Part shown: positions 1 to 64,000 of the stretch, piece by piece
Position numbering within the stretch: the first letter of the stretch is position 1
How the letters are laid out: each line of letters starts with the position of its first letter
Assembly (NCBI GenBank): GCA_020446425.1
Contig: JAGRES010000015.1
Span: 62,001-126,000 of the forward strand
DNA: 64,000 nt
DNA from: Sphingobium sp.
GTDB lineage: Bacteria > Pseudomonadota > Alphaproteobacteria > Sphingomonadales > Sphingomonadaceae
Direction of reading: 5' to 3'
Translations under genes and position numbers: made by a program
Notes under the pieces: model-generated
What the model saw: only the letters and a program-made list of their open reading frames with translations
Database searches by the model: none
Told to the model about the DNA's origin: nothing

Positions 1-634
1 AGGTGCTGGAAAGCAGCTCGCTCTGCAGCTGGAAGAACTCAGCCGGCGACTTGACGGCGGCCATGCTCTTCATCGCGGCGGAAGCTTTTTCAAAGGTCAT
101 GCGGCCATATTCGGCAGCGTCCTGACCGATGGACTCAACGCCCTTGGTCGCGATCTTGCCCGATTCAACCATGGCTTCGACATTGCCCTTGGCCAGTTCG
201 CTCAGCTCTTCGAAGGCCTTGGTCGATTTCTCAACATTGACCTTGGTCTTTTCGCTCATCTCGGCGAAAGCGCTCTGGAAGCGTTCTTTGGCTTCATCGG
301 TGTATTTCTTGGTGGTTTCCATCATATCGGACATCGTTTCCGTTCCTTTCAGCTGCGCTTCTTCGATGACTTCCGAGACTGTTTCGATCATCTCTTCAGC
401 AGCGGTTTCGGCGCTTTCAATTATTTGTGACGACGTGGCTTGTACTTCTTCCGCGACAGCAAGATCGGCTGCCGTCAATTCTTCGACATTTTCCAAGGCT
501 TCGGTTTCTGCCTTTTCGACAGGCTTTTTGCTCGTAACCCGCTTTGCCGTCTTCGGAGAGGCGGTGCGCTTTGCAGCCGGTTTACGAGCTGGAGCCTTCT
601 TCGAAGTTACAGGCGCTTTGGTAGTGCCAGCCAT
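1..634 (-). CDS. phaP: Phasin family protein (3' end off the window)
   Basis: Encodes a granule-coating phasin that covers polyhydroxybutyrate inclusions in the cytoplasm. The frame opens at ATG 634, behind a GGAGG-type ribosome site, and stays open to base 1, giving about 211 residues without a stop. The N-terminus is a Lys/Ala/Pro-rich tail (repeated KKA, RKPA), followed by an acidic segment and then a long amphipathic helix rich in Glu, Lys and Ala, as in the Phasin_2 family. phaC lies just upstream on the same strand, which supports the role. Two TGCA-N-TGCA motifs lie within 75 bases of its start, suggesting PhaR control. The missing C-terminus is outside the window. Confidence 0.88.
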   Translation of the reverse strand, partial: MAGTTKAPVTSKKAPARKPAAKRTASPKTAKRVTSKKPVEKAETEALENVEELTAADLAVAEEVQATSSQIIESAETAAEEMIETVSEVIEEAQLKGTETMSDMMETTKKYTDEAKERFQSAFAEMSEKTKVNVEKSTKAFEELSELAKGNVEAMVESGKIATKGVESIGQDAAEYGRMTFEKASAAMKSMAAVKSPAEFFQLQSELLSST

Positions 635-652
635 GACAACCTCCTTCATTGC

Positions 653-661
653 TGCACTGCA
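653..661 (-). promoter_or_regulatory. TGCA-N-TGCA motif, candidate PhaR site (phasin leader)
   Basis: The sequence TGCACTGCA lies 19 bases upstream of the phasin start. It is a dyad with a one-base centre and recurs upstream of phaC and of the DUF3089 gene. TGC-rich sites are known targets of the PHB-responsive repressor PhaR in alphaproteobacteria. The assignment here is by inference. Confidence 0.55.
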
Positions 662-699
662 CAATATATGATGAAAAAGCAAAAATCAAGTATTTTTTG

Positions 700-708
700 T
701 GCAGTGCA
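700..708 (-). promoter_or_regulatory. TGCA-N-TGCA motif, second candidate PhaR site
   Basis: TGCAGTGCA lies in a T/A-rich context, 47 bases from the first copy, in the phaC-phaP intergenic region. Two copies before the phasin gene fit a tightly repressed phasin promoter. Confidence 0.55.
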
Positions 709-752
709 ACAAAAATGTCATCGAAGCGGGATTTGCCATCGCTCCATAGGCA

Positions 753-2537
753 TCAATGGCTTTTGACATACCGCCCTGGCGCATCCTCGATCGCCTTCAA
801 TGCACCCTTACCCGGAACTCTGGCATTTTTCACCGGAACGGCTTCGTCGTCGAACGATTGCAGCCATTTTATCCAATCGGGCCACCAGCTGCCAGGGGTC
901 TCTTTCGCTTTTGCAACAAACTCGTCCAGGCTGGAGACCGGTTCATCGCAGGTCCAATACTGATATTTGTTGCTGGCCGGAGGATTGACGACTCCGGCGA
1001 TGTGGCCGGACCCTGCCAGCATGAACTTGTTGGGCCCGGAGAAATGCTCTGTGAGTTTCCACACGCTCTTGAGCGGCGCGATATGGTCTTCACGGCCTGC
1101 CTGGATGAAGCTGGGGGTAGTCACCTTGCGCAGGTCGATCGGCGTGCCGTCAATGGTGATGGCCCCGGGCGTCGCCAGCTTGTTGTCGCGATACAGATCG
1201 GTCAAATATTCCCGGTGCCATTTGGCGGGCAGATTGGTCGTGTCTCCGTTCCAGTAGAGCAGGTCGAACGGGGGATAATCGGCCCCGAGAAGATAGTTGT
1301 TGACCACATAATTCCATATGAGGTCGCGCCCGCGCAGCAGATTGAACGTGGCCGCCATATAGCGTCCATCCATATAGCCCGGCGCGGATAGCTGCTCGAC
1401 CAGCCGGAGCTGTTCGTCGTCGATGAACAGCGTGAGTTCGCCAGCGTCGCGGAAATCGACCTGAGCGGTGAAGAAGGTCGCACTCTTGACCTTGTCCGCT
1501 TCTCCTCGTGCGGCAAGATAGGCAAGCGTCGCCGCCAGCGTCGTGCCGGCGACACAATAGCCGATGGTGTGGACGCTATCGACATCGAGAAGTTCCCTGA
1601 CAGTGTCGATGGCGTCAATTTGGCCGCGTACGATATAGTCCGCCCATTCAATGTCTTTCATGCTGGCATCTGCCGATTTCCAGCTCACCATGAACAGGCT
1701 GATCCCTTGATCGACCGCCCATTTGACGAAGCTTTTTTCGGGTGCGAGGTCCAGAATGTAGAAGCGGTTGATCCACGGCGGGAAGACGATGAGCGGGGTT
1801 CCCATCACCTTCTTGGTTGTCGGCTCATAATGGATCAACTGGTAAAGCGGCGTTTCCTTGATAACCTTGCCCGGGGTCGAGGCGATGTTGACGCCGACTT
1901 CAAAAGCGCTGCCATCGGTATGGCTAAGCTGGCCCTTTTCCATGTCGGCCAGCATGTGCTTGAGGCCGCGCACCAGATTGTCGCCACCTGTCTCGATCGT
2001 CTTTTCAATGACCACCGGATTGGTGAAGGCGAAATTGCTGGGCGCCAGCGCATCCACCAGACCCTGTGTCGCGAAACGCATTTGCTGCTTTTGGCGCGCA
2101 TCCAGACCATCGACGCTGTCGGCGAGGCGCAGCAGATAATCCGCAACCAGCAAATAGCTTTGCCGGATCAGATCGAAAAACGGGGTCTTCTGCCAGGCCG
2201 GGTCTGCAAAGCGGCGGTCCTTGCGACCGGCCGGGCTGTCGGCCGGAGCCGCATTGTTAGTGAGATCGGTGTCCAGGAAACGCTGCCAAAGAGCGAGCGA
2301 CTCTTTTGCGAAGTCTGTCTGCACCTGAGCGAAGAGCTCTGGTTGGAAGGCCATGGGCAATGCTGGCGTGGTGATGCCATTGTTACCTATATCCTTACTT
2401 TTGGCGGATAGCCCGGCTGCATGTTCCATTAGCAGTTGCTGCGCCTGCCCGATGGATTGGGTCCATTGCTGCATCTGCTCCAGCGAGGGGATATATTTCT
2501 GGGCGGGATCGCCCTTCGCGTCGTCGCTTTCAGTCAA
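753..2537 (-). CDS. phaC: Class I poly(3-hydroxyalkanoate) synthase
   Basis: Polymerises 3-hydroxyacyl-CoA (chiefly 3-hydroxybutyryl-CoA) to PHB at the granule surface. The 594-residue length suits a class I enzyme. The lipase-like box GYCVAG carries the nucleophile Cys at about residue 328. The Asp (REDHIAP) and His (GSGHIAG) of the catalytic triad follow in an alpha/beta-hydrolase fold, and the N-terminal PhaC_N domain precedes it. The start is TTG at 2537, set by AGGAG six bases upstream; the next ATG would cut into the conserved N-terminal region. It is followed on the same strand by the phasin gene, and a TGCA-N-TGCA motif sits 126 bases upstream. Confidence 0.95.
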   Translation of the reverse strand: MTESDDAKGDPAQKYIPSLEQMQQWTQSIGQAQQLLMEHAAGLSAKSKDIGNNGITTPALPMAFQPELFAQVQTDFAKESLALWQRFLDTDLTNNAAPADSPAGRKDRRFADPAWQKTPFFDLIRQSYLLVADYLLRLADSVDGLDARQKQQMRFATQGLVDALAPSNFAFTNPVVIEKTIETGGDNLVRGLKHMLADMEKGQLSHTDGSAFEVGVNIASTPGKVIKETPLYQLIHYEPTTKKVMGTPLIVFPPWINRFYILDLAPEKSFVKWAVDQGISLFMVSWKSADASMKDIEWADYIVRGQIDAIDTVRELLDVDSVHTIGYCVAGTTLAATLAYLAARGEADKVKSATFFTAQVDFRDAGELTLFIDDEQLRLVEQLSAPGYMDGRYMAATFNLLRGRDLIWNYVVNNYLLGADYPPFDLLYWNGDTTNLPAKWHREYLTDLYRDNKLATPGAITIDGTPIDLRKVTTPSFIQAGREDHIAPLKSVWKLTEHFSGPNKFMLAGSGHIAGVVNPPASNKYQYWTCDEPVSSLDEFVAKAKETPGSWWPDWIKWLQSFDDEAVPVKNARVPGKGALKAIEDAPGRYVKSH

Positions 2538-2662
2538 GAACCACTCCTATGGGCAAGTTTCGCGCAATCAGTTTTGGGTGGATGACTACTACGCGCTTTC
2601 ACTGGTAACCGCTAAGATCACAGTATATAGCGTGAATGGCCCACCATCAACAAGCTTTATGT

Positions 2663-2671
2663 TGCAGTGCA
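2663..2671 (-). promoter_or_regulatory. TGCA-N-TGCA motif, candidate PhaR site (phaC/alaC intergenic)
   Basis: TGCAGTGCA lies in the 156-base divergent region between phaC (left) and the aminotransferase (right), 23 bases before the latter's ATG. It matches the phasin-leader motif and could repress phaC. An effect on the aminotransferase is also possible. Confidence 0.5.
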
Positions 2672-2693
2672 GCATGCATGAAAGTCAAGGATA

Positions 2694-3908
2694 ATGTCAG
2701 AAGAATTCTACCGTATCAAACGTCTGCCGCCCTATGTCATCGCCGAAGTCAATGCGATGCGTGCCGCGGCGCGGGCGGCGGGTGAGGACATTATCGACCT
2801 GGGCATGGGCAATCCCGACCTGCCGCCACCGGACCATGTGATCGAGAAGCTGATCGAGGTTGCGCGCAAACCGGATGCGCATGGCTATTCCCAGTCCAAG
2901 GGCATACCGGGGCTGCGCCGCGCGCAGGCCAATTATTATGCACGCCGTTTCGGGGTGGAGCTGAACCCTGAAACTGAAGTGGTCGTCACCATGGGGTCCA
3001 AGGAGGGACTGGCCAGCCTTGCCACCGCGATCACCGCACCCGGCGATGTGGTGCTGGCGCCCAATCCCAGCTACCCCATTCATACTTTTGGTTTCATCAT
3101 TGCCGGGGCGACCATCCGGGCGGTGCCGACCACGCCGGATGACAATTATTTTCGCGCGCTGGATCGGGCGATGGCCTTCACTGTGCCGCGCCCCTCCATA
3201 TTGGTGGTGAACTATCCGTCCAACCCCACGGCGGAGACGGTGGACCTCGCTTTCTATGAACGGCTGGTCGCGTGGGCGAAGGAAAATCAGGTCTGGGTGC
3301 TTTCCGATCTCGCCTATTCCGAGCTCTATTATGATGGCAACCCGACGCCCTCCATCCTTCAGGTGCCGGGCGCAAAGGATGTCGCGGTCGAATTCACCTC
3401 GCTGTCCAAAACCTATTCGATGGCAGGATGGCGCATGGGTTTCGCTGTGGGCAACAAGCGCCTGATCGCGGCAATGACACGCGTCAAATCCTATCTCGAT
3501 TACGGCGCGTTCACGCCCATACAGGCTGCTGCTTGCGCCGCGCTGAATGGGCCGCAGGATATCGTCGAGAAGAATCGCCAGCTGTATCACAAGCGCCGCG
3601 ACGTTCTGGTCGAGAGCTTCGGCCGGGCAGGATGGGACATACCCGCCGCGCGCGCCTCCATGTTCTGCTGGGCGCCATTGCCGCCCGCGCTCAAGGATAT
3701 GGGCAGCCTCGAATTCTCCAAGCAACTGCTGACCCACGCAAAAGTCGCTGTTGCGCCAGGTGTCGGTTATGGCGAAGACGGCGAAGGTTTCGTTCGCATA
3801 GCCATGGTGGAAAATGAGCAGCGCCTGCGGCAGGCCGCGCGCAACGTGAAGCGCTACCTGCAAAGTATGGGGATCAATACGCCAACGAACAACAGCGCCG
3901 CAGGTTGA
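2694..3908 (+). CDS. alaC: Class I/II aminotransferase, AlaC-like
   Basis: A PLP-dependent fold-type I aminotransferase of 404 residues, closest in recognisable motifs to E. coli AlaC (glutamate-pyruvate transaminase); homologues are often labelled LL-diaminopimelate aminotransferase. Visible motifs are GMGNPDLPPP near residue 40, the Asn/Pro of NYPSNPTA, and SLSKTYSMAGWRMGF, which holds the PLP lysine. The ATG at 2694 follows AAGG. The family assignment is firm; the exact substrate pair (alanine/2-oxoglutarate or another) is inferred. It diverges from phaC, and the small membrane gene behind it is separated by only seven bases, so they are probably co-transcribed. Confidence 0.85.
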   Translation: MSEEFYRIKRLPPYVIAEVNAMRAAARAAGEDIIDLGMGNPDLPPPDHVIEKLIEVARKPDAHGYSQSKGIPGLRRAQANYYARRFGVELNPETEVVVTMGSKEGLASLATAITAPGDVVLAPNPSYPIHTFGFIIAGATIRAVPTTPDDNYFRALDRAMAFTVPRPSILVVNYPSNPTAETVDLAFYERLVAWAKENQVWVLSDLAYSELYYDGNPTPSILQVPGAKDVAVEFTSLSKTYSMAGWRMGFAVGNKRLIAAMTRVKSYLDYGAFTPIQAAACAALNGPQDIVEKNRQLYHKRRDVLVESFGRAGWDIPAARASMFCWAPLPPALKDMGSLEFSKQLLTHAKVAVAPGVGYGEDGEGFVRIAMVENEQRLRQAARNVKRYLQSMGINTPTNNSAAG

Positions 3909-3915
3909 AAAGCCG

Positions 3916-4395
3916 ATGAATCATTTTGTTCAGGGGCTGCCGCATGTCAGCCATGTGGCGCAGGCGATCCAGCTTTCCGTCGGCCCGGTTTTTCTGCTTG
4001 CCGGTATAGGCGGTTTCCTGAACGTATGCGCGGCCCGGCTGGCGCGCGTAATCGACCGGGCCCGCTCGGTGGAGATGCTGGTTACGGCTTCGCGCGGCGA
4101 AGAACATGATCGCTATATTCGGGAAATCCAGACCCTCGACCAGCGCATCCGCGTGGTGAATAATTGCATTTCACTGGCGGTGCTGAGTGCGTGTCAGGTG
4201 TGTCTTGTGGTCATTCTGCTGTTCGCCAACCAGCTTTTTGGTAATCGGCTCGATGCTGCTATCGCACTTTTGTTCATATGTTCGATGCTGTCCGTCGGTG
4301 CGGCCTTCGCATTGTTCATTGTCGAGACGCGCCTGGGGTCACGCGTTGTGCGGGTTCGCAATGAGATATTGAACCACAGCGCCGAAGACGACTGA
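3916..4395 (+). CDS. DUF2721 membrane protein
   Basis: A 159-residue protein of unknown function. Three hydrophobic segments are visible: about residues 18-40, 85-105 and 112-132. A charged, probably cytoplasmic stretch (RAR..EHDRYIREIQTLDQR) lies between the first two. This pattern is that of the DUF2721 family of small inner-membrane proteins. It follows the aminotransferase by seven bases and converges with the thioesterase gene, with only two bases between their stops. Confidence 0.75.
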   Translation: MNHFVQGLPHVSHVAQAIQLSVGPVFLLAGIGGFLNVCAARLARVIDRARSVEMLVTASRGEEHDRYIREIQTLDQRIRVVNNCISLAVLSACQVCLVVILLFANQLFGNRLDAAIALLFICSMLSVGAAFALFIVETRLGSRVVRVRNEILNHSAEDD

Positions 4396-4397
4396 TA

Positions 4398-4841
4398 TCA
4401 CGCTGTCGTTGTTGCGCGGGCGATATTCTGTTCCATGATTGCCCGGATTTGCGGGTCGATGCCTTGGGACCCTTTGGGGCCTTTCATGACCATGACTGTA
4501 TCGCAGGTCGCGACACATTCCCCTTGTTGAAAGGCTGCGGAGAATAGCGTCCAGCTGCTGGTGCCGATATGGCCGATGCCGCTGCGCACGATGATGTCAT
4601 ATGGGAAGTGGGCTTCCTGCGCATATTTCAGGTCGACTGCGGCTACGAGCCAGCGGACGCCCTGATCCGAAGGGTGCCGCCCGAACAGATGATGAAAGTG
4701 GACGCGCGCCGTTTCGAAAATTTCCGCCAGGGCGACATTGTTGATATGCCCGAGGGAATCGAGATCCGCGAAGCGAGTCTGCACGGGCATGGAGACAGGG
4801 TAGCTGCCAGCATTCAGCCGCCAAGTTTCTGGTTTTGCCAT
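4398..4841 (-). CDS. Acyl-CoA thioesterase, hotdog fold (4-hydroxybenzoyl-CoA thioesterase-like)
   Basis: Hydrolyses acyl-CoA thioesters; the physiological substrate is not evident. The 147 residues contain the family hallmark FADLDSLGHINNVALAEIFETAR near residues 24-46, with Asp and His/Asn at the expected active-site positions. The usual beta strands follow (VDLKYAQEAHFPYDIIVRSG). No partner gene suggests a pathway, since it stands alone between DUF2721 and the divergent SMP-30 gene. The phaC locus is 2 kb away, but a link to storage metabolism would be speculation. Confidence 0.8.
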   Translation of the reverse strand: MAKPETWRLNAGSYPVSMPVQTRFADLDSLGHINNVALAEIFETARVHFHHLFGRHPSDQGVRWLVAAVDLKYAQEAHFPYDIIVRSGIGHIGTSSWTLFSAAFQQGECVATCDTVMVMKGPKGSQGIDPQIRAIMEQNIARATTTA

Positions 4842-4923
4842 GTATCTCCCTGTCTGTCTCTATATCGACAAATCCGATGTGTCTCTACTAGCCCTATAGC
4901 GCCAGAAATGACAATATATAGCT

Positions 4924-5796
4924 ATGCAGTTGACTGTTTCGCTTCAAATCAATGCCCAATTGGGCGAATGCCCACGCTGGCACCCGCAGGAAAAAAGGTT
5001 GTACTGGGTCGATATCGACCGCAACGAACTGCATCGCTTCGACCCTGAAAGCGGCATGGATGAAGCGCGCCGTTTCGAGAGCCCGGTCGGGTGCTTCGCA
5101 TTCATGCCTGACGGTGCCTTCCTGTTGGGTATGAAAAACGGGTTCGCTTACCTGAATGACTGGGGCAGCGATCCCGAGCCTTATGGCGAGCAGATACTAG
5201 AGGGCAGGGCCAACCTTCGGATGAATGATGGCCGCACGGATGGGCAGGGCCGCTTTTGGGCGGGCAGTGTGAATATGGCCAAGAGCGCCCAGGATGCGGC
5301 GCTTTACCGGCTCGATGCCGATGGCTCGGTTCACCTGATCGAGGCGGGCATGCTCACTTGCAATGGCGCTGCGTTCGATGGAACTGGCCAGCATTTCTAC
5401 CACACCGACACACCCACACATGTCCTGAGACGCTATGATGTCGATATCGCCAGTGGCATGCTCAGCAATTGCACTATATTTCATGAGTTCCCGCACGGGC
5501 AGGGACGGCCTGATGGCGGGTCCGTCGACGCAGAAGGCTATTATTGGTCGGCGCTGTTCGATGGCGGCAGGGTCGTTCGGCTGTCTCCCGCAGGGGAGAT
5601 TGTTGCAGAAGTCGTCTTGCCGGTCAGCCGTCCGACAATGATTGCTTTTGGAGGCGAAGACTTGCGTACCGCCTATATCACGACGGCACGTATAGGTCTG
5701 AGCGATGATGAATTGGCCAGGCAGCCTCTGGCCGGGTCGCTTTTTTCCTTCCGGGCGGATGTGCCTGGTCTGCCGGAAGCGGCTTATCGGCGATAA
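4924..5796 (+). CDS. SMP-30/gluconolactonase/LRE family protein
   Basis: A 290-residue six-bladed beta-propeller hydrolase, probably a sugar lactonase that opens an aldonolactone in the cytoplasm. Supporting motifs are the N-terminal LGECPRWHPQEKRLYWVDI (the metal-ligating Glu is in GECP), the substrate- and metal-binding Asn in RMNDGRTDGQGRFWAGS near residue 105, and RPDGGSVDAEGYYWSALFDGG near residue 200, where an Asp ligand is expected. The ATG at 4924 lies in an AT-rich leader without a clear ribosome site. The exact lactone cannot be told from sequence, and no sugar dehydrogenase lies nearby. Confidence 0.85.
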   Translation: MQLTVSLQINAQLGECPRWHPQEKRLYWVDIDRNELHRFDPESGMDEARRFESPVGCFAFMPDGAFLLGMKNGFAYLNDWGSDPEPYGEQILEGRANLRMNDGRTDGQGRFWAGSVNMAKSAQDAALYRLDADGSVHLIEAGMLTCNGAAFDGTGQHFYHTDTPTHVLRRYDVDIASGMLSNCTIFHEFPHGQGRPDGGSVDAEGYYWSALFDGGRVVRLSPAGEIVAEVVLPVSRPTMIAFGGEDLRTAYITTARIGLSDDELARQPLAGSLFSFRADVPGLPEAAYRR

Positions 5797-5806
5797 GACA
5801 GGCAAT

Positions 5807-5837
5807 TATAATAATGATTTTCAGATTCATTATTATA
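5807..5837. repeat. AT-rich perfect inverted repeat
   Basis: TATAATAATGA (5807-5817) and TCATTATTATA (5827-5837) are perfect 11-base arms around a nine-base spacer. It lies 10 bases after the SMP-30 stop and 129 before the porin gene. It could be an operator (the A/T dyad loosely resembles a Fur-type site) or a weak terminator. The sequence does not decide. Confidence 0.5.
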
Positions 5838-5965
5838 CTGTTGCTTGAATACATCAGAAACCCGTCAAAATCATCTTTTTGTTAACCACGATCCTCTACA
5901 TGCTGCATAGATATTGTTCATAGATCATATGTCTCCTAAGGCGCATCGGAGGATAGAGGAGCACA

Positions 5966-7348
5966 ATGAAAACCATAAGAATTGCGTCGGGCATCTCTGC
6001 TTTAATCATGGGTTTGCTGGCCTCGCCATCGGCGCTTGCGGGCGGCTTCATGCTGCAAGAGCAATCGCAGGTTGAGATCGGCCGGGCCTTCTCCGGCGCT
6101 GCCGCCAGTGCCGACGATCCTTCGACCATATTCTATAATCCAGCAGGCATGACCGAACTGGATGGCGTTCAGATTTCCACCGGCGCGACGCTGCTCTTCA
6201 TCGATTCCAAACAGCAGGATCTGGGATCGGATATCACCAGAGTAACGTCAGGGCCGCTCTTCAGCCTGACGAACGTTCAGCCTATCATCGGCAATAATGG
6301 TGGCAATCCATTCAAGCCTGTGGTTCCGGTTCCGACCACCTATATATCCGCGCACATTGGCAAAAGCCGCCTCTGGCTTGGGCTGGGCGTGTCCGCGCCC
6401 TTCGGGTTGAAACTGGATTATGCGCCTGGCTTTTTCGGACGCTATGACTCGCTAAACTCCAAGCTGCTCACAATCGATGTTCAGCCGAGCGTCGGTTACA
6501 GGCTGAGCGATGCGGTGTCGATCGGCGGTGGGTTGAACGTACAATATGCCGATGCCAAGCTGACCAACGCGCTGCCCTCGTCCAATCTGATTCTCACTCC
6601 GAGCGACAGTCTATCTGAGCTGTCCGGCGACGATATATCGCTCGGCTGGAATGCAGGTGTGCTGGTGAAGCTGAAGAACGGAACGCGGTTCGGGCTGCAT
6701 TATCGCTCCGGCATCACGCATCAATTGAAGGGCGAAAGCAAGGTGAGCGTCTTTTCCGGCGCGACCCTGCTGGGCAGCTCCAGCCTTCCCGTTCGCGCGC
6801 CGCTGCGCCTGCCGGACAGTATCACCGCCAGCCTGAGTCTGCCACTCGACGCCAAGACGCGGTTCATGGCGACTGGGCGCTATTACAACTGGTCGCGGTT
6901 CAAAGATATCTCGGTCTATCTGTCGGAGCCTGTCACGCTGGTGACTGGTCCCACGCCGATAGTTCTGTCCCCCTCCTCCCAGCCTGTAGCTGTGAAGGAA
7001 TTCGACTATCGCGACAGCTGGAGCCTGTCCTTCGGAATCGAACACACGCTCAGCGAAAAGCTGAGCGTGCGCGCCGGCGGCATGTTTGACCGCACGCCGA
7101 CCAACCCCGCACTGCTCAGCACCCGCGTGCCCGATGGCGACCGAAGCTGGCTGACGATGGGAGTGAGCTACAAGCTGTCAGAGCATATGACGCTTAACGC
7201 CTCCTATGCCCATGTGTTTATCGACAAGCAGGTCATGAACCGCACCGATATAGTGAGCGGTCCCAACCCGCTCACCACTGTCACCACCCATTCTCAAGCC
7301 TCCGGCAATGTCGATATGATCGCGACGTCGGTGACCGCGCGTTTCTGA
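5966..7348 (+). CDS. OmpP1/FadL/TodX-type outer-membrane transport protein
   Basis: A 460-residue 14-strand beta-barrel that brings long-chain fatty acids or other hydrophobic compounds across the outer membrane. A signal peptide (about residues 1-26, ending in SALA-GGF) is followed by the FadL-typical mature N-terminus GGFMLQEQS and by the SADDPSTIFYNPAGMTEL motif near residues 48-66. Alternating hydrophobic strands continue to a C-terminal Phe (VTARF), as in outer-membrane proteins. ATG 5966 follows GAGGAG. It appears monocistronic. The AT-rich inverted repeat upstream may be regulatory. Confidence 0.9.
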   Translation: MKTIRIASGISALIMGLLASPSALAGGFMLQEQSQVEIGRAFSGAAASADDPSTIFYNPAGMTELDGVQISTGATLLFIDSKQQDLGSDITRVTSGPLFSLTNVQPIIGNNGGNPFKPVVPVPTTYISAHIGKSRLWLGLGVSAPFGLKLDYAPGFFGRYDSLNSKLLTIDVQPSVGYRLSDAVSIGGGLNVQYADAKLTNALPSSNLILTPSDSLSELSGDDISLGWNAGVLVKLKNGTRFGLHYRSGITHQLKGESKVSVFSGATLLGSSSLPVRAPLRLPDSITASLSLPLDAKTRFMATGRYYNWSRFKDISVYLSEPVTLVTGPTPIVLSPSSQPVAVKEFDYRDSWSLSFGIEHTLSEKLSVRAGGMFDRTPTNPALLSTRVPDGDRSWLTMGVSYKLSEHMTLNASYAHVFIDKQVMNRTDIVSGPNPLTTVTTHSQASGNVDMIATSVTARF

Positions 7349-7461
7349 CAGATGTATCATTGCGTTACATCGTGACATGTAACGAGCATCGCCCTGCTCG
7401 CGGATATGCGCTATAGCGTGCAGCTTTGGGAGGCGTCGGCCACCACGGCATAAGCGCGGGA

Positions 7462-8913
7462 ATGAATATAGAATTCGAACTGAAGCTGGTTCCTGACAAG
7501 ACGGCGGGTGCGGATGCCCTTTCCCGCGCGTTGCAGCTCGATGCGCCGGAAACAGTCCGGATGCGCGCTCTGTATTTTGATACGCCGGACTCTCGGCTCG
7601 CCAGATCGGGATATAGTTTGCGTATCCGGCAGACGGGCCGCAAGCATATACAGACAATCAAGGCGGGCGCCGCCGCAGGCATATTTGCGCGGCGGGAGTG
7701 GGAACAGCCGGTTCGCGGCAACCGCCTAAAGCTCGATGCCGATAACCCTGTTGTCGAAGCGCTTGGCAAGCATGTTGTGGAACTTGAACCCCGCTATGAG
7801 GTCCGTACCCGTCGCAGCATCTGGATGATCGAAACAGGCGATGCTCTGATAGAACTCGCGCTCGATCATGCCGAGGCGCGGGCTGGTGGTGAGACCTCGT
7901 CATTTGCCGAGATCGAACTGGAACTGAAGAGGGGTGGCATAGCCGCCTTGTTCGCGCTTGCGCGGCGTATCGGCAAATTGATGCCGGTGCGTCTTGGTGT
8001 GCTCTCAAAGGTTGAGCGCGCCCAGCGTTTGCCCAAGGGCGCGAAACCGTCGGACAAGGATCGCAAGGTTGCCCTGACACCGCAAATGACGGCGGAGGAC
8101 GCCTTCCGCGCGATTGTTCATGCCTGCCTGCGCCATTATCGCCTGAATGAAGACAGGCTGATCAAAGATGACAATGCGGAGGCGTTGCACCAGGCGCGTG
8201 TCGCCCTGCGCCGGTTGCGATCCGCGTTCGCGGCTTTTCAGCCCCTTATCGAAGGGCAAACTACTCGCAAACTTGATGCAGATATTCGCTGGCTGACCGG
8301 GCAGTTCGCGCTCGCGCGCAATATTGATGCTGTGACCGGGCACTTGGGTGATATAAAGTGGAAAGCCAGACTCAGGGCAAAGCGCAAGGCGGCCTATGCG
8401 GATGCGCACCGGGCTATTGATTCGACATTGTCCCGCGAACTGATGCTGGACATTGTGCAATGGGCGAGTTCGGGCAAGTGGGCCGGGCGGCACAAAAACC
8501 ATAAGCTGCTCGGAAAACCGGCGCGTGAATATGCGGCGCAAACCATAGGCCGCTTGCACAAAAAGCTGACATCGCAAGCGCAGGCAATTACCGGACCAGA
8601 TGACGAACGCAGGCACAAGGCGCGCAAGGTCGCGAAGAAGCTGCGCTATACGGTTGAATTTTTCGCGCTGCTTTTCGACAAGAGAAAAGAGCGCAAGGCG
8701 CGTATCCGCTATCTCGCTGCGCTGGAGGAATTGCAGGATCATCTGGGTGCGCTCAATGATATGGCGATGCTGCCTGTGCTCATGGCGGAACTCGGGCTGA
8801 ACATGGACGACATGGAATATGAGTCCCGCACGACCGGAGAGCGTGACTTCCACATCATGCAGTCCGTCCATGCAATGAACCTGCTATGTGAAGCGGATCG
8901 TTTCTGGGAATGA
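7462..8913 (+). CDS. CYTH and CHAD domain protein
   Basis: A 483-residue protein with an N-terminal CYTH (triphosphate tunnel metalloenzyme) domain, marked by the ExExK signature IEFELKL at residues 3-9, and a C-terminal CHAD domain rich in conserved His, Arg and Lys (LHQARVALRRLRSAF near residue 245; RHKARKVAKKLRYTVEFF near residue 395). CHAD domains bind polyphosphate and associate with PHB/polyP granules in some bacteria. CYTH domains act on triphosphates such as inorganic tripolyphosphate. The ATG at 7462 is preferred over an in-frame TTG at 7426 because the CYTH signature starts there and GGGA precedes it. Confidence 0.88.
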   Translation: MNIEFELKLVPDKTAGADALSRALQLDAPETVRMRALYFDTPDSRLARSGYSLRIRQTGRKHIQTIKAGAAAGIFARREWEQPVRGNRLKLDADNPVVEALGKHVVELEPRYEVRTRRSIWMIETGDALIELALDHAEARAGGETSSFAEIELELKRGGIAALFALARRIGKLMPVRLGVLSKVERAQRLPKGAKPSDKDRKVALTPQMTAEDAFRAIVHACLRHYRLNEDRLIKDDNAEALHQARVALRRLRSAFAAFQPLIEGQTTRKLDADIRWLTGQFALARNIDAVTGHLGDIKWKARLRAKRKAAYADAHRAIDSTLSRELMLDIVQWASSGKWAGRHKNHKLLGKPAREYAAQTIGRLHKKLTSQAQAITGPDDERRHKARKVAKKLRYTVEFFALLFDKRKERKARIRYLAALEELQDHLGALNDMAMLPVLMAELGLNMDDMEYESRTTGERDFHIMQSVHAMNLLCEADRFWE

Positions 8914-8997
8914 CTCTGCTCGTCACGCGGCCCCTCGCATACCGCCCTGCAAAAGGCTATGGGGGCATTCATATTCGTCATGTTGAACGGAGAATAT

Positions 8998-10143
8998 ATG
9001 TCCGATCATAATCCCGGCCTGCGTCCCTGGCGGGATATCGCCCGCCGCAAATGCCGCCAGATCATGGTCGGCGATGTTCCTGTGGGCGGCGATGCGCCGA
9101 TTACCGTGCAGACAATGACCAATACGCTCACCTCCGATGCGGCAGCGACGATCGACCAGATCAGGCGATGCGAGGAGGCGGGCGCTGACCTGATCCGTGT
9201 GTCGTGCCCGGACGAGGAAAGTACGGCGGCGCTCAAGCAGATCGTGCGCGCGGCGCGTGTGCCGATCATCGCCGACATCCATTTCCACTATAAGCGTGCG
9301 CTTGAAGCCGCCGACGCAGGCGCGGCGTGCCTGCGCATCAACCCCGGCAATATCGGCAGCGACGCACGCGTGAAGGAGGTTGTCGACGCCGCCAAGGCCA
9401 ATGGCTGCGCTATCCGTATCGGCGTCAATGCGGGCAGCCTGGAGAAAGACCTGCTCGAAAAATATGGCGAGCCATGCCCCGAGGCGCTGGTCGAGAGCGC
9501 GCTCGATCATATCAAGCTGCTGCAGGATCAGGATTTCCACGAATATAAGGTCGCGGTGAAGGCCAGCGACGTGTTCCTTGCGGTTGCCGCCTATATGGGG
9601 CTGGCCGAAGCGGTCGATTGTCCGCTCCATCTCGGCATTACCGAGGCAGGTGGCCAGCGCGGCGGGACGGTCAAGAGCGCCATCGGCATTGGCAACCTGC
9701 TCTGGGCCGGGATTGGTGATACCATCCGCGTTTCCCTGTCCGCTGAGCCGGAGGAGGAAGTGCGCGTCGGTTATGAAATACTAAAATCGCTGGGCCTGCG
9801 GACACGTGGTGTGCGCGTCGTGTCCTGTCCGTCATGTGCGCGCCAAGGCTTCGACGTCATTCGCACCGTGCAGATATTGGAGGAACGGCTTCAGCATATC
9901 CGCACACCGCTCTCGCTCTCAGTGCTGGGCTGTGTCGTCAACGGTCCGGGCGAAGCGCGCGAAACGGACATCGGCATTACCGGGGGTGGCAATGGCAAGC
10001 ATATGGTATATCTTTCGGGCGTAACCGATCACCATGTGCAGGATGCGGACATGGTCGATCATATCGTCCGTCTGGTTGAGGAAAAGGCCAGCGATATAGA
10101 GGCCGCGTCCGACCAGCCACTGGTCGCCGAAGCATCCGGTTGA
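8998..10143 (+). CDS. ispG: 4-hydroxy-3-methylbut-2-enyl diphosphate synthase (flavodoxin)
   Basis: Reductively opens methylerythritol cyclodiphosphate to HMBPP in the MEP isoprenoid pathway, using a [4Fe-4S] cluster. The 381 residues begin with the TIM-barrel half ([20 protein letters not shown]) and end with the cluster half, whose Cys ligands lie in [11 protein letters not shown] (near 280) and [11 protein letters not shown] (near 315). ATG 8998 follows CGGAG; an in-frame upstream ATG at 8959 lacks family similarity and is rejected. A small membrane-protein gene follows at once. Confidence 0.96.
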
Positions 10144-10163
10144 TTGCGGGAAGGGAGGCGCGT

Positions 10164-10445
10164 GTGCCGATCGAAACCGATACAGAAACAGCGGAAAAAG
10201 GACTGGTTGAAAAGAGGCCGGATTCGCCGCGTGCCGTTCGTTCTTCTGTCGCAGTTAGGGCGGGCGCCATGGGTGCGGCTGCTTGGGGGGCCTTGGCGCT
10301 GGGCGCGGTGGCAATTGGCGCTGTGGTAATAGGGCGGCTGTCTCTGGGCGCGCTGCGCTTGCGCAAGGGGACCATCGGTCATCTCCGCGTCGACAGGCTC
10401 GAAATCGGCGAGATCGTCAATCGGTCGGACGACATGCGGGCCTGA
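10164..10445 (+). CDS. Small Gly/Ala-rich membrane-anchored hypothetical protein
   Basis: About 93 residues, function unknown. A charged N-terminus is followed by two Ala/Gly-rich hydrophobic stretches (GAMGAAAWGALALGAVAIGAVVIG) and then a segment with a beta-like periodic LSLGALRLRKGTIGHLRVDRLEIG pattern. A GTG start at 10164 is chosen because AGGGAGG lies five bases before it; an upstream TTG at 10140 overlaps the ispG stop and lacks a ribosome site. Proximity to ispG suggests shared transcription. Confidence 0.6.
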   Translation: MPIETDTETAEKGLVEKRPDSPRAVRSSVAVRAGAMGAAAWGALALGAVAIGAVVIGRLSLGALRLRKGTIGHLRVDRLEIGEIVNRSDDMRA

Positions 10446-10457
10446 ACAGGTGGCCGG

Positions 10458-11267
10458 TTAGTTCAGGCCGGCGGCAAAGGCGACCTTCAGCGTGTCGGAC
10501 AATGAATGCGCGCCGAGTTTTTCCATCAGATGCGCACGATATATCTCGACCGTGCGTGGGCTGATTTCCAGATCAATGGCAATCATCTTGTTGGATTTGC
10601 CCCGCATCAGGCCGAAGAGCACGTCACGTTCCCGCGAGGTCAGGCGCTCGATCTGCCGTTTGGCTTCCTCCTGTTCGGAATGTTCTGCGATATGTTCTCT
10701 TATCTGGTTGAGAGCATTGTCGACCGATTTCTGAATATCGCCTTCCGGGCATGGGTAGATCAGGCAGTCCGCCGCGCCAGCCTTCATGGCCTCAATCGCC
10801 AGGCGGATATCGTCCTCGCTGGTCAGTACAAGGCACAGGAACCGCTCCGTCGAGGACAGTTGGCGAACGGTGGTTTCGACATCGCCCTGCTCATCGCCGA
10901 ACAGGATAACGCACCCTTGGTCCATATCGCTGACGCCATCGAGGAATAACTGTCTGGTGGGGTATGACATGACCGCCATGTCGGCCCGCCCGCTCAGCAT
11001 TTTGTGCACATCCCTGCGTCGCTTTTCATCCGCTGTTATGATGTAGCAGTGGCGCAGCCCGTGCGATGGCGGCTTTTCGATCTGCTGCTGCGTGTCGATA
11101 CTTATGCCATTACGGTCCGTGGGACTGCCGGTATGCAGCGCCCTTCGCCCATTGAATGAATCGCGGTTATGCCCTCCGGTAGTGTCAGAGCCATCATCGT
11201 CATGGCTCCCCCCTGAGTAAATTCCGCCGTTATGGCCTTGTTGTAATCCCTCGGCTTTCGCGTTCAC
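10458..11267 (-). CDS. LuxR-type regulator with degenerate FixJ-like receiver
   Basis: A 269-residue DNA-binding regulator. Residues about 75-190 look like a FixJ-type receiver but lack phosphorylation residues: the position of the acceptor Asp reads CVILFGDEQ, and the conserved Lys reads LIYPCPEG. Residues 205-269 are a good LuxR/GerE helix-turn-helix (LTSRERDVLFGLMRGKSNKMIAIDLEISPRTVEIYRAHLMEKLG). The first 70 residues are low-complexity and polar. The start is GTG 11267, with GGGAGG eight bases before it. It sits between ispG and the flagellar cluster, so a role in motility is plausible but unproven. Control by phosphorylation is unlikely. Confidence 0.8.
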   Translation of the reverse strand: MNAKAEGLQQGHNGGIYSGGSHDDDGSDTTGGHNRDSFNGRRALHTGSPTDRNGISIDTQQQIEKPPSHGLRHCYIITADEKRRRDVHKMLSGRADMAVMSYPTRQLFLDGVSDMDQGCVILFGDEQGDVETTVRQLSSTERFLCLVLTSEDDIRLAIEAMKAGAADCLIYPCPEGDIQKSVDNALNQIREHIAEHSEQEEAKRQIERLTSRERDVLFGLMRGKSNKMIAIDLEISPRTVEIYRAHLMEKLGAHSLSDTLKVAFAAGLN

Positions 11268-11474
11268 GGATTATCCTCCCGTGTAGTCGATGCCCCACTT
11301 CGGTAATGGTATCTTACGCCTTAAGCTTGTGGGCGTGGACTTGGTCCATTTTGAATGTTTCCGGGTTACGATGCTCTATCTCCGATGGAAAATTATCGCC
11401 TCGCCATGATCTGATTGGCTTTTTTACACCGTTATACATCCAAGTTGGACGCGATTGCGCGGAAATCGAATCGC

Positions 11475-11822
11475 TCAATTGGCTGACAGGCCTTCCATGA
11501 TCAGCCGGTTGATGCCGATCAGTTCCTCCAGGTCGCCCTGACCAGCGATAATGTCGCTGCTGTATCTATCGACCCAGAGCGACAGCGATATGATACTGGC
11601 CCTCAATTCGGGTGGCAGGCGGTTGGCGCTGTCGACGCAGGCCGAGCCGAAGGTCGACCATATTTCCCGGTTCCAGTGGAGCAGATCCACCAGGGCGACA
11701 CCCTTAACGCCTTTCGCATGGGCGCTGACCATCGCACTGGTGACCTGCGCCAGCAGACGATGCTCGGTCGTCCGCGGCGCTTCCGCGACCTGGCTCGTTC
11801 GTTGATATGCTGAAACGCCCAT
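11475..11822 (-). CDS. flaF: Flagellar biosynthesis regulator FlaF
   Basis: In alphaproteobacteria FlaF is needed for flagellin synthesis or secretion, working against FlbT. The 115-residue protein shows the family pattern: an N-terminal Tyr (SAYQRT), PRTTEHRLLAQVTSAM, NREIWSTFGSACVD, and LRASIISLSLWVDRYS. ATG 11822 follows GGAAGAG; the longer open frame from 11915 has no such signal. Neither flagellin nor flbT is adjacent, which is unusual, as they usually cluster. It is read away from motA, so the 11.8-12.0 kb region is a divergent promoter region. Confidence 0.8.
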   Translation of the reverse strand: MGVSAYQRTSQVAEAPRTTEHRLLAQVTSAMVSAHAKGVKGVALVDLLHWNREIWSTFGSACVDSANRLPPELRASIISLSLWVDRYSSDIIAGQGDLEELIGINRLIMEGLSAN

Positions 11823-11965
11823 ATTCTCTTCCGAAAACCGGTTCGCCCGCCCACAACAGGCGTGGCTGCATCTCCTTATAATAGGATGGGCGAGGGCCAA
11901 TGCGGCCAATTCCATTCATGGTAAACAATCTTTGGCCGTTCCGCCCGCCTGTTCGGTGTTCATCC

Positions 11966-11971
11966 TATAAT
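11966..11971 (+). promoter_or_regulatory. TATAAT -10-like element before motA
   Basis: TATAAT occurs at the end of a CATCCTATAAT stretch whose partial mirror (ATAATAGGATG) lies near 11878-11888, facing flaF. If used, transcription would begin after 11971, ruling out the TTG at 11971 as the motA start. No matching -35 or sigma-28 element was recognised. Confidence 0.3.
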
Positions 11972-12000
11972 TGACGAAAGCTTCATTTGTTTTCGAGGGA

Positions 12001-12897
12001 ATGACCGGCCCCATGCTGAACGGCGTTGGCTTCATCATCATATTGATCTGCGTGTTCGGCAGCTTCGTTATGGCTGGCGGCAAGATGGACATCATCTTGC
12101 ATGCTCTGCCGCACGAGATGATGGCGATTGGCGGCGCGGCGATCGGCGCGTTTATTGTTTCCAATTCGATGCATACGGTGAAGCTGGCAGGCAAGGGGCT
12201 GATGCGCTCGTTCAAGGGCAGCCGCTGGAAGGACAGCGACTATCTCGACCTGCTCACACTGCTGTTCCAGTTGCTCACCCTGTTCCGCAAGGACGGCGCG
12301 ACGGCGCTGGAGCCGCATCTCGACAACCCGCACGACAGCAACCTGATCAGCAAATTCCCGCGCATCATGGCGGACCACCACCTGATAGATTTCATTTGCG
12401 ATTATCTGCGCATGATGACGGTCAACTTCGAGGACCCCAACCAGATGGCCGAGGCCATGGAGGCCGACATCGACCGGCATCATCATGAAGAGATGGAGCC
12501 GCAGCATGCGTTGCAGATCATGGCGGACGGATTGCCCGCCATTGGTATCGTCGCCGCCGTGCTGGGCGTCATCAAGACCATGGGCTCGATCGACCAGCCC
12601 GTCGAGATTCTCGGCGGTATGATCGGCGGCGCGCTGGTCGGCACCTTCATGGGCGTTCTGCTCAGCTACTGCATCGTGGGTCCGCTGGCGTCCAAGCTAT
12701 TGCAGACGATCGAGGCGGACTCGAAACCCTATATTCTCGCGAAAACGGCCATCGTCGGATACGCGCAGGCACTACCTGTGCAGGTGGCGGTCGAAATCGC
12801 GCGGCGCATGACGCCATCGGCCTATGCACCCAGCTTCCAACAACTTGAAACCGCACTTGACGAGGCGAAAAATGGCATCATCGCGCAAGCAGCCTAA
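12001..12897 (+). CDS. motA: Flagellar motor stator protein MotA
   Basis: An ion-channel stator subunit in the inner membrane that couples ion flow to flagellar rotation with MotB. Four membrane segments are visible: near residues 5-25, 35-55, 180-200 and 210-235 (LPAIGIVAAVLGVIKTMGSI; GGALVGTFMGVLLSYCIVGP). A cytoplasmic loop lies between the second and third. It is about 298 residues. The start is uncertain: ATG 12001 or 12013 fits best, while an in-frame TTG at 11971 coincides with a -10-like hexamer. It is the first gene of a long motility/chemotaxis operon and overlaps the next gene by 26 bases. Confidence 0.93.
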   Translation: MTGPMLNGVGFIIILICVFGSFVMAGGKMDIILHALPHEMMAIGGAAIGAFIVSNSMHTVKLAGKGLMRSFKGSRWKDSDYLDLLTLLFQLLTLFRKDGATALEPHLDNPHDSNLISKFPRIMADHHLIDFICDYLRMMTVNFEDPNQMAEAMEADIDRHHHEEMEPQHALQIMADGLPAIGIVAAVLGVIKTMGSIDQPVEILGGMIGGALVGTFMGVLLSYCIVGPLASKLLQTIEADSKPYILAKTAIVGYAQALPVQVAVEIARRMTPSAYAPSFQQLETALDEAKNGIIAQAA

Positions 12898-13240
12898 AAA
12901 GACGGCTGAACCCCATCTGGAAGGGCCGGAGGCCGATGGCCGCATCCACCTTCCGCCCAATGTGACGACGACCATGGCGGAGGATCTGCGCGCTGGACTG
13001 GTGCTGGCCGCCGATCATGACGAAGCCATATTGATAGACGCCAGCGAGACGCAGAGCATTGGCCAGGCGGCGGTACAGCTGCTGGTTGCGGCCAAGCTGG
13101 AGGCGGAGCGCCTCAACCTGCCTTTCGCTATCGAACACGCCCGGCCCGAACTGGTCGATCGCATTACCGCACTGGGTCTGGCCGACATGCTCGAACTGGC
13201 CGCCTCCTCCACAGCGTCCGCACAAGAAGGACAAGCATGA
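12872..13240 (+). CDS. STAS-domain protein of the chemotaxis operon
   Basis: A 122-residue protein with a STAS/MlaB-like fold: beta strand IHLPPNVTTTMAEDLRAGL, then EAILIDASETQSIGQAAVQLLVAAKLEAE, where the Ser after TQ sits at the position phosphorylated in anti-anti-sigma factors. Similar small STAS proteins sit beside cheA in several alphaproteobacterial clusters, with unclear roles. ATG 12872 follows GAGG and overlaps motA by 26 bases in another frame. It ends on ATGA with cheY. Confidence 0.7.
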   Translation: MASSRKQPKKTAEPHLEGPEADGRIHLPPNVTTTMAEDLRAGLVLAADHDEAILIDASETQSIGQAAVQLLVAAKLEAERLNLPFAIEHARPELVDRITALGLADMLELAASSTASAQEGQA

Positions 13241-13605
13241 TGAGTAAACTCATTCTCACCGTCGATGACAGCGCCAGCATGCGCATGCTGCTCAAGGTCT
13301 CGCTGACCGCCCAGGGTTACCTGATCGAAGGCGCGGAAGATGGCGAAAAAGGTCTGGAGCGCATGCAGGAACTCGACCCTGACCTGCTCATCACCGACAT
13401 CAACATGCCACATATGGATGGCTTCGAGCTGATCGAGGCGGTGCGCGCGCGGCCCGAATTTCGCGGCACGCCGATCCTGGTGCTCTCGACCGAGTTTTCC
13501 GACGAGAAGAAGACCCGCGCCCGTGACGCCGGTGCGACGGGATGGATCACCAAGCCGTTCGATTCCGAAAAACTGGGAGCGGCGATCCGCCGGGTATGTC
13601 CATGA
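13237..13605 (+). CDS. cheY: Chemotaxis response regulator CheY (first copy)
   Basis: A single-domain receiver of 122 residues that carries phosphate from CheA to the motor. The acidic pocket (VDDS), phosphoacceptor Asp54 in LLITDINMPHMDG, a Ser in LSTEF at the Thr/Ser position, and the Lys in ITKPF are all present. Two ATG codons lie in tandem (13237, 13240), and AAGGA serves either. It overlaps the STAS gene's stop and cheA's start by four bases each, so translation is coupled. Confidence 0.92.
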   Translation: MMSKLILTVDDSASMRMLLKVSLTAQGYLIEGAEDGEKGLERMQELDPDLLITDINMPHMDGFELIEAVRARPEFRGTPILVLSTEFSDEKKTRARDAGATGWITKPFDSEKLGAAIRRVCP

Positions 13606-15791
13606 GTGATGACAAGGAACTGGATGAGATCCAGGCCATCTTCTTCGAGGAATGCGTCGAAGGGCTTGGTACCGCCGAGGAAGGGCTGACCGCGCTCGCC
13701 AATGGCGAGGCGTCGCTGGATGTGATCGCTGGCGTATTCCGGGCCGTGCACTCGATCAAGGGTGGGGCCGGCGCCTTCGGACATAATGCGCTGCTCACCT
13801 TCGCGCATGCGTTTGAAAATGTGCTCGACAAGATACGTGCAGGCGATATCGCGGCCACGCTCGAGATCGGCCAACAGATGCTCAGCGCCTTCGATGTGCT
13901 GTCCGACCATGTGTCGGCAGCGATGGGCAGGGGTGACATACCCGACGATGGGCCGGTGCTTGCGGGGCTGAACGCGTTATTGTCGGATGGGGGCGCGCCT
14001 GCGCCTGCGCCGGTAACAGAAGTGCCGCCACCCGCAGAAGAAGTCTCAGCCGATCCGGCCACAGAGGCAGACGAATTCGGCTTTACGCCGGTGACCGTGG
14101 ACCTCGACGATTTCAGCGCGAGCCTCGATCTCGGTGAGGGTGAAGAGGAAAATGACTCGCCCTGGATCGTCACATTTCAGCCCTCGCGCGCAGCCATGGC
14201 CAATGGCGCGGAGCCTCTGCTCGTTATCCGCGAGCTGGAGCGCATGGGCGCGCGGGTGACCGATGCCGATATCTCCAAGCTGCCGTCATTGCGCGAGCTG
14301 GAGCCCGAGCAAGGCTATATCTGCTGGAAGATGATCATCGACGGCAGCGTTGAGCGCAGCGAGCTGGACGAGTGTTTCGACTTTGTCGCGCCCGACAGCG
14401 TGATCGACTATCACCACAGGGAGAGCGAACAGCCTGCTGAGCAGCCAGAGGCTCCGCAGACGGATACTCCGCCGGAGGCGGGTGCAGAAACCCCCGATCA
14501 ACCCAAGGCAGCGGCGTCCGCGCCCAAGCTTGCCGCTGTTCCAGCCGCTCCGGTTCCTCCACCTGCGGCGGGCGGAGAGGCGAAGGCAGCCGATGTCGCG
14601 TCCCAGACGATCCGCATTGATGTGACGCGGCTCGACATGCTGCTCAATCTTGTCGGCGAATTGGTGATCCGCAATTCCATCCTCAACGACCGGCTCGGCG
14701 CGGAGGACCAGGAACGTGTCGAGCTGCCCCAGCTCGGACGTCTGACGCGCGAGATTCAGGACAATGTCATGTCGCTGCGCGCCCAGCCGATCCGTCAGGC
14801 GTTCAGCCGCGTACCGCGCATCGTGCGCGAGTTGTGCTCGGCGACGAACAAGCAGGTCAATCTGGAGGTGCAGGGCGAGACGACCGAGGTCGACAAGAGC
14901 GTGATCGAGAAGATCGGCGAGCCGCTGACCCACATGATCCGCAACGCCATCGACCATGGCCTTGAGACACCTGAAGAGCGCGAAGCGGCGGGCAAGGATC
15001 CGGTCGGCACCGTCAGCCTGTCCGCCGAGCAAAAGGGCGCGCGTATCGTTATTCGTGTGTCCGACGACGGGCGCGGTATCGACCGCGAGCGCGTGCGGCA
15101 GAAGGCCATCGACAAGGGTATCGTATCGGAAGAGGATCCGCTCACCGACGAGGATATCGACAATCTGATCTGCGCGCCCGGGTTTTCGACGGCGGAGACC
15201 ATATCCAATATTTCCGGCCGCGGCGTCGGTATGGACGTGGTGCGCACCAATGTCGAAGCGCTGGGCGGGCGGATAGAGATCAGCTCGACACCGGGGCAGG
15301 GGACCGCCTTCACGATGGTCCTGCCGCTCACACTGGCGATCCTCGACGGCATGATCGTGCGGATCGACGGGCAGCGCTATGTCGTGCCGCTCAGCCATGT
15401 GATCGAGTCCATCCGGCCCGAACGGGGTCAGGTGAAGGCGATGTCGCCGACATCCGAGGTGATCGACCTGCGCGGCTCCTATGTGCCAGTGCGCCGGGTC
15501 AGCGATCTGTTCGGCATTGGCGCCCATGCGCGCCGCAGCCCGGAGGAGAGCCTCGTTATCATCGCCGAAAGCGATACGGCGGGCTGTATCGGCCTGATGG
15601 TCGATGCGATCGACGACCGGCGCGAGCTGGTGATCAAGAGCCTCGACCAGAATCTCTACCCCATCAATGGCCTGTCGGGCGCCACCATATTGGGTGACGG
15701 TTCGATTGCCCTCATCCTCGATATTGATGCGCTGGTTTCGACGGCGAATGCGTCGGGCAGCCGCTTTACCCTGAAAGGAATGGCAGCATGA
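13602..15791 (+). CDS. cheA: Chemotaxis histidine kinase CheA
   Basis: A cytoplasmic kinase that phosphorylates CheY and CheB in response to chemoreceptors. At about 729 residues it is complete. The HPt domain has His50 in FRAVHSIKGGAGAFG; a proline/alanine-rich linker (about 120-330) holds a FSASLDL-type segment. Next come the dimerisation helices (IRIDVTRLDMLLNLVGELVIRN), the HATPase domain (HMIRNAIDHGLE; VSDDGRGID; GRGVGMDVV) and a C-terminal CheW-like domain (RYVVPLSHVIESIRP). The start at 13602 gives an ATGA overlap with cheY; an in-frame ATG also lies at 13596. Confidence 0.95.
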   Translation: MSDDKELDEIQAIFFEECVEGLGTAEEGLTALANGEASLDVIAGVFRAVHSIKGGAGAFGHNALLTFAHAFENVLDKIRAGDIAATLEIGQQMLSAFDVLSDHVSAAMGRGDIPDDGPVLAGLNALLSDGGAPAPAPVTEVPPPAEEVSADPATEADEFGFTPVTVDLDDFSASLDLGEGEEENDSPWIVTFQPSRAAMANGAEPLLVIRELERMGARVTDADISKLPSLRELEPEQGYICWKMIIDGSVERSELDECFDFVAPDSVIDYHHRESEQPAEQPEAPQTDTPPEAGAETPDQPKAAASAPKLAAVPAAPVPPPAAGGEAKAADVASQTIRIDVTRLDMLLNLVGELVIRNSILNDRLGAEDQERVELPQLGRLTREIQDNVMSLRAQPIRQAFSRVPRIVRELCSATNKQVNLEVQGETTEVDKSVIEKIGEPLTHMIRNAIDHGLETPEEREAAGKDPVGTVSLSAEQKGARIVIRVSDDGRGIDRERVRQKAIDKGIVSEEDPLTDEDIDNLICAPGFSTAETISNISGRGVGMDVVRTNVEALGGRIEISSTPGQGTAFTMVLPLTLAILDGMIVRIDGQRYVVPLSHVIESIRPERGQVKAMSPTSEVIDLRGSYVPVRRVSDLFGIGAHARRSPEESLVIIAESDTAGCIGLMVDAIDDRRELVIKSLDQNLYPINGLSGATILGDGSIALILDIDALVSTANASGSRFTLKGMAA

Positions 15792-16288
15792 GCGAAGATA
15801 CCCCCGTTGTTCAGGACATGAAGATCGTCACTTTCACTCTGGGCGGCCATATGTTCGGCATTGCGATGACGTCGCTGCTGGAAATCCGCGAATGGGCGGA
15901 ACCCACTCCGCTGCCCGGCGTGCCGCATTATGTGCGCGGCGTCACCAATTTGCGCGGCAATGTGGTGCCCGTCGTCGGGCTGTCCGAACGCCTTGGATGG
16001 GCGCCGAGTGAAACGCACCCGCGCTCCTGCATTCTCGTCATCAATATAGACGGCAAGCAGGCCGGGCTGCTGGTCGACGAGATGAACGACATCGTCAACG
16101 TCAACATGGCCGAAATTCAGCCTCCGCCGGAACTGGACGGCGCGGACACCTCGATGATCGCCGGTCTGGTGCGGGTTGTCGAGCGTGGCGGTGATGATGA
16201 TGAGAGGAAATCGGACAAGGATGAGATGGTGCTGTTGATCGACGTGCCAGCGCTCAGCCTCACTCGCCATCTGGATGCTGCTGCGTGA
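15788..16288 (+). CDS. cheW: Chemotaxis coupling protein CheW
   Basis: Links chemoreceptors to CheA at the polar or cytoplasmic signalling array. The 166 residues show the CheW fold: FTLGGHMFGIAMTSLLEIREW, the TPLPGVPHYVRGVTNLRGNVVPVVGLSERLG core, and ILVINIDGKQAGLLVDEMNDIVNV. ATG 15788 overlaps the cheA stop as ATGA, and cheR begins inside its last codons. Nothing is unusual. Confidence 0.95.
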   Translation: MSEDTPVVQDMKIVTFTLGGHMFGIAMTSLLEIREWAEPTPLPGVPHYVRGVTNLRGNVVPVVGLSERLGWAPSETHPRSCILVINIDGKQAGLLVDEMNDIVNVNMAEIQPPPELDGADTSMIAGLVRVVERGGDDDERKSDKDEMVLLIDVPALSLTRHLDAAA

Positions 16289-17139
16289 GCTATATTTCGC
16301 CCATAGACGGCGGAGCCGAGCTGAGCACGGCGGAGTTCCAGGCGATTGCCGCAATCCTGCATCAGGAGGCGCGCATTTCCCTGGCGCCGCAAAAGGCGAC
16401 GCTGGTGCGATCGCGCCTCGCCAAACGGCTGCGTGCCCGTAACCTGACGTCCTTTGGTGATTATATCGCGCTCATCCGGCGCGATACGGCCGAGCGCAAG
16501 ATCATGGTCGACGCGCTGACGACCAACCATACGCATTTCTTTCGCGAGAAACATCATTTTGACCATCTCGTCGAGGAAATGGTGCCTTACTGGCGTACAC
16601 GCGGGTCGCGCGACCCGATCCGCATATGGTCTTCGGCCAGTTCGTCGGGCGAAGAGGTCTATACCACGGCCATGGCGCTGCTGGGCCGCGACCTGCGAGA
16701 GGCGCAATGGGCCAAAAGCGCGCATGTGCAATTGCTGGCGACCGATATTAACGCCGATATGGTGGCGGCGGTGCGCAGGGCGGAGTATGGCAAGGCTGGC
16801 CTTGAGCAGATACCCCAGCCCTATCGTAAGCTGTGGACGCGAGAGACCAAGGACGGTTTCACCATCGCACCCGAAGCGCGCGATATGGTGACGCCCACTC
16901 AGCTCAACCTGTTTGAACGCTGGCCGTGGCGGTACCAGTTTGATGCAATCTTCTGCCGCAATGTGATGATCTATTTCAACGATGAGGCCAAGGCGGAACT
17001 GGAGATGCGCCTCATCAACCAGCTGCTGCCCGGCGGTGTGCTGTACATCGGCCACAGCGAACGCTTTGCCAGCAATGCACGCACCTTCATGATCCCCTGC
17101 GGTCACACCATGTACCGCAAGCCGGAGGATATGCGGTGA
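16285..17139 (+). CDS. cheR: Chemoreceptor glutamate methyltransferase CheR
   Basis: Methylates glutamates on chemoreceptors using S-adenosylmethionine, for adaptation. The 284 residues hold the all-alpha CheR_N domain, MVDALTTNHTHFFREKHHF, the SAM-binding WSSASSSGEEVYTTAMAL segment near residue 113, and FDAIFCRNVMIYFNDEAK near residue 220. The start is GTG 16285, overlapping the cheW stop by four bases. The same GTGA arrangement recurs at its own end with cheB. Confidence 0.95.
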   Translation: MSYISPIDGGAELSTAEFQAIAAILHQEARISLAPQKATLVRSRLAKRLRARNLTSFGDYIALIRRDTAERKIMVDALTTNHTHFFREKHHFDHLVEEMVPYWRTRGSRDPIRIWSSASSSGEEVYTTAMALLGRDLREAQWAKSAHVQLLATDINADMVAAVRRAEYGKAGLEQIPQPYRKLWTRETKDGFTIAPEARDMVTPTQLNLFERWPWRYQFDAIFCRNVMIYFNDEAKAELEMRLINQLLPGGVLYIGHSERFASNARTFMIPCGHTMYRKPEDMR

Positions 17140-18194
17140 AGGAGCAGGTCCCCGTCATCCAGCGCACCCGCGTTCTCATCGTTGATGACAGCGCGTCGAT
17201 GCGGGCTGTGCTGAAAAAGGCATTGCAGACCGATCCGCGTATTGATGTGGTGGGCGGGGCTGCCAATGCCGATATTGCGCGCCGCATGATCAAGGAACTG
17301 TCGCCGGACGTCATGTTGCTGGATGTCGAGATGCCCGGCATGGACGGCATTACCTTCCTCGAAAAGATCATGCGGCTGAAACCCATGCCGGTGGTGATGT
17401 GCTCATCGCTCACTGCAAAAGGCACGGACACGACCATTGAGGCCATGCGCCTGGGCGCGGTCGAATGTATCGCCAAGCCAGCGGGCGGGCCGGAGGCGTT
17501 GTTGCGCGAGGCCCGGACGCTCCGGGAAACGGTGAAGGCGGCGTCGCGTTCCACCTTGCGCGCGATCAGCCATGATCTGCCGCGCAGCGCGCCTAAGGCA
17601 GGCGGGTGCAATCAGGAGCTGGTGATCGGCATCGGCGCGTCGACGGGCGGAGTAGAGGCCCTGTTCTCGCTGCTGTCCGCGCTGCCGCCCGATATTCCGC
17701 CGACGCTGGTCGTTCAGCATATGCCCGGCATGTTCACCACTGGTTTTGCCGCACGCCTCAACCGCACCTGCCCGATGGAGGTAGTCGAAGCGCGCGATGG
17801 CGAAAAGCTGCGCGCCGGAACGGTCTATATCGCGCCGGGCAGCGACACGCATATGGAGCTGCGCGGCGGTCGAAACGGCCATATCCGGCTGCGTCCCAAC
17901 GCCCCGGTTATGGGCCATCGCCCCTCTGTCGATACGCTGTTCACCAGCATGATCGAGCTAAAGGAAAAAGCCATCGGCATCATCCTGACCGGCATGGGCA
18001 AGGATGGTGCGCAAGGGCTGGAGAAGATGCACAGGGCCGGGGCCTTCACCCTGGGCCAGAGCGAGGAAAGCTGCGTCATATATGGCATGCCGCGCGCTGC
18101 CAAATTGCTGGGCGCCGTCGACCGGGAAATCAATCTGGACGCCATGCCCAAGGCGATCATGCGCGCCTGCCGCGAACAATTGGGAGTATATTGA
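17136..18194 (+). CDS. cheB: Chemotaxis methylesterase/deamidase CheB
   Basis: Removes methyl groups from receptor glutamates after phosphorylation by CheA. The 352-residue protein has a receiver (VDDSASM; Asp63 in MLLDVEMPGMDG; CIAKPAGG) and a catalytic domain with Ser in GIGASTGGVEAL, His in VVQHMPGMFTTGFA, and Asp in LTGMGKDGAQG. The GTG start at 17136 overlaps cheR by four bases. One base separates its stop from the next cheY start. Confidence 0.95.
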   Translation: MKEQVPVIQRTRVLIVDDSASMRAVLKKALQTDPRIDVVGGAANADIARRMIKELSPDVMLLDVEMPGMDGITFLEKIMRLKPMPVVMCSSLTAKGTDTTIEAMRLGAVECIAKPAGGPEALLREARTLRETVKAASRSTLRAISHDLPRSAPKAGGCNQELVIGIGASTGGVEALFSLLSALPPDIPPTLVVQHMPGMFTTGFAARLNRTCPMEVVEARDGEKLRAGTVYIAPGSDTHMELRGGRNGHIRLRPNAPVMGHRPSVDTLFTSMIELKEKAIGIILTGMGKDGAQGLEKMHRAGAFTLGQSEESCVIYGMPRAAKLLGAVDREINLDAMPKAIMRACREQLGVY

Positions 18195-18195
18195 A

Positions 18196-18585
18196 ATGCC
18201 TGCCGCATCCGCAATCAAGGTGATGGTGGTCGACGACCAGACCAGCATGCGTGCAATGATCCGCCGCACGTTGCAGGATCTGGGCTTTCGCGACGTGCGC
18301 GACAAACCGAGCGCGACCGAAGCTCTGCCTGCGGTTCAGCAGGACCGGGTGCACCTCATCATATCGGACTATAATATGCCGGAGATGGACGGGCTGGAAT
18401 TTCTGAAGGCCGTCCGGTCCGATCCTGTCATCGGCAAGACGGTGTTCATCATGCTGACCGGATCGTCCGAGAAATCGGTTGTCCAGAAAGCCGCCGAGCT
18501 GGGCGTTAACAATTATGTCGTGAAGCCTTTTGCGCCTGCAGCGCTCAAGGAAAAGATCGAGCGCGTGTTCGGCGAGCTGAGCTGA
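18196..18585 (+). CDS. CheY-like response regulator (second copy)
   Basis: A single-domain receiver of 129 residues with VVDDQTSM, Asp58 in LIISDYNMPEMDG, Thr in MLTGSS and Lys in VVKPFAP, so it is fully competent for phosphorylation. It follows cheB, where a second CheY is often found and may act as motor-binding CheY or phosphate sink. ATG 18196 lies one base past the cheB stop. The open frame extends far upstream without meaning. Confidence 0.9.
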   Translation: MPAASAIKVMVVDDQTSMRAMIRRTLQDLGFRDVRDKPSATEALPAVQQDRVHLIISDYNMPEMDGLEFLKAVRSDPVIGKTVFIMLTGSSEKSVVQKAAELGVNNYVVKPFAPAALKEKIERVFGELS

Positions 18586-18605
18586 ACGGAAAAGAAAGAG
18601 AGCAT

Positions 18606-19127
18606 ATGCGCAGAGTAGCGATCATACAGGGCGAGCATGCCGTCGTGACGGAACCGGGCGTGGCGATCACCACGCTGCTGGGCTCGTGCATCGCGGTGTG
18701 CCTGCATGATGCGCAGGCGCATATTGGCGGGATGAATCATTTCCTGCTGGGCGAACCGCGCCCGGGGCAGACGATCCGCGCCGAAGACATGCACCGATAT
18801 GGCCTGCACGCGATGGAATTGCTCATCAATGCGATGATGCAGAAGGGTGCGGCGCGCCACCGCCTGAAGGCGCAGGTATTTGGCGGCGGCAATATCCAGT
18901 CGGCTTTCGGCAAGATCGGCACCGACAATGCCGACTTCGCACTGCGCTTCCTGAAGACCGAAAACATCCCTGTCGGCCAGACCAATGTAGGCGGCACACA
19001 GGCGCGCAAGGTGGAATTCATGGCGTGGGACGGCGTTGCGAACTGCACGCTTGTCTCTCAAGCGCCGCCCATTCGCAGGATGCCGCCTCCGCGTCCGGCG
19101 CCGGTCAGCGAGGTTGAGCTGTTTTGA
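18606..19127 (+). CDS. cheD: Chemoreceptor glutamine deamidase CheD
   Basis: Converts specific receptor glutamines to glutamates. The 173 residues contain the catalytic Cys in TLLGSCIAVCLHD near residue 35 and the His in GGMNHFLLG near residue 52, then the conserved VFGGGNIQS and NVGGTQARKVEF. ATG 18606 follows AAAGAGAG. It lies 20 bases behind the second cheY in the same operon. Confidence 0.94.
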   Translation: MRRVAIIQGEHAVVTEPGVAITTLLGSCIAVCLHDAQAHIGGMNHFLLGEPRPGQTIRAEDMHRYGLHAMELLINAMMQKGAARHRLKAQVFGGGNIQSAFGKIGTDNADFALRFLKTENIPVGQTNVGGTQARKVEFMAWDGVANCTLVSQAPPIRRMPPPRPAPVSEVELF

Positions 19128-19180
19128 CCCCGCTGCCAGACCCGCACCCCGATTTTCAACCCTGTCTTATGTGGTGAGCC

Positions 19181-19471
19181 ATGCCTTTTCATCCTTCCGT
19201 CTATCCGCTCTGTACCGCCATGGCCAATGAATGGCGTGAAATGCGGCATCAGCTTGAGAATCTCGCCGCCAGCCTGTGCACTGACGCTGCCTTTGCCGAA
19301 CGTCATGTAGAGAGCCTGCAGCTGTTCGACGCGCTGGCGCAGCAGGCAGATGAGAGCGCCGTGTTGCTCGACCGGCTGTCGGGCGGCATGCACAGCAACG
19401 AGGCATTGTCCCTCGTGCGGCTCGACATGATGCAGCAGCGGCTCGGCGCGGCGCTGGGCGAGCTATATTAG
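19181..19471 (+). CDS. Small hypothetical protein in chemotaxis operon
   Basis: 96 residues with no recognised domain. It is predicted largely helical: MANEWREMRHQLENLAASLC and VRLDMMQQRLGAALGELY look amphipathic. It lies between cheD (53 bases before) and motB (14 bases after), on the same strand, and has the same codon use, so it is probably a real motility gene. A short cofactor acting with the stator or with CheD is a guess only. Confidence 0.55.
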   Translation: MPFHPSVYPLCTAMANEWREMRHQLENLAASLCTDAAFAERHVESLQLFDALAQQADESAVLLDRLSGGMHSNEALSLVRLDMMQQRLGAALGELY

Positions 19472-19485
19472 CGGGGTAACAGCAT

Positions 19486-20355
19486 ATGGCCTCCGCTGCC
19501 AATAAGGATGAAAGACCTATCGTCATCCGCCGCGTCAAGAAGGTCGTGGGCGGCGGGCATCATGGCGGCGCGTGGAAGGTCGCCTATGCCGATTTCGTGA
19601 CGGCAATGATGGCGTTCTTTCTGCTGTTGTGGCTGATTTCCAGCCCTGACAAGGAACAGCTCAAGGGCTTGGCCGAATATTTCACTCCCGGACCGCCCAG
19701 CGCGCCGCAGGCAACCGGCACGACATCGGGTTCCAGCGCCTCGCCGGGTACGGGAGGCTCCACCCAGCGCAATATGGCGGACAGCCGAACCCCGCAGGGT
19801 GTGCCTGCGATGACGGCGACCTCTCCCGGTGTTGCACGCGGTGGCAGCGCGGAGATACCCAGCGCCGCGCTGCGTGTGCTGGCGCAGGAACTCAAGATTG
19901 CGCTCGACGCCGTGCGGCAGGACAATATGGCTCCCGCCAGCATGATGACCGATATCGGGCGTGATGAGCTACGCGTCAGCCTGACCGATACCGACAAGCA
20001 GTCGATGTTTCAGGGCGATAGTGCGACCTTGAACGCCTATGGCCGCAATGTGATGGCGCGGCTCGCGGCGAAGCTGCGCGACGTGGCGGTCAATATTGCG
20101 ATCGAAGGCCATACCGATGGCCGGGGCGGCGACAGCGACGCCAATTGGCGGTTGTCGGGTGAACGGGCGCTGGCCGCCCGCAATGCCCTTATTGCCAACG
20201 GCGTGCCGGCGGATCGCTTTCGCCAGGTGGTAGCGATGGCGGCAACGCGGCCGGTCTATCCCAATCAGCCGGAGCGCGCGGAAAACCGGCGCATCACAAT
20301 TATACTGCTGGCTGACAAGGCGGCACTGCCTAGCCACAGCAGCTTCGATTTCTGA
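19486..20355 (+). CDS. motB: Flagellar motor stator protein MotB
   Basis: Anchors the MotA/B stator to peptidoglycan. The 289-residue protein has the N-terminal VIRRVKKVVGGGHHGGAWKVAYADFVTAMMAFFLLLWL, where the channel Asp sits near residue 32, a Ser/Gly/Thr-rich linker, and a C-terminal OmpA-like domain (IEGHTDGRGGDSDANWRLSGERALAARNALIANGV). The start at 19486 follows GGGGTAAC. motA lies 6.6 kb upstream, with che genes in between, which is uncommon. Confidence 0.93.
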   Translation: MASAANKDERPIVIRRVKKVVGGGHHGGAWKVAYADFVTAMMAFFLLLWLISSPDKEQLKGLAEYFTPGPPSAPQATGTTSGSSASPGTGGSTQRNMADSRTPQGVPAMTATSPGVARGGSAEIPSAALRVLAQELKIALDAVRQDNMAPASMMTDIGRDELRVSLTDTDKQSMFQGDSATLNAYGRNVMARLAAKLRDVAVNIAIEGHTDGRGGDSDANWRLSGERALAARNALIANGVPADRFRQVVAMAATRPVYPNQPERAENRRITIILLADKAALPSHSSFDF

Positions 20356-20370
20356 CCGGGCGGTGCGGGT

Positions 20371-20820
20371 ATGAAGAAGATAGTGCTGCCGCTTATCCTG
20401 TTGTTCGCCGGGCTGGGCATAGGTGGTGGTGCGGCTTATGGTGTGGGCCATTTCCTTGGCCCGCCTCCGGCTGCTGATGCGCATGCCGAGGAGCAGCACG
20501 AGCCGGTCGAAACGGCATTCATCCCTGCGGGCGTTATCATGGCGCCAATCGTGGCGGAGGATGGCAACCTTTCCGGCTACGCCAATTTCGAGGTGCAGCT
20601 CGAGGTGCCGGTGGACAAGACCGATGCGGTGACGGCGAAGCTTCCCCTGTTGCTGCATGCCGTCAATATGCGCGCTTTCCAGACGCCCATGGCGGCCGGG
20701 CCGCAGCACATCTTGCCGGATCTCAAGGTTTTTGCGAAAATGGTTGAGGATGCAGCGGCGGAGTCTCTGGGCAAGGGCGAAATCGTCCGCGCCATCGTCA
20801 TCAGCGCGAAGCCGGTTTAG
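20371..20820 (+). CDS. FliL-like flagellar basal-body-associated protein
   Basis: 149 residues: an N-terminal membrane anchor (IVLPLILLFAGLGIGGGAAYGVG), an acidic His/Glu linker, and a periplasmic beta-sheet domain with a Y-A-N-F-E-V-Q-L-E-V strand pattern. This fits FliL, which surrounds the stator. Similarity is weaker than for canonical FliL, hence the cautious call. It is the last gene of the motility operon; a TCGAGA-rich repeat follows. Confidence 0.65.
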   Translation: MKKIVLPLILLFAGLGIGGGAAYGVGHFLGPPPAADAHAEEQHEPVETAFIPAGVIMAPIVAEDGNLSGYANFEVQLEVPVDKTDAVTAKLPLLLHAVNMRAFQTPMAAGPQHILPDLKVFAKMVEDAAAESLGKGEIVRAIVISAKPV

Positions 20821-20862
20821 GGCTCGGTCCTAGAGTGCGTCCTGTTTATATTGAATAATCCC

Positions 20863-20969
20863 GTTCTGTTCGAGCGGCTATCGAGCTGAGTCGAGATAGC
20901 CGTCGAGAACTCCTTTCTCGACTTCGGTTCTCGACAAGCTCGAACCTGCGCTCGAAACGAACGGTTCTA
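20863..20969. repeat. Dispersed intergenic TCGAGA-rich repeat, copy A
   Basis: About 107 bases of overlapping TCGAG/CTCGA units between the fliL-like gene and fliP, two convergent genes. Its reverse complement matches 31654-31762 almost throughout, including the ends (AACGGTTC and GTTCGTTTCGAGCGCAGG). The palindromic content would fold into hairpins, so it could stop transcription from both sides. Confidence 0.75.
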
Positions 20970-20986
20970 CTTAAACATGACAAGCC

Positions 20987-21709
20987 CTACCCCCCGAAAC
21001 TCTTCACCAGCGATCCCGCGACCAGCGACCAGCCATCGACCAGCACGAAGAAAATGATCTTCATCGGCAGCGCTATGCTGGTGGGGGGAAGCATCATCAT
21101 GCCCATTGCCATCAGCACCGCCGCAACGGCGAGGTCAATCACGAGGAAGGGCAAAAGCAGCAGAAAGCCGATCTCGAACGCGCGGCGCAGCTCCGACACC
21201 ATGAAGGCGGGGATCAGGATGCCCATCGGCATTGTGGCGCGCTCAGGCGGTGGCTTGCGCGACAGTTCGACGAAGAGCGAGAGATCCTCGGCGCGCACCT
21301 GGCCCAGCATGAAATCGCGCAGCGGCCCTGACGCGCGCTCCATCGCCGTTTTCTCGTCGATCTGTCCTGCGCTATAAGGCGCAATGCCGGCATCCCACGC
21401 TTTCTCGAATGTGGGCTGCATTACGAAAAAGCTGAGGAACAGGGCGAGGCTGATGATCACCGGGTTGGGCGGCACGCCCGGCGCGCCGATGCCTGTGCGC
21501 AGCAACGACAGCGCGACAACGATGCGCGTGAAGCTGGTGATCGTCATCAATATGCCGGGGGCGAGACTGAGGATGGTCAGGCCGATGACCAGCCGGACGA
21601 TATGCTGGCTCATACCTCCGCCGCTGGCTTCCTGCGCGATGGCCGGTTCGGGTATTATTATCGCTAGCGTGAAGCCAAGCGCCGCAAGGGCGCGAAGAAC
21701 CGCTCTCAT
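20987..21709 (-). CDS. fliP: Flagellar type III export protein FliP
   Basis: An inner-membrane core subunit of the export gate (FliPQR). The 240 residues include an N-terminal signal-like segment (ALAALGFTLAIIIPEPAIA), the conserved LTILSLAPGILMTITSFTRIVVALSLLRTGIG and FVMQPTFEKAWD segments, and VIDLAVAAVLMAMGMMMLPPTSIALPMKIIFFVLVDGWSLV near the C-terminus. ATG 21709 overlaps the fliO stop as ATGA. It is the last gene of the minus-strand fliN-fliO-fliP operon. Confidence 0.95.
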   Translation of the reverse strand: MRAVLRALAALGFTLAIIIPEPAIAQEASGGGMSQHIVRLVIGLTILSLAPGILMTITSFTRIVVALSLLRTGIGAPGVPPNPVIISLALFLSFFVMQPTFEKAWDAGIAPYSAGQIDEKTAMERASGPLRDFMLGQVRAEDLSLFVELSRKPPPERATMPMGILIPAFMVSELRRAFEIGFLLLLPFLVIDLAVAAVLMAMGMMMLPPTSIALPMKIIFFVLVDGWSLVAGSLVKSFGG

Positions 21710-22107
21710 CGCGATTGCATCGGTATGGGGTCATGGCGCGGCATGCGCCTGCGCAGCGGGAAAAACGGCACCGGGCAATGCGGCGAAGGCGGCGGCGGCA
21801 TGGGCACTGCATGGTTCGTTTCGGGTAAGGAAGCCGTTTCCGGCTCCTGCGCCGCCTCATCGAGCAGCATGTTTCCTTCCGGCGCGATCAGCAGCAGGAA
21901 CTCGCGCTGGTCCCGGCGCACGATCAGCAGGCTGCGCCTGGCGTCGATGCCGATGCGTTCGGATATGCCAAGGCGGCTTTGCGCGCCGCCCCCGATGCGG
22001 CCGGGCAGGCGGATGTCGTAGCGCCGCACTGCCCATAAGGCGGCGCTGAGCATCGCCAGCACGGCCATCAGGCCGCCCAATGAGCGAAGAAGCGCAATCG
22101 CATCCAT
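21706..22107 (-). CDS. fliO: Flagellar biosynthetic protein FliO
   Basis: A 133-residue bitopic membrane protein that helps assemble the FliP ring. One membrane segment (LRSLGGLMAVLAMLSAALWAVRRY) is followed by the FliO pattern RLGISERIGIDARRSLLIVRRDQREFLLLIAPEGN and a proline-rich tail. ATG 22107 has GGGGAGG eight bases before it; longer starts in the frame lack this. Its stop overlaps fliP and it starts two bases from the fliN stop. Confidence 0.88.
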   Translation of the reverse strand: MDAIALLRSLGGLMAVLAMLSAALWAVRRYDIRLPGRIGGGAQSRLGISERIGIDARRSLLIVRRDQREFLLLIAPEGNMLLDEAAQEPETASLPETNHAVPMPPPPSPHCPVPFFPLRRRMPRHDPIPMQSR

Positions 22108-22109
22108 AC

Positions 22110-22343
22110 CTATCCTCCCCGTTTCAACACTTCGGTGATTTCGAGCGACATACGGTCCTCGTCGACCAGTATCTGCCCTTTGGCGACCATATGGCCGTTG
22201 ACGAAAATCAGACTGGGGTCGTCCTGCCCGCAATCGAGCGGGATCATCGCGCCGCGGCTCATGCCCAATATTTCGCGCACCGGCAGATGTGTGGACCCCA
22301 ATGCGATCGTCAGCTCGATCTCTATGTCGTCAATGGCCGGCAT
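22110..22343 (-). CDS. fliN: Flagellar motor switch protein FliN
   Basis: A C-ring component of the rotor switch. At 77 residues it is the minimal SpoA-domain form, without the N-terminal extension seen in enterics: IEIELTIALGSTHLPVREILGMSRGAMIPLD and ILVDEDRMSLEITEVL are typical. ATG 22343 follows GGAGAGG. It is the first gene of fliNOP and diverges from flgC; the 117-base gap holds two A/T-core motifs. Confidence 0.9.
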   Translation of the reverse strand: MPAIDDIEIELTIALGSTHLPVREILGMSRGAMIPLDCGQDDPSLIFVNGHMVAKGQILVDEDRMSLEITEVLKRGG

Positions 22344-22389
22344 GCGCCTCTCCAGCGAAGCGCGTCCGTCGCGCCTCTTTCTCCATGAT

Positions 22390-22434
22390 AGGAAAATTTT
22401 GCCGGGTCCGGCCGGAGCGCGGAAATTTTTGCCT
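22390..22434. promoter_or_regulatory. Paired GGAAA-A/T-TTGCC motifs between fliN and flgC
   Basis: GGAAAATTTTGCC (about 22391-22403) and GGAAATTTTTGCC (about 22422-22434) lie 31 bases apart on either side of a TCCGGCCGGA palindrome, in the divergent region of two flagellar operons. The spacing of about three helical turns suggests a shared operator, perhaps for a FlbD-like flagellar activator. No standard -24/-12 spacing is seen. Confidence 0.4.
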
Positions 22435-22460
22435 ATAAATGATGGGAAGGAGAGAGCCTG

Positions 22461-22868
22461 ATGGACCTCGAAAATTCGGTCGGCGTATCGGCCAGCGGCC
22501 TGCGCGCGCAATCGCTCAGAATGCGCGTGATCGCCGAAAATCTGGCAAATACGGACTCGGTGGCGGAAACGCCGGGCGGTGCGCCCTATCGCCGCCGCGT
22601 ACCCGCATTCCGCGCCGAGGTCGACAAGGCCAGCGGCGCAACCGAAGTGAGCGTGACCGGCATCAAAAGCGACCGCAGCGATTTCCCGCGCACCTATCAG
22701 CCCGGGCATCCGGCGGCGGACGCGAACGGCTATGTGCTGATGCCCAATGTCAATGCGCTGACCGAAGCCGCCGACATGAAGGCGGCACAGCGCAGCTATG
22801 AAGCGAATTTGAACGCGATAGAAGCCGCGCGGTCGCTGACCATGCGGACGATAGACCTGCTGAAATAG
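22461..22868 (+). CDS. flgC: Flagellar basal-body rod protein FlgC
   Basis: A proximal-rod subunit. The 135 residues begin with the rod/hook motif SVGVSASGLRAQSLRMRVIAENLANTDS and end with MPNVNALTEAADMKAAQRSYEANLNAIEAARSL. The start at 22461 follows GGAAGGAGAG. flgB normally lies just upstream of flgC, but none is present here; the operon starts with flgC and continues to fliE nine bases later. Confidence 0.95.
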   Translation: MDLENSVGVSASGLRAQSLRMRVIAENLANTDSVAETPGGAPYRRRVPAFRAEVDKASGATEVSVTGIKSDRSDFPRTYQPGHPAADANGYVLMPNVNALTEAADMKAAQRSYEANLNAIEAARSLTMRTIDLLK

Positions 22869-22879
22869 GGGAGGGTGTG

Positions 22880-23206
22880 ATGGTGAACGGTATAAACGCG
22901 CTCGATGCGATTTCTGCCTATGGCCGCGCCAGCGGGGTTGGCGGCAAAGCGCCGGCCCAACCGGCTGGCGACAGCGCACCCGGTGGCGATGCGAGCTTCG
23001 GCGATCTGGTATCGGATATGGTGGGCAGCACTGCCGATGCACTGGGCAAGGCAGAGCAGGCGAGTATGAAGCAGGTGGCAGGCAAGGGCGACCTGATCGA
23101 CGTCGTCACCGCCATTGGTGCTGCGGAAACGGCGCTGGATACGGTTGTCGCCGTGCGTGATCGGGTGGTGAGCGCCTATCAGGAAATCATGCGGATGCAG
23201 ATTTAA
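22880..23206 (+). CDS. fliE: Flagellar hook-basal body protein FliE
   Basis: An adaptor between the MS ring and the rod. The 108 residues show a Gly/Ala-rich start, FGDLVSDMVGSTADALGKAEQASMKQVAGKGDLIDVVTAIGAAETAL, and the conserved terminal VVAVRDRVVSAYQEIMRMQI. ATG 22880 is chosen over an adjacent GTG at 22877 because of spacing from GGGGAGGG. It is followed by a hairpin repeat and then fliQ. Confidence 0.92.
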   Translation: MVNGINALDAISAYGRASGVGGKAPAQPAGDSAPGGDASFGDLVSDMVGSTADALGKAEQASMKQVAGKGDLIDVVTAIGAAETALDTVVAVRDRVVSAYQEIMRMQI

Positions 23207-23220
23207 TGATCAGATCCGTG

Positions 23221-23266
23221 CATCCTGAGGAGCCATTTTGACTTGGCTCAATGGTTCCTCAGGATG
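23221..23266. repeat. Inverted repeat CATCCTGAGGA between fliE and fliQ
   Basis: The arms 23221-23234 (CATCCTGAGGAGCC) and 23253-23266 (GGTTCCTCAGGATG) pair at 13 of 14 positions around an 18-base loop. This looks like a dispersed palindromic element of the CATCCTGAGGA class seen in alphaproteobacteria. It could attenuate or process the flagellar transcript between fliE and fliQ. Confidence 0.65.
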
Positions 23267-23285
23267 AACGGAATGAGGAAAGATA

Positions 23286-23558
23286 ATGGAAAGCCTACCA
23301 CCCGCCGATATGATGATGCTGGCACGTGGCGCATTGATGCTGCTCCTCACTATTGCGGGGCCGATGCTGGTCGTGTCGCTGATCATCGGTGTGGCGATCG
23401 GGCTGGTGCAGGCGCTGACGCAAATTCAGGAAATGACGCTGACCTTTGTGCCGAAGATGATCGGCATCGGTGTTGTCATGATGCTCAGCTTGCCGATGAT
23501 AGGCCGTGCGCTTTCCACATTCATGGAACAGCTGGTCCTGCGCATTGCCGGGCAATGA
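23286..23558 (+). CDS. fliQ: Flagellar export protein FliQ
   Basis: A 90-residue export-gate subunit with two membrane helices (GALMLLLTIAGPMLVVSLIIGVAIGLVQA and FVPKMIGIGVVMMLSLPMIGRALSTFMEQL) flanking the conserved ALTQIQEMTLTF loop. ATG 23286 follows GAGGAAAG. Ten bases separate it from fliR. Confidence 0.95.
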   Translation: MESLPPADMMMLARGALMLLLTIAGPMLVVSLIIGVAIGLVQALTQIQEMTLTFVPKMIGIGVVMMLSLPMIGRALSTFMEQLVLRIAGQ

Positions 23559-23567
23559 CGCCGCGTC

Positions 23568-24359
23568 ATGGGGTTCGACACGCTTCTCGAAATCGCACCC
23601 AATCTGCCGCGATGGACCATGCTTTATGCGCTGGTGTTCGCCCGCATGGGCGCGATGCTGATGCTGTTGCCCGGGTTTTCCGACGATGCCGTGCCGGGGC
23701 GGCTACGCCTGCTGATCGCGCTTGCGGTCGCGGCGGGCCTGCAAGGGATGGTGGGTGCGCATACCGGCGCTGCGCTCGATACCGTGATGTCGGATGATGC
23801 CGGTTTTGCCCATATGCTGCTGGTCGAGCTGCTCACCGGTCTGCTGCTGGGCGGGGTAGTGCGCCTCATGTTTCTGGCGATCACCATTGCAGGCGCGATC
23901 ATCAGCCTGAATGTCGGCCTTACCTCTGCGCTGGTCAACGATCCGTCGGCGGGTGGGCAGGTGCCCATCCTTGCCCGCTTCATCAGCGTTTCGGCGCTGC
24001 TGGTGTGCATGGGCATGGGGGTGCATCATCTCTGGCTCGGCGCGCTGGTGGACAGCTATATAGTCTTTCCTGTTGGGCGCATGCCGCCTTCCGCTGACTT
24101 CGCGCAGCTTGCGCTCAACGCCACTACCGGAGCGATGGCGCTGGGCCTCAGCCTTGCTGCGCCCATCGTCATCTACGGCATAATTTTCAACACCGCCCTT
24201 GGCCTTGCCGCGCGCCTCGCGCCGCAGTTGCAGATTTTCTTCATCGGCCAGCCGCTCAACATATTGCTCGGCATTGCGCTGACCACCGCCGCGCTCGCGG
24301 CCTCGCTCACCGGTTTTGCGGGCCGGATGGCGGAGTGGGCGCAGGCCCTGTCGGGATAG
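23568..24359 (+). CDS. fliR: Flagellar export protein FliR
   Basis: A 263-residue polytopic export-gate subunit. Six hydrophobic segments are visible, with the family marks FARMGAMLMLLPGFSDDAVPGRLRLLIALAVA near residue 22 and IIFNTALGLAARLAPQLQIFFIGQPLNILLGIAL near residue 205. It is in the standard order fliQ-fliR-flhB; three bases separate it from flhB. Confidence 0.95.
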   Translation: MGFDTLLEIAPNLPRWTMLYALVFARMGAMLMLLPGFSDDAVPGRLRLLIALAVAAGLQGMVGAHTGAALDTVMSDDAGFAHMLLVELLTGLLLGGVVRLMFLAITIAGAIISLNVGLTSALVNDPSAGGQVPILARFISVSALLVCMGMGVHHLWLGALVDSYIVFPVGRMPPSADFAQLALNATTGAMALGLSLAAPIVIYGIIFNTALGLAARLAPQLQIFFIGQPLNILLGIALTTAALAASLTGFAGRMAEWAQALSG

Positions 24360-24362
24360 GCC

Positions 24363-25421
24363 ATGGCGGATAACGACCAGAAGACATTAGATCCGACACC
24401 CAAGAAGCTGGAGGATGCGCGCAAGAAAGGCGATGTTCCCAGCGCGCCGGAAATGCGGCATGCAGCGATGTTCGGCGGCATGCTGATCATCGTCGTGGTG
24501 TTGGGCGGATATGCCGCGCGCGAGCTGGCCAGCCTTGCGGGATCGCTATGGGGGCATTCGGGTGAGCGTCCACTGGAGGCGGCCATGGCACCCAAGCTGG
24601 CGCGCACGGCGATAGGGGGACTGCTGTTCGCCATAGGCCCGCTGCTGCTGGTGACTGTGGCGATGGCAATTGCCGGACTGTTCCTGCAAGGCCGCCCGAC
24701 GGTCAGCGCCTCACGCCTGAAGCTGAAATGGGACCGGCTGTCGCCCATGGCGGGCCTGAAGCGTCTGTTCGGCAAGCAGGCATGGGTCGAATTCGCCAAG
24801 ACGCTGGCCAAATTTGCTTTTGTGGCCATGGTTCTCGGTTTCATCGCATGGCCGGGGCTCACAGGACTGGATCATATGATTGGCGCCGATGCGGGCAATA
24901 TCGGCCTTTATGCAACCGTCATGGTGCAAAAGATGGTCATGGCCGTGGTGGCGATGGTCGGTGTGCTGGCGCTCGTTGATTTCGTATACCAGCGCCGCGC
25001 GTGGACCGCGAAGATGCGCATGAGCCATCAGGAAGTGAAGGACGAGCATAAGGAAAGCGAGGGCGATCCGCAGATCAAGGCGCGGGTTCGCGCCATTCAG
25101 ATGCAGCGCGCGCGCAGCCGCATGATGGCGGCGGTGCCTGATGCCAGCGTCATCATCACCAACCCGACTCATTATGCCGTGGCGCTCAAATATGATCATG
25201 GCGCGATGTCAGCGCCGGTGGTGGTGGCCAAGGGTGTGGACCTGATCGCCGCGAAAATAAGAGAGATCGCGGACGTGCATGCTGTGCCCATTGTCGAAAG
25301 CCCGCCGCTTGCCCGCGCGCTCTATGCCTCGGTAGATGTCGACCAGCCGATCAGGATCGAGCATTACAAGGCGGTGGCTGAGATCATCAGCTATGTGTTG
25401 CGGGTGACCCGTAAAAACTGA
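24363..25421 (+). CDS. flhB: Flagellar export switch protein FlhB
   Basis: Controls the substrate switch from hook to filament proteins. The 352 residues include the N-terminal DQKTLDPTPKKLEDARKKGDVP, four membrane helices and the cytoplasmic domain with the autocleavage motif NPTH in VIITNPTHYAVALKY near residue 265, followed by PPLARALYASVDVDQPI. It is complete and ends the operon. Confidence 0.96.
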   Translation: MADNDQKTLDPTPKKLEDARKKGDVPSAPEMRHAAMFGGMLIIVVVLGGYAARELASLAGSLWGHSGERPLEAAMAPKLARTAIGGLLFAIGPLLLVTVAMAIAGLFLQGRPTVSASRLKLKWDRLSPMAGLKRLFGKQAWVEFAKTLAKFAFVAMVLGFIAWPGLTGLDHMIGADAGNIGLYATVMVQKMVMAVVAMVGVLALVDFVYQRRAWTAKMRMSHQEVKDEHKESEGDPQIKARVRAIQMQRARSRMMAAVPDASVIITNPTHYAVALKYDHGAMSAPVVVAKGVDLIAAKIREIADVHAVPIVESPPLARALYASVDVDQPIRIEHYKAVAEIISYVLRVTRKN

Positions 25422-25448
25422 TCCGGCCAGATGGGCCGGACGCCGTGA

Positions 25449-26405
25449 TTATATCGCCTTGACGATGCAATCCGCGCCAGCGGCCTTGATCGACACGCAG
25501 AGTTTAGCCGCATCCGCACGGCTGGCGAGCGGGCCTGCCTGCAGGCGCACGATCTTACCGTCGCTCGGCGTATAATGCTGATAGCTGGAAAGCGCGGGCA
25601 CCTTTGCCGATACGGCTTTCCATTGGGTTTCCGCGCGCCTGGCTTCGCTGAACGCGCCAAGCTGAATGCGCCAGTTGCCCTGAGCCGCAGGGGCTGGCGC
25701 GGGCGATGGCGGTGGTGGGGCGGCCTTTTGCGGCGCTGCCACGGGCTTGGGCGTTGCAGTGGGGCGCGGCGGTTGCGTAGGTGCCGGCATCTTGGCAGCA
25801 GGCTTGCCAGTATTTGCCGCCAGCGTCGCCTGCTGCGCCTTCACATCCATCTGCTCGGCCAGCGCAATACCCTCAATGCGCTGTTCCTGTGGGATATACT
25901 GATCCATGATCGACAATGTATGGGCCGCCTGCGGCAGGCCGGATGCCGCTGACCGGCTCATCATCGCATAGGCGCGGACCCAATCCTTGGTAACATGATC
26001 GCCGTTGAACAATGCTGTGCCCGCCAGATATTGCGCGCGCGGCTCGCCCCGCTCGGCAGAGCGCATCAGATAAGGCATGGCTTCGGCGCGGCGACCCTGC
26101 TGGAAGAGCAACAGGCCGTAATTATCCTCGGCCTGTGCATGGCCCTTTTCCGTCGCCTTGCGATAGAGGTCCAGCGCGCGGTTGATATCGGTGGGTACGC
26201 CGCGGCCTAGCTTGTAGGCCTGGCCCAGGTTGAACAATGCGTCCGCGTCGCCCGCATCGGCCAGCGGCTTCCAGATGGCGACAGCGCGGCCATAATCGCC
26301 CTGCGCCCATGCATCGACACCGCCCTTTACGTCGGCCCATACAGGACAGGGGCTGAACGCTGTCAGCGCCAGCACGATGGCCACGGTCCGGTGTTTCAGC
26401 ATCAT
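25449..26405 (-). CDS. Sel1-repeat and SPOR-domain protein
   Basis: A secreted or periplasmic protein of about 318 residues. It has a signal peptide (VAIVLALTAFSPCPVWA), then four Sel1/TPR-like repeats (DADALFNLGQAYKLGRGVPTDINRALDLYRKA type), a Pro/Ala/Lys linker, and a C-terminal SPOR domain (WRIQLGAFSEARRAETQWK), which binds denuded peptidoglycan at division sites. Starts at 26405 and 26402 (tandem ATG) are both possible behind AGGG. Its last domain resembles that of the SPOR lipoprotein at 27.9 kb, so the two may share a cell-envelope role. Confidence 0.82.
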   Translation of the reverse strand: MMLKHRTVAIVLALTAFSPCPVWADVKGGVDAWAQGDYGRAVAIWKPLADAGDADALFNLGQAYKLGRGVPTDINRALDLYRKATEKGHAQAEDNYGLLLFQQGRRAEAMPYLMRSAERGEPRAQYLAGTALFNGDHVTKDWVRAYAMMSRSAASGLPQAAHTLSIMDQYIPQEQRIEGIALAEQMDVKAQQATLAANTGKPAAKMPAPTQPPRPTATPKPVAAPQKAAPPPPSPAPAPAAQGNWRIQLGAFSEARRAETQWKAVSAKVPALSSYQHYTPSDGKIVRLQAGPLASRADAAKLCVSIKAAGADCIVKAI

Positions 26406-26582
26406 CCCTGCAGTTTCCCGATAGAAGCTTTGTGTTTCACGGCCCCTCAATGCCACAACAAAGGTGCATATCCCGTTAACCATAGAATGGCGCAATATAT
26501 GCCGTCCTGCCGAGAAATTAACGAGATGTTAGGACGAGCATGGCAACCCTTTTCCCAAATCGGGTATTATTAGGGGAAGCAT

Positions 26583-27311
26583 GTGCGCGTATTGGCACTA
26601 GCATCGCAAAAAGGCGGATCGGGCAAGACCACTTTGTCGGGCCATCTCGCCGTTCAGGCCCAGCGCGCCGGCGCGGGGCCGGTCGTGATTATCGACATTG
26701 ATCCGCAAGGATCGCTGGCCGACTGGTGGAATGAGCGCGAGGAAGAGCTTCCTGCATTTGCCGAAACCACGGTCGCGCGCCTGTCGCACGACCTTGAAAT
26801 TCTGCGGCAGCAGGGCTTCAAAATGGCGATCATTGATACGCCGCCCGCCATCACCATGGCGATCCAGAGCGTGATTTCGGTTGCCGAGCTGGTGGTCGTG
26901 CCGACCCGTCCCAGCCCGCACGATCTGCGCGCAGTGGGCGCGACGGTTGATCTGTGTGAGCGCGCTGGCAAGCCGCTGGTCTTCGTCGTCAACGCGGGCA
27001 CGCCCAAGGCCAAGATCACGCATGAGGCCGCCATCGCCCTGTCGCAGCACGGCACGGTTGCTCCTGTCATCGTGCACCAGCGCACCGATTTCGCTGCGAG
27101 CATGATTGATGGCCGCACGGTGATGGAGATTAATCCAGAGAGCCGCTCGGCACAGGAAATTACCGAACTCTGGAACTATATTTCGGACCGTCTCGAAAAG
27201 AATTTCCGCCGCACCGTATTTACGGTGCCGCATGGTGCTCCTTCCGCCGCCGCAACTGCTTCCGGGCCAAAGCGCCCCGCAGGCGGTTTTGGCCGCCGGA
27301 TAGCCGGATAA
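26583..27311 (+). CDS. ParA-like ATPase
   Basis: A 242-residue P-loop ATPase of the ParA/Soj/MinD class. The deviant Walker A is ASQKGGSGKTTLSGHLAVQA at residues 7-26, the Asp switch is VVIIDIDPQGSLADWW, and Walker B is MAIIDTPPAIT. It is short and lacks an N-terminal helix-turn-helix, as in proteins that position chromosomal or cellular cargo. GTG 26583 lies behind AGGGGAAG; an overlapping ATG at 26581 soon hits a stop. A ribbon-helix-helix-like gene follows 12 bases on. No parS-like site was noticed. It is not the replicon ParA of a ParAB-parS system, judging by the lack of ParB. Confidence 0.85.
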   Translation: MRVLALASQKGGSGKTTLSGHLAVQAQRAGAGPVVIIDIDPQGSLADWWNEREEELPAFAETTVARLSHDLEILRQQGFKMAIIDTPPAITMAIQSVISVAELVVVPTRPSPHDLRAVGATVDLCERAGKPLVFVVNAGTPKAKITHEAAIALSQHGTVAPVIVHQRTDFAASMIDGRTVMEINPESRSAQEITELWNYISDRLEKNFRRTVFTVPHGAPSAAATASGPKRPAGGFGRRIAG

Positions 27312-27323
27312 GGGGAGGCCAGC

Positions 27324-27890
27324 ATGGAACCCAAACCGCTCGCTTCGCTCTCCGCCGGCCTGCTCGCCCGTAAGGGCGGAGCCCGCCCGGCTATGCGCCG
27401 TCCGCAGCTTGGCAATTTCATCAATCCGTCGCTGCCTTCCTCCGTGCAGGAGGATCTGGGCTGGAACGATATGGGTGAGGAAGAGGCCATAGCGCCCGCT
27501 CCGCTCAAGATGGTCACGCCGGAAACGTCTTCAGCAGCGCAGACTGCACCGGTTCCGTCCGCACCCGCCCCAGCGGTTGTGCGTCAGCAGGAAAATCTGG
27601 CTGAACAGCTTGGTAGTGAAGCAGCCGCCGAAGTTGCTCCGGCCACAGCAGACAAGCCTAAAGCAAGCAAGACTTCGCCGAAGGTGCGCCAGCGCAAGAG
27701 CAAGGCCGCATTCACGCTGCGTCTCGACCCGCAGCGCCATTTGCGCCTGCGTCTGGCCTGCGCGGTCAATAACCGCAGCGCGCAACAGATCGTTACCGAT
27801 GCGCTCGACGCATTTCTCGATAATCAGCCGGAACTGGAGCGGCTGGTGGACCAGGTGTCGGCCAAGGCTGGCGCAAAACCCGTCAAATAG
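27324..27890 (+). CDS. Hypothetical protein with C-terminal ribbon-helix-helix-like region
   Basis: 188 residues. The first 120 are Pro/Ala-rich and disordered; the C-terminal 55 (KAAFTLRLDPQRHLRLRLACAVNNRSAQQIVTDALDAFLDN) match the beta-helix-helix pattern of RHH dimers, as in partner proteins of ParA ATPases. Together with the ParA-like gene before it and the SPOR lipoprotein after it, this makes a three-gene cassette. The partner role is inferred from position and shape. Confidence 0.65.
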   Translation: MEPKPLASLSAGLLARKGGARPAMRRPQLGNFINPSLPSSVQEDLGWNDMGEEEAIAPAPLKMVTPETSSAAQTAPVPSAPAPAVVRQQENLAEQLGSEAAAEVAPATADKPKASKTSPKVRQRKSKAAFTLRLDPQRHLRLRLACAVNNRSAQQIVTDALDAFLDNQPELERLVDQVSAKAGAKPVK

Positions 27891-27911
27891 CATGTGAGGG
27901 TGGGCACGACC

Positions 27912-29312
27912 ATGAAACGCAAGGCATTATCCAATATCGCGGCATCGTCGCTTATTATCGCCACCACGATGGTAGGGTGCAGTGGCGCTGCGCTCAACAG
28001 CCGCAGCGGCATCAGCGCGGGCAAGATGGAACGGATGGCTGACGCACAGGCATCTGCCGCCGAAAAGGCAATCGCGAAGGGCAATGCGGGTCAGGCGATC
28101 CAGATCGCGGAAGCTGCCGTCGCCGCCAGCCCGCAGGATTCGGGCTATCGTACATTGCTGGGCCGAGCCTATCTGCTCGGTGGGCGTTTCGATTCAGCGC
28201 GTACAGCCTTTCAGGATTCTCTGACGCTGGGTTCGCGCAACGTGCGCACCATCGTCAATCTTGCGCTTATTCATACGGCACAGGGCCGTAGCGAACAGGC
28301 GCGTATGATCCTTGCCGACCATGCCGATGCGCTTCCCGCAGCGGATTATGGCCTCGCGATGGCGATGGCGGGCGACCCGGACGAAGCGGTTCGTGTTCTG
28401 TCGCAAGCAATCCATGATCCGGCGGCGACCGCCAAGGAACGCCAGAATCTGGCCTACAGCTACGCTCTGGCCGGACGCTGGGTCGAGGCGAAGCAGATGG
28501 CCTCGGTCGACCTGCCGCCCGATCAGGCAGCGTTGCGCGTATTGGGCTGGGCGCAATTGGCCCAGCCGGGCGGCGAAAGCCGCCGCGTGATTGCGATGAT
28601 GGGTGTGAACCCGCGTGCCGACGATACCGGCCTGCCTGCGCGCCTTGCGCTGATCCAGCCCGCGCCCCAGCAGGCACCGGTACAGATGGCCGAAGCTGAA
28701 CCCGCTCCCGCTCCGGTTCCAGCTGCGACATGGCCCATCAAGACTATTACTGAGGCCGTGGAGGAAATACCGGCGGATATTCCGGCACCGGTCGAGTTTG
28801 CCGCCGCTGATCCGGCTCCGGCGATGGTGCCTGCTACCGCTAGCGCACCTGAACCGGCACCTCAGCCGGAAGCACTGAAGCAGCAGCCAAAAGAGCAGGA
28901 TGTTTCGCCCTATTTCACCGCCAAGCCTGCTATGCTGGCCAACACCGATATTCCAGCCCCCAAACGGGCGGCGAAATGGCAGCCGGTCAACCCTGACAAT
29001 GGTTCGGCCTGGGTGGTTCAGCTCGGTGCCTTCTCAACGCAGGATGCCGCGCAGGCGAGCTGGTCCTTTTATACGCGTCGCAATGCGGTGCTCAGCCAGT
29101 TTCCGCCCGTGCACAGCACGGCCGTCGTGAAGGGGCGTGAGTTTCACCGCGTTGCCGTTGCCGGTTTTGGCGGACGCGGTGATGCGAACGAATTCTGCGG
29201 CAGCATTCGCGCCAGAGGCGGAAAATGCTTCGTGCGCCTAGGCGGCCCGGAAGCGGCTCCATCCATATGGGCGCAGGCGCTCAAAAAGCCTCAGCGGATT
29301 GCAATGCGCTGA
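27912..29312 (+). CDS. SPOR-domain TPR lipoprotein
   Basis: A 466-residue lipoprotein. The signal sequence ends at a lipobox-like TTMVGC near residue 23. TPR-like repeats (residues 55-200) follow, then a long Pro/Ala/Glu linker, and a SPOR domain at the C-terminus (AWVVQLGAFSTQDAAQASWSFYTRR; GRGDANEFCGSIRARGGKCFVR). ATG 27912 is preferred over GTG 27894 because the lipoprotein signal begins there. It likely sits in the periplasm, binding peptidoglycan, and may be a client or partner of the ParA-like locus. Confidence 0.75.
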   Translation: MKRKALSNIAASSLIIATTMVGCSGAALNSRSGISAGKMERMADAQASAAEKAIAKGNAGQAIQIAEAAVAASPQDSGYRTLLGRAYLLGGRFDSARTAFQDSLTLGSRNVRTIVNLALIHTAQGRSEQARMILADHADALPAADYGLAMAMAGDPDEAVRVLSQAIHDPAATAKERQNLAYSYALAGRWVEAKQMASVDLPPDQAALRVLGWAQLAQPGGESRRVIAMMGVNPRADDTGLPARLALIQPAPQQAPVQMAEAEPAPAPVPAATWPIKTITEAVEEIPADIPAPVEFAAADPAPAMVPATASAPEPAPQPEALKQQPKEQDVSPYFTAKPAMLANTDIPAPKRAAKWQPVNPDNGSAWVVQLGAFSTQDAAQASWSFYTRRNAVLSQFPPVHSTAVVKGREFHRVAVAGFGGRGDANEFCGSIRARGGKCFVRLGGPEAAPSIWAQALKKPQRIAMR

Positions 29313-29337
29313 TTTGGTGCTGAGGAATATGGATCAA

Positions 29338-29358
29338 GGGGGCTTCGGCCCCCTTTTT
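29338..29358 (+). terminator. Rho-independent terminator after the SPOR lipoprotein gene
   Basis: GGGGGC-TTCG-GCCCCC (29338-29353) with a stable tetraloop, followed by TTTTT. It lies 25 bases after the stop and also abuts the convergent pyrC-like stop at 29358. Confidence 0.85.
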
Positions 29359-30587
29359 CATTCCGAGTAAAAAATCCCGCCCTTCATAAGGCGCCTGACC
29401 CGGCCCTGTACCGGCACCTTGTCAAAGGGCGTATTGCCTGCGGCGGCGGCCATTTTATCGCTGTCGATGATCCATGGCGCATCGGGATCAACCAGAATGA
29501 TGTCCGCGGCGCTGCCTTCGGCAAAACCGCCCGCGTCCACACCCAGAATCTGCGCCGGATTGGCGGAAAGCAGCCGCATCAGCGCATTAATGCCGATATG
29601 TCCGTCCCGCACCAGATTGAGCGACAGCGCCAGCAGGGTTTCGGCCCCCGCAACGCCCGGCGAAGCATCGGCGAAGGGCAGGCGCTTGTCCTCCGGCCCG
29701 CGTGGGTCGTGGCTGGATGTGATGACATCGACCGTGCCGTCGGCCACGGCGGCGAGCGCCGCGTTACGGTCGTCTTCACTGCGCAGCGGCGGCGACATGC
29801 GCGCGAAGGTGCGATAATCCGTCACCGCATTGTCGGAAAGGAACAGGTGTGCGGGTGATATGCCGCATGTGACTGGCAGGCCCTCGGCCTTTGCGGCGCG
29901 GACCAGATCGAACCCGGCCTTGGTAGTGACGATGCGGAAATGGATGCGCGCGCCGGTTTCGCGCACCAGCGAGATGTCGCGGGCGATAGCCATCGCCTCC
30001 GCGCAGGTGGGCGCAGCCGCCAGACCCAGCCGTGTCGCCGTTTCGCCGCTGGTGGCGACGGCGCGGCCCGCCAGTCCCGCATCCTCGGCATGCGAGATAA
30101 CGGTAAGCCCCAATCCCGACGCATAGGCGAGGATACGGTACATCACGCCGGAATCGGCGATCCAGCTGCGGCCGGTGCCGACCGCTTTTGCGCCAGCGGC
30201 CTGCATCATGCCGATCTCGGCCAGCTCCTTGCCGCCCAGCCCCTTGGTAGCTGCCGCGATGGGGTGCACCCAGAAATCGGGCTTGCCCGCACGCGCTGCT
30301 TCACGGATCAGGCCGACATCGTCGAGCGGCAATGACTGGTCGGGCATCAGCGCGGCGCGGGTGATGCCGCCATAGTGGAAAGCGGGCTTGTCGGTCCTGA
30401 ATACGCCCAGGTCGATCAGGCCCGGCGCAACGACCAGACCGTTGGCCACGACGATTTCTGCATCAGATGGAATGTCGATCGTTCCGCTGGCTATAATCCG
30501 GTCATCCTCGATCAGCAGTGCACCGTGCGCCGGGCTGTCCTGCGCGGGATCGGCCAGCAGGCCGCCGGTGATGGCGATCTTTCCCAT
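29358..30587 (-). CDS. Dihydroorotase-like protein, probably inactive (PyrC'/PyrX)
   Basis: A 409-residue protein of the amidohydrolase superfamily, translated with pyrB through a TGATG overlap. The usual metal-binding HxH (normally in PGLIDLHVH) reads PGLIDLGVF, and the DH of the late TDHAPH motif reads SSHDPRG; the His in VISHAEDAG is kept. So the binuclear zinc site is absent and catalysis is unlikely. In Pseudomonas and others a similar inactive homologue (PyrC' or PyrX) binds and stabilises aspartate carbamoyltransferase, which is the probable role. An active dihydroorotase is expected elsewhere. Confidence 0.85.
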   Translation of the reverse strand: MGKIAITGGLLADPAQDSPAHGALLIEDDRIIASGTIDIPSDAEIVVANGLVVAPGLIDLGVFRTDKPAFHYGGITRAALMPDQSLPLDDVGLIREAARAGKPDFWVHPIAAATKGLGGKELAEIGMMQAAGAKAVGTGRSWIADSGVMYRILAYASGLGLTVISHAEDAGLAGRAVATSGETATRLGLAAAPTCAEAMAIARDISLVRETGARIHFRIVTTKAGFDLVRAAKAEGLPVTCGISPAHLFLSDNAVTDYRTFARMSPPLRSEDDRNAALAAVADGTVDVITSSHDPRGPEDKRLPFADASPGVAGAETLLALSLNLVRDGHIGINALMRLLSANPAQILGVDAGGFAEGSAADIILVDPDAPWIIDSDKMAAAAGNTPFDKVPVQGRVRRLMKGGIFYSE

Positions 30588-31594
30588 CAACTCCATCCCT
30601 CCACGCCGCGCGCGCCGCGCGTCAGCACGTCAAGGCACGCCATGCGCACCGCCACGCCCATCTCGACCTGCTCCGTGATAGCCGAGCGTTCCGGGTCATC
30701 CGCCACGCCGCTGGTGATCTCGACACCGCGGTTCATGGGGCCGGGGTGCATTACCAGTGCATCGGGTTTGGCGTTTGCCAGCCGTTCGGGCGTCAGGCCA
30801 TAAAGCATATGATATTCGCGCGGGGACGGGATGAACGCGCCATCCATCCGCTCGTTCTGGAGCCGCAGCATCATGACCACATCCGCGCCATCGAGCGCGG
30901 TATCGAAATCGGTATAGGGCGTTGCGCCCATACATTCGGCCTGCGCGGGCATCAGCGTCGGCGGGGCGACCACGCGCACCTGCGCGCCCAGTGCCGCGAG
31001 GCACAGCATGTTGGAGCGCGCTACGCGGCTGTGCAGCACATCGCCGCAGATGGTGACGATCTGCCCTTCGATATAGCCGCGCCGCCGCCGGATGGTCAGC
31101 GCATCGAGCAGCGCCTGCGTCGGATGCTCGTGCCAGCCGTCGCCCGCGTTGAGGACGGGGCAATCGACCTTGTCCGCGATCAGCTGCACCGCGCCGGAGC
31201 TGCCATGGCGAATGACGATCACATCTGCGCGCATCGCGTTCAGTGTTACCGCGGTGTCGATCAGTGTCTCGCCCTTCTTCACGCTCGACTGCGCGGCATG
31301 CATGTTGACGACATCTGCGCCCAGCCGCTTTCCCGCAATCTCGAAGCTGAGCAGCGTGCGCGTGCTATTTTCGAAAAAGGCGTTGATTTGCGTCAGGCCG
31401 GACAGACGGTCGTCATGTTTGCTAGCGGAAGAGCGATTCACGCCGACCCAATGTTCGGCCTCATCGAGCAGGAAACGGATTTCCCACGGCTTCAGCTGTG
31501 CGATACCGGTCAGGTGCTTGTGCGGAAACAGATCGCGGCCTGCCAGAGTGGCGGGCCGGGGAGAGCCGAAAGGCATTGCTTGATCCGATGGCAT
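30587..31594 (-). CDS. pyrB: Aspartate carbamoyltransferase, catalytic chain
   Basis: Joins carbamoyl phosphate and aspartate in pyrimidine synthesis. The 335 residues hold [25 protein letters not shown] (carbamoyl-phosphate loop near 70), [20 protein letters not shown] (near 155), and [12 protein letters not shown] (near 290). No regulatory chain (PyrI) is nearby; the inactive dihydroorotase-like subunit follows and overlaps by one base (TGATG). The preceding 178-base gap holds a dispersed repeat copy, so pyrB may start its own transcript. Confidence 0.94.
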
Positions 31595-31653
31595 GAGCCA
31601 GCGCCTTAGGACAGGCAGGCGGCTAGGGCAAGAGGGGAGTTTTTCCCCTTACT

Positions 31654-31762
31654 TCCGTTCGTTTCGAGCGCAGGGTCGAGCTTGTCGAGACCCGAAGTCG
31701 AGAAAGACGTTCTCGACAGCCATCTCGACTACGCTCGATAGCTGCTCGAACCGAACGGTTCT
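31654..31762. repeat. Dispersed intergenic TCGAGA-rich repeat, copy B
   Basis: Almost identical to the reverse complement of 20863-20969, so the two copies are inverted relative to each other, 10.7 kb apart. It sits between ruvX and pyrB, which read in the same direction. A short GGGGA-N4-TTCCCC hairpin (near 31633-31648) lies beside it. Confidence 0.75.
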
Positions 31763-31772
31763 TGATGACAAT

Positions 31773-32177
31773 CTAAAGAGTCAGCGCATCAATCGCGCCC
31801 TGCAATATGTAGCTCGCCGCCAGCTTGTCGACCAGCTCGTCCCGTCGTGCGCGGCTCGTGTCGGCGTCGATCATCATGCGGGTGACGGCCTGTGTTGACC
31901 AGCGCTCGTCCCACAATAATATCGGCAAGCCCAAATCCGCGATGTTGCGGGCGAAGGCGCGGCTCGCCTGGCTGCGCGGACTTTCCGAGCCGTCCAGATT
32001 GAGCGGCAGCCCGATGACGACGCCCTTCACCTGATGCTCCGTCATGAACTCCGCCAGCTTCGCCTTGTCCTTGGAAAACTTACCGCGCGACAGCGTATGC
32101 GCCGCACTTGCGATGGTCCACATCGCGTCGCACAGCGCCAAGCCGATGGTCTTTGTGCCCACATCCATGCCGGCCAA
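31773..32177 (-). CDS. ruvX: Holliday junction resolvase-like RuvX (YqgF)
   Basis: An RNase H-fold nuclease, implicated in 16S rRNA maturation and Holliday junction resolution. Visible motifs are [15 protein letters not shown] (first catalytic Asp), [32 protein letters not shown] and the last Asp in [10 protein letters not shown]. The sequence from TTG 32177 gives 134 residues. However, the frame stays open and homologous-looking 17 codons further (ITT.. ..GGRL) with no ATG/GTG/TTG, so the true start is unclear. The DUF3089 stop lies in this extension, so the genes are coupled. Confidence 0.85.
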
Positions 32178-32227
32178 GCGCCCGCCATTGGCGAGCGCCG
32201 CCCGGAATTCGGCCTTATCAGTCGTTA

Positions 32228-33349
32228 TTATCGCTGTTTCAGGAATGTCGTCAGCCTTCTCTCCGCGTCCGCGCGGATATTGGCCCAGAACAACGCGTAA
32301 TCATAGACATGATAATTATTGCCCGGCATCACGAATGGGCCCACCTGCGGCGGATCGCCGATCAGCAGGAAACCGTCCTGACATTTTGCACCGACCGCCT
32401 GTTTGACGAGGATAAGCTCGTCCTCGTCTTTCAGCGACGGTGCGAGCGTGCCCATATTGGCGCCTTTTAATGCGGCGCTGTCAGGCGTGCCGGTCAAGGG
32501 GTTGATACACAGCATCGGCGTGCCATCGCGCTTCTTGCCTGTCATCCCGCGATAATGGCCATAGGCCTCGGTGATGGCGTGCGTATCCGCCGGTTGAGCA
32601 AAGCTCTGCCAGCTCAATATGCAGCCCGACTGGTCCGGCGCCTCGCACGCGGGAAGGCCCATGGCCGGGACATCGGCCGTCAGGGAGACCGGCCAGCCAA
32701 CGACATAGGCGGCAACAATCCGCTCCGCGACCGGCTTGTCCGCCACTTCATTCTTCATCAGCCGCATCAGATGCAACGCCCCCTGGCTATGCCCAGCAAG
32801 GATGACCGGCCCGGCGGGATTGGCGGCAAGGAATGCGGCAAAGGCGGCTTCCACCTCGATATAGGCGGCGTCGAGGGCCTTTTTCGAGTCCTCGCCTTGC
32901 CTGATGAATGCGCCGAAATGCGCCTGATGATAGCGCGGCGCCCACACCTGGCCGACACTGGTAAAGGCGCTTCCCTGTGTCATGACGAAGCGGCTGGCCA
33001 GTTGCTGGCTTTCCTCGTCTTCCAGCGATGCATTCCAGCGCGCCAGGTTGAACGGAGCCATATAGCTGGTCGGGTGTACATAGAAAATCGCCGCAGGGCC
33101 GGGCGGCTGGGCCTTCATGCCCTTGGGTAGCCATAAGGACGTGTTGGTTGAGCTGATGTCGGGCCGTGCGAGCCAGAAGGGCCGGTCCGCATACTCATCC
33201 TTGGTGATGCGGTTGGGCGCAGAAAAGCGCACGCTAGGCACCATTACGCTGGACAGCATGTTTTGCCCCCATAGGCGATAGGCGGCGGCTGAACCGAGCG
33301 TCAACACGATGAGTATCGCCACGACATACAGGAATCTCCGCGCTGGCAT
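32228..33349 (-). CDS. DUF3089 alpha/beta-hydrolase-like protein
   Basis: A 373-residue protein with an N-terminal hydrophobic anchor ([24 protein letters not shown]), so it is probably periplasmic or membrane-bound. The middle shows the DUF3089 pattern ([43 protein letters not shown]) and a nucleophile elbow AGHSQGALH near residue 190. ATG 33349 is chosen because GGAG lies five bases before it; the longer frame begins over the operator. A TGCA-N-TGCA site 15 bases upstream, as at phaP and phaC, hints that it responds to PHB state. The substrate is unknown. Confidence 0.78.
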
Positions 33350-33363
33350 GGCTGCTCCATTTG

Positions 33364-33372
33364 TGCACTGCA
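33364..33372 (-). promoter_or_regulatory. TGCA-N-TGCA motif, candidate PhaR site (DUF3089 gene)
   Basis: TGCACTGCA within TTGTGCACTGCAAC, 15 bases before the DUF3089 start. The flanks (TTG..CAAC) also match the copy at 700-708 near the phasin gene (read on one strand or the other), which strengthens the link. Confidence 0.55.
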
Positions 33373-33516
33373 ACATAAAAAGGAGAGTCTGGCAAGTGCT
33401 TACCAGACGAGCTGTGGCTGCGTTTTGTGCATCTGGGCCTCAAAGGCAAGCGTAATCGGCCTTGATGGTGAACGGGGTGGGTGCTAGCGGGTTTTTGTTA
33501 TTTGGGATCGGCGCCA

Positions 33517-33580
33517 GCCCACTCCCCTACCCAACCTCCAGGCAGGGTATTCTTATGGGAGGTTGGGTGGGGGAGTGGGC
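33517..33580. repeat. Long inverted repeat upstream of gatC
   Basis: Two 23-base arms (33517-33539 and 33558-33580) pair at 22 of 23 positions around an 18-base loop. The arms begin GCCCACTCCCC on the left and end GGGGAGTGGGC on the right. It sits 27 bases before gatC. It may be a mobile palindromic repeat or an RNA hairpin in the gatCAB leader. Confidence 0.75.
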
Positions 33581-33606
33581 CGGTGCGGTAAAACAAGCAA
33601 AGAATC

Positions 33607-33909
33607 ATGAGCATAGACATCACTACCGTTAAGAAGGTCGCCAGCCTCGCCCGCATCGCCGTTACCGACGATCAGGCGGAAAAACTGGTGCCGGAGCTGA
33701 ACAACATCCTCGGCTGGGTCGAGCAACTGGGCGAGGTCGATGTGTCCGGCGTTGAGCCGATGACCGCCGTCATCCCCAATCATCTGCGCTTGCGTGAGGA
33801 CGCCGTGAACGCTGACCCGCTTACGGGCGGCAATGTGCGCGACAAGGTGCTCGCCAATGCGCCGCAGGCAGAACATGGCTTCTTCGCCGTGCCGAAGGTG
33901 ATCGAATAA
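33607..33909 (+). CDS. gatC: Asp-tRNA(Asn)/Glu-tRNA(Gln) amidotransferase subunit C
   Basis: The small linker subunit of the GatCAB transamidation complex, which makes Gln-tRNA or Asn-tRNA from mischarged precursors. The 100 residues show [42 protein letters not shown] and [25 protein letters not shown]. Its stop overlaps the gatA start as TAATG. Confidence 0.95.
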
Positions 33910-35384
33910 TGAGCGATCTTACCAACCTGACAGTCGCGGAAATCCGTGACGGCGTGGCCGCAGGCACATTTTCCGCGCGCGAAGTTGCCACCGCGTTCAA
34001 TGCGGAAGTGGAAGTAGGGCGCAAACTCAACGCCTATATCGTCGAGACGCCGGAAAAGGCGCTGGAAGCCGCGGATGTGGCAGATGCGGTGCGTAAATCG
34101 GGCGATCTGAAGCCGTTGTCCGGTGTGCCGCTGGGCATGAAGGATCTGTTCTGCACGGAGGGTGTTCAGTCCACCGCCGCCAGTCATATTCTGGAGGGCT
34201 TTACACCCACCTATGAGTCGACCGTTTCGGCCAGGCTGTGGGATGCGGGTGCGGGCATGCTCGGCAAGCTCAATCTTGACCAGTTCGCCATGGGTTCGTC
34301 CAACGAGACCAGCTATTTCGGCAATGTCGTTTCGCCGTGGCGCGACGCATCGGGCAAGGATCTGGCGCCGGGCGGCTCCTCGGGTGGCAGCTCGGCGGCG
34401 ATTTCCGCGCGCCTGTGCCCCGCCGCGACGGGCACCGATACCGGCGGCTCGATCCGGCAACCGGCGGCCTTTACCGGCATTTCCGGCATCAAGCCGACCT
34501 ATGGCCGCTGCTCGCGCTGGGGCATCGTTGCCTTCGCCAGCTCGCTCGATCAGGCGGGGTCAATGGCGCGCACGGTCAAGGACAATGCGATATTGCTCGA
34601 AGCCATGGCCGGTTTCGACCCCAAGGACGCGACCAGCCTCGATGCGCCCGTGCCGCAGTGGGAGGCGGGTCTGTCGTCTGACCTCAAGGGAAAGACGGTG
34701 GGCATCCCGAAGGAATATCGCCCCGATGGCCTGAACCCGGAAATCGAGGCGCTGTGGGACAAAGGCATCGCGTGGCTCAAGGATGCGGGCGCGGAGGTGG
34801 TCGAGGTCTCGCTGCCGCACACGCAATATGCGCTGCCGACCTATTATATTATCGCGCCCGCCGAGGCGTCGTCCAATCTCGCGCGCTATGACGGCGTGCG
34901 CTACGGCCTGCGCGACCTGCCCGATGGCGCGGGCTTGCAGGACATGTATGCCGCGACACGTGCGGCGGGTTTCGGCGATGAGGTGAAGCGCCGCATCATG
35001 ATCGGCACCTATGTGCTGTCGGCGGGTTTCTATGACGCCTATTACACGCAGGCGTGCAAGGTGCGTGCGCTGATCGCGCGGGATTTCGAGGCCGCGTGGG
35101 AGAAATGCGACCTGCTGCTCACCCCCACCGCGCCGAGTGCAGCCTTCGCGCTGGGCGAGAAACAGGCCGATCCGCTGGCGATGTATTTGAACGACGTGTT
35201 CACCGTGCCCGCTTCGCTGGCGGGACTGCCGGCGATGTCGGTTCCGGGTGGGCTGGACTCGGCGGGCCTACCGCTCGGTCTCCAGATCATCGGCAAGGCG
35301 CTCGACGAGCAGGGCGTCTTGAATGCGTCTCTGGCGCTGGAGGAACGCGCGGGCTTCACCGCGCGGCCGGAGAAATGGTGGTGA
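33909..35384 (+). CDS. gatA: Glutamyl-tRNA(Gln) amidotransferase subunit A
   Basis: The amidase subunit that frees ammonia from glutamine. The 491 residues contain the amidase signature [22 protein letters not shown] (catalytic Lys near 78) and the Gly/Ser-rich [34 protein letters not shown] with the cis-Ser and nucleophile Ser near 155-180. It overlaps gatC, and its last codons overlap possible starts of gatB. Confidence 0.95.
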
Positions 35385-35392
35385 GCGAGACA

Positions 35393-36895
35393 ATGACTGA
35401 GAGCACCTATCGCATACAGGGCGCAACCGGGGACTGGGAGGTCGTGATCGGCCTGGAGGTCCATGCGCAGGTGATGAGCGAGGCGAAGCTGTTTTCCGGC
35501 GCGGCGACGGCTTTTGGCGCGGAGCCGAACACGCAGGTTTCGCTCGTTGATGCGGCGATGCCCGGCATGCTGCCTGTGCCGAACGCGGAATGTATCCGTC
35601 AGGCGGTGCGCACCGGCATGGCGATCAATGCGCAGATCAACAAGTGGTCGCGCTTCGACCGGAAAAATTATTTCTACGCCGATCTGCCGCAGGGCTATCA
35701 GATCAGCCAGCTTTATTACCCGCTGGTCGGTGAGGGCGAGATCGAGATCAGCCTCGACGACAAGAACCCCGAGGCCGAGGTGAAAACCATCGGCATCGAG
35801 CGCATCCATGTCGAGCAGGACGCAGGCAAGCTGATGCACGATCAGCACCCGACGCGCAGCTATGTCGACCTGAACCGCTCCGGCGTTGCGCTGATGGAGA
35901 TCGTCTCGCGCCCGGACATGCGCTCGCCCGCCGAAGCAGGAGCCTATCTCTCGAAGCTGCGCACGATCCTGCGCTATGTCGGCTCGTGCGACGGCAATAT
36001 GGACCAGGGCAGCATGCGCGCGGACGTCAACGTCTCGGTGCGCAAGCCCGGCGAGGAATTGGGCACCCGCACGGAGACCAAGAACGTCAACTCGGTGCGC
36101 TTCGTCATGCAGGCGATCGAGCATGAAGCCAATCGTCAGGTCGATGTGCTGGAATCGGGCGGCAAGATCGTGCAGGAAACGCGCTTGTTCGATCCCGATA
36201 CCGGCTCTACGCGAAGCATGCGCTCGAAGGAAGACGCGCATGACTATCGCTATTTCCCGGACCCGGACCTGCTGCCGCTCGAGCTGGAAGACGCGTTCCT
36301 GGAGGAATGCCGCGCCTCGCTGCCAGAACTGCCGGACGCCAAGCGCCACCGCTATGAGAATGATCTTGGCCTTTCGCCCTATAATGCGGGCGTGCTGACC
36401 GCAGAGGCGGAGACGGCGCGCTGGTTCGAGGTGTTGCTGAGCGAAAGCGCGGCGAAACAGGGCAAGCCCGAAGCCGACGTCGCCAAGGCGGCGGCCAACT
36501 GGATGCTCTCCGAGCTGTTCGGCGCGCTCAACAAGTTGGGCAAGGGGCTGGATGACAGCCCGGTCAGCCCGCAGGCTGGTGCGGAGCTGCTCGCGCTGGT
36601 CGGCGACGGCACCATCTCCGGTTCCATCGCCAAGCAGGTGCTGGAAAAGATGCTGGAAACAGGCGACGGTGCGGAAGCCATTGTCGAGCGCGAGGGCCTC
36701 AAACAGACATCCGACACCGGCGCGATCGAGGCGGCTGTGGCGAAAGTGCTCGCCGACAATGCCGACAAGGTCGAGCAGTATAAGGGCGGCAAGGAAGCGC
36801 TGTTCGGTTTCTTCGTCGGCCAGACGATGAAGGCGATGCAGGGCAAGGCCAACCCGAAGGTGGTGAATGAGCTGCTGAAAAAGGCGCTTGGCTGA
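35393..36895 (+). CDS. gatB: Glutamyl-tRNA(Gln) amidotransferase subunit B
   Basis: Binds and activates the mischarged tRNA. About 500 residues: [46 protein letters not shown], and [38 protein letters not shown], then the C-terminal helical GatB_Yqey domain. ATG 35393 is taken because homologues begin there; in-frame starts at 35375 (ATG) and 35381 (GTG), overlapping the gatA stop, cannot be excluded. Confidence 0.94.
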
Positions 36896-37091
36896 GCCGA
36901 TCCGTGCGCGGATGACTGGTTAATAGCACACGGATTCCGTACCACCTGCTTTCCTGTTCGCCTTTCCGTCTGCAGTTCTGATGCACCGCACATCGCGGCG
37001 GCTAGGGGAAATGCGTATTCTTTCTGTCATGTTATCATGATGATATGCGTTTCGATCCGTCACAAGCGAGTCCGGGCCCTGAGGAGGCGTC

Positions 37092-37778
37092 ATGAATATT
37101 TTCAAGCTATGCACAGCGGCCTTTGCCTGCATTGCGGCGTCTCCGTCGCGCGCGACTATATTCCTCGATTTCGCTTCGTTTGATGCGGCGACGTCCGGCA
37201 ACAGCTTTGTCATCGCGGAATTTTCCAACCCGACGCTGGTGGACCAGGTGTTTCTCGCGCAATCGACTGTGCGCTACAAGATCACCGGGCTGGGCGGAGC
37301 CATCAACGCCAATGGCGTGGTGCGCGGCCCCGGCTGGACAGGTTTTGCGCCGGGCGTCACGCCACTGATATCAAACGTGGTGACCGGCGTGGCGGGCGAA
37401 GCGCTGCGGTTTGAGATACCTGCGGCGCGCGGCGCCATGGGTTTCGATGTGCTCTACAACGACCTGGGCCCGCTCAACGTCACCTTCTTCCTCGATGACG
37501 GCACACAGCAGCTTGTTTCCGTGCCCGCGGATCAGGATGGCACGAACAATTATGGGTTCATCGGCCTGACCTCCCACATCCCGATCAAGGCATTCGAGTT
37601 CGTGTCGACCAGCGGTGAAATCGTGGACGCCGGGTTCGACAATGTACGCATCGTGCCTTTGGCGTCCGAAGTGCCCGAACCCGCCACATGGGGGATGATG
37701 ATTCTGGGATTCGGTTTCGTCGGCGCATCCCTGCGCGGCCACCGGCGCAAAGCGGCAATGATCGCTCAAACGGCCTGA
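37092..37778 (+). CDS. PEPxxWA-CTERM sorting domain protein
   Basis: A 228-residue exported protein. A signal peptide (NIFKLCTAAFACIAASPSRA) leads to a beta-rich domain and ends with the sorting tail VPEPATWGMMILGFGFVGASLRGHRRK, the PEPxxWA-CTERM form found mainly in sphingomonads, with a membrane span and basic anchor. It is expected to be processed by an exosortase and placed at the cell surface. The middle part resembles lectin-like PEP-CTERM proteins; its ligand is unknown. It stands alone. Confidence 0.88.
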   Translation: MNIFKLCTAAFACIAASPSRATIFLDFASFDAATSGNSFVIAEFSNPTLVDQVFLAQSTVRYKITGLGGAINANGVVRGPGWTGFAPGVTPLISNVVTGVAGEALRFEIPAARGAMGFDVLYNDLGPLNVTFFLDDGTQQLVSVPADQDGTNNYGFIGLTSHIPIKAFEFVSTSGEIVDAGFDNVRIVPLASEVPEPATWGMMILGFGFVGASLRGHRRKAAMIAQTA

Positions 37779-37858
37779 CGCCAGCGCCGAAAAGCTGGGC
37801 TTAACAGCCCTTGCCCTTTTTGGCCCCTTGTTCTATGGCCCGCCGACCGGCGACCGAT

Positions 37859-37943
37859 GCGGGCGTGGCGAAACTGGTAGACGCGCCAGATTTAGGTTCT
37901 GGTATCGCAAGATGTGGGGGTTCGAGTCCCTTCGCCCGCACCA
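37859..37943 (+). tRNA. tRNA-Leu (anticodon TAG)
   Basis: The acceptor stem GCGGGCG (37859-37865) pairs with CGCCCGC (37933-37939), followed by A and the encoded CCA. The anticodon stem CCAGA/TCTGG encloses TTTAGGT, giving anticodon TAG. The GTTCGAGTC T-loop and a long variable arm, as in class II tRNAs, are present. Confidence 0.96.
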
Positions 37944-38029
37944 GTGCCTTGCCCGAAAGGTGGCGTCCGCTTGCGGGCGTTTGAGCCGCACAGGATTTCG
38001 AGAGAATTTTAGAAAGTTTGAGCCAGAAA

Positions 38030-39628
38030 ATGCAGACTGTCGAGACGTTGAACGAGGGCCTGAAGCGCGCCTATACCCTGACCATCACCGCCAAGGACAT
38101 CGCCGCGCGGGTGGACAAGGAGGTGACCAATATCGCCCCGCAGGTCCGCATGCCCGGCTTCCGCCCCGGCAAGGTTCCGGCGAATCTGGTCCGCAAGATG
38201 CATGGCGAGCGCCTGCAGGCCGACGCGCTGAACAACTCGATTCAGGAAGGCGTGCAGAAGGTTCTGGCCGATAACAAGTTGCGTCCGGCGATGCAGCCTG
38301 CTGTTGAGCTGGACGAAGGCTTTGAATTCGGCAAGGACGCCGAGGTCAAGATTTCGCTCGAAGTGCTGCCGGAAATTCCCGCGCCTTCGATCGAAGGCCT
38401 GAAGCTGGAGCGTCTGACGGTTGAAGCCGACGAGGCTGCGGTGGAAGAAGCCGCGAAGCGCATCGCCGCGCAGCAGAATATGTATGAAGCCTTTGCCGCC
38501 ACCCATAAGGCGAAGAAGGGCGATGTCGTCGAGATGGACTTTGCGGGCAAGGTCGATGGCGAAGCTTTCGACGGCGGCACCGGCACGGGCATGAAGGTCG
38601 AAATCGGTTCGGGCAACCTGATCCCCGGTTTCGAGGACCAGCTTGTCGGCGTGAAGACCGGCGATGAAAAGGTGATCGAAGTTACCTTCCCCGAGGATTA
38701 TGGCGTCGATACGTTGAAGGGCAAGGCGGCGACCTTCGACATCAAGGTGACGGCCATACTCGACAGCTCGAAGCCGAAGCTGGACGATGAATTCGCCAAG
38801 GCGATGGGTCTGGAAGGGCTCGACAAGCTCAACGAGCTATTGAAGGCGCAGATCGAGCAGGAACATAACGGTCTCACCCGTACCTATATGAAGCGCAAGC
38901 TGCTCGATCAGCTAGCCGAATCGCATGATTTCGAGGTTCCGCCGAGCATGGTCGAAGCCGAATTCAACCAGATCTGGCAGCAGCTGGAGCATGAAGCCAG
39001 CCATGAGGAAGACTCTGAAGCGGCAATGGCCGAGCTGGAACAGGACAAGGACGATTATCGCGGCATCGCCGTGCGCCGTGTCCGCCTTGGCCTGCTGCTC
39101 TCGGAAATCGGCCAGGCCAATAGTGTCGAGGTCAGCCAGCAGGAAATGCAGCGCCTTGTCATGATGGAAGCGCAGAAATATCGCCCGGAAGACCGCGAGC
39201 GGTTCATGCAGTATATCCAGCAGGAACCGATGGCCGCCGCTCAGCTGCGCGCGCCGCTCTATGAGGACAAGGTTGTCGACTTCCTGTTCGAAAAGGCGGA
39301 AATCACCGATCGCGCCGTGAGCAAGGAAGAGCTGGAAGCCGCGATTGAGGCCGAGGACGATTCGGCCGGTCATGTCCATGGCCCGGATTGCGATCACGAT
39401 CATGACCACAAGCCTGCGGCCAAGAAGCCCGCGGCGAAGAAAGCACCTGCGAAAAAGGCTGCTGCCAAGGCCGAGGACGCTCCGGCGGAGCCCGCCAAGA
39501 AGGCACCTGCGAGGAAGCCCGCGGCTAAAAAGCCTGCTGCTGCCAAGGCCGATGGCGAAACGCCCGCTGCCAAGAAGGCACCCGCCAAAAAACCTGCGGC
39601 CAAAAAGCCCGCTGCCAAGGCGGAATAA
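38030..39628 (+). CDS. tig: Trigger factor with His-rich and Lys/Ala/Pro-rich tail
   Basis: A ribosome-bound chaperone and prolyl isomerase. It has the ribosome-binding N-domain (PGFRPGKVPANLVRKMHG carries the FRxGKxP signature), an FKBP-type domain near 155-240 (GDVVEMDFAGKVDGEAFDGG), and the helical C-domain. Beyond the usual end, the 532-residue protein adds GHVHGPDCDHDHDH (possible metal binding) and about 75 residues of repeated AAKKPAAKKAP, like a histone-H1 tail. ATG 38030 matches the usual MQTVETLNEGLKR start; an in-frame TTG lies 12 bases upstream. Confidence 0.93.
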   Translation: MQTVETLNEGLKRAYTLTITAKDIAARVDKEVTNIAPQVRMPGFRPGKVPANLVRKMHGERLQADALNNSIQEGVQKVLADNKLRPAMQPAVELDEGFEFGKDAEVKISLEVLPEIPAPSIEGLKLERLTVEADEAAVEEAAKRIAAQQNMYEAFAATHKAKKGDVVEMDFAGKVDGEAFDGGTGTGMKVEIGSGNLIPGFEDQLVGVKTGDEKVIEVTFPEDYGVDTLKGKAATFDIKVTAILDSSKPKLDDEFAKAMGLEGLDKLNELLKAQIEQEHNGLTRTYMKRKLLDQLAESHDFEVPPSMVEAEFNQIWQQLEHEASHEEDSEAAMAELEQDKDDYRGIAVRRVRLGLLLSEIGQANSVEVSQQEMQRLVMMEAQKYRPEDRERFMQYIQQEPMAAAQLRAPLYEDKVVDFLFEKAEITDRAVSKEELEAAIEAEDDSAGHVHGPDCDHDHDHKPAAKKPAAKKAPAKKAAAKAEDAPAEPAKKAPARKPAAKKPAAAKADGETPAAKKAPAKKPAAKKPAAKAE

Positions 39629-39654
39629 GGCGCTAAGGCCGGATAAGGCGCATC

Positions 39655-40623
39655 ATGACCGGCGGACCCTCTGTTTCGCCCAGCCTTTCCGGCCTGCGCA
39701 TCGCCATATTGCTGCCTTGCTATAATGAGGCAGGGGCCATCGTCCGCACGGTGAATGATTTCCGTGCCGCCCTTCCGCACGCGGCGATCTATGTCTACGA
39801 CAATAATAGCAGCGACGGCTCGCGGGATATAGCGGCGCAGGCTGGCGCTGTTGTGCGGCAGGTGCGGCAGCAGGGCAAGGGCCATGTCGTGCGCCGTATG
39901 TTCGCCGATATCGACGCCGACATCTATATCATGGCCGATGGCGACGCGACCTACGAAGCCGCCGTCGCGCCCGACATGATCGCGATGATGCTGGAGCATA
40001 ATTTCGACATGGTTGTCGGTGCGCGCAAGAGTGAGGTGGAGGCCGCCTACCGGCGTGGGCACCGCTTGGGCAACCGCATGCTGACCGGCCTGCTGCAAAG
40101 CCTGTTCGGACGCAGCTTCACCGATATATTGTCGGGATATCGCGTATTTTCGCGTCGCTTCGTCAAAAGCTTTCCCGTGCTGTCCGCCGGGTTCGAGATC
40201 GAAACCGAAATCAGCGTGCATGCACTGGAACTGGCGATGCCGGTTGCGGAAAAGATGACGGCCTATGCCGCGCGACCGGAGGGGTCGGAGAGCAAGCTGT
40301 CCACCTGGCGCGACGGTTGGCGCATATTGCGCACGATCATGACGCTTTACCGGATCGAACGTCCGATCTGGTTTTATGGGCTGGCGGGAGGGTTCCTCGC
40401 CGCTATAGCCATCGGTCTCGCCATACCGCTGGTGCTCACCTATATCGACACCGGCCTGGTGCCCCGCTTTCCGACCGCCATTCTCGTCACAGGCATGATG
40501 ATCGTTGCGGTATTAAGCGGCATGACGGGCCTCATTCTAGACACGGTGGTGCGCGGTCGGCGCGAGGTGAAACGGCTTGCTTATCTGGCCCATAGCGCCC
40601 CTGCGGATTTGCTTAGCCGATAG
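39655..40623 (+). CDS. Family 2 glycosyltransferase with C-terminal membrane helices
   Basis: A 322-residue GT-A fold enzyme. Residues 15-220 include IAILLPCYNEAGAIVRTVNDF, VYDNNSSDGSRDIA and the metal-binding Asp motif YIMADGDATYEA, as in dolichyl-phosphate-sugar synthase-like enzymes. Two hydrophobic spans (PIWFYGLAGGFLAAIAIGLAIPLVLTY and ILVTGMMIVAVLSGMTGLILDTVV) follow. It may transfer a sugar onto a lipid carrier in the inner membrane. The donor and product are unknown. It follows tig by 27 bases. Confidence 0.85.
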   Translation: MTGGPSVSPSLSGLRIAILLPCYNEAGAIVRTVNDFRAALPHAAIYVYDNNSSDGSRDIAAQAGAVVRQVRQQGKGHVVRRMFADIDADIYIMADGDATYEAAVAPDMIAMMLEHNFDMVVGARKSEVEAAYRRGHRLGNRMLTGLLQSLFGRSFTDILSGYRVFSRRFVKSFPVLSAGFEIETEISVHALELAMPVAEKMTAYAARPEGSESKLSTWRDGWRILRTIMTLYRIERPIWFYGLAGGFLAAIAIGLAIPLVLTYIDTGLVPRFPTAILVTGMMIVAVLSGMTGLILDTVVRGRREVKRLAYLAHSAPADLLSR

Positions 40624-40742
40624 TAAAGGCCCGTTAATGCTTGCGCGTTAGCGTCGATACTGGGCGATCCCCCCTTGAACCTGCGTCGATTTGGCACGAT
40701 GTAGGGCCTGGGTGACAACCACAAGAAAGCTGAAAGAGCATC

Positions 40743-41375
40743 ATGCACAATCCCATCGATCCTATGGCCGCTCTGGTCCCTGTCGTTATCGAACAATCCA
40801 ACCGGGGCGAACGCAGCTTCGACATTTATTCCCGCCTGCTGCGCGAGCGGATCATCTTCGTGACTGGCCAGGTCGAGGACCATATGGCGTCGATCATCGT
40901 CGCTCAGCTTCTGTTCCTCGAATCGGAAAATCCGAAGAAGGACATTTACATGTATATCAACTCGCCGGGTGGCGTGGTGACGGCGGGCATGGCGATTCAC
41001 GACACGATGCAATATATCCGTCCCAAGGTGGGAACGGTGTGCATCGGTCAGGCCGCCTCGATGGGCAGCTTTCTGCTCGCGGCGGGTGAACCGGGCATGC
41101 GTATCGCGCTGTCCAACGCGCGTATCATGGTGCACCAGCCGTCGGGCGGCGCACAGGGTATGGCGTCCGATATTGAGATCCAGGCCAAGGAAATCCTGCG
41201 GATTCGCCAACGTTTGAACGGTCTTTACGCACAATATACCGGCCAGCCGATCGACAAGATCGAAACGGCAATGGATCGCGATACTTTCCTCGAAGCCGAA
41301 GAAGCCAAGGCGTTTGGCATTGTCGATCAGGTGTTCGACAAACGCCCGACGACAGCGGAATCGGAAGAAGCGTAA
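40743..41375 (+). CDS. clpP: ATP-dependent Clp protease proteolytic subunit
   Basis: The serine protease of ClpXP. The 210 residues carry the catalytic Ser in [15 protein letters not shown], His in [12 protein letters not shown] and Asp in [11 protein letters not shown]-like DRD. A short propeptide precedes [17 protein letters not shown] 40743 is taken. The leader contains CCCCCTTGAA (near 40671) followed at about 17 bases by CGATGTA, which could be a heat-shock (RpoH) promoter. clpX follows after 131 bases. Confidence 0.95.
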
Positions 41376-41506
41376 TCAGCTATTAATCGCAATGGGGTTA
41401 TTCTCCCCCTTGTGGAACACGGAAATCGCGGTTTAGGATGGCCGCATATAAACCCGGCCGGTGAAGGCGGCCTGTTGCCGCCGGGGGCCGGGTCAGGAAA
41501 GACGGA

Positions 41507-42775
41507 ATGACGAAACTGACCGGTTCGGACTCGAAAAGCACATTATACTGCTCCTTTTGCGGTAAGTCGCAGCATGAGGTGCGCAAGCTGATCGCGGGAC
41601 CGACTGTTTTTATCTGCGACGAATGTGTTGAACTGTGTAACGACATCATTCGCGAGGAAACCAAGAGCGGTCTCGTCGGCAAAAAAGATGGTGGCGTGCC
41701 CACGCCGCAGGAAATCTGCGATGTACTGGACGATTATGTGATCGGCCAGGCACGCGCCAAGCGTGTGCTCTCGGTCGCCGTCCACAACCATTACAAGCGC
41801 CTCAACCACGGGCAAAAGACTGGCGATGTCGAACTCGCCAAGTCGAACATCCTGCTCGTCGGTCCGACCGGCTGCGGCAAGACGCTGCTGGCCCAGACGC
41901 TGGCCAAGACATTCGACGTGCCCTTCACCATGGCGGACGCCACGACGCTGACCGAGGCGGGCTATGTCGGTGAGGATGTCGAGAACATCATCCTCAAGCT
42001 GCTGCAGGCCTCCGACTATAATGTCGAAAAGGCGCAGCGCGGCATCGTCTATATCGACGAAATCGACAAGATCAGCCGTAAGGCGGAAAATCCCTCCATC
42101 ACCCGCGACGTATCGGGTGAAGGCGTGCAGCAGGCGCTGCTCAAGCTGATGGAAGGCACGACCGCTTCCGTTCCGCCGCAGGGCGGGCGCAAGCATCCGC
42201 AGCAGGAGTTTCTACAGGTCGACACGACCAACATCCTCTTCATCTGCGGCGGCGCGTTTGCGGGGCTGGAAAAGATCATTGGCGACCGTTTGGAAGCGAA
42301 GAGCATCGGCTTTGGCGCCCATGTTGCCGCGCCTGAGGAACGCAAGACCGGTGAGATGCTGGCGCAAAGCGAGCCGGAAGATCTGCTGAAATTCGGGCTT
42401 ATCCCGGAATTTGTCGGTCGTCTGCCGGTTATCGCAACGCTGGAAGACCTGGATGTGGATGCGCTGGTCAAGATTCTTGTCGAGCCGAAAAACGCGCTGG
42501 TGAAACAGTATCGCAAGCTCTTCGAGATGGAAGAGGTCGATCTCAACTTCACCGACGATGCGCTGACCGCCATCGCCAAGAAGGCTATCGAGCGCAAGAC
42601 AGGCGCGCGCGGTTTGCGGTCCATTATCGAAGCCATATTACTCGACACCATGTTCGACCTGCCCTCCATGGAAGGTGTGGCCGAGGTTGTGGTCGACAAG
42701 GAAGTGGTGGATGGCCGCAAGGAACCGGTTCGCGTCTTCACCAAGCAGGACAAGAAGGCGGAAGACGCCGCTTAG
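41507..42775 (+). CDS. clpX: ATP-dependent unfoldase ClpX
   Basis: A AAA+ unfoldase that feeds ClpP. The 422 residues contain the zinc-binding domain ([21 protein letters not shown]), Walker A in [18 protein letters not shown], Walker B in [11 protein letters not shown], and the ClpP-docking loop in [12 protein letters not shown]. It has its own 131-base leader with CCCCCTTG (near 41405), possibly a heat-shock promoter. Confidence 0.97.
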
Positions 42776-42799
42776 TCGCAATCCGGTACTTGAACCGAT

Positions 42800-42835
42800 A
42801 AAAAGCCCGCCAGTAACATGGCGGGTTTTGTTTTG
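42800..42835. terminator. Bidirectional terminator between clpX and the chemoreceptor gene
   Basis: CCCGCC (42806-42811) pairs with GGCGGG (42820-42825); AAAAAG lies on one side and TTTTGTTTT on the other, so it can stop clpX (+) and the convergent chemoreceptor gene (-). Confidence 0.85.
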
Positions 42836-42856
42836 ATGATTTGAGAAGCAGGCGTG

Positions 42857-44191
42857 TCAGGCAACGTGGCGGATGAACTCGCCCGATGCATCGTTCAGCT
42901 TGACCAGCATGTCTTCGATGGTGCGGAAGCCCTGTTCCAGATCGTCGATTTCACAGGCGACGACTTCCGTATCGCGGCGGATGGTGGCGACGGTGCCCGA
43001 CATCGAGTCGGCGGCCAACGCTGTTTCATCGACGGCGGCAGTAATCATTGTCACGGTCTGCGCCTGTTGCTCCATGGCGACGCGAATCCGTTCCGCGCTG
43101 TCTTCCACGTCGCTGACGGTTTCGCGGATGCGCTGGTTGGTGTCGACCGACTGGCGCGTTGAGTTTTGAATTGCGGCGATCTTGCCGGCAATGTCGTCGG
43201 TTGCACGTGATGTCTGGTTGGCGAGCGACTTCACTTCCTGTGCGACGACCGCAAAACCGCGACCGGCATCGCCTGCGCGTGCGGCCTCGATTGTCGCATT
43301 GAGTGCGAGAAGGTTGGTCTGGCCAGCGATATCGCGAATAAGGCCCAGAATGGATTCGATCGCTTGAGCATGGTCGGACAACATGCCGGACATGGACACA
43401 GCTTCGCCTGCTTGACTGCTGGCGCGGCGAGCGATTTCCGCTGAATTTTCAACCTGCGTGCGCGTTTCCTCGATGGCCCGGATCAGGCCTGCCGAGATAT
43501 GCGCGGCCTCCCGCATGGCGAGGGCGGATTGTTCGGCGGCTGCGGCAACTTCGGACACCTTGTCGAGCATTCCGCGCGTGGCGCCGGCGGCATGCTGTGC
43601 CTGATCACGCAGTCCTTCGCCGAACCGCGAGGCGTCATCGACTTCCTTGGCGATCTGCTGCTCGAAAAGCTCGCTGTTGCGTTTCCGCTCTTCCATTTCG
43701 CAGCGTATATTCTCGTCAGCTACGACGGCGCACATCACTTCCGCTTCGATCAGGGATATGCGCATCAAGGTCTGCATCATGCGATGGCGGGCCTCGTCGT
43801 CTTCGGTCTTTTGCCAGATGCAATTGGCGATTGCTTCATTGGCTGCGCTTGTGGCGACCAGTACCGTGCGAAACGATATGCTGTGTTTGCGGGCATGCTG
43901 GATGCACCCGGAGACATTCTTCGTCCAGTCATCGGATGTGAATGCCGTGAACTTGTCTTCCAGAAACACGTCTATCTGTTTGCGGAAAGCCGCAAGGGCT
44001 TCGGCGGAAATCATGTTGTCCAACCCGCTCTGCATGACATAGACGTCATAAAAGCTCTGGGCCGGCTTGGGGTCACGGCCCAGCAGATCCCATATTTCCT
44101 GGGCGGTGATAGCCAGATTGCCGTGAGGATCGAACTCTACAAGCCGCTCACGCACGCTGACGTTCATCCCCGGAGACTGATTTCCAGCCAT
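42857..44191 (-). CDS. Soluble methyl-accepting chemotaxis protein, possible globin-coupled sensor
   Basis: A 444-residue cytoplasmic chemoreceptor; no membrane segment is visible. The C-terminal half has the signalling hairpin ([46 protein letters not shown]). The N-terminal 180 residues are helical, with [16 protein letters not shown], which resembles the proximal-His region of protoglobin/HemAT sensors, but that is weak. It would signal oxygen or redox state to the CheA array, useful in a diazotroph. It lies alone, convergent with clpX. Confidence 0.8.
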
Positions 44192-44385
44192 GTATTTTGC
44201 CCCGTTTCATATTGTCCCACTGAAAGCTGTCAGGACCATAGCCTGCGATGGTTAATCTTTGATTAGCCAGCACACTGCCCAGAAAAGAGCGGTTGGTTCG
44301 CACATGCACAGATCAAAGTTTGCGCAGCAGCATGCCACGCGCTAAAGGGGCGTGATTCACAATTGATCAGGGGATTGTGACCAGC

Positions 44386-44793
44386 ATGGCTCACACGCAA
44401 AACAGACCACATAACAGGCCATTGTCGCCGCATCTTTCGATCTGGAAATGGGGGCCGCATATGGCCATTTCCATCCTGCATCGCATCACCGGCGATGGCC
44501 TGGCGATCCTGGGCGCTCTGGGGCTGGTATGGTGGCTCGTTGCCGCGGCAAGCGGCCCTGATTATTATGCGTTTTTCCTAAACTGCGCGACCAGCCCCCT
44601 TGGCTATATCGTCATGATTGGCCTTACCTGGGCGTTCTTCCAGCACCTGCTGTCCGGTCTTCGGCATTTCGTGCTGGATATGGGCGCAGGCTATGAGCTC
44701 TCGACCAACAAGGCCTGGTCGATTGCGCTGCCGTTATTGGCGATTGTTCTTACAGCCGCCCTGTGGCTCTGGATCATGGCGGAGAATTTCTGA
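44386..44793 (+). CDS. sdhC: Succinate dehydrogenase cytochrome b556 subunit
   Basis: A membrane anchor of complex II that binds heme b and quinone. The 135 residues show RPLSPHLSIWKWGPHMAISILHRITGDGL (SdhC signature with the conserved His/Arg) and three membrane spans; LSGLRHFVLDMGAGYE contains the heme-ligating His. The start is ATG 44386 or GTG 44377; AGGGG lies 12 or 3 bases away respectively. Its stop overlaps sdhD as TGATG. Confidence 0.92.
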   Translation: MAHTQNRPHNRPLSPHLSIWKWGPHMAISILHRITGDGLAILGALGLVWWLVAAASGPDYYAFFLNCATSPLGYIVMIGLTWAFFQHLLSGLRHFVLDMGAGYELSTNKAWSIALPLLAIVLTAALWLWIMAENF

Positions 44794-45185
44794 TGGGTAA
44801 CGGTACGTCAATCGGTCGCGTGCGCGGCCTGGGCTCGGCCAAGTCGGGCGCGCATCACTGGATGATCCAGCGCTTCACCGCCGTCGGCAACATGCTGTTG
44901 GTGCTGTGGCTCATCTTCTCTGTCATGCAGATGCCCGGCCTGGATTATGAGAGCGTCACGAGCTGGCTGGCGCAGCCGCTGGTCGCCGTGCCGATGATGC
45001 TGATGCTGCTCAGCATCTTCTGGCATCTGAAGCTGGGCCTGCAGGTTCTCATCGAGGATTATGTGCATGATGACGGGCTGAAGTTCTTCTGCATCATGTT
45101 GCTCAATTTCTATGCCGTCGGCGGTGCCGCAATGGGCATTTTCGCCATCGCCAAAATCGCATTTACAGGGGGCGCTGCGGCATGA
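44793..45185 (+). CDS. sdhD: Succinate dehydrogenase hydrophobic anchor subunit
   Basis: The second membrane anchor of complex II. The 130 residues have the [24 protein letters not shown] start, three hydrophobic segments and [21 protein letters not shown], which supplies the second heme His. ATG 44793 overlaps sdhC by one base, and its stop overlaps sdhA by four. Confidence 0.93.
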
Positions 45186-46999
45186 CCGAAGCCTATAAGA
45201 TAATTGACCATACATACGACACTGTCGTCGTTGGTGCTGGCGGGTCGGGCCTGCGCGCCACGATGGGCAGCGCCGAGGCGGGCCTGCGCACTGCCTGCAT
45301 CACCAAGGTGTTCCCGACGCGCAGCCACACGGTCGCGGCGCAGGGCGGTATCGCGGCGTCGCTGTGCAACAACACGCCGGATCACTGGACCTGGCATATG
45401 TACGACACCGTCAAAGGGTCGGACTGGCTGGGCGATCAGGATGCAATCGAATATATGGTGCGCGAAGCTCCGGCTGCGGTGTATGAGCTGGAACATGCCG
45501 GCGTGCCGTTCAGCCGCAATGCCGATGGCACCATTTATCAGCGCCCGTTTGGCGGTCATATGCAGAATATGGGCGAAGGCCCGCCGGTGCAGCGCACCTG
45601 CGCCGCGGCTGACCGTACCGGCCACGCGATGCTGCACGCGCTCTATCAGCAGAGCCTGAAATATGCGGCGGATTTCTATATCGAATATTTTGCCGTCGAC
45701 CTGATCATGGAAACCGGCGCGGACGGTGTGCCGGAATGCCGCGGCGTGATTGCAATCTGCATGGAAGATGGCAGCGTCCACCGTTTCCGCTCTCAGTCGG
45801 TTGTTCTGGCAACCGGCGGTTATGGCCGCGCATACTTCTCCGCTACCTCGGCGCATACCTGTACCGGCGATGGCGGCGGCATGGTGCTGCGCGCGGGGCT
45901 TCCGCTGCAGGATCTGGAGTTCGTTCAGTTCCACCCGACCGGCATTTACGGCGCGGGCGTGCTCATTACCGAGGGTGCACGTGGCGAGGGCGGCTACCTC
46001 ACCAACTCCGAGGGTGAGCGCTTCATGGAGCGTTATGCGCCGTCCGCAAAAGACCTCGCCAGCCGTGACGTTGTGTCACGCTCGATGGCGATGGAAATGC
46101 GTGAAGGCCGCGGCGTTGGGGCGAACGGCGATCACATCTTCCTGCATCTCGACCATATTGACCCCAAGGTGCTCGCCGAGCGCCTGCCGGGCATTACCGA
46201 GAGCGGCAAGATCTTCGCGGGCGTTGATCTGACACGTCAGCCTCTGCCGGTCACACCGACCGTCCATTATAATATGGGCGGCATTCCCTGTAACTATCAT
46301 GGCCAGGTCGTCACCAAGGTCGGCGACGACCCCGAAGTCATCGTCGGTGGCCTTTATGCCGTGGGCGAAGCGGCCTGCGTGTCCGTGCATGGCGCAAACC
46401 GCCTGGGCTCCAACTCGCTGATTGACCTTGTCGTCTTCGGTCGCGCGACCGGCCTGCACCTCAAGGAAACGGTCAAGGCGGGTGCGGCGCAAAAACCACT
46501 GCCGAAGGACAGCGCGGACCTCGCGCTGGGCCGCATCGACCATTACCGCAACGCCAAGGGCGGTTCCTCGACGGCGGAAATCCGCCTCGATATGCAGCAC
46601 ACGATGCAGAAGCACGCCGCCGTGTTCCGCGACAGCGCGCTGCTGTCCGAGGGTGTCGAACGTATGGCCAAGGTCAACAAGCGGCTTGAGGATGTGGAGA
46701 TTTCGGATCGCAGCATGATCTGGAACACCGACCTCATCGAGACGCTGGAGCTCGACAACCTGATGAGCCAGGCGGTCTGCACGATGGTGAGCGCCGAAGC
46801 GCGCAAGGAATCGCGCGGCGCGCACGCGCATGAGGACTTCCCGAACCGCGATGACGCCAACTGGATGAAGCACACGGCCAGCTGGTTCGACGGCTGGGGC
46901 GGAAAGGGCGGCAAAGTCACCCTCGATTACCGCCCGGTGCACGATTATACGCTCACCGACGAGGTGGAGTATATCAAGCCGAAGGCGCGGGTATATTGA
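45182..46999 (+). CDS. sdhA: Succinate dehydrogenase flavoprotein subunit
   Basis: Oxidises succinate to fumarate with covalent FAD. The 605 residues contain the FAD-binding [20 protein letters not shown], the flavinylation His in [13 protein letters not shown], and the active-site segments [10 protein letters not shown] and [19 protein letters not shown]. It is complete. sdhB normally follows; here a SLATT-like gene overlaps its stop (TGATG) and no sdhB lies downstream in the window. Confidence 0.96.
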
Positions 47000-47616
47000 T
47001 GGATATGGATCCCGGAGAAAAATTGCTCTGGGATATGAAAGTGACTGCTGGCTGCAGATTTATCGCATCTGCCCGGCTATTAGAGAAAGATAAAGCGGCT
47101 AACATTTCTATCGCTATTTACTCTTCGATTGTCGTGTCTACATCTCTTATTGCTCTTGTATTTGATCTTGGGCCAATATTTTCTAAGGTTGTAGCTGTTG
47201 GCGCGCTTGTTGCTTCGATCATTATTTTAGTTTTATCGATGAAGTTGTTTGCGGATAGGCATGCTGTCGAAGCTGAGCAAATGCACCGGTGTGCGCTTGA
47301 GATAAATGAATTACGAAGAAATTTTGAAGCGCGAGGTTTTGAAAAACCTGCCATGATTGCGCGAGCGGTAGAGAGTTATAACTCTATATTGCAGAAGTAT
47401 AGTATCAATCACTCTGAAGCTGATTTTAGAAAGTACAAACTATCTCATAGATGGGAGTTCGAAGACCTTCGTGATCTGGATGAAAAATCAGCCAAGCGGC
47501 GTAAGAATTTCGAATCGATTACATCCAATCTTATAGATAAACTCGCTCTTGGTTTTGGTGCTGCGGGTTTGGCGGCGGCTATATCGGGCTTAATTAGCTC
47601 ATTGATAGGATTGTAG
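46999..47616 (+). CDS. SLATT-type two-helix membrane protein
   Basis: 205 residues: two adjacent membrane helices (about 36-55 and 62-81), then a long helical cytoplasmic part (HAVEAEQMHRCALEINELRRNFEARG; AKRRKNFESITSN) and a final hydrophobic stretch (LALGFGAAGLAAAISGLISSLIGL). This layout is that of SLATT domains, predicted pore-forming effectors of conflict systems often paired with nucleotide-signal synthases or reverse transcriptases. The gene is visibly AT-richer than its neighbours, with different codon use, suggesting transfer. It overlaps the sdhA stop (TGATG). No partner enzyme is seen beside it. Confidence 0.65.
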   Translation: MDMDPGEKLLWDMKVTAGCRFIASARLLEKDKAANISIAIYSSIVVSTSLIALVFDLGPIFSKVVAVGALVASIIILVLSMKLFADRHAVEAEQMHRCALEINELRRNFEARGFEKPAMIARAVESYNSILQKYSINHSEADFRKYKLSHRWEFEDLRDLDEKSAKRRKNFESITSNLIDKLALGFGAAGLAAAISGLISSLIGL

Positions 47617-47617
47617 C

Positions 47618-47652
47618 TCACAAATTCATTTTCTCTCTTATTCTATTTGTGA
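47618..47652. terminator. Inverted repeat after the SLATT gene
   Basis: TCACAAAT (47618-47625) and ATTTGTGA (47645-47652), perfect eight-base arms around a pyrimidine-rich loop. It lies just past the SLATT stop; the AT-rich stem is a weak terminator candidate or an operator for ppc. Confidence 0.4.
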
Positions 47653-47706
47653 CGCCCAATAGTTGCCCTTGACCTTATCTTTGCCGCAGTGCAGCATAGC
47701 ACCATT

Positions 47707-50415
47707 ATGGCGACGACAGCTGCACCTGACTCGAAGCCCGAGGCAACCATCTCTCAGAACCCGGATATTCGTTATCTCGGGCGGTTGCTGGGCAATGTAA
47801 TCCGCGCATATGGCGGCGATAAACTCTATCGCCAGACCGAATATATCCGCTCGGCCTCGGTTGATCGCGCGCGGGGCGTGGAGGGCGCGCATCTTGCCGA
47901 TACAGGCCTGGAGGCGCTGAGCCTTGAGGACACGCTCTCTTTCGTGCGCGGATTCATGCTGTTCTCGATGCTCGCCAATCTGGCCGAAGACCGCCAGAGC
48001 ATGGGCGCGGACGACGACGCGACTTTCGCTGCGGCGGTCGCTGAGCTTGAAAAGCATGGCATCAGCCATGATGCTGTCGCGCAGATGCTCGAAGGTGCGC
48101 TGATTGCGCCAGTGCTGACCGCGCACCCGACCGAAGTGCGCCGTAAGTCGATGATCGACCACAAGAATCGCGTGGCCGACCTGATGCGGGTCCGGGATGC
48201 GGGACGCGCTGAAACGGGCGAAGGTGAATCCATTGACGAGGCGATCACGCGGCAAATCGCACTGTTGTGGCAGACCCGGCCCCTGCGGCGCGAACGCCTC
48301 TATGTGCAGGACGAGATCGACAACGTCCTGACCTATTTCCGCGATGTGTTCCTGCCGGTCCTGCCTGCGCTCTATGCACGGTGGGAACGGGTGCTGGGCC
48401 ATCGCCCGCCCAGCTTTCTGCGCGTAGGCAACTGGATCGGCGGCGACCGCGACGGCAATCCCTATGTGCAGGCCGAACAGCTCAGTTCCTTCATGGCGCG
48501 GGGCAGCGCCGTGGCACTGCGCTATTATATGGATGGCATTCACGGTCTGGGTGCGGAGCTCTCCATCTCGACCGAGCTGGCGGATGTGTCGGCCGACGTG
48601 CTGGCGCTGGCTGACGCCAGCGGGGACACATCGCCCGCGCGTGGTGACGAGCCCTATCGTCGCGCATTATCCGGCATATATGCGCGTCTCTCGGCGACCT
48701 ACGAGCGGCTTGCCGGTGAACCGTCGCCGCGCCCGTCGCGGCTGCCGGGCGAGCCTTATGAGACCACGGCGGACTTGCGCGCCGATCTGGTGACGATAGC
48801 GCAAGGTCTGGCAACCGGCGGCGAGGGCGCGCTTGCGACCGGAGGAGCGCTGGGGCGTCTTATTCGCGCTGTCGATACGTTCGGCTTCCATCTCGCAACG
48901 ATTGATATGCGCCAGAACAGCGCCGTGCATGAGCGCGTTGTTGCCGAGCTGCTGAGGGAGGCGGGCGTCGAGGCGGATTATGGCGCTCTCGATGAATATG
49001 CGCGCGTGGCGCTGCTGCGGAAGGAGCTGTCCACCAATCGCCCGCTGGTATCGCGTTTCTCTCAACATAGCGAGGAAACGGCGACGGAGCTTGGTATATT
49101 GGAAGCCGCAGCGCAGGCCCATCGGGATTATGGCGCGGCATCCATCAACCAATATATCATCAGCATGACACAGACCGTGTCGGACCTGTTGGAGGTCGCG
49201 GTACTGCTCAAGGAGGTTGGGCTGTGGCGGGTGAACGATGCGGGAGAGCCGCCCTTCTGCCCTATCATGCCAGTACCGTTGTTCGAGACCATCGGAGACC
49301 TTGAGGCCGCGCCCGGCGTGATGGGAGCCTATTTCGCACTGCCGGAAATCGGAGCGATGACGCGCGCACGCGGGCATCAGGAAGTGATGATCGGCTATAG
49401 CGACAGCAACAAGGACGGCGGCTATCTGACCTCGACCTGGGGGCTGTATCAGGCCAGCGAGGCGCTCGCGCCGGTCTTCGCGGCTGCGGGCGTCAATATG
49501 CAGCTCTTCCATGGCCGTGGCGGTGCCGTGGGCCGTGGCGGCGGTTCGGCCTTCGCCGCGATCCGCGCACAACCGTCGGTTTCAGTGCAGGGGCGCATCC
49601 GCATTACCGAGCAGGGCGAGGTGATCGCTGCCAAATTCGGTACGCCCGATGTCGCGGCAGCCAATCTGGAAGCGATGACGGCCGCCACCCTGCTGGCCAC
49701 ATTGGAACCGCAGGTGCTGAGCGCTCAGGATACGGCGCGTTTCGCCGCGGCGATGGAACAGCTCTCCAACAGCGCTTTCGCAGCCTATCGCGGCCTGGTG
49801 TACGAGACGTCTGGCTTCAAGACCTTCTTCCGGCAGCTGACGCCGATACAGGAAATCGCAGGCCTCAAGATCGGCTCGCGCCCGGCCAGCCGCAAGAAGA
49901 GCGACGCCATCGAGGATCTGCGCGCTATTCCGTGGGTGTTCAGCTGGTCACAGGCGCGGGTGATGCTGCCGGGCTGGTACGGCGTCGGTCATGCGCTTTC
50001 CGGATTCAAGGACAAGGAACTGCTGGCGGATATGGCGCGCGTCTGGCCATTCCTGCAGTCTGCGCTCGCCAATATGGAAATGGTGCTCGCCAAGTCCGAT
50101 CTCGACATCGCCGAGCGCTATCTGCCGCTGGTCGAGGACCAGAAAGCTGCTGCCAATATTTTCAGCCGCATCCGCGACGGGTGGGCACAGGCGCATGACG
50201 GGTTGCTCAGTGCGACCGGCCAGTCGCACCTGTTGGAACACAACCCGGCGCTCGACCGCTCAATCCGCCTGCGCCTGCCCTATATCGAGCCGCTAAACCT
50301 GCTTCAGGTCGAGCTGTTGAAACGGCACCGGGCGGGCGAAGACGACCCCAAGATCAAGGAGGGGATCGAGCTGTCGATCAATGCGATCGCGACTGCGCTG
50401 CGTAACAGCGGATAG
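47707..50415 (+). CDS. ppc: Phosphoenolpyruvate carboxylase
   Basis: Carboxylates PEP to oxaloacetate, refilling the TCA cycle. The 902 residues include the catalytic His motif VLTAHPTEVRRKSM near residue 140, GNWIGGDRDGNPYV, and the glycine-rich FHGRGGAVGRGGGSAFAAI near 605, with the VMIGYSDSNKDGGYLTS motif before it. The C-terminal RNSG end is as in bacterial enzymes. ATG 47707 lacks a clear ribosome site; GTG 47689 is an alternative. It is monocistronic. Confidence 0.95.
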   Translation: MATTAAPDSKPEATISQNPDIRYLGRLLGNVIRAYGGDKLYRQTEYIRSASVDRARGVEGAHLADTGLEALSLEDTLSFVRGFMLFSMLANLAEDRQSMGADDDATFAAAVAELEKHGISHDAVAQMLEGALIAPVLTAHPTEVRRKSMIDHKNRVADLMRVRDAGRAETGEGESIDEAITRQIALLWQTRPLRRERLYVQDEIDNVLTYFRDVFLPVLPALYARWERVLGHRPPSFLRVGNWIGGDRDGNPYVQAEQLSSFMARGSAVALRYYMDGIHGLGAELSISTELADVSADVLALADASGDTSPARGDEPYRRALSGIYARLSATYERLAGEPSPRPSRLPGEPYETTADLRADLVTIAQGLATGGEGALATGGALGRLIRAVDTFGFHLATIDMRQNSAVHERVVAELLREAGVEADYGALDEYARVALLRKELSTNRPLVSRFSQHSEETATELGILEAAAQAHRDYGAASINQYIISMTQTVSDLLEVAVLLKEVGLWRVNDAGEPPFCPIMPVPLFETIGDLEAAPGVMGAYFALPEIGAMTRARGHQEVMIGYSDSNKDGGYLTSTWGLYQASEALAPVFAAAGVNMQLFHGRGGAVGRGGGSAFAAIRAQPSVSVQGRIRITEQGEVIAAKFGTPDVAAANLEAMTAATLLATLEPQVLSAQDTARFAAAMEQLSNSAFAAYRGLVYETSGFKTFFRQLTPIQEIAGLKIGSRPASRKKSDAIEDLRAIPWVFSWSQARVMLPGWYGVGHALSGFKDKELLADMARVWPFLQSALANMEMVLAKSDLDIAERYLPLVEDQKAAANIFSRIRDGWAQAHDGLLSATGQSHLLEHNPALDRSIRLRLPYIEPLNLLQVELLKRHRAGEDDPKIKEGIELSINAIATALRNSG

Positions 50416-50444
50416 AAAAAGGGAGCCGGAAACCGACTCCCCAT
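50416..50444 (-). terminator. Terminator between ppc and the outer-membrane protein gene
   Basis: GGGAGCCGG (50421-50429) pairs with CCGACTCCC (50433-50441) with one mismatch around AAA. The A-run on the left becomes a T-run on the minus strand, so it mainly ends the minus-strand OMP transcript. Confidence 0.75.
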
Positions 50445-50464
50445 CTCATACATATATGGCGGTA

Positions 50465-51022
50465 TCAATATTTGACGACCACGCCCGCCATGGGGCGAAG
50501 CGAGTGGAAATGGCCGCGCGTGTCGACCTGCGCTCGAAAGCGGATATTGCTTCGGTCCGCGCTCATGCCCATATCTGCGGCAGATAGCTCGACGCCTGCG
50601 CCATAGGATACGCCGTCATAATCCTTGCTGTTCGGACCCAGCGCGTCAAAGTTGGTCCACTGATAGCCGACCTTGCCGAAAAACATGCTGTCCTTGCCGA
50701 GCTTGATACCCGCGCGTCCAGCGATGCCATATTCCCAGTCGATATCGCCTTCAATGCCTTTGGCGACATTACCTTCCGCACCAACGACGAAGCGGCCCAG
50801 ATTATAATTCACGCCTGCAACACCCTCGACCATCGTGCCGGAATAGTCGCCGGGGATGCCGTCGGGTAGAGCTTCCGTGTCAGGATCGTCGAAGTCATTA
50901 TATCCTCCCATGATGCCAACATAGGGCTCTAACCGGCTTTCGGTTGCGCCATCCTCCTGCGCGTGGGCAGTAAAGGGAACCACAAGTGTTCCTGCAGCGG
51001 CAAGCAGTACCAGCTTTTTCAT
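50465..51022 (-). CDS. Small outer-membrane beta-barrel protein
   Basis: A 185-residue exported protein. A signal peptide (KKLVLLAAAGTLVVPFTAHA-QED) is followed by alternating beta strands (YVGIMGGYNDFDD; FVVGAEGNVAKGIEGDIDWEYGIAGRAGIKLG; MFFGKVGYQWTNFD) and a terminal aromatic (VVVKY), as in eight-strand OmpA/opacity-type barrels. ATG 51022 follows GAGGTC; an upstream frame start at 51073 is rejected because the signal peptide begins here. Its leader contains a nested inverted repeat. The function is unknown. Confidence 0.78.
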   Translation of the reverse strand: MKKLVLLAAAGTLVVPFTAHAQEDGATESRLEPYVGIMGGYNDFDDPDTEALPDGIPGDYSGTMVEGVAGVNYNLGRFVVGAEGNVAKGIEGDIDWEYGIAGRAGIKLGKDSMFFGKVGYQWTNFDALGPNSKDYDGVSYGAGVELSAADMGMSADRSNIRFRAQVDTRGHFHSLRPMAGVVVKY

Positions 51023-51030
51023 GATTTTGA

Positions 51031-51102
51031 CCTCATAATATAAAACAATAATAACACAATCTATCGAAATCAAAATCGATAGAGTCGGTATAAATTATGA
51101 GG
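51031..51102 (-). repeat. Nested inverted repeats in the OMP gene leader
   Basis: Outer arms CCTCATAAT (51031-51039) and ATTATGAGG (51094-51102); inner arms CTATCGA (51061-51067) and TCGATAG (51076-51082). Together they could form a cloverless two-tier hairpin in the 5' untranslated RNA of the minus-strand OMP gene, with the outer left arm close to its ribosome site (about eight bases before the ATG). Confidence 0.5.
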
Positions 51103-51374
51103 GTTGTTGTTGGTTCCGGATTTATTTCAATTAACCAATTCGAAGAATATTATGATGTTTTGGAGCAACAGTTTCTGAATTTAAGATTAATACTCAGTTT
51201 AATGTCAGGCGAATGAATTTTTGGTTCCATTAATATTTTCCACTTGTCGCGGATAATATTAGCCCTGCCGCATTGGCACGGGCCTTGATCTGGGAAGTAG
51301 GCCGTCGTGACTCTAGCTTTTGGCGTTAAAGCGAGGCACAAGGGGCCGCCTATCGGACAAGGGGAGAAAGCCGC
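51103..51374 (+). other. AT-rich leader of the dicarboxylate symporter gene
   Basis: A non-coding, AT-rich stretch between the divergent OMP and symporter genes (the whole gap is 352 bases). It contains a sigma-54-like element at 51274-51289 and a near-miss NifA site (TGT-N9-ACA near 51153). No open frame of note is present. Confidence 0.5.
51274..51289 (+). promoter_or_regulatory. Sigma-54-like promoter before the symporter gene
   Basis: TGGCAC (51274-51279), five bases, then TTGAT (51285-51289). The -24 half is ideal; the -12 half has GA instead of GC. It lies 85 bases before the symporter ATG. dctA genes of rhizobia are sigma-54 dependent, which fits. Confidence 0.5.
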
Positions 51375-52676
51375 ATGAGTGCCGGAACGCAAGACGAAGC
51401 ACGAGAGCATCGGCTGCACTACTGGATGTTCGGTGGTTTCCTTGCGGGACTGATATTGGGCCTGGTGGTGTACAGTTTCTCGGGCGGTGCACCTTGGGTC
51501 GGTTGGGTGACATCGAATGTTACCGGCCCGATTGGCCAGATATTTCTTCGCTTGCTCTTCATGCTGGTCATACCGCTGCTCGTGTCGGCGCTGGTGGTTG
51601 GCGTGGCGGAAATGGGCGAGATACGCGCGCTCAAATCAGTCGGTGTGCGTACGCTTATCTATACGATCATCGTATCCTCAATCTCCGTCGCGCTCAGCCT
51701 TGCCGTGGTCAATCTGCTGAAGCCCGGCGCGGGAGTGGATCCAGATGCGGCGCGGGCGTTGCTCGAGACATCCGGCGCAGGGGCCAAGGCGATTGTCGAC
51801 AGGGCGGGAGAGGCCAAGACCGGCGTCGATGCCATCGTTAACATCGTGCCGTCCAACTTCATTCAGGCGATGAGCGAGAACGACATATTGGCCGTCATGT
51901 TCTTCGCGCTGATGTTCGGCATCGGCTTTTTGCTGACCGATCCCGGCAGAACGCAGGTCCTGCGTAACGGCATAGAAGGCGTGTTCGAAATATCCATGAA
52001 GCTGATCGGTGTGGTCATTCGCATGGCTCCGTTGGCGATCTTCTGCTTTATGTTCAATCTTGCCGCGCAATTCGGCTGGGATCTGATCATCCGCCTGTCC
52101 GCCTATGTAGGTGTTGTGCTTCTTGCGCTCGCGCTGCAGATGTTCGGCGTGTTCCCGGCGCTTCTGGCGGTGCTGGGCAAGAAAAATCCGGTGGCGTTCT
52201 TCCGCGAGACGCAGGAAGCCAGCGTCATGGCCTTCGCGACGGCATCGTCCAATGCGACGCTGCCCACCGCGCTGCGTGTCGCCGACCAGAGGCTCAAGCT
52301 GCCCAAGCCGATCGCGCGCTTCGTGCTGACTATCGGCGCGACTGCCAATCAGAATGGCACGGCGATGTTCGAAGGCGTGACGGTAATCTTCCTCGCCCAG
52401 TTTTTTGGCGTGGACCTGACGCTCGGGCAGCAGGTCACGGTGATGCTGATCTGCATATTGGGCGGGATTGGTACGGCGGGCGTGCCGGCCGGGTCGCTGC
52501 CGGTTATTGCGCTTATTCTGGGTACCATCGGTGTTCCGCCGGCGGGCATCGGGCTGGTATTGGGTGTCGACCGGCTGCTCGACATGTGCCGCACGACCCT
52601 CAACGTGGTGGGCGACCTTGTGGCCGCGCAGGTCATCAGCACCCGCACCGACGCGAGTGAATTGCCGCCGGGCTGA
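51375..52676 (+). CDS. Dicarboxylate/amino acid:cation symporter (DAACS family)
   Basis: A 433-residue inner-membrane carrier for C4-dicarboxylates or glutamate/aspartate. Eight or so membrane segments are visible, plus the re-entrant SNATLPTALRV serine-rich loop (near 295), TIGATANQNGTAMFEGVTVIFLAQFFG, and GTAGVPAGSLPVIALIL, all family hallmarks. The start at 51375 follows GGGGAGAAAG. It sits at the edge of the nif island, behind a sigma-54-like promoter; dicarboxylates are the usual fuel for nitrogen fixation in rhizobia. The exact substrate is not resolved. Confidence 0.85.
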   Translation: MSAGTQDEAREHRLHYWMFGGFLAGLILGLVVYSFSGGAPWVGWVTSNVTGPIGQIFLRLLFMLVIPLLVSALVVGVAEMGEIRALKSVGVRTLIYTIIVSSISVALSLAVVNLLKPGAGVDPDAARALLETSGAGAKAIVDRAGEAKTGVDAIVNIVPSNFIQAMSENDILAVMFFALMFGIGFLLTDPGRTQVLRNGIEGVFEISMKLIGVVIRMAPLAIFCFMFNLAAQFGWDLIIRLSAYVGVVLLALALQMFGVFPALLAVLGKKNPVAFFRETQEASVMAFATASSNATLPTALRVADQRLKLPKPIARFVLTIGATANQNGTAMFEGVTVIFLAQFFGVDLTLGQQVTVMLICILGGIGTAGVPAGSLPVIALILGTIGVPPAGIGLVLGVDRLLDMCRTTLNVVGDLVAAQVISTRTDASELPPG

Positions 52677-53039
52677 CTATACCTCTGGCTGCAACAGGCC
52701 GCTCAGCATCTGCCAGTCAGGGCTCTGATCTGCCTGTTCGGCCTGAGCCTGCAGCGCGCGATAATGGGTCAGGACCTCGCGGCCCATGGCCGAAACGGAC
52801 GCGCCGCCGCCTTTCGCGCCGCCTGCGCTGGTTTCTACCAATGGCGCGCGCCAGCACCGGTTCATCACCTCTACCAGCATCCAGCAGCGGCGATAGCTCA
52901 TGCCGAGCGCCCGGCCTGCCGCTGAGATCGAGCCATGCGCGATGATCGCATCCAACAGGTCGGCCTTGCCCGGTCCCATGGCGATGTCGTCGCCACAATA
53001 AATCTGGATCTTGATCTTCAGTAGAGGTGCTCCAGCCAT
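52677..53039 (-). CDS. ModE-type winged-helix regulator (DNA-binding domain only)
   Basis: 120 residues matching the N-terminal domain of the molybdate regulator ModE: KIKIQIYCGDDIAMGPGKADLLDAIIAHGSISAAGRALGMSYRRCWMLVEVMNRCW and GGAKGGGASVSAMGREVLTHYRAL. The C-terminal molybdate-binding (TOBE) part is absent, so metal sensing is not evident. It is convergent with the symporter gene, its stop being the next base. Placement beside nif genes suggests control of molybdenum or nif functions, by inference. Confidence 0.8.
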   Translation of the reverse strand: MAGAPLLKIKIQIYCGDDIAMGPGKADLLDAIIAHGSISAAGRALGMSYRRCWMLVEVMNRCWRAPLVETSAGGAKGGGASVSAMGREVLTHYRALQAQAEQADQSPDWQMLSGLLQPEV

Positions 53040-53057
53040 GGTCAGAGCATAATGCGC

Positions 53058-53531
53058 TTATGCCACTTCGAAAATAGCTTCGACCTCGACCGCGCAATCC
53101 ATCGGCAGTTCGGCCACGCCGACCGTCGAGCGGGCGTGCTTGCCTGCCTCACCGAAAATTTCGACCATCAGGTCGGATGCGCCGTTCATGATCTGCGGAA
53201 TGGCCGCATAGTCGGGTGTCGTATTGATGAACCCGCCGAGGCGTACGCAGCGCACTACCTTGTTGAGATCGCCATCCAATGCGGCCTTGACCTGCGCGAT
53301 GACATTGAGGGCGCAGATACGGGCGGCTTCTCGCCCCATTTCATCTGACACTCCGCCGCCAAGCTTGCCTTTATGGCGTTCGGCCAGCTTGCCGTCTGCG
53401 CCGAAACACACCTGTCCGGCAACGAATATCAGATTGCCTGAGCGAACATAGGGCACATAATTGGCCGCTGGCGCAGGTGCGGGCGGCAGTGCAATGCCAA
53501 GCTCGTTCAGGCGCTGCTCAATGTTGCTCAT
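53058..53531 (-). CDS. RidA/YjgF family protein
   Basis: A 157-residue member of the Rid family, which hydrolyses reactive enamine/imine intermediates. Motifs are SGNLIFVAGQVCFGADGKL, AARICALNVIAQVKAALDGDLNKVVRCVRLGGFINTTPDY, and ARSTVGVAELPMDCAVEVEAIFEV, with the conserved Arg (HARSTVGV). Length and the N-terminal extension (SNIEQRLNELGIALPPAPAP) mark a subfamily other than RidA proper. It follows fixX on the same strand after a 241-base structured gap. Confidence 0.85.
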   Translation of the reverse strand: MSNIEQRLNELGIALPPAPAPAANYVPYVRSGNLIFVAGQVCFGADGKLAERHKGKLGGGVSDEMGREAARICALNVIAQVKAALDGDLNKVVRCVRLGGFINTTPDYAAIPQIMNGASDLMVEIFGEAGKHARSTVGVAELPMDCAVEVEAIFEVA

Positions 53532-53595
53532 GACAGATAGTCTACCTTCAGGAAAATGGGGCCGGGAGCGGCTGTCACAGAGCCTATCTCATGAT

Positions 53596-53651
53596 GGATT
53601 TCCCCGTTCAACAGGGAAAGTACCGGGGAGTATGTATTTTTGGGGAAATCC
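53596..53651 (-). ncRNA. Structured leader between fixX and ridA
   Basis: The perfect 10-base arms GGATTTCCCC (53596-53605) and GGGGAAATCC (53642-53651) enclose a region that holds smaller stems (TTCCC/GGGAA). In the minus-strand transcript this is upstream of ridA by about 65 bases. It could be a regulatory RNA leader or a transcript stabiliser. An overlapping 75-codon frame (53528-53755) is not convincing. The rest of the 241-base gap shows no feature. Confidence 0.4.
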
Positions 53652-53772
53652 TGAGCGAGTGGTAACGCCTGTCGGCCTGACTGCACCTCCAGGCATATTT
53701 CAGCAAAACCCACTGACGGAATGACTGGCGCATAGGGGGTAGCATTAGCCGCCATTGTCGCGGCATTTGTTT

Positions 53773-54066
53773 TCAGCCGAATTTATACAGGATGCCGAAG
53801 CCGCCGCGTGGATAATTCCATTCGACTTCCCCGGTTGCTGACGTGACGATCCGGCATGTCCCGCATTCCAGGCAGCCGTCGGGCGCGATTTCGATCTGCC
53901 CCTGGTCATTGGCGCTATAGCAGCCGGCTGGACACATATATTCGAGCGAACGCAGCTGGGCGGACGGTATCTTGTGTGGCCGCACGCTGATGTGCGGCTT
54001 TCCCGCGTCGACGACGAAGCGATTGAAATAGAGCTTGTCTTCTACCTTGATCATGCTTTCGGCCAT
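53773..54066 (-). CDS. fixX: Ferredoxin-like protein FixX
   Basis: A 97-residue ferredoxin of the FixABCX electron-bifurcating complex, which supplies low-potential electrons to nitrogenase. The sequence [19 protein letters not shown] opens the family; the Cys ligands lie in YMCPAGCYS and [12 protein letters not shown], ending [22 protein letters not shown] 54066 follows GGAGACAGG. It usually ends a fixABCX operon, but here fixABC are not adjacent; a ferritin-like gene precedes it, 102 bases upstream. Confidence 0.93.
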
Positions 54067-54168
54067 GACCTGTCTCCATCTATGCCCGGCGCTTGCTGGG
54101 CGTGTTACGCGATTGCACGGCATGTATATGCCGGTGAAAAGCCATCGGACGCCGGGAAATGGCCAATC

Positions 54169-54648
54169 CTATATGTTCAGTGTCACCGTCTTCCCCTGGG
54201 CCCTGGCGGCAATCCACCGCTTGAGTTCGGTGACATGAGCTTTTTCCTCGTCCACGAACTCTCGCGCAAAGGCTATGATCTCGGGATCGGTCGCCCTCGC
54301 CAGAACGTCGGAATAATAGTTCAGCCCCGCCATCTCTGCCGCCAGTGCGGTTTCGAGGGCTTCGTCGGGACCGATCAACGGGTCCGCGGCCCAGATTGCG
54401 GCGGATTCCGGGCTTTCATCATCAGGCCATACAAATTCCCCCGATTTCAGTTCGGGAATATCGCGAAACCCCGACCGCTCACGCGCATCGGCCAAATGAA
54501 GCCGTGAATAATGTGAGAGTTGTCGAAACAGCTTGCCGACCTCAGCATTACCGCCGCCTTCCATCGCGTCGGCCAGATGAGCAAAGCGGTCCGCCGCCTC
54601 GCGTTCCAGTTGAATGGCATGTGCCAGAAATTCTTCGACTGTTTCCAT
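54169..54648 (-). CDS. Ferritin-like (rubrerythrin-type) diiron protein
   Basis: A 159-residue four-helix-bundle protein. Candidate metal ligands are in FLAHAIQLEREAADRFAHLA (first helix), ETALAAEMAGLNYYSDVL and FAREFVDEEKAHVTELKRWI (Glu and ExxH). It lacks the rubredoxin-like Cys4 of classical rubrerythrin. It resembles the C-terminal half of the gene before it, so they look like tandem copies. ATG 54648 follows GGGG; in-frame ATG 54666 lacks a ribosome site. Likely roles are peroxide scavenging or iron handling near nitrogenase. Confidence 0.8.
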   Translation of the reverse strand: METVEEFLAHAIQLEREAADRFAHLADAMEGGGNAEVGKLFRQLSHYSRLHLADARERSGFRDIPELKSGEFVWPDDESPESAAIWAADPLIGPDEALETALAAEMAGLNYYSDVLARATDPEIIAFAREFVDEEKAHVTELKRWIAARAQGKTVTLNI

Positions 54649-54676
54649 GGGTGCCCCATCGTTCATGCTATCGGGA

Positions 54677-54717
54677 TGTCCCGGCCTCGCACGCATACGC
54701 CACGCGATGCCGGGACA
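54677..54717. repeat. Inverted repeat between the two ferritin-like genes
   Basis: TGTCCCGGC (54677-54685) and GCCGGGACA (54709-54717), perfect nine-base arms with a 23-base loop. It lies in the leftward operon and could adjust mRNA levels of the second ferritin-like gene and fixX. No T-run follows. Confidence 0.6.
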
Positions 54718-54724
54718 CCGATGT

Positions 54725-55645
54725 TCAGCTTACCGCTTCCTCCACTTCCGGGTGGGCGATGTTCCATTCCTCGCGGGTGATCGACGCCTCCAGGATTTTC
54801 AGATGCTCGGCCTCTTCCCTGACGAAGAGCTTAGCCATCTCGGCGACCTCGGCGACGTCCGATGTCGCGCCCATCGCCATATAGAATTCATAGCCGCGCC
54901 GTTCACCCAACAGCGCTGCCTTCAGTGCATCGAGCCGGCTCATATTGGGATCTCCGGCCATGAGCGACGTGCGTTCCGGCGTCGCCTGATCGGGCCACAC
55001 ATAGTCGGGTGGAATGACAGCATCGGCATCGAGTTTGGACGCCATTTCCTTGGCCTCCTTCAGATGTTGACGGGAAAAGCCGGCGAGCTGGTAGAACAGC
55101 TTGGCGACTTCGTCATTGCCGCATGCCTTCATATCCTCGGCAAGAGCATAGAAATGGGTTGCGGCATCTTCCTCGATCTTAACCGCATAGCCCAGGAATT
55201 CGTCGACGCTCCCGATCTTGATACCGCCTGTGAAACGCTTGGCGGCGTGGGTGATATGCGGGCGTTGAACGGGCAGGGTCTCGTCGCCCTCAAACCGTAC
55301 CATGATGTCCTCGTTGCGCACGAAGCATTGGCAGGCGAGGCGATGGCGCGGTGGCATGTCGTTCACCTCAGCCTCGAAAATCTCCTCCTTGGTGATTTTG
55401 CCGAGCTGCTTCAGCGTTTCCTTTTCCTCCTCGGTCAGCGCGATGCCATATTTGCTGTACTTGGTCGGTGCATAGAGATGCTCGACTTCGACTACGCATG
55501 ATCCGCAATTGCCGTCCTGGCAATCGAAGGGGATGGGGATGTTGTGTTGTTTGGCAACGGCTAGGACAGTCCCGCGATCTCCGGCGACCGCATAGACTGT
55601 GACGTCCTTTGCCATGCGCGGAGAAGAAAAAGTAACATTGGCCAT
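54725..55645 (-). CDS. 2Fe-2S ferredoxin/ferritin-like fusion protein
   Basis: A 306-residue two-domain protein. Residues 10-115 are a plant/adrenodoxin-like ferredoxin, with Cys42, Cys47 and Cys50 in DCQDGNCGSCVVEVEHL and Cys105/107 in RLACQCFV. Residues about 140-300 are a ferritin-like bundle (FLGYAVKIEEDAATHFYALAEDM; GERRGYEFYMAMG; FVREEAEHLKILEASI) with paired Glu/His ligands. The start at 55645 follows AGGAG. A sigma-54 promoter and NifA site precede it, so it is probably nitrogen-fixation induced. It may reduce peroxide or oxygen, or move iron, using electrons through its own ferredoxin. Confidence 0.85.
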   Translation of the reverse strand: MANVTFSSPRMAKDVTVYAVAGDRGTVLAVAKQHNIPIPFDCQDGNCGSCVVEVEHLYAPTKYSKYGIALTEEEKETLKQLGKITKEEIFEAEVNDMPPRHRLACQCFVRNEDIMVRFEGDETLPVQRPHITHAAKRFTGGIKIGSVDEFLGYAVKIEEDAATHFYALAEDMKACGNDEVAKLFYQLAGFSRQHLKEAKEMASKLDADAVIPPDYVWPDQATPERTSLMAGDPNMSRLDALKAALLGERRGYEFYMAMGATSDVAEVAEMAKLFVREEAEHLKILEASITREEWNIAHPEVEEAVS

Positions 55646-55703
55646 AGCAAACTCCTGCAAATCGGGGTCGTAAATTCAGCGATCCTCGCTTGCAGCAACA
55701 CAA

Positions 55704-55719
55704 AGCAACAACCATGCCA
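55704..55719 (-). promoter_or_regulatory. Sigma-54 promoter of the leftward nif operon
   Basis: On the minus strand TGGCAT (55719-55714), five bases, TTGCT (55708-55704): both GG and GC are in place. It is 59 bases before the ferredoxin/ferritin fusion start. Confidence 0.8.
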
Positions 55720-55784
55720 ATGGCGGTTTTCCGGGATATTCCGCCGATATCGCAATTTATTTCGGAACAATAACGCGCCACAAA

Positions 55785-55800
55785 TGTGCCCTTTGAAACA
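55785..55800. promoter_or_regulatory. NifA upstream activator site (TGT-N10-ACA), first copy
   Basis: TGT 55785-55787, ten bases, ACA 55798-55800. It lies 66 bases from the leftward -24 element and 133 from the rightward one, so it can serve both. Confidence 0.75.
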
Positions 55801-55873
55801 CCATTGTCCAGAACCGCTCCCTTTGCTGCCAAACACAACAAAACCGGTAAATCCGACATGAATGTTACCCCTA

Positions 55874-55889
55874 TGTAGGCTTTGCGACA
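55874..55889. promoter_or_regulatory. NifA upstream activator site (TGT-N10-ACA), second copy
   Basis: TGT 55874-55876, ten bases, ACA 55887-55889. It is only 44 bases before the rightward -24 element, and 155 from the leftward one. So the two sites and two promoters make a symmetric regulatory block. Confidence 0.75.
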
Positions 55890-55932
55890 CGCTGTTCAGC
55901 TAAAAACCACGGGAATGAGCCATTCCCCGGGT

Positions 55933-55948
55933 TGGCACGATAGCTGCA
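55933..55948 (+). promoter_or_regulatory. Sigma-54 promoter of the rightward fdx-lrv-nifT operon
   Basis: TGGCAC (55933-55938), five bases, CTGCA (55944-55948). The GG and GC dinucleotides are spaced as required. It ends 35 bases before the ferredoxin start. Confidence 0.75.
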
Positions 55949-55982
55949 TCTCTTTCCGGCGGGATAACCCTCGGAGGACCAA

Positions 55983-56177
55983 ATGGCTTACAAGATTATT
56001 GCATCGCAATGCACCGGTTGCAGCGCCTGCGAATTTGAATGCCCGAATGCGGCGATTTCGATGAAGGGGGATACTTTCATCATCGACCCCAACAAATGCA
56101 CCGAGTGTGAGGGAGAATATGATCATCCGCAGTGCGACACGGTGTGCCCGGTTCCCAAGACCTGCGTGCCTGCCTGA
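55983..56177 (+). CDS. 2[4Fe-4S] ferredoxin, nif-associated
   Basis: A 64-residue electron carrier, probably a donor to nitrogenase or its maturation enzymes. The Cys patterns are [12 protein letters not shown] and [18 protein letters not shown]; the longer gap in the second cluster is typical of FdxN/FdB-type nif ferredoxins. ATG 55983 follows GGAGGACC. It is the first gene behind the rightward sigma-54 promoter and is closely followed by the LRV gene. Confidence 0.92.
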
Positions 56178-56197
56178 TAGATGATCGAATTCAGGCC

Positions 56198-57073
56198 GTG
56201 AGCCCGGACCTCATCGACCTGCCCGAAGATGAATTCGGCGCGGCGCTGGATTGGCGGGGCAAGCCGATCCGCTGCCGCGAATGCGATCATCTCAAGATGA
56301 ACGAGGAGGGGCTCTGCAAGAAGGGCAAGGCCTGCATCCGTGATCGCCGCGCCCGGCGTGTCGACCGTTTCCTTCAGGAGAATAAGAGCCTTGCTGACAG
56401 CTATCTCGACCACCCCTATTTCGAGGTACGCGCATGCGCGGCGCAATATGCGAGCGTCTTTCGCCTTGTTCCGCTGCTGGACGACCCGGAGCCAGAGGTG
56501 CGGGCCGTTGCAACCATGCGGCTGCCCAATGATCGCATCGCACGGATGGTGGATGATGAAGACTCGCGCGTTCGCGTGGCGGCTGCTGCGCGGCTTAAGG
56601 GCAAGGAACTGATGCCGTTGATCCACGACCCGGAATATATGGTGCGCATTACTGCGGTGAGGAAGATGCCGCCGGAACTGCTGCCGCTGGTACGGCACGA
56701 TCCTGACCCCGAGGTGCGAGCCTGGGTGGCGCGGCGGATCGACCCGCGCGCGCTGGCCGACATGGCGTTCGATCATGACGCGCAGGTGCGGTTGCAGGTG
56801 GCTGCGCGTATTCCGCTCGACCAACTCGCCCTGATGATCAGGGACAGCGACATGCGTGTGCGCTTCGCCGTCGCGGAGCGGATCGCCGAGGAAGAGCTGT
56901 TCGTGATGCTGGACGACGCCGAGCCGGCCATTCGTGATTTGGCGCGCCAGCGTATCGAGGCGGTCGAAGAACTGGCCGATCGTCTGGCCGCCCACCGTGG
57001 CAAGCATGACCGGCGGCCGATGCTCAAACTTGTTCATGGGGAGAGGGACCAACAAGAGGAGACCGAACAATGA
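56198..57073 (+). CDS. 4Fe-4S leucine-rich-repeat-variant (LRV) protein
   Basis: About 291 residues. An N-terminal Cys cluster (IRCRECDHL..GLCKKGKACI, Cys near 28-50) likely binds [4Fe-4S], as in the LRV protein of Azotobacter vinelandii. It is followed by about eight 24-residue repeats of the form DPEPEVRAVATMRLPNDRIARMVDD. Such proteins lie in nif clusters, but their job is unknown; a scaffold for cluster delivery is a guess. The start is probably GTG 56198; the frame is open to 56132 inside the ferredoxin gene. It ends as ATGA over nifT. Confidence 0.85.
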   Translation: MSPDLIDLPEDEFGAALDWRGKPIRCRECDHLKMNEEGLCKKGKACIRDRRARRVDRFLQENKSLADSYLDHPYFEVRACAAQYASVFRLVPLLDDPEPEVRAVATMRLPNDRIARMVDDEDSRVRVAAAARLKGKELMPLIHDPEYMVRITAVRKMPPELLPLVRHDPDPEVRAWVARRIDPRALADMAFDHDAQVRLQVAARIPLDQLALMIRDSDMRVRFAVAERIAEEELFVMLDDAEPAIRDLARQRIEAVEELADRLAAHRGKHDRRPMLKLVHGERDQQEETEQ

Positions 57074-57282
57074 AAGTCATGATCAGGCGCTCGGAAGGAG
57101 CGCTTTCCGCCTATGTCCCCAAAAAGGATCTTGAGGAGCCTATTGTGGAAACCGAGCTCGACAGCCTGTGGGGCGGCTGGGTGCGGCTTGGCAATGGCTG
57201 GGTGCTGGAGCTGCCGGATATGGCGGACGACACGCGCTTGCCGATCACCGTAAACGCCCGCAAGCGCAGCGAGGAGGAATGA
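57070..57282 (+). CDS. nifT: Nitrogen fixation protein NifT/FixU
   Basis: A 70-residue protein of unknown role that usually follows nifK. The sequence KVMIRRSEGALSAYVPKKDLEEPIV and WVLELPDMADDTRLPITVNARKR is the full family pattern. Here it is separated from nifHDK and lies behind the LRV gene (four-base overlap). Confidence 0.94.
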   Translation: MKVMIRRSEGALSAYVPKKDLEEPIVETELDSLWGGWVRLGNGWVLELPDMADDTRLPITVNARKRSEEE

Positions 57283-57283
57283 C

Positions 57284-58126
57284 ATGACGACGACGCTCGC
57301 CAATCCGAAACTTGCCGTGAAGGAAATCGCCGAAGGGCTGCGCGCCGGGGACATTGTGCCGTATCTCGGGCCTGCTATTTCCGCGCTTTCATCGCCGCAA
57401 GCCCCCATGTCTCCGGACGATCTCGCAGCCTTCTTCGGCTCTAAGGTAACGCTGCCCAAACGCGCCATAGGCAATGCCTGGGCCAGCGCGCAATATATCG
57501 AGAGCTACAAGCACCGCAGCACGGTGACCGCGCTGATGGCGGAAGCATTTTCCACGCCCGTCGCGCCGTCTGCCTTTCATGAGTGGCTGGCCGGGCTGGG
57601 CCTGCCCTTGATCGTGGACAGCTGGTATGCCTCAGAAATGCGTGGTGCGCTCAGCGGTCGCGATGGCTGGATAGAAGTGCAGGGCATCACGCGTGCCGGT
57701 ATTGGCGAAGATTGCTGGTATCGCTTCTATGGTCCCGATGGCAGCCAGACCGATACGGCGGCTGCATCGGCAGCCCGGACCATAGTCTACACGCCCCATG
57801 GCGGGATTGCGCCTGAGCAGAACTTCCTGATCACCGATGCCGATTATGTCGAGATATTGACCGAGATCGATATCCAGACACCGATCCCGGAAGTGGTCCG
57901 CCAGCGCCGCACGGGCAAGCCGTTCCTGTTCGTCGGCTGCCGCTTCCACGACCAGATGCTGCGCAGCTATGCGCGGCAGATCATCAAGCGCTCTGGTGAT
58001 CCGCATTATGCGGTGGTCGATCTCGCCAGCCTGACACGCAACGAACTGCGGTTCCTCGACGAGCAGAATATCACGCCGGTCGAGATGGATCTGGCCGAAT
58101 TTCTTGAGGTGCTCCCCGCCGCTTGA
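57284..58126 (+). CDS. SIR2-like domain protein in the nif operon
   Basis: A 280-residue protein of the SIR2_2 type. GDIVPYLGPAIS near residue 25 matches the NAD-binding glycine loop in altered form, TPHGGIAPEQNFLITDADYVEIL near 170 the HG..P..L..T..DY motif, and GKPFLFVGCRFHDQMLRSYARQII near 210 the FLFVGYSFxDxxLR motif. The catalytic His of deacetylases is not certain; His171 is a candidate. It follows nifT by one base and is closed by a terminator. SIR2-like domains often occur in immune effectors, but this context suggests a nitrogen-fixation role, perhaps linked to NAD or ADP-ribosylation control. Confidence 0.72.
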   Translation: MTTTLANPKLAVKEIAEGLRAGDIVPYLGPAISALSSPQAPMSPDDLAAFFGSKVTLPKRAIGNAWASAQYIESYKHRSTVTALMAEAFSTPVAPSAFHEWLAGLGLPLIVDSWYASEMRGALSGRDGWIEVQGITRAGIGEDCWYRFYGPDGSQTDTAAASAARTIVYTPHGGIAPEQNFLITDADYVEILTEIDIQTPIPEVVRQRRTGKPFLFVGCRFHDQMLRSYARQIIKRSGDPHYAVVDLASLTRNELRFLDEQNITPVEMDLAEFLEVLPAA

Positions 58127-58151
58127 ACCGGCGCCGACAGGCTTTTCTCCT

Positions 58152-58180
58152 GCCCCGCTTCATTGGCGGGGCTTTTTGTT
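58152..58180 (+). terminator. Rho-independent terminator after the SIR2-like gene
   Basis: CCCCGC (58153-58158) and GCGGGG (58166-58171) with a seven-base loop, followed by CTTTTTGTTT. It separates the fdx-lrv-nifT-SIR2 operon from nifB. Confidence 0.85.
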
Positions 58181-58187
58181 TGGTATT

Positions 58188-58203
58188 TGTGCCGTTCGCG
58201 ACA
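58188..58203. promoter_or_regulatory. NifA upstream activator site before nifB
   Basis: TGT 58188-58190, ten bases, ACA 58201-58203; it lies 98 bases before the -24 element, the usual distance for NifA looping. Confidence 0.8.
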
Positions 58204-58301
58204 TTGTGCGGATTTTCCCGCGTCGCCATCGCGACAATGTCTGAACACGCGCTCGTGTTGCAGTGCGTCATAAATCGCGAAAATCCGTCCCTTTCTCCGA
58301 T

Positions 58302-58317
58302 TGGCACGGCCATTGCT
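58302..58317 (+). promoter_or_regulatory. Sigma-54 promoter of nifB
   Basis: TGGCAC (58302-58307), five bases, TTGCT (58313-58317): a near-perfect -24/-12 element, 47 bases before the nifB ATG. Confidence 0.88.
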
Positions 58318-58363
58318 TATCTTACCGTATCGTTAATTCAGCCGAGGATCGAGGAACCACATC

Positions 58364-59932
58364 ATGACGGATCTAGGACAAGAATATAGCGAAATGACCG
58401 GAGATACCGGCGGCGCTGTCGACATTGGGGACATCATGCAGAAAATGGCCGAGCATAAGGGCTGCGGCACGTCAAGTGACGGCGGGAAGGCCAGTTGCGG
58501 TTCGTCGGGCGGGCCTGAGGATATGCCGCCGGAGATCTGGGAAAAGGTGAAGAACCACCCCTGCTACAGCGAGGAGGCGCATCATCATTATGCGCGCATG
58601 CATGTCGCGGTCGCGCCCGCCTGCAATATCCAGTGCAACTACTGCAACCGCAAATATGACTGTGCGAACGAGAGCCGCCCCGGCGTCGTGTCTGAGCGGC
58701 TGACGCCCGAACAGGCGTCGAAGAAAGTGCTCGCGGTCGCCAGCACCATTCCGCAGATGACCGTGCTCGGTATCGCCGGACCCGGCGACCCGCTTGCCAA
58801 TCCGCAAAAGACGTTCGAGACCTTCCGCCTCATCTCGGAAGTGGCGCCGGACATCAAGCTGTGCCTCTCGACCAATGGTCTCGCGCTGCCCGATTGGGTG
58901 GACGAGATCGCCAAGTACAAGGTCGATCACGTTACCATCACGATCAACATGGTCGATCCCGAAGTAGGCCAGCATATCTACCCCTGGATCTTTTGGGAGA
59001 ATAAGCGCCTCACTGGCTATGAGGCCGCCAAGATATTGACCGAGCGCCAGATGCTTGGTCTGGAAATGCTCACCGAACGCGGCATTCTCGCCAAGATCAA
59101 CTCGGTGATGATCCCGGGCATCAACGACAAGCATCTCGTCGAGGTGAACAAGGCGGTGAAGTCGCGCGGGGCCTTCCTGCACAACATCATGCCGCTCATC
59201 TCCGCGCCCGAACATGGTACGGTCTTCGGCCTCAATGGCCAGCGCGGCCCGAGCGCGCAGGAACTCAAGGCGCTGCAGGACGAGTGCGAAGGCGACATGA
59301 ACATGATGCGCCATTGCCGCCAGTGCCGCGCCGACGCGGTCGGCCTGCTGGGTGAGGATCGCTCGGCCGAGTTCACCACCGACAAGATCATGGAGATGGA
59401 AGTCGAATATGACTCCGAGGGCCGCAAAGCCTATCAGCAGGCGGTCGAGGCGGAGCGTCAGGCGAAGGTCGCTGCAAAGGCCGACGAACTTGATGGTCTC
59501 GAAAAGGCTGGCGATATCAAGCTGCTGATCGCCGTCGCCACCAAGGGCCACGGCATCATCAACGAGCATTTCGGCCACGCCAAGGAGTTCCAGATATATG
59601 AGCTCTCAGGCACGGGCGCGAAGTTCGTCGGCCACCGCCGCGTCGACCTCTATTGCCAGGGTGGCTATGGCGAGGAAGACGCGCTCGACACCGTCATCAC
59701 GGCGATCAACGATTGCCATGCGGTGTTCGTCGCCAAGATTGGCGGCTGCCCGAAAGCGGACCTGCAAGCCGCGGGTATCGAGCCGGTCGATCAATATGCG
59801 CATGAATATATCGAGGCGTCCGCGCTGGTCTGGTTCAAGGACTATCTCGCCAAGGTCGAGAGCGGGGAAATCGAGCATATCGAACGGGGCGACGCCGCCA
59901 TCCGGCAAGGCGCGCTGCTGAGCGCCGGGTGA
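58364..59932 (+). CDS. nifB: Nitrogenase cofactor biosynthesis protein NifB
   Basis: A radical-SAM enzyme that builds the 8Fe core (NifB-co) of the FeMo cofactor. The 522 residues hold the radical-SAM cluster motif CNIQCNYC at residues 87-94 in [17 protein letters not shown], the [12 protein letters not shown]-binding segment, and further Cys ligands ([14 protein letters not shown] near 310). A C-terminal NifX-like domain ([38 protein letters not shown]) is fused. ATG 58364 follows AGGA. It heads a long operon with a sigma-54/NifA promoter. Confidence 0.97.
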
Positions 59933-59939
59933 GGGGGCG

Positions 59940-60161
59940 ATGTCATACAAGATCGTCGCCTCCCAATGCACCAACTGCACCGCATGCGAAGCACTGTGTC
60001 CCAACACGGCGATCTCGGAGGCGAAGGGCACATTCGTGATCGACCCGGCGCTTTGCACCGAATGCATCGGGCATTTCGATACGCCGCAATGCGTCGCGAT
60101 CTGCCCGGTCGATGACACTTGCGTGATCGACCCATCGGTGCCGCGCTATCAGCCTGCATGA
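59940..60161 (+). CDS. fdxN: 2[4Fe-4S] ferredoxin FdxN
   Basis: A 73-residue ferredoxin that accompanies NifB in many diazotrophs and probably supplies its electrons. The Cys patterns are [12 protein letters not shown] and [18 protein letters not shown]. It resembles the ferredoxin at 55983 ([12 protein letters not shown] versus [12 protein letters not shown]), so they are likely paralogues. It lies seven bases behind nifB. Confidence 0.93.
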
Positions 60162-60174
60162 GAGGAGGAAGCCA

Positions 60175-60717
60175 ATGTCTGTCCCCGTTCCCGATAAAAT
60201 CGTTGGCCCCACTCTCGACTTGCAGGATGAGATATTGAGTCATCCGCTGCTGGGTGGAGCGATGCCGCCCGAAGCCGTACGGCATCTCGAACGTGCTGCG
60301 CTCAGCTATCATTTAAGCGACATTGCGGAGACACATCTGGCGGAAGCAGATGCAATTGCACCGGATCACCCGGCTGTGCTGATCGCTTTCTACCGTTTCT
60401 ATTTCTACAAGGGACGCCTGCTTGAGGCGCTGGTCGTCGCGCGCACATGCATTGGCAAGGCGCTGCGGGAAAATATGCTGGGCGAAAGCTGGCGGCTGGT
60501 TCACGCCGAAGATGCGCGCTTTGGGGAATGGGACGCATTGCTACCCCGCTTCTTCATGTTTTCACTCAAAGGATACGCCTATCTCAACCTGCGCCTTGGC
60601 AACTATATCGAAGGGCGCGCTGCGGCGGAAAAGCTGTTGGAGCTGGACCCGCGTGACCGGATAGGCGCGGGCGTGTTGCTCGATGTGCTGGATCGCATGG
60701 AGGACGCCGATGACTAA
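60175..60717 (+). CDS. TPR-like protein in the nifB operon
   Basis: A 180-residue helical protein. Repeats such as HLERAALSYHLSDIAETHLAEADAIAPDHPAVLIAFYRFYFYKGRLLEALVVAR and GNYIEGRAAAEKLLELDPRDR have TPR spacing. Its place between fdxN and nifZ suggests a scaffold in nitrogenase maturation, but no function is established. ATG 60175 follows GAGGAGG. It overlaps nifZ by eight bases. Confidence 0.7.
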   Translation: MSVPVPDKIVGPTLDLQDEILSHPLLGGAMPPEAVRHLERAALSYHLSDIAETHLAEADAIAPDHPAVLIAFYRFYFYKGRLLEALVVARTCIGKALRENMLGESWRLVHAEDARFGEWDALLPRFFMFSLKGYAYLNLRLGNYIEGRAAAEKLLELDPRDRIGAGVLLDVLDRMEDADD

Positions 60718-61048
60718 CATCGTACGCGATAGCGAAGTCGTCGAGCTGACCCGCCCGCCGGCCTTTCGTTATGGCGAGAAGGTCCTCGCCAAACGCACGG
60801 TGCGTAATGACGGCACCTATGCGGGCAAGGAAATCGGCGACATTCTCGTGAAGAAGGGCGAGGAGGGCTATGTCGTCTCAATCGGCACCTTTCTGCAGCA
60901 ATTCTATATTTACGGCGTCGAATTCTTCGAAAGCGGCAACCGTGTCGGCATGAAGCGCAAGGAGCTTGTGGCATTACACGAGGAGGAAGAGCTTCCGCTC
61001 CCTTCCGCCTTCGTGCCCACGCAGCCCCAGATGGCGGAGCGCGCCTGA
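60710..61048 (+). CDS. nifZ: Nitrogen fixation protein NifZ
   Basis: Helps form the second P-cluster of the MoFe protein. The 112 residues include PAFRYGEKVLAKRTVRNDGTYAGKEIGDILVKKGEEGYV and FLQQFYIYGVEFFESGNRVGMKRKEL, the diagnostic NifZ core. ATG 60710 has GGAGG before it. Its stop overlaps the next gene as TGATG. Confidence 0.95.
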   Translation: MTNIVRDSEVVELTRPPAFRYGEKVLAKRTVRNDGTYAGKEIGDILVKKGEEGYVVSIGTFLQQFYIYGVEFFESGNRVGMKRKELVALHEEEELPLPSAFVPTQPQMAERA

Positions 61049-61287
61049 TGTTCGATCTCCGCCTGCCCATCTATCAATGGGGCCAGAAAGTCCGTGCCGC
61101 CGACGATCTCGTGAATGACGGCAGCTATCCCGATGTGCCTGCCGACGCGGTTCTGGTCGCTGCGGGAACAGTCGGTGAGATCGTCAATGTCGGCCACCAT
61201 GAGCAAGCGAATATTCCCGTTTATCTCGTCGAGTTCGGTGAAAGCCTGGTCGTCGGCTGCCTCGAAAATGAAATTGGCGCGGCGTGA
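61048..61287 (+). CDS. Second NifZ-family protein (short)
   Basis: A 79-residue protein with a NifZ-like core (PIYQWGQKVRAADDLVNDGSYPDVPADAVLVAAGTVGEIVNVG..IPVYLVEFGESLVVGCLENEI). It is coupled to nifZ (TGATG). Tandem short NifZ-like genes occur in some proteobacterial nif clusters; the two may form a heteromer, which is inference. Confidence 0.82.
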   Translation: MFDLRLPIYQWGQKVRAADDLVNDGSYPDVPADAVLVAAGTVGEIVNVGHHEQANIPVYLVEFGESLVVGCLENEIGAA

Positions 61288-61298
61288 GGGGGTTGATG

Positions 61299-61664
61299 AT
61301 GTCGGTGGCGAAATATTGGAGCGAGACGATCGACGAGCCCATGGCGCGGCACCCGAACGAGCTGGATATGCGTCGTATCGAACGCGCCTTGAAAGCCCGC
61401 AAGCGCTACCGTTATGTCCAACCGGACGTGCTGCCGCATCAGGACGGCTATCTTATTCGCAGCGCGTGCTGCTCGCGCACCATTGACCCTGATGGTGGCG
61501 AGATCGACGTTGCTCTGCTGCGCTGGGACGAGAGCCCGCCGGGTTGGTCGTTGCTGCGCAAGGATCATGCAAACGGCAGCTGGATCGTCGATAGCAATTT
61601 TGACCGCCTTCCTGAACTGTTCGACCGGCTTAACGCCGATCCCGACAAGCGCTTCTGGCAATGA
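61299..61664 (+). CDS. DUF3024-like protein of the nif operon
   Basis: A 121-residue protein. RRIERALKARKRYRYVQPDVLPHQDGYLIRSACCSRTIDPDGGEIDVALLRW gives the DUF3024-type pattern, with a CC pair that might bind metal. Function unknown. GAGGGGG precedes tandem ATGs at 61296 and 61299. It is co-directional and closely spaced with its neighbours, so part of the nifB operon. Confidence 0.65.
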   Translation: MSVAKYWSETIDEPMARHPNELDMRRIERALKARKRYRYVQPDVLPHQDGYLIRSACCSRTIDPDGGEIDVALLRWDESPPGWSLLRKDHANGSWIVDSNFDRLPELFDRLNADPDKRFWQ

Positions 61665-61676
61665 TGGAGGTGGGTC

Positions 61677-61955
61677 ATGCCGCTTGATGACATGATGATG
61701 GCGACGCTCGATGAAACAGCGCCAGGGCCGGAGGCGGGTCTGGAGGTTCGTGCAGTGATGGCCGTGCTGCGGGAAAGATTCCCCGGCATGACGTTGCTCC
61801 AATGCGATGCCGCCGATGTGCTGGAGGAACCGTGGCGCAACTGGGGCGGTATCGACCTGCATCTTGTCGATACCAGCAATCATTGCGTCGCCGTGACCAG
61901 CGATCCGGAGCAGGCCACAGGCATATTGCTCGCCACACGGCAGGCGGCATCATGA
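61677..61955 (+). CDS. Small hypothetical protein of the nif operon
   Basis: A 92-residue protein; no domain recognised with confidence. It is acidic, with LEVRAVMAVLRERFPGMTLLQCDAADVLEEPW and a HLVDTSNHCVAVTSDPEQATGILLATR C-terminus that looks alpha/beta. ATG 61677 follows GGAGG, and its stop overlaps the DegT-like start as ATGA. Position supports a nif accessory role. Confidence 0.6.
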   Translation: MPLDDMMMATLDETAPGPEAGLEVRAVMAVLRERFPGMTLLQCDAADVLEEPWRNWGGIDLHLVDTSNHCVAVTSDPEQATGILLATRQAAS

Positions 61956-63136
61956 GCGCGCTCAAGGATCTCGCTAAGATGGCGGGCGTGGGCGAGAGCT
62001 GGATTACCCAGTCCGACCCCGATCTCTCCGAAGGCGATCTCGCCGCTGTTGAGGCCGTGCTGCGCGGTAATGTGCTGGGCGCAGGTGTATGGGTCGAGCA
62101 GCTGGAGGCGGCCTTCGCGGACTATATCGGCAGGCGCTATGCCATAGCCGTGTCGAGCGGAGCGGTGGGCCTTGCTCTCTCCCTTCTCGCAAAAGGCATC
62201 GGGCCGGGGGACGAGGTGATCCTTCCCGCCCATGGTTTTCGTGAGACCGGCCATGCCGTGCTGCTGGCCGGGGCGACACCGATATTCGCCGATATCGACT
62301 ATTGGGCAGGCACGCTTGCGCCGGGCAAGGCGGAGGAGAAGATCACGCCCGTGACCCGCGCGATTATTGCCTCCAATGCCAATGGGCACCCCGCCGCCTG
62401 GCCGGAACTGCGCGCACTGGCCGATGCCCACGGGCTTTGGCTGGTCGAGGATTCGACCGAGGCGATTGGCTCGCGGCACAAGGCGGGGCTGGTGGGAAGC
62501 TTCGGCGATGTTGCGATCTTCGATTTTGCGCAGCCGGGCGTTATCGCCTGTGGCTCGGGTGGCATGGTCGTCACCGACGATGTCGATATTGCCATGGCGA
62601 TCCGCCGCCGCCGTTCGCGGCGTGTGGAAGAACGCTATTCGCTCAGTATCACGATGGATGCGTCTTTCGATATGGGCATGAGCGATATCACCGCCGCGCT
62701 CGCTCTGTCACAGCTGCAGCGCATCGAGCTGATGCTGGAGCGCCGGCGTGGCACGCAGATGCTCTACGATCATTTCATGCAGAGCTTCGAGGGGATCAAG
62801 CCGCCCTATGTCGCGCCCGATATCGAGGAAGTGAACTGGTTCCTCTATGTCGTGCATCTGGGCACCCGCTTCACCCGCTCGGCGCGCGACCAGATTATCG
62901 AGGATCTGCGCACCGAGGAGATAGACGCCGCCGCCTATAGCGCGCCTTTGCACCTCCAGTCCGCTTATCGCGCGCTGGGCTGGAAGAAGAAGGATCTGTT
63001 CGTCACCGAGAAAGTGGCGGATCGCGCCGTTGCGCTGCCTTTCCATCCGCATCTGACCGAGGATCAGATCGCCTTCACCGTCGCACGGATGAAGGAAAGC
63101 TCGATCAACGTCGGCGCGGGGACGCCGATTTACTGA
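61952..63136 (+). CDS. DegT/DnrJ/EryC1 family protein lacking the PLP lysine
   Basis: A 394-residue protein with the DegT fold of sugar aminotransferases: AVSSGAVGLALSLLAKGIGPGDEVILPAHGF, FADIDYWAG, LVEDSTEAIGSRHKAGLVGSFGDVAIFDF. Where the PLP-binding Lys should be (FSFxxxK..tGEGG), the sequence reads FDFAQPGVIACGSGG, with Gly196 at the Lys position. Transamination is therefore unlikely, unless another residue substitutes. Homologues in nif clusters have no known role. It overlaps the 92-residue gene by four bases and is 17 bases before the 2Fe-2S ferredoxin. Confidence 0.85.
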   Translation: MSALKDLAKMAGVGESWITQSDPDLSEGDLAAVEAVLRGNVLGAGVWVEQLEAAFADYIGRRYAIAVSSGAVGLALSLLAKGIGPGDEVILPAHGFRETGHAVLLAGATPIFADIDYWAGTLAPGKAEEKITPVTRAIIASNANGHPAAWPELRALADAHGLWLVEDSTEAIGSRHKAGLVGSFGDVAIFDFAQPGVIACGSGGMVVTDDVDIAMAIRRRRSRRVEERYSLSITMDASFDMGMSDITAALALSQLQRIELMLERRRGTQMLYDHFMQSFEGIKPPYVAPDIEEVNWFLYVVHLGTRFTRSARDQIIEDLRTEEIDAAAYSAPLHLQSAYRALGWKKKDLFVTEKVADRAVALPFHPHLTEDQIAFTVARMKESSINVGAGTPIY

Positions 63137-63153
63137 CACAGGAAGGGAATTGA

Positions 63154-63435
63154 ATGACTACCGTTACCATCATGCCCGAAGGCAAGACTGTGGATGCAAG
63201 CGAGGGGCAATCGCTTTTCTCGCTTATCAAGGGCGCCGAGCCAGAGGACCACAAGTGCGATGATGCCTGCCATCTCTTCGTGCTGGAAGGCCGCAAAGGC
63301 CTCTCCAGAATGGGCGCGGAGGAGAATGACCGGCTGGACATGATCGTGGGCGTCGGCTCGAAATCGCGTCTCGCTTGCCAGGCGACGGTTCTCGGCACTG
63401 AGGATGTGACCGTCGAGCTGCTGAGCTTTCGCTGA
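63154..63435 (+). CDS. 2Fe-2S ferredoxin, nif-associated
   Basis: A 93-residue protein of the adrenodoxin-like class. Cys candidates are in HKCDDACHLFVLEG and RLACQATVLG (C-x4-C is shorter than usual). Such ferredoxins lie beside DegT-like, BolA and Grx genes in nif clusters. It may serve NifB/Grx cluster handling or nitrogenase electron supply. ATG 63154 follows AGGAAGG. Confidence 0.85.
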   Translation: MTTVTIMPEGKTVDASEGQSLFSLIKGAEPEDHKCDDACHLFVLEGRKGLSRMGAEENDRLDMIVGVGSKSRLACQATVLGTEDVTVELLSFR

Positions 63436-63451
63436 AGGGGAGGACGTACAT

Positions 63452-63688
63452 ATGCCGATGGACGGTGAGGACATCCAGCAGCGGATCGAGCAGGCATTTC
63501 CAGACGCGAAGGTGGTGATGGTCGATCTTGCCGGAGATGGCGATCATTGGGCGGCGCGTGTCACCAGCGAGGCGTTTCGCGGCAAGAGCCGGATTGCGCA
63601 GCACAAACTCGTCTACGCCGCCATCGGCGAGCAGATGGGTGGCGATCTCCATGCGCTCGCGCTTCAGACATTCATACCGGCAGATTGA
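63452..63688 (+). CDS. BolA family protein
   Basis: A 78-residue partner of monothiol glutaredoxins in Fe-S trafficking. The sequence [56 protein letters not shown] contains the conserved His residues expected to join a shared [2Fe-2S] cluster. The grxD gene follows after 16 bases, the usual pairing. It is probably a nif-dedicated copy. Confidence 0.92.
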
Positions 63689-63704
63689 GAGAAAGGACTA
63701 TATC

Positions 63705-64000
63705 ATGGCCACCAGCGACCGCATCAGCAAGCTCGTCACTGAAAACGATATCGTGCTCTTCATGAAGGGTGTGCCGCAGGCGCCGCAATGCGGTTTCTCG
63801 GCGGGTGTCGTGAAGGTACTCGACGCGCTTGGCATGCCCTATATCGGCGTGAACGTGCTTGAAGACCCGTTCCTGCGCGAAGGCATCAAGGAATATTCGG
63901 ACTGGCCGACCCTGCCGCAGCTCTATGTGAAGGGCGAGTTTGTCGGCGGCTGTGACATTGTGCGCGAAATGTATGAGAGCGGCGAGCTTCAGGCGCTGGT
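63705..64000 (+). CDS. grxD: Grx4-type monothiol glutaredoxin (3' end off the window)
   Basis: A [2Fe-2S]-carrying glutaredoxin; 98 residues are visible and the gene is cut by the window end. The active site is QCGFS in [19 protein letters not shown], with [29 protein letters not shown] following, all typical of Grx4/Grx5. ATG 63705 follows AAAGGA. It pairs with the BolA gene and is expected to shuttle clusters for nitrogenase assembly. Confidence 0.94.

Follow-up and report, generated by a model that had tools for sequence, protein, structure and literature searches.

The window, i.e. the whole 64,000-nucleotide stretch of Sphingobium sp. DNA analysed here, contains on its minus strand an open reading frame with its ATG at 55645 (54725..55645), whose 306-aa product joins an FeSII-like [2Fe-2S] ferredoxin domain (residues 1-121; 55283..55645, minus strand), through a linker of approximately residues 122-146, to a ferritin-like four-helix bundle (residues 147-297; 54755..55207, minus strand), the domain limits being taken from PDB matches and the helices from a structure model. 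The reading frame, the cluster cysteines (Cys42/47/50/105) and the Pfam matches (Fer2 at residues 19-63, E 2.2e-9; Rubrerythrin at residues 149-210, E 3.1e-10) agree with the preliminary description, in which a complete [2Fe-2S] ferredoxin and a rubrerythrin-like bundle were recognized within 306 residues. No C-terminal rubredoxin domain, as found in classic rubrerythrin, is detected by Pfam even at E values as high as 1. The structure model is poor (mean pLDDT 53.9), with the ferredoxin half mostly below 50 and the bundle helices at approximately 70-80, and the metal site is not judgeable from it. A frame or assembly error is ruled out by orthologues that are 84-85% identical over 301 residues in other assemblies, and a one-genome oddity by the presence of the fusion in 24 genomes.

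The next gene (54169..54648, minus strand; Pfam Rubrerythrin, E 2e-7) encodes a stand-alone bundle of 159 aa, a paralogue of the fused bundle with the same five metal ligands and the motif SRLH, and its start is best placed at the ATG at 54648, which is conserved in orthologues. Only Rubrerythrin passes the Pfam cut-off there, in keeping with its earlier assignment as the bundle alone, and the score of the solo protein against the NCBIfam model of encapsulated ferritins, EncB_fam, is 29.4 bits, below the cut-off of 90. Further downstream and in the same direction lies a fixX-like ferredoxin gene (53773..54066, minus strand; NCBIfam FixX 76.9 of 166 bits and thus below the cut-off; Pfam Fer4_ETF_QO), which has no fixABC alongside; fixC with a second fixX is found elsewhere on the same contig (C10:145740), and a fixX comes after the fusion and solo genes in loci L007, L010 and L011 as well (here and below, L denotes a locus and G a genome, with G000 being the window's own genome). 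Beyond it are a 75-aa open reading frame with no Pfam match at E 0.01 (53528-53755, minus strand), a YjgF-family gene (53058-53531) and an open reading frame that matches HTH_1 weakly (52677-53039). On its nif side, the window carries genes for an LRV_FeS protein, nifT, a SIR2-like gene, nifB (radical SAM and FeMo-co domains) and nifZ, together with two fdxN-type ferredoxins in the cluster, and nifH starts just past the window, at contig position 127242. The SIR2-like domain protein is encoded between nifT and nifB (57284-58126, plus strand), and occupies the same place in L009/L059, L061 and L063.

The best PDB match of the ferredoxin half is Shethna protein II (FeSII) of Azotobacter vinelandii (5ffi; further structures 9cu0-9cu2), which is matched across residues 1-121 (phmmer, E 7e-32), with a heterocyst ferredoxin far behind (E 0.005). 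The similarity is full-length, with 58 of 118 aligned residues identical (49%), and takes in the N-loop and lid helix region (residues 59-96, present by alignment), as well as His55, which is retained in the window protein and in 19/24 fusions and which in FeSII has been proposed to tune affinity by redox state. The four cluster cysteines occur in FeSII spacing in all 59 aligned FeSII-like rows, a table that omits L083, L084, L090 and the second FeSII-like copy of G628. FeSII differs from the fusion in having no bundle, and its Lys14-Lys15 pair corresponds to Val15-Thr16 (Met counted) in the window protein and to V/I-T in all 24 fusions, with the lysine pair found in just two of the 59 rows, both of them PDB sequences. 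In Azotobacter, the available text of PMC3045800 describes K14 and K15 as needed for nitrogenase binding, and because this pair is missing, the protein is named here FeSII-like rather than FeSII. As a separate observation, G628 carries two neighbouring FeSII-like copies, one of them diverged, a few kb from nifH (L090/L068; G628:C4:16116-16986).

According to the available parts of two reports, FeSII holds the MoFe and Fe proteins in an oxygen-resistant, inactive complex, and a change brought about by oxidation is part of how it becomes active (PMC12585515, PMC11301756); the second of these disputes the large 'open' form of FeSII, and states that protective activity has been demonstrated in no more than two species of Azotobacter (PMC11301756). 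For FdxD of Rhodobacter capsulatus, described as a Shethna ferredoxin, dependence on NifA and a connection with the protection of Mo-nitrogenase from oxygen are reported, and the available text mentions no bundle (PMC6925177), the comparison with the fusion being drawn from this published description. The preliminary description knew of no function for the fusion; given the known role of the Azotobacter relative in oxygen protection, this was too pessimistic for the ferredoxin half of the protein, although a description of the fusion itself was not found in the literature searched, where coverage of subscription journals was thin.

The bundle of the fusion matches PDB 2oh3 and has the four-helix ferritin-like fold, with E158, S191-R192-x-H194, E248, E278 and H281 at the metal site. 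Compared with the six canonical ligands (E, ExxH, E, ExxH), the helix-B Glu, which is a bridging ligand in canonical diiron ferritin-like proteins, is changed to Ser in both the fused and the solo bundle, and the other five ligands are kept; the codons of S191-R192 lie at 55070..55075 (minus strand), and the clade alignment places Glu at the first of these two positions in ExxH-type relatives. Within the core clade, both Ser and Arg of the S-R-x-H motif are invariant (35/35 each), whereas the ExxH outgroup, which takes in L002-L004 (G045, G051 and G058, genomes that stand outside the nifH counts), has Glu at the first position in 18/18 rows. The same outgroup has Tyr in helix A in 18/18 rows, against Phe in 30/35 core rows; this alignment excludes G071:C14 (78.7 bits) and two extra bundle matches of G069. 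Among the bundles tabulated, the helix-B Glu position is Ser or Ala in 24/24 fused and Ser in 25/25 unfused copies, and the other five ligands are all kept in 22/24 and 25/25, respectively. The two exceptions are the fused bundles of L098 and L099 (G901 and G1018), where three further ligands are lost (helix-C Glu to Ala; helix-D Glu and His to Lys and Arg), whereas the adjacent solo bundles of these genomes keep all five, a pattern of degraded fused and intact solo copy that fits a tethering role of the fused one. The five conserved ligands suggest that the metal site is used, and the uniform loss of the sixth indicates from sequence that it is not canonical. Residue 197 was considered as a replacement carboxylate in helix B and rejected: the majority of rows have an acidic residue there, but L013 has Gln, and by helical-wheel reasoning the residue would not point towards the site.

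Upstream of the fusion gene, a sigma-54 -24/-12 type site, TGGCATGGTTGTTGC (55704..55719, minus strand), with one mismatch to TGGCAC-N5-TTGC, starts 74 bp before the ATG, and a NifA-type upstream activator site, TGT-N10-ACA (55785..55800), lies 81 bp upstream of it. A second TGT-N10-ACA site (55874..55889) is placed between this sigma-54 site and a divergent one, TGGCACGATAGCTGCA (55933..55948, plus strand), which precedes an fdxN-type ferredoxin gene (55983, plus strand) at the start of the nif side. Among the first 16 fusion genes, of which the five from Rhodopseudomonas and other near relatives do not count as independent cases, a sigma-54 site (at most 2 mismatches) within 200 bp is found in 16/16, at distances of 57-189 bp, compared with 5.9% when stretches of these loci are drawn at random, and such a site plus TGT-N10-ACA 60-160 bp further up in 11/16, compared with 0.43%. 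The sigma-54 promoter and NifA site proposed earlier are hence both present as promoter sequence and enriched over random stretches. In the eight fusion genes added later, a sigma-54 site within 250 bp is seen in four (G423, L093, L098 and L099) and in none of L094-L097, bringing the overall count to 20/24 fusion genes, alongside 3/3 unfused pairs. Separately, L094-L097 share a palindrome-like stretch, TTTACACTTAGTGTAA, approximately 80-95 bp upstream of the fusion gene, and FNR-type palindromes (at most 1 mismatch) occur upstream in four of the first 16 (L006, L007, L008 and L010).

These promoter elements are kept even though few of the loci hold nif genes, so membership in the regulon looks selected for, independent of position, and the fusion would be expressed together with the nif genes. 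A tblastn search with 14 marker proteins across the 15 loci of the genome scan, which span 3-21 kb and place nif linkage at greater distance beyond reach, detected nifB or nifH in L009 only, and fixC with fixX in L020; in G1065, the fusion lies within a few kb of nifB (L125).

The survey for the same fusion in other genomes yielded 24 in total, comprising the window, 15 from the genome scan, G423 and seven more from sampling, with the scan finds distributed over Novosphingobium, Zavarzinia, Alteraurantiacibacter, Telmatospirillum, Rhodopseudomonas (L015-L019) and MAGs without a genus name. A nifH match above the cut-off is present in 23/24 of these genomes, the exception being a MAG (L011/G066), which accords with the link to nitrogen fixation drawn in the preliminary description. 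In 23/24 genomes, the thresholds applied yielded no FeSII-like protein besides the fusion, G423 having both forms, and from this pattern the fusion seems to replace a separate FeSII-like gene.

The tie to nifH was further seen in three samples. The alphaproteobacterial sample comprises 385 genomes, the window's among them, 12 with and 373 without nifH, and with all 373 searched, at most 6 first-look candidates scored per genome and a limit of E 1e-15, the fusion was found in 5/12 versus 0/373, the FeSII-like domain in any form in 7/12 versus 0/373, and bundle matches scoring 120 bits or more in 9/12 versus 0/373 (Fisher p ~5e-16, with the window among the 12). Weaker bundle matches in 14 nifH-lacking genomes of this sample were of the ExxH type in 14/14. 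The fusion finds from class sampling are not independent of the earlier ones, since among the five here G319, G117 and G244 were already known from the genome scan and G000 is the window itself, and G075, the centre of the gammaproteobacterial sample, was picked because it carries the fusion. Within the order to which Rhodopseudomonas pseudopalustris belongs, nifH occurs in 40/249 genomes, of which eight carry the fusion, three unfused adjacent FeSII-like and bundle genes, 11 an FeSII-like gene alone and 18 neither part (E 1e-10), and the last figure indicates that the system is optional. In the class sample around G075, a nifH match is present in 32/369 genomes; in 18 of these the FeSII-like protein is separate (one being a fragment), in G075 it is fused, and bundle matches occur in five. 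Searches with the fusion profile covered 20 of the 209 nifH-lacking genomes in the order and 20 of the 337 in the class, with no FeSII-like domain in either set; the former contained one bundle (G847, ExxH), and the latter one genome with bundles, one of which has Ser for the helix-B Glu.

A separate bundle match is found along with the fusion in 23/24 genomes, the exception (L013/G068) being a MAG with a 3-kb contig, and the solo gene is co-inherited with the fusion. In a tree of 60 rows, which holds 17/24 fusions and leaves out the seven added later and the three unfused pairs, the fused bundles group together (100/100), as do 14 adjacent solo bundles (98/88), and the two clades are sisters (94/80), with unfused bundles of nifH genomes, e.g. 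that of G118, falling outside both. In G118, one nif cluster contains the FeSII-like gene and the bundle gene as separate genes. Unfused adjacent FeSII-like and bundle genes are found in three genomes, two of which have them beside nifH; these are G854 and G992, in which the bundle gene comes immediately after the FeSII-like gene and the two diverge from nifH. Together with the tree, these neighbouring genes make duplication of the bundle, followed by fusion of two adjacent genes, the simplest probable history.

We give roughly even credence to the reading that the fusion is a nif-regulon factor that protects against oxygen in the manner of FeSII and is anchored on a ferritin-like oligomer that the solo gene helps to build. 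The reading builds on features present in the sequences, namely both domains, the full-length FeSII similarity, the Glu-to-Ser change, solo co-inheritance, promoter sequences, the nifH tie and the unfused pairs, and from these we infer that the protein is expressed with nif genes, binds nitrogenase and contains iron, that the two bundles assemble together, and which way the electrons flow. Weighing against it are the missing lysine pair, the four fusion genes with no recognisable sigma-54 site and the 18 nifH genomes of the Rhodopseudomonas order that do without either part. In such a scheme, the oxidised FeSII-like N-terminal half would bind and shield nitrogenase, and the C-terminal bundle would tether this module to an oligomer made with the solo bundle, clustering FeSII modules for shield assembly. 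The altered site, with two His, three Glu and a Ser in place of the helix-B Glu, would bind iron without canonical diiron peroxidase action, and may hand an oxidant signal to the [2Fe-2S] cluster. A more tentative extension, which we think rather unlikely, is a sense-and-shield device, in which O2 or peroxide at the bundle iron draws an electron from the attached [2Fe-2S] cluster and thereby switches the FeSII-like half to its nitrogenase-binding state, so that oxidant detection would be coupled to conformational protection inside one protein complex.

The main rival, rather unlikely in our estimation, is the self-contained, electron-fed peroxidase or oxidase of the preliminary description, in which electrons from the [2Fe-2S] domain would drive the reduction of H2O2 or O2 at a rubrerythrin-like iron site close to nitrogenase. 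The bundle does belong to the Pfam Rubrerythrin family, the fusion shares with rubrerythrin a redox domain attached to the bundle, and five of the six ligands are kept in nearly all fused and in all unfused copies. A parallel is provided by the [FeFe] hydrogenase-rubrerythrin chimera of Clostridium perfringens, likewise an electron-transfer module fused to a rubrerythrin-type bundle, which couples H2 oxidation to H2O2 reduction, although its electron source is a different one and the available text shows no nif link (PMC11926857). In the fusion, however, the redox domain is N-terminal, [2Fe-2S] and FeSII-like, and the earlier question of whether the metal ligands are intact is answered only in part: five positions stand in both proteins, but the helix-B Glu is gone from both, which weakens a canonical rubrerythrin-type peroxidase. 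The helix-A Tyr-to-Phe change in most core rows and the loss of three of the remaining five ligands in 2/24 fusions further count against it. Instead of reducing oxidants, and in line with the iron storage and release that the preliminary description also raised, the bundle might bind iron for nitrogenase cofactor assembly, which the ferredoxin half would reduce and release, as bacterioferritin-associated ferredoxin does on bacterioferritin; the ferritin-like fold, the attached reductant domain and the nif-type promoter all accord with this, as does the nearness of fdxN and nifB in the window, L009 and G1065, and we nevertheless hold it to be quite improbable.

Two further readings are very unlikely. 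A [2Fe-2S] domain behind a nif-type promoter, with fixX downstream in the same direction, would also suit a ferredoxin that delivers electrons to nitrogenase, the bundle being a mere oligomerisation tag. A midpoint potential of -262 mV is high for a nitrogenase electron donor. This is the value given for FeSII in the available text of PMC11301756, FdxD is reported in the accessible part of PMC10936413 to give no electrons to Mo-nitrogenase in vitro, and the two fdxN-type ferredoxins already present in the window cluster likewise speak against such a role. Hardly any more probable is a regulatory role as an oxygen sensor whose target is nif gene expression and not nitrogenase itself: the nif-type promoter and the linkage of a redox-active cluster to a probable iron site would fit, but Pfam and NCBIfam report no DNA-binding or signalling domain in the fusion, and the FeSII-like half points to nitrogenase.

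The FeSII-like domain recurs among nitrogen-fixing alphaproteobacteria and is fused to a ferritin-like partner in 24 genomes, which suggests a possible second way of building a nitrogenase shield. If the fusion is indeed protective, conformational protection would be wider than shown so far and would involve a second component, a prospect relevant to efforts at running nitrogenase in oxygenic hosts. In addition, the Ser-for-Glu site offers a ready natural variant for addressing the role of a ferritin-like site without that carboxylate.

The same position varies beyond the fusion and its solo partners. In other bundles of nifH genomes it is Ala (G628 and G762) or Gly (G543); for G628, SRxH had been expected, and Ala was found instead. 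Ser in place of the helix-B Glu also occurs in L082 (G473:C16), and because G473 has no nifH, the Glu-to-Ser change alone does not identify a nitrogen fixer. The other instance is 2oh3, a COG1633 protein of Magnetospirillum magnetotacticum for which the literature search gave no paper, and which differs from the fusion in being a 167-residue chain without a ferredoxin domain and in reading S-T-L-H rather than S-R-x-H; together with G473:C16, it represents a second bundle subgroup with this replacement.
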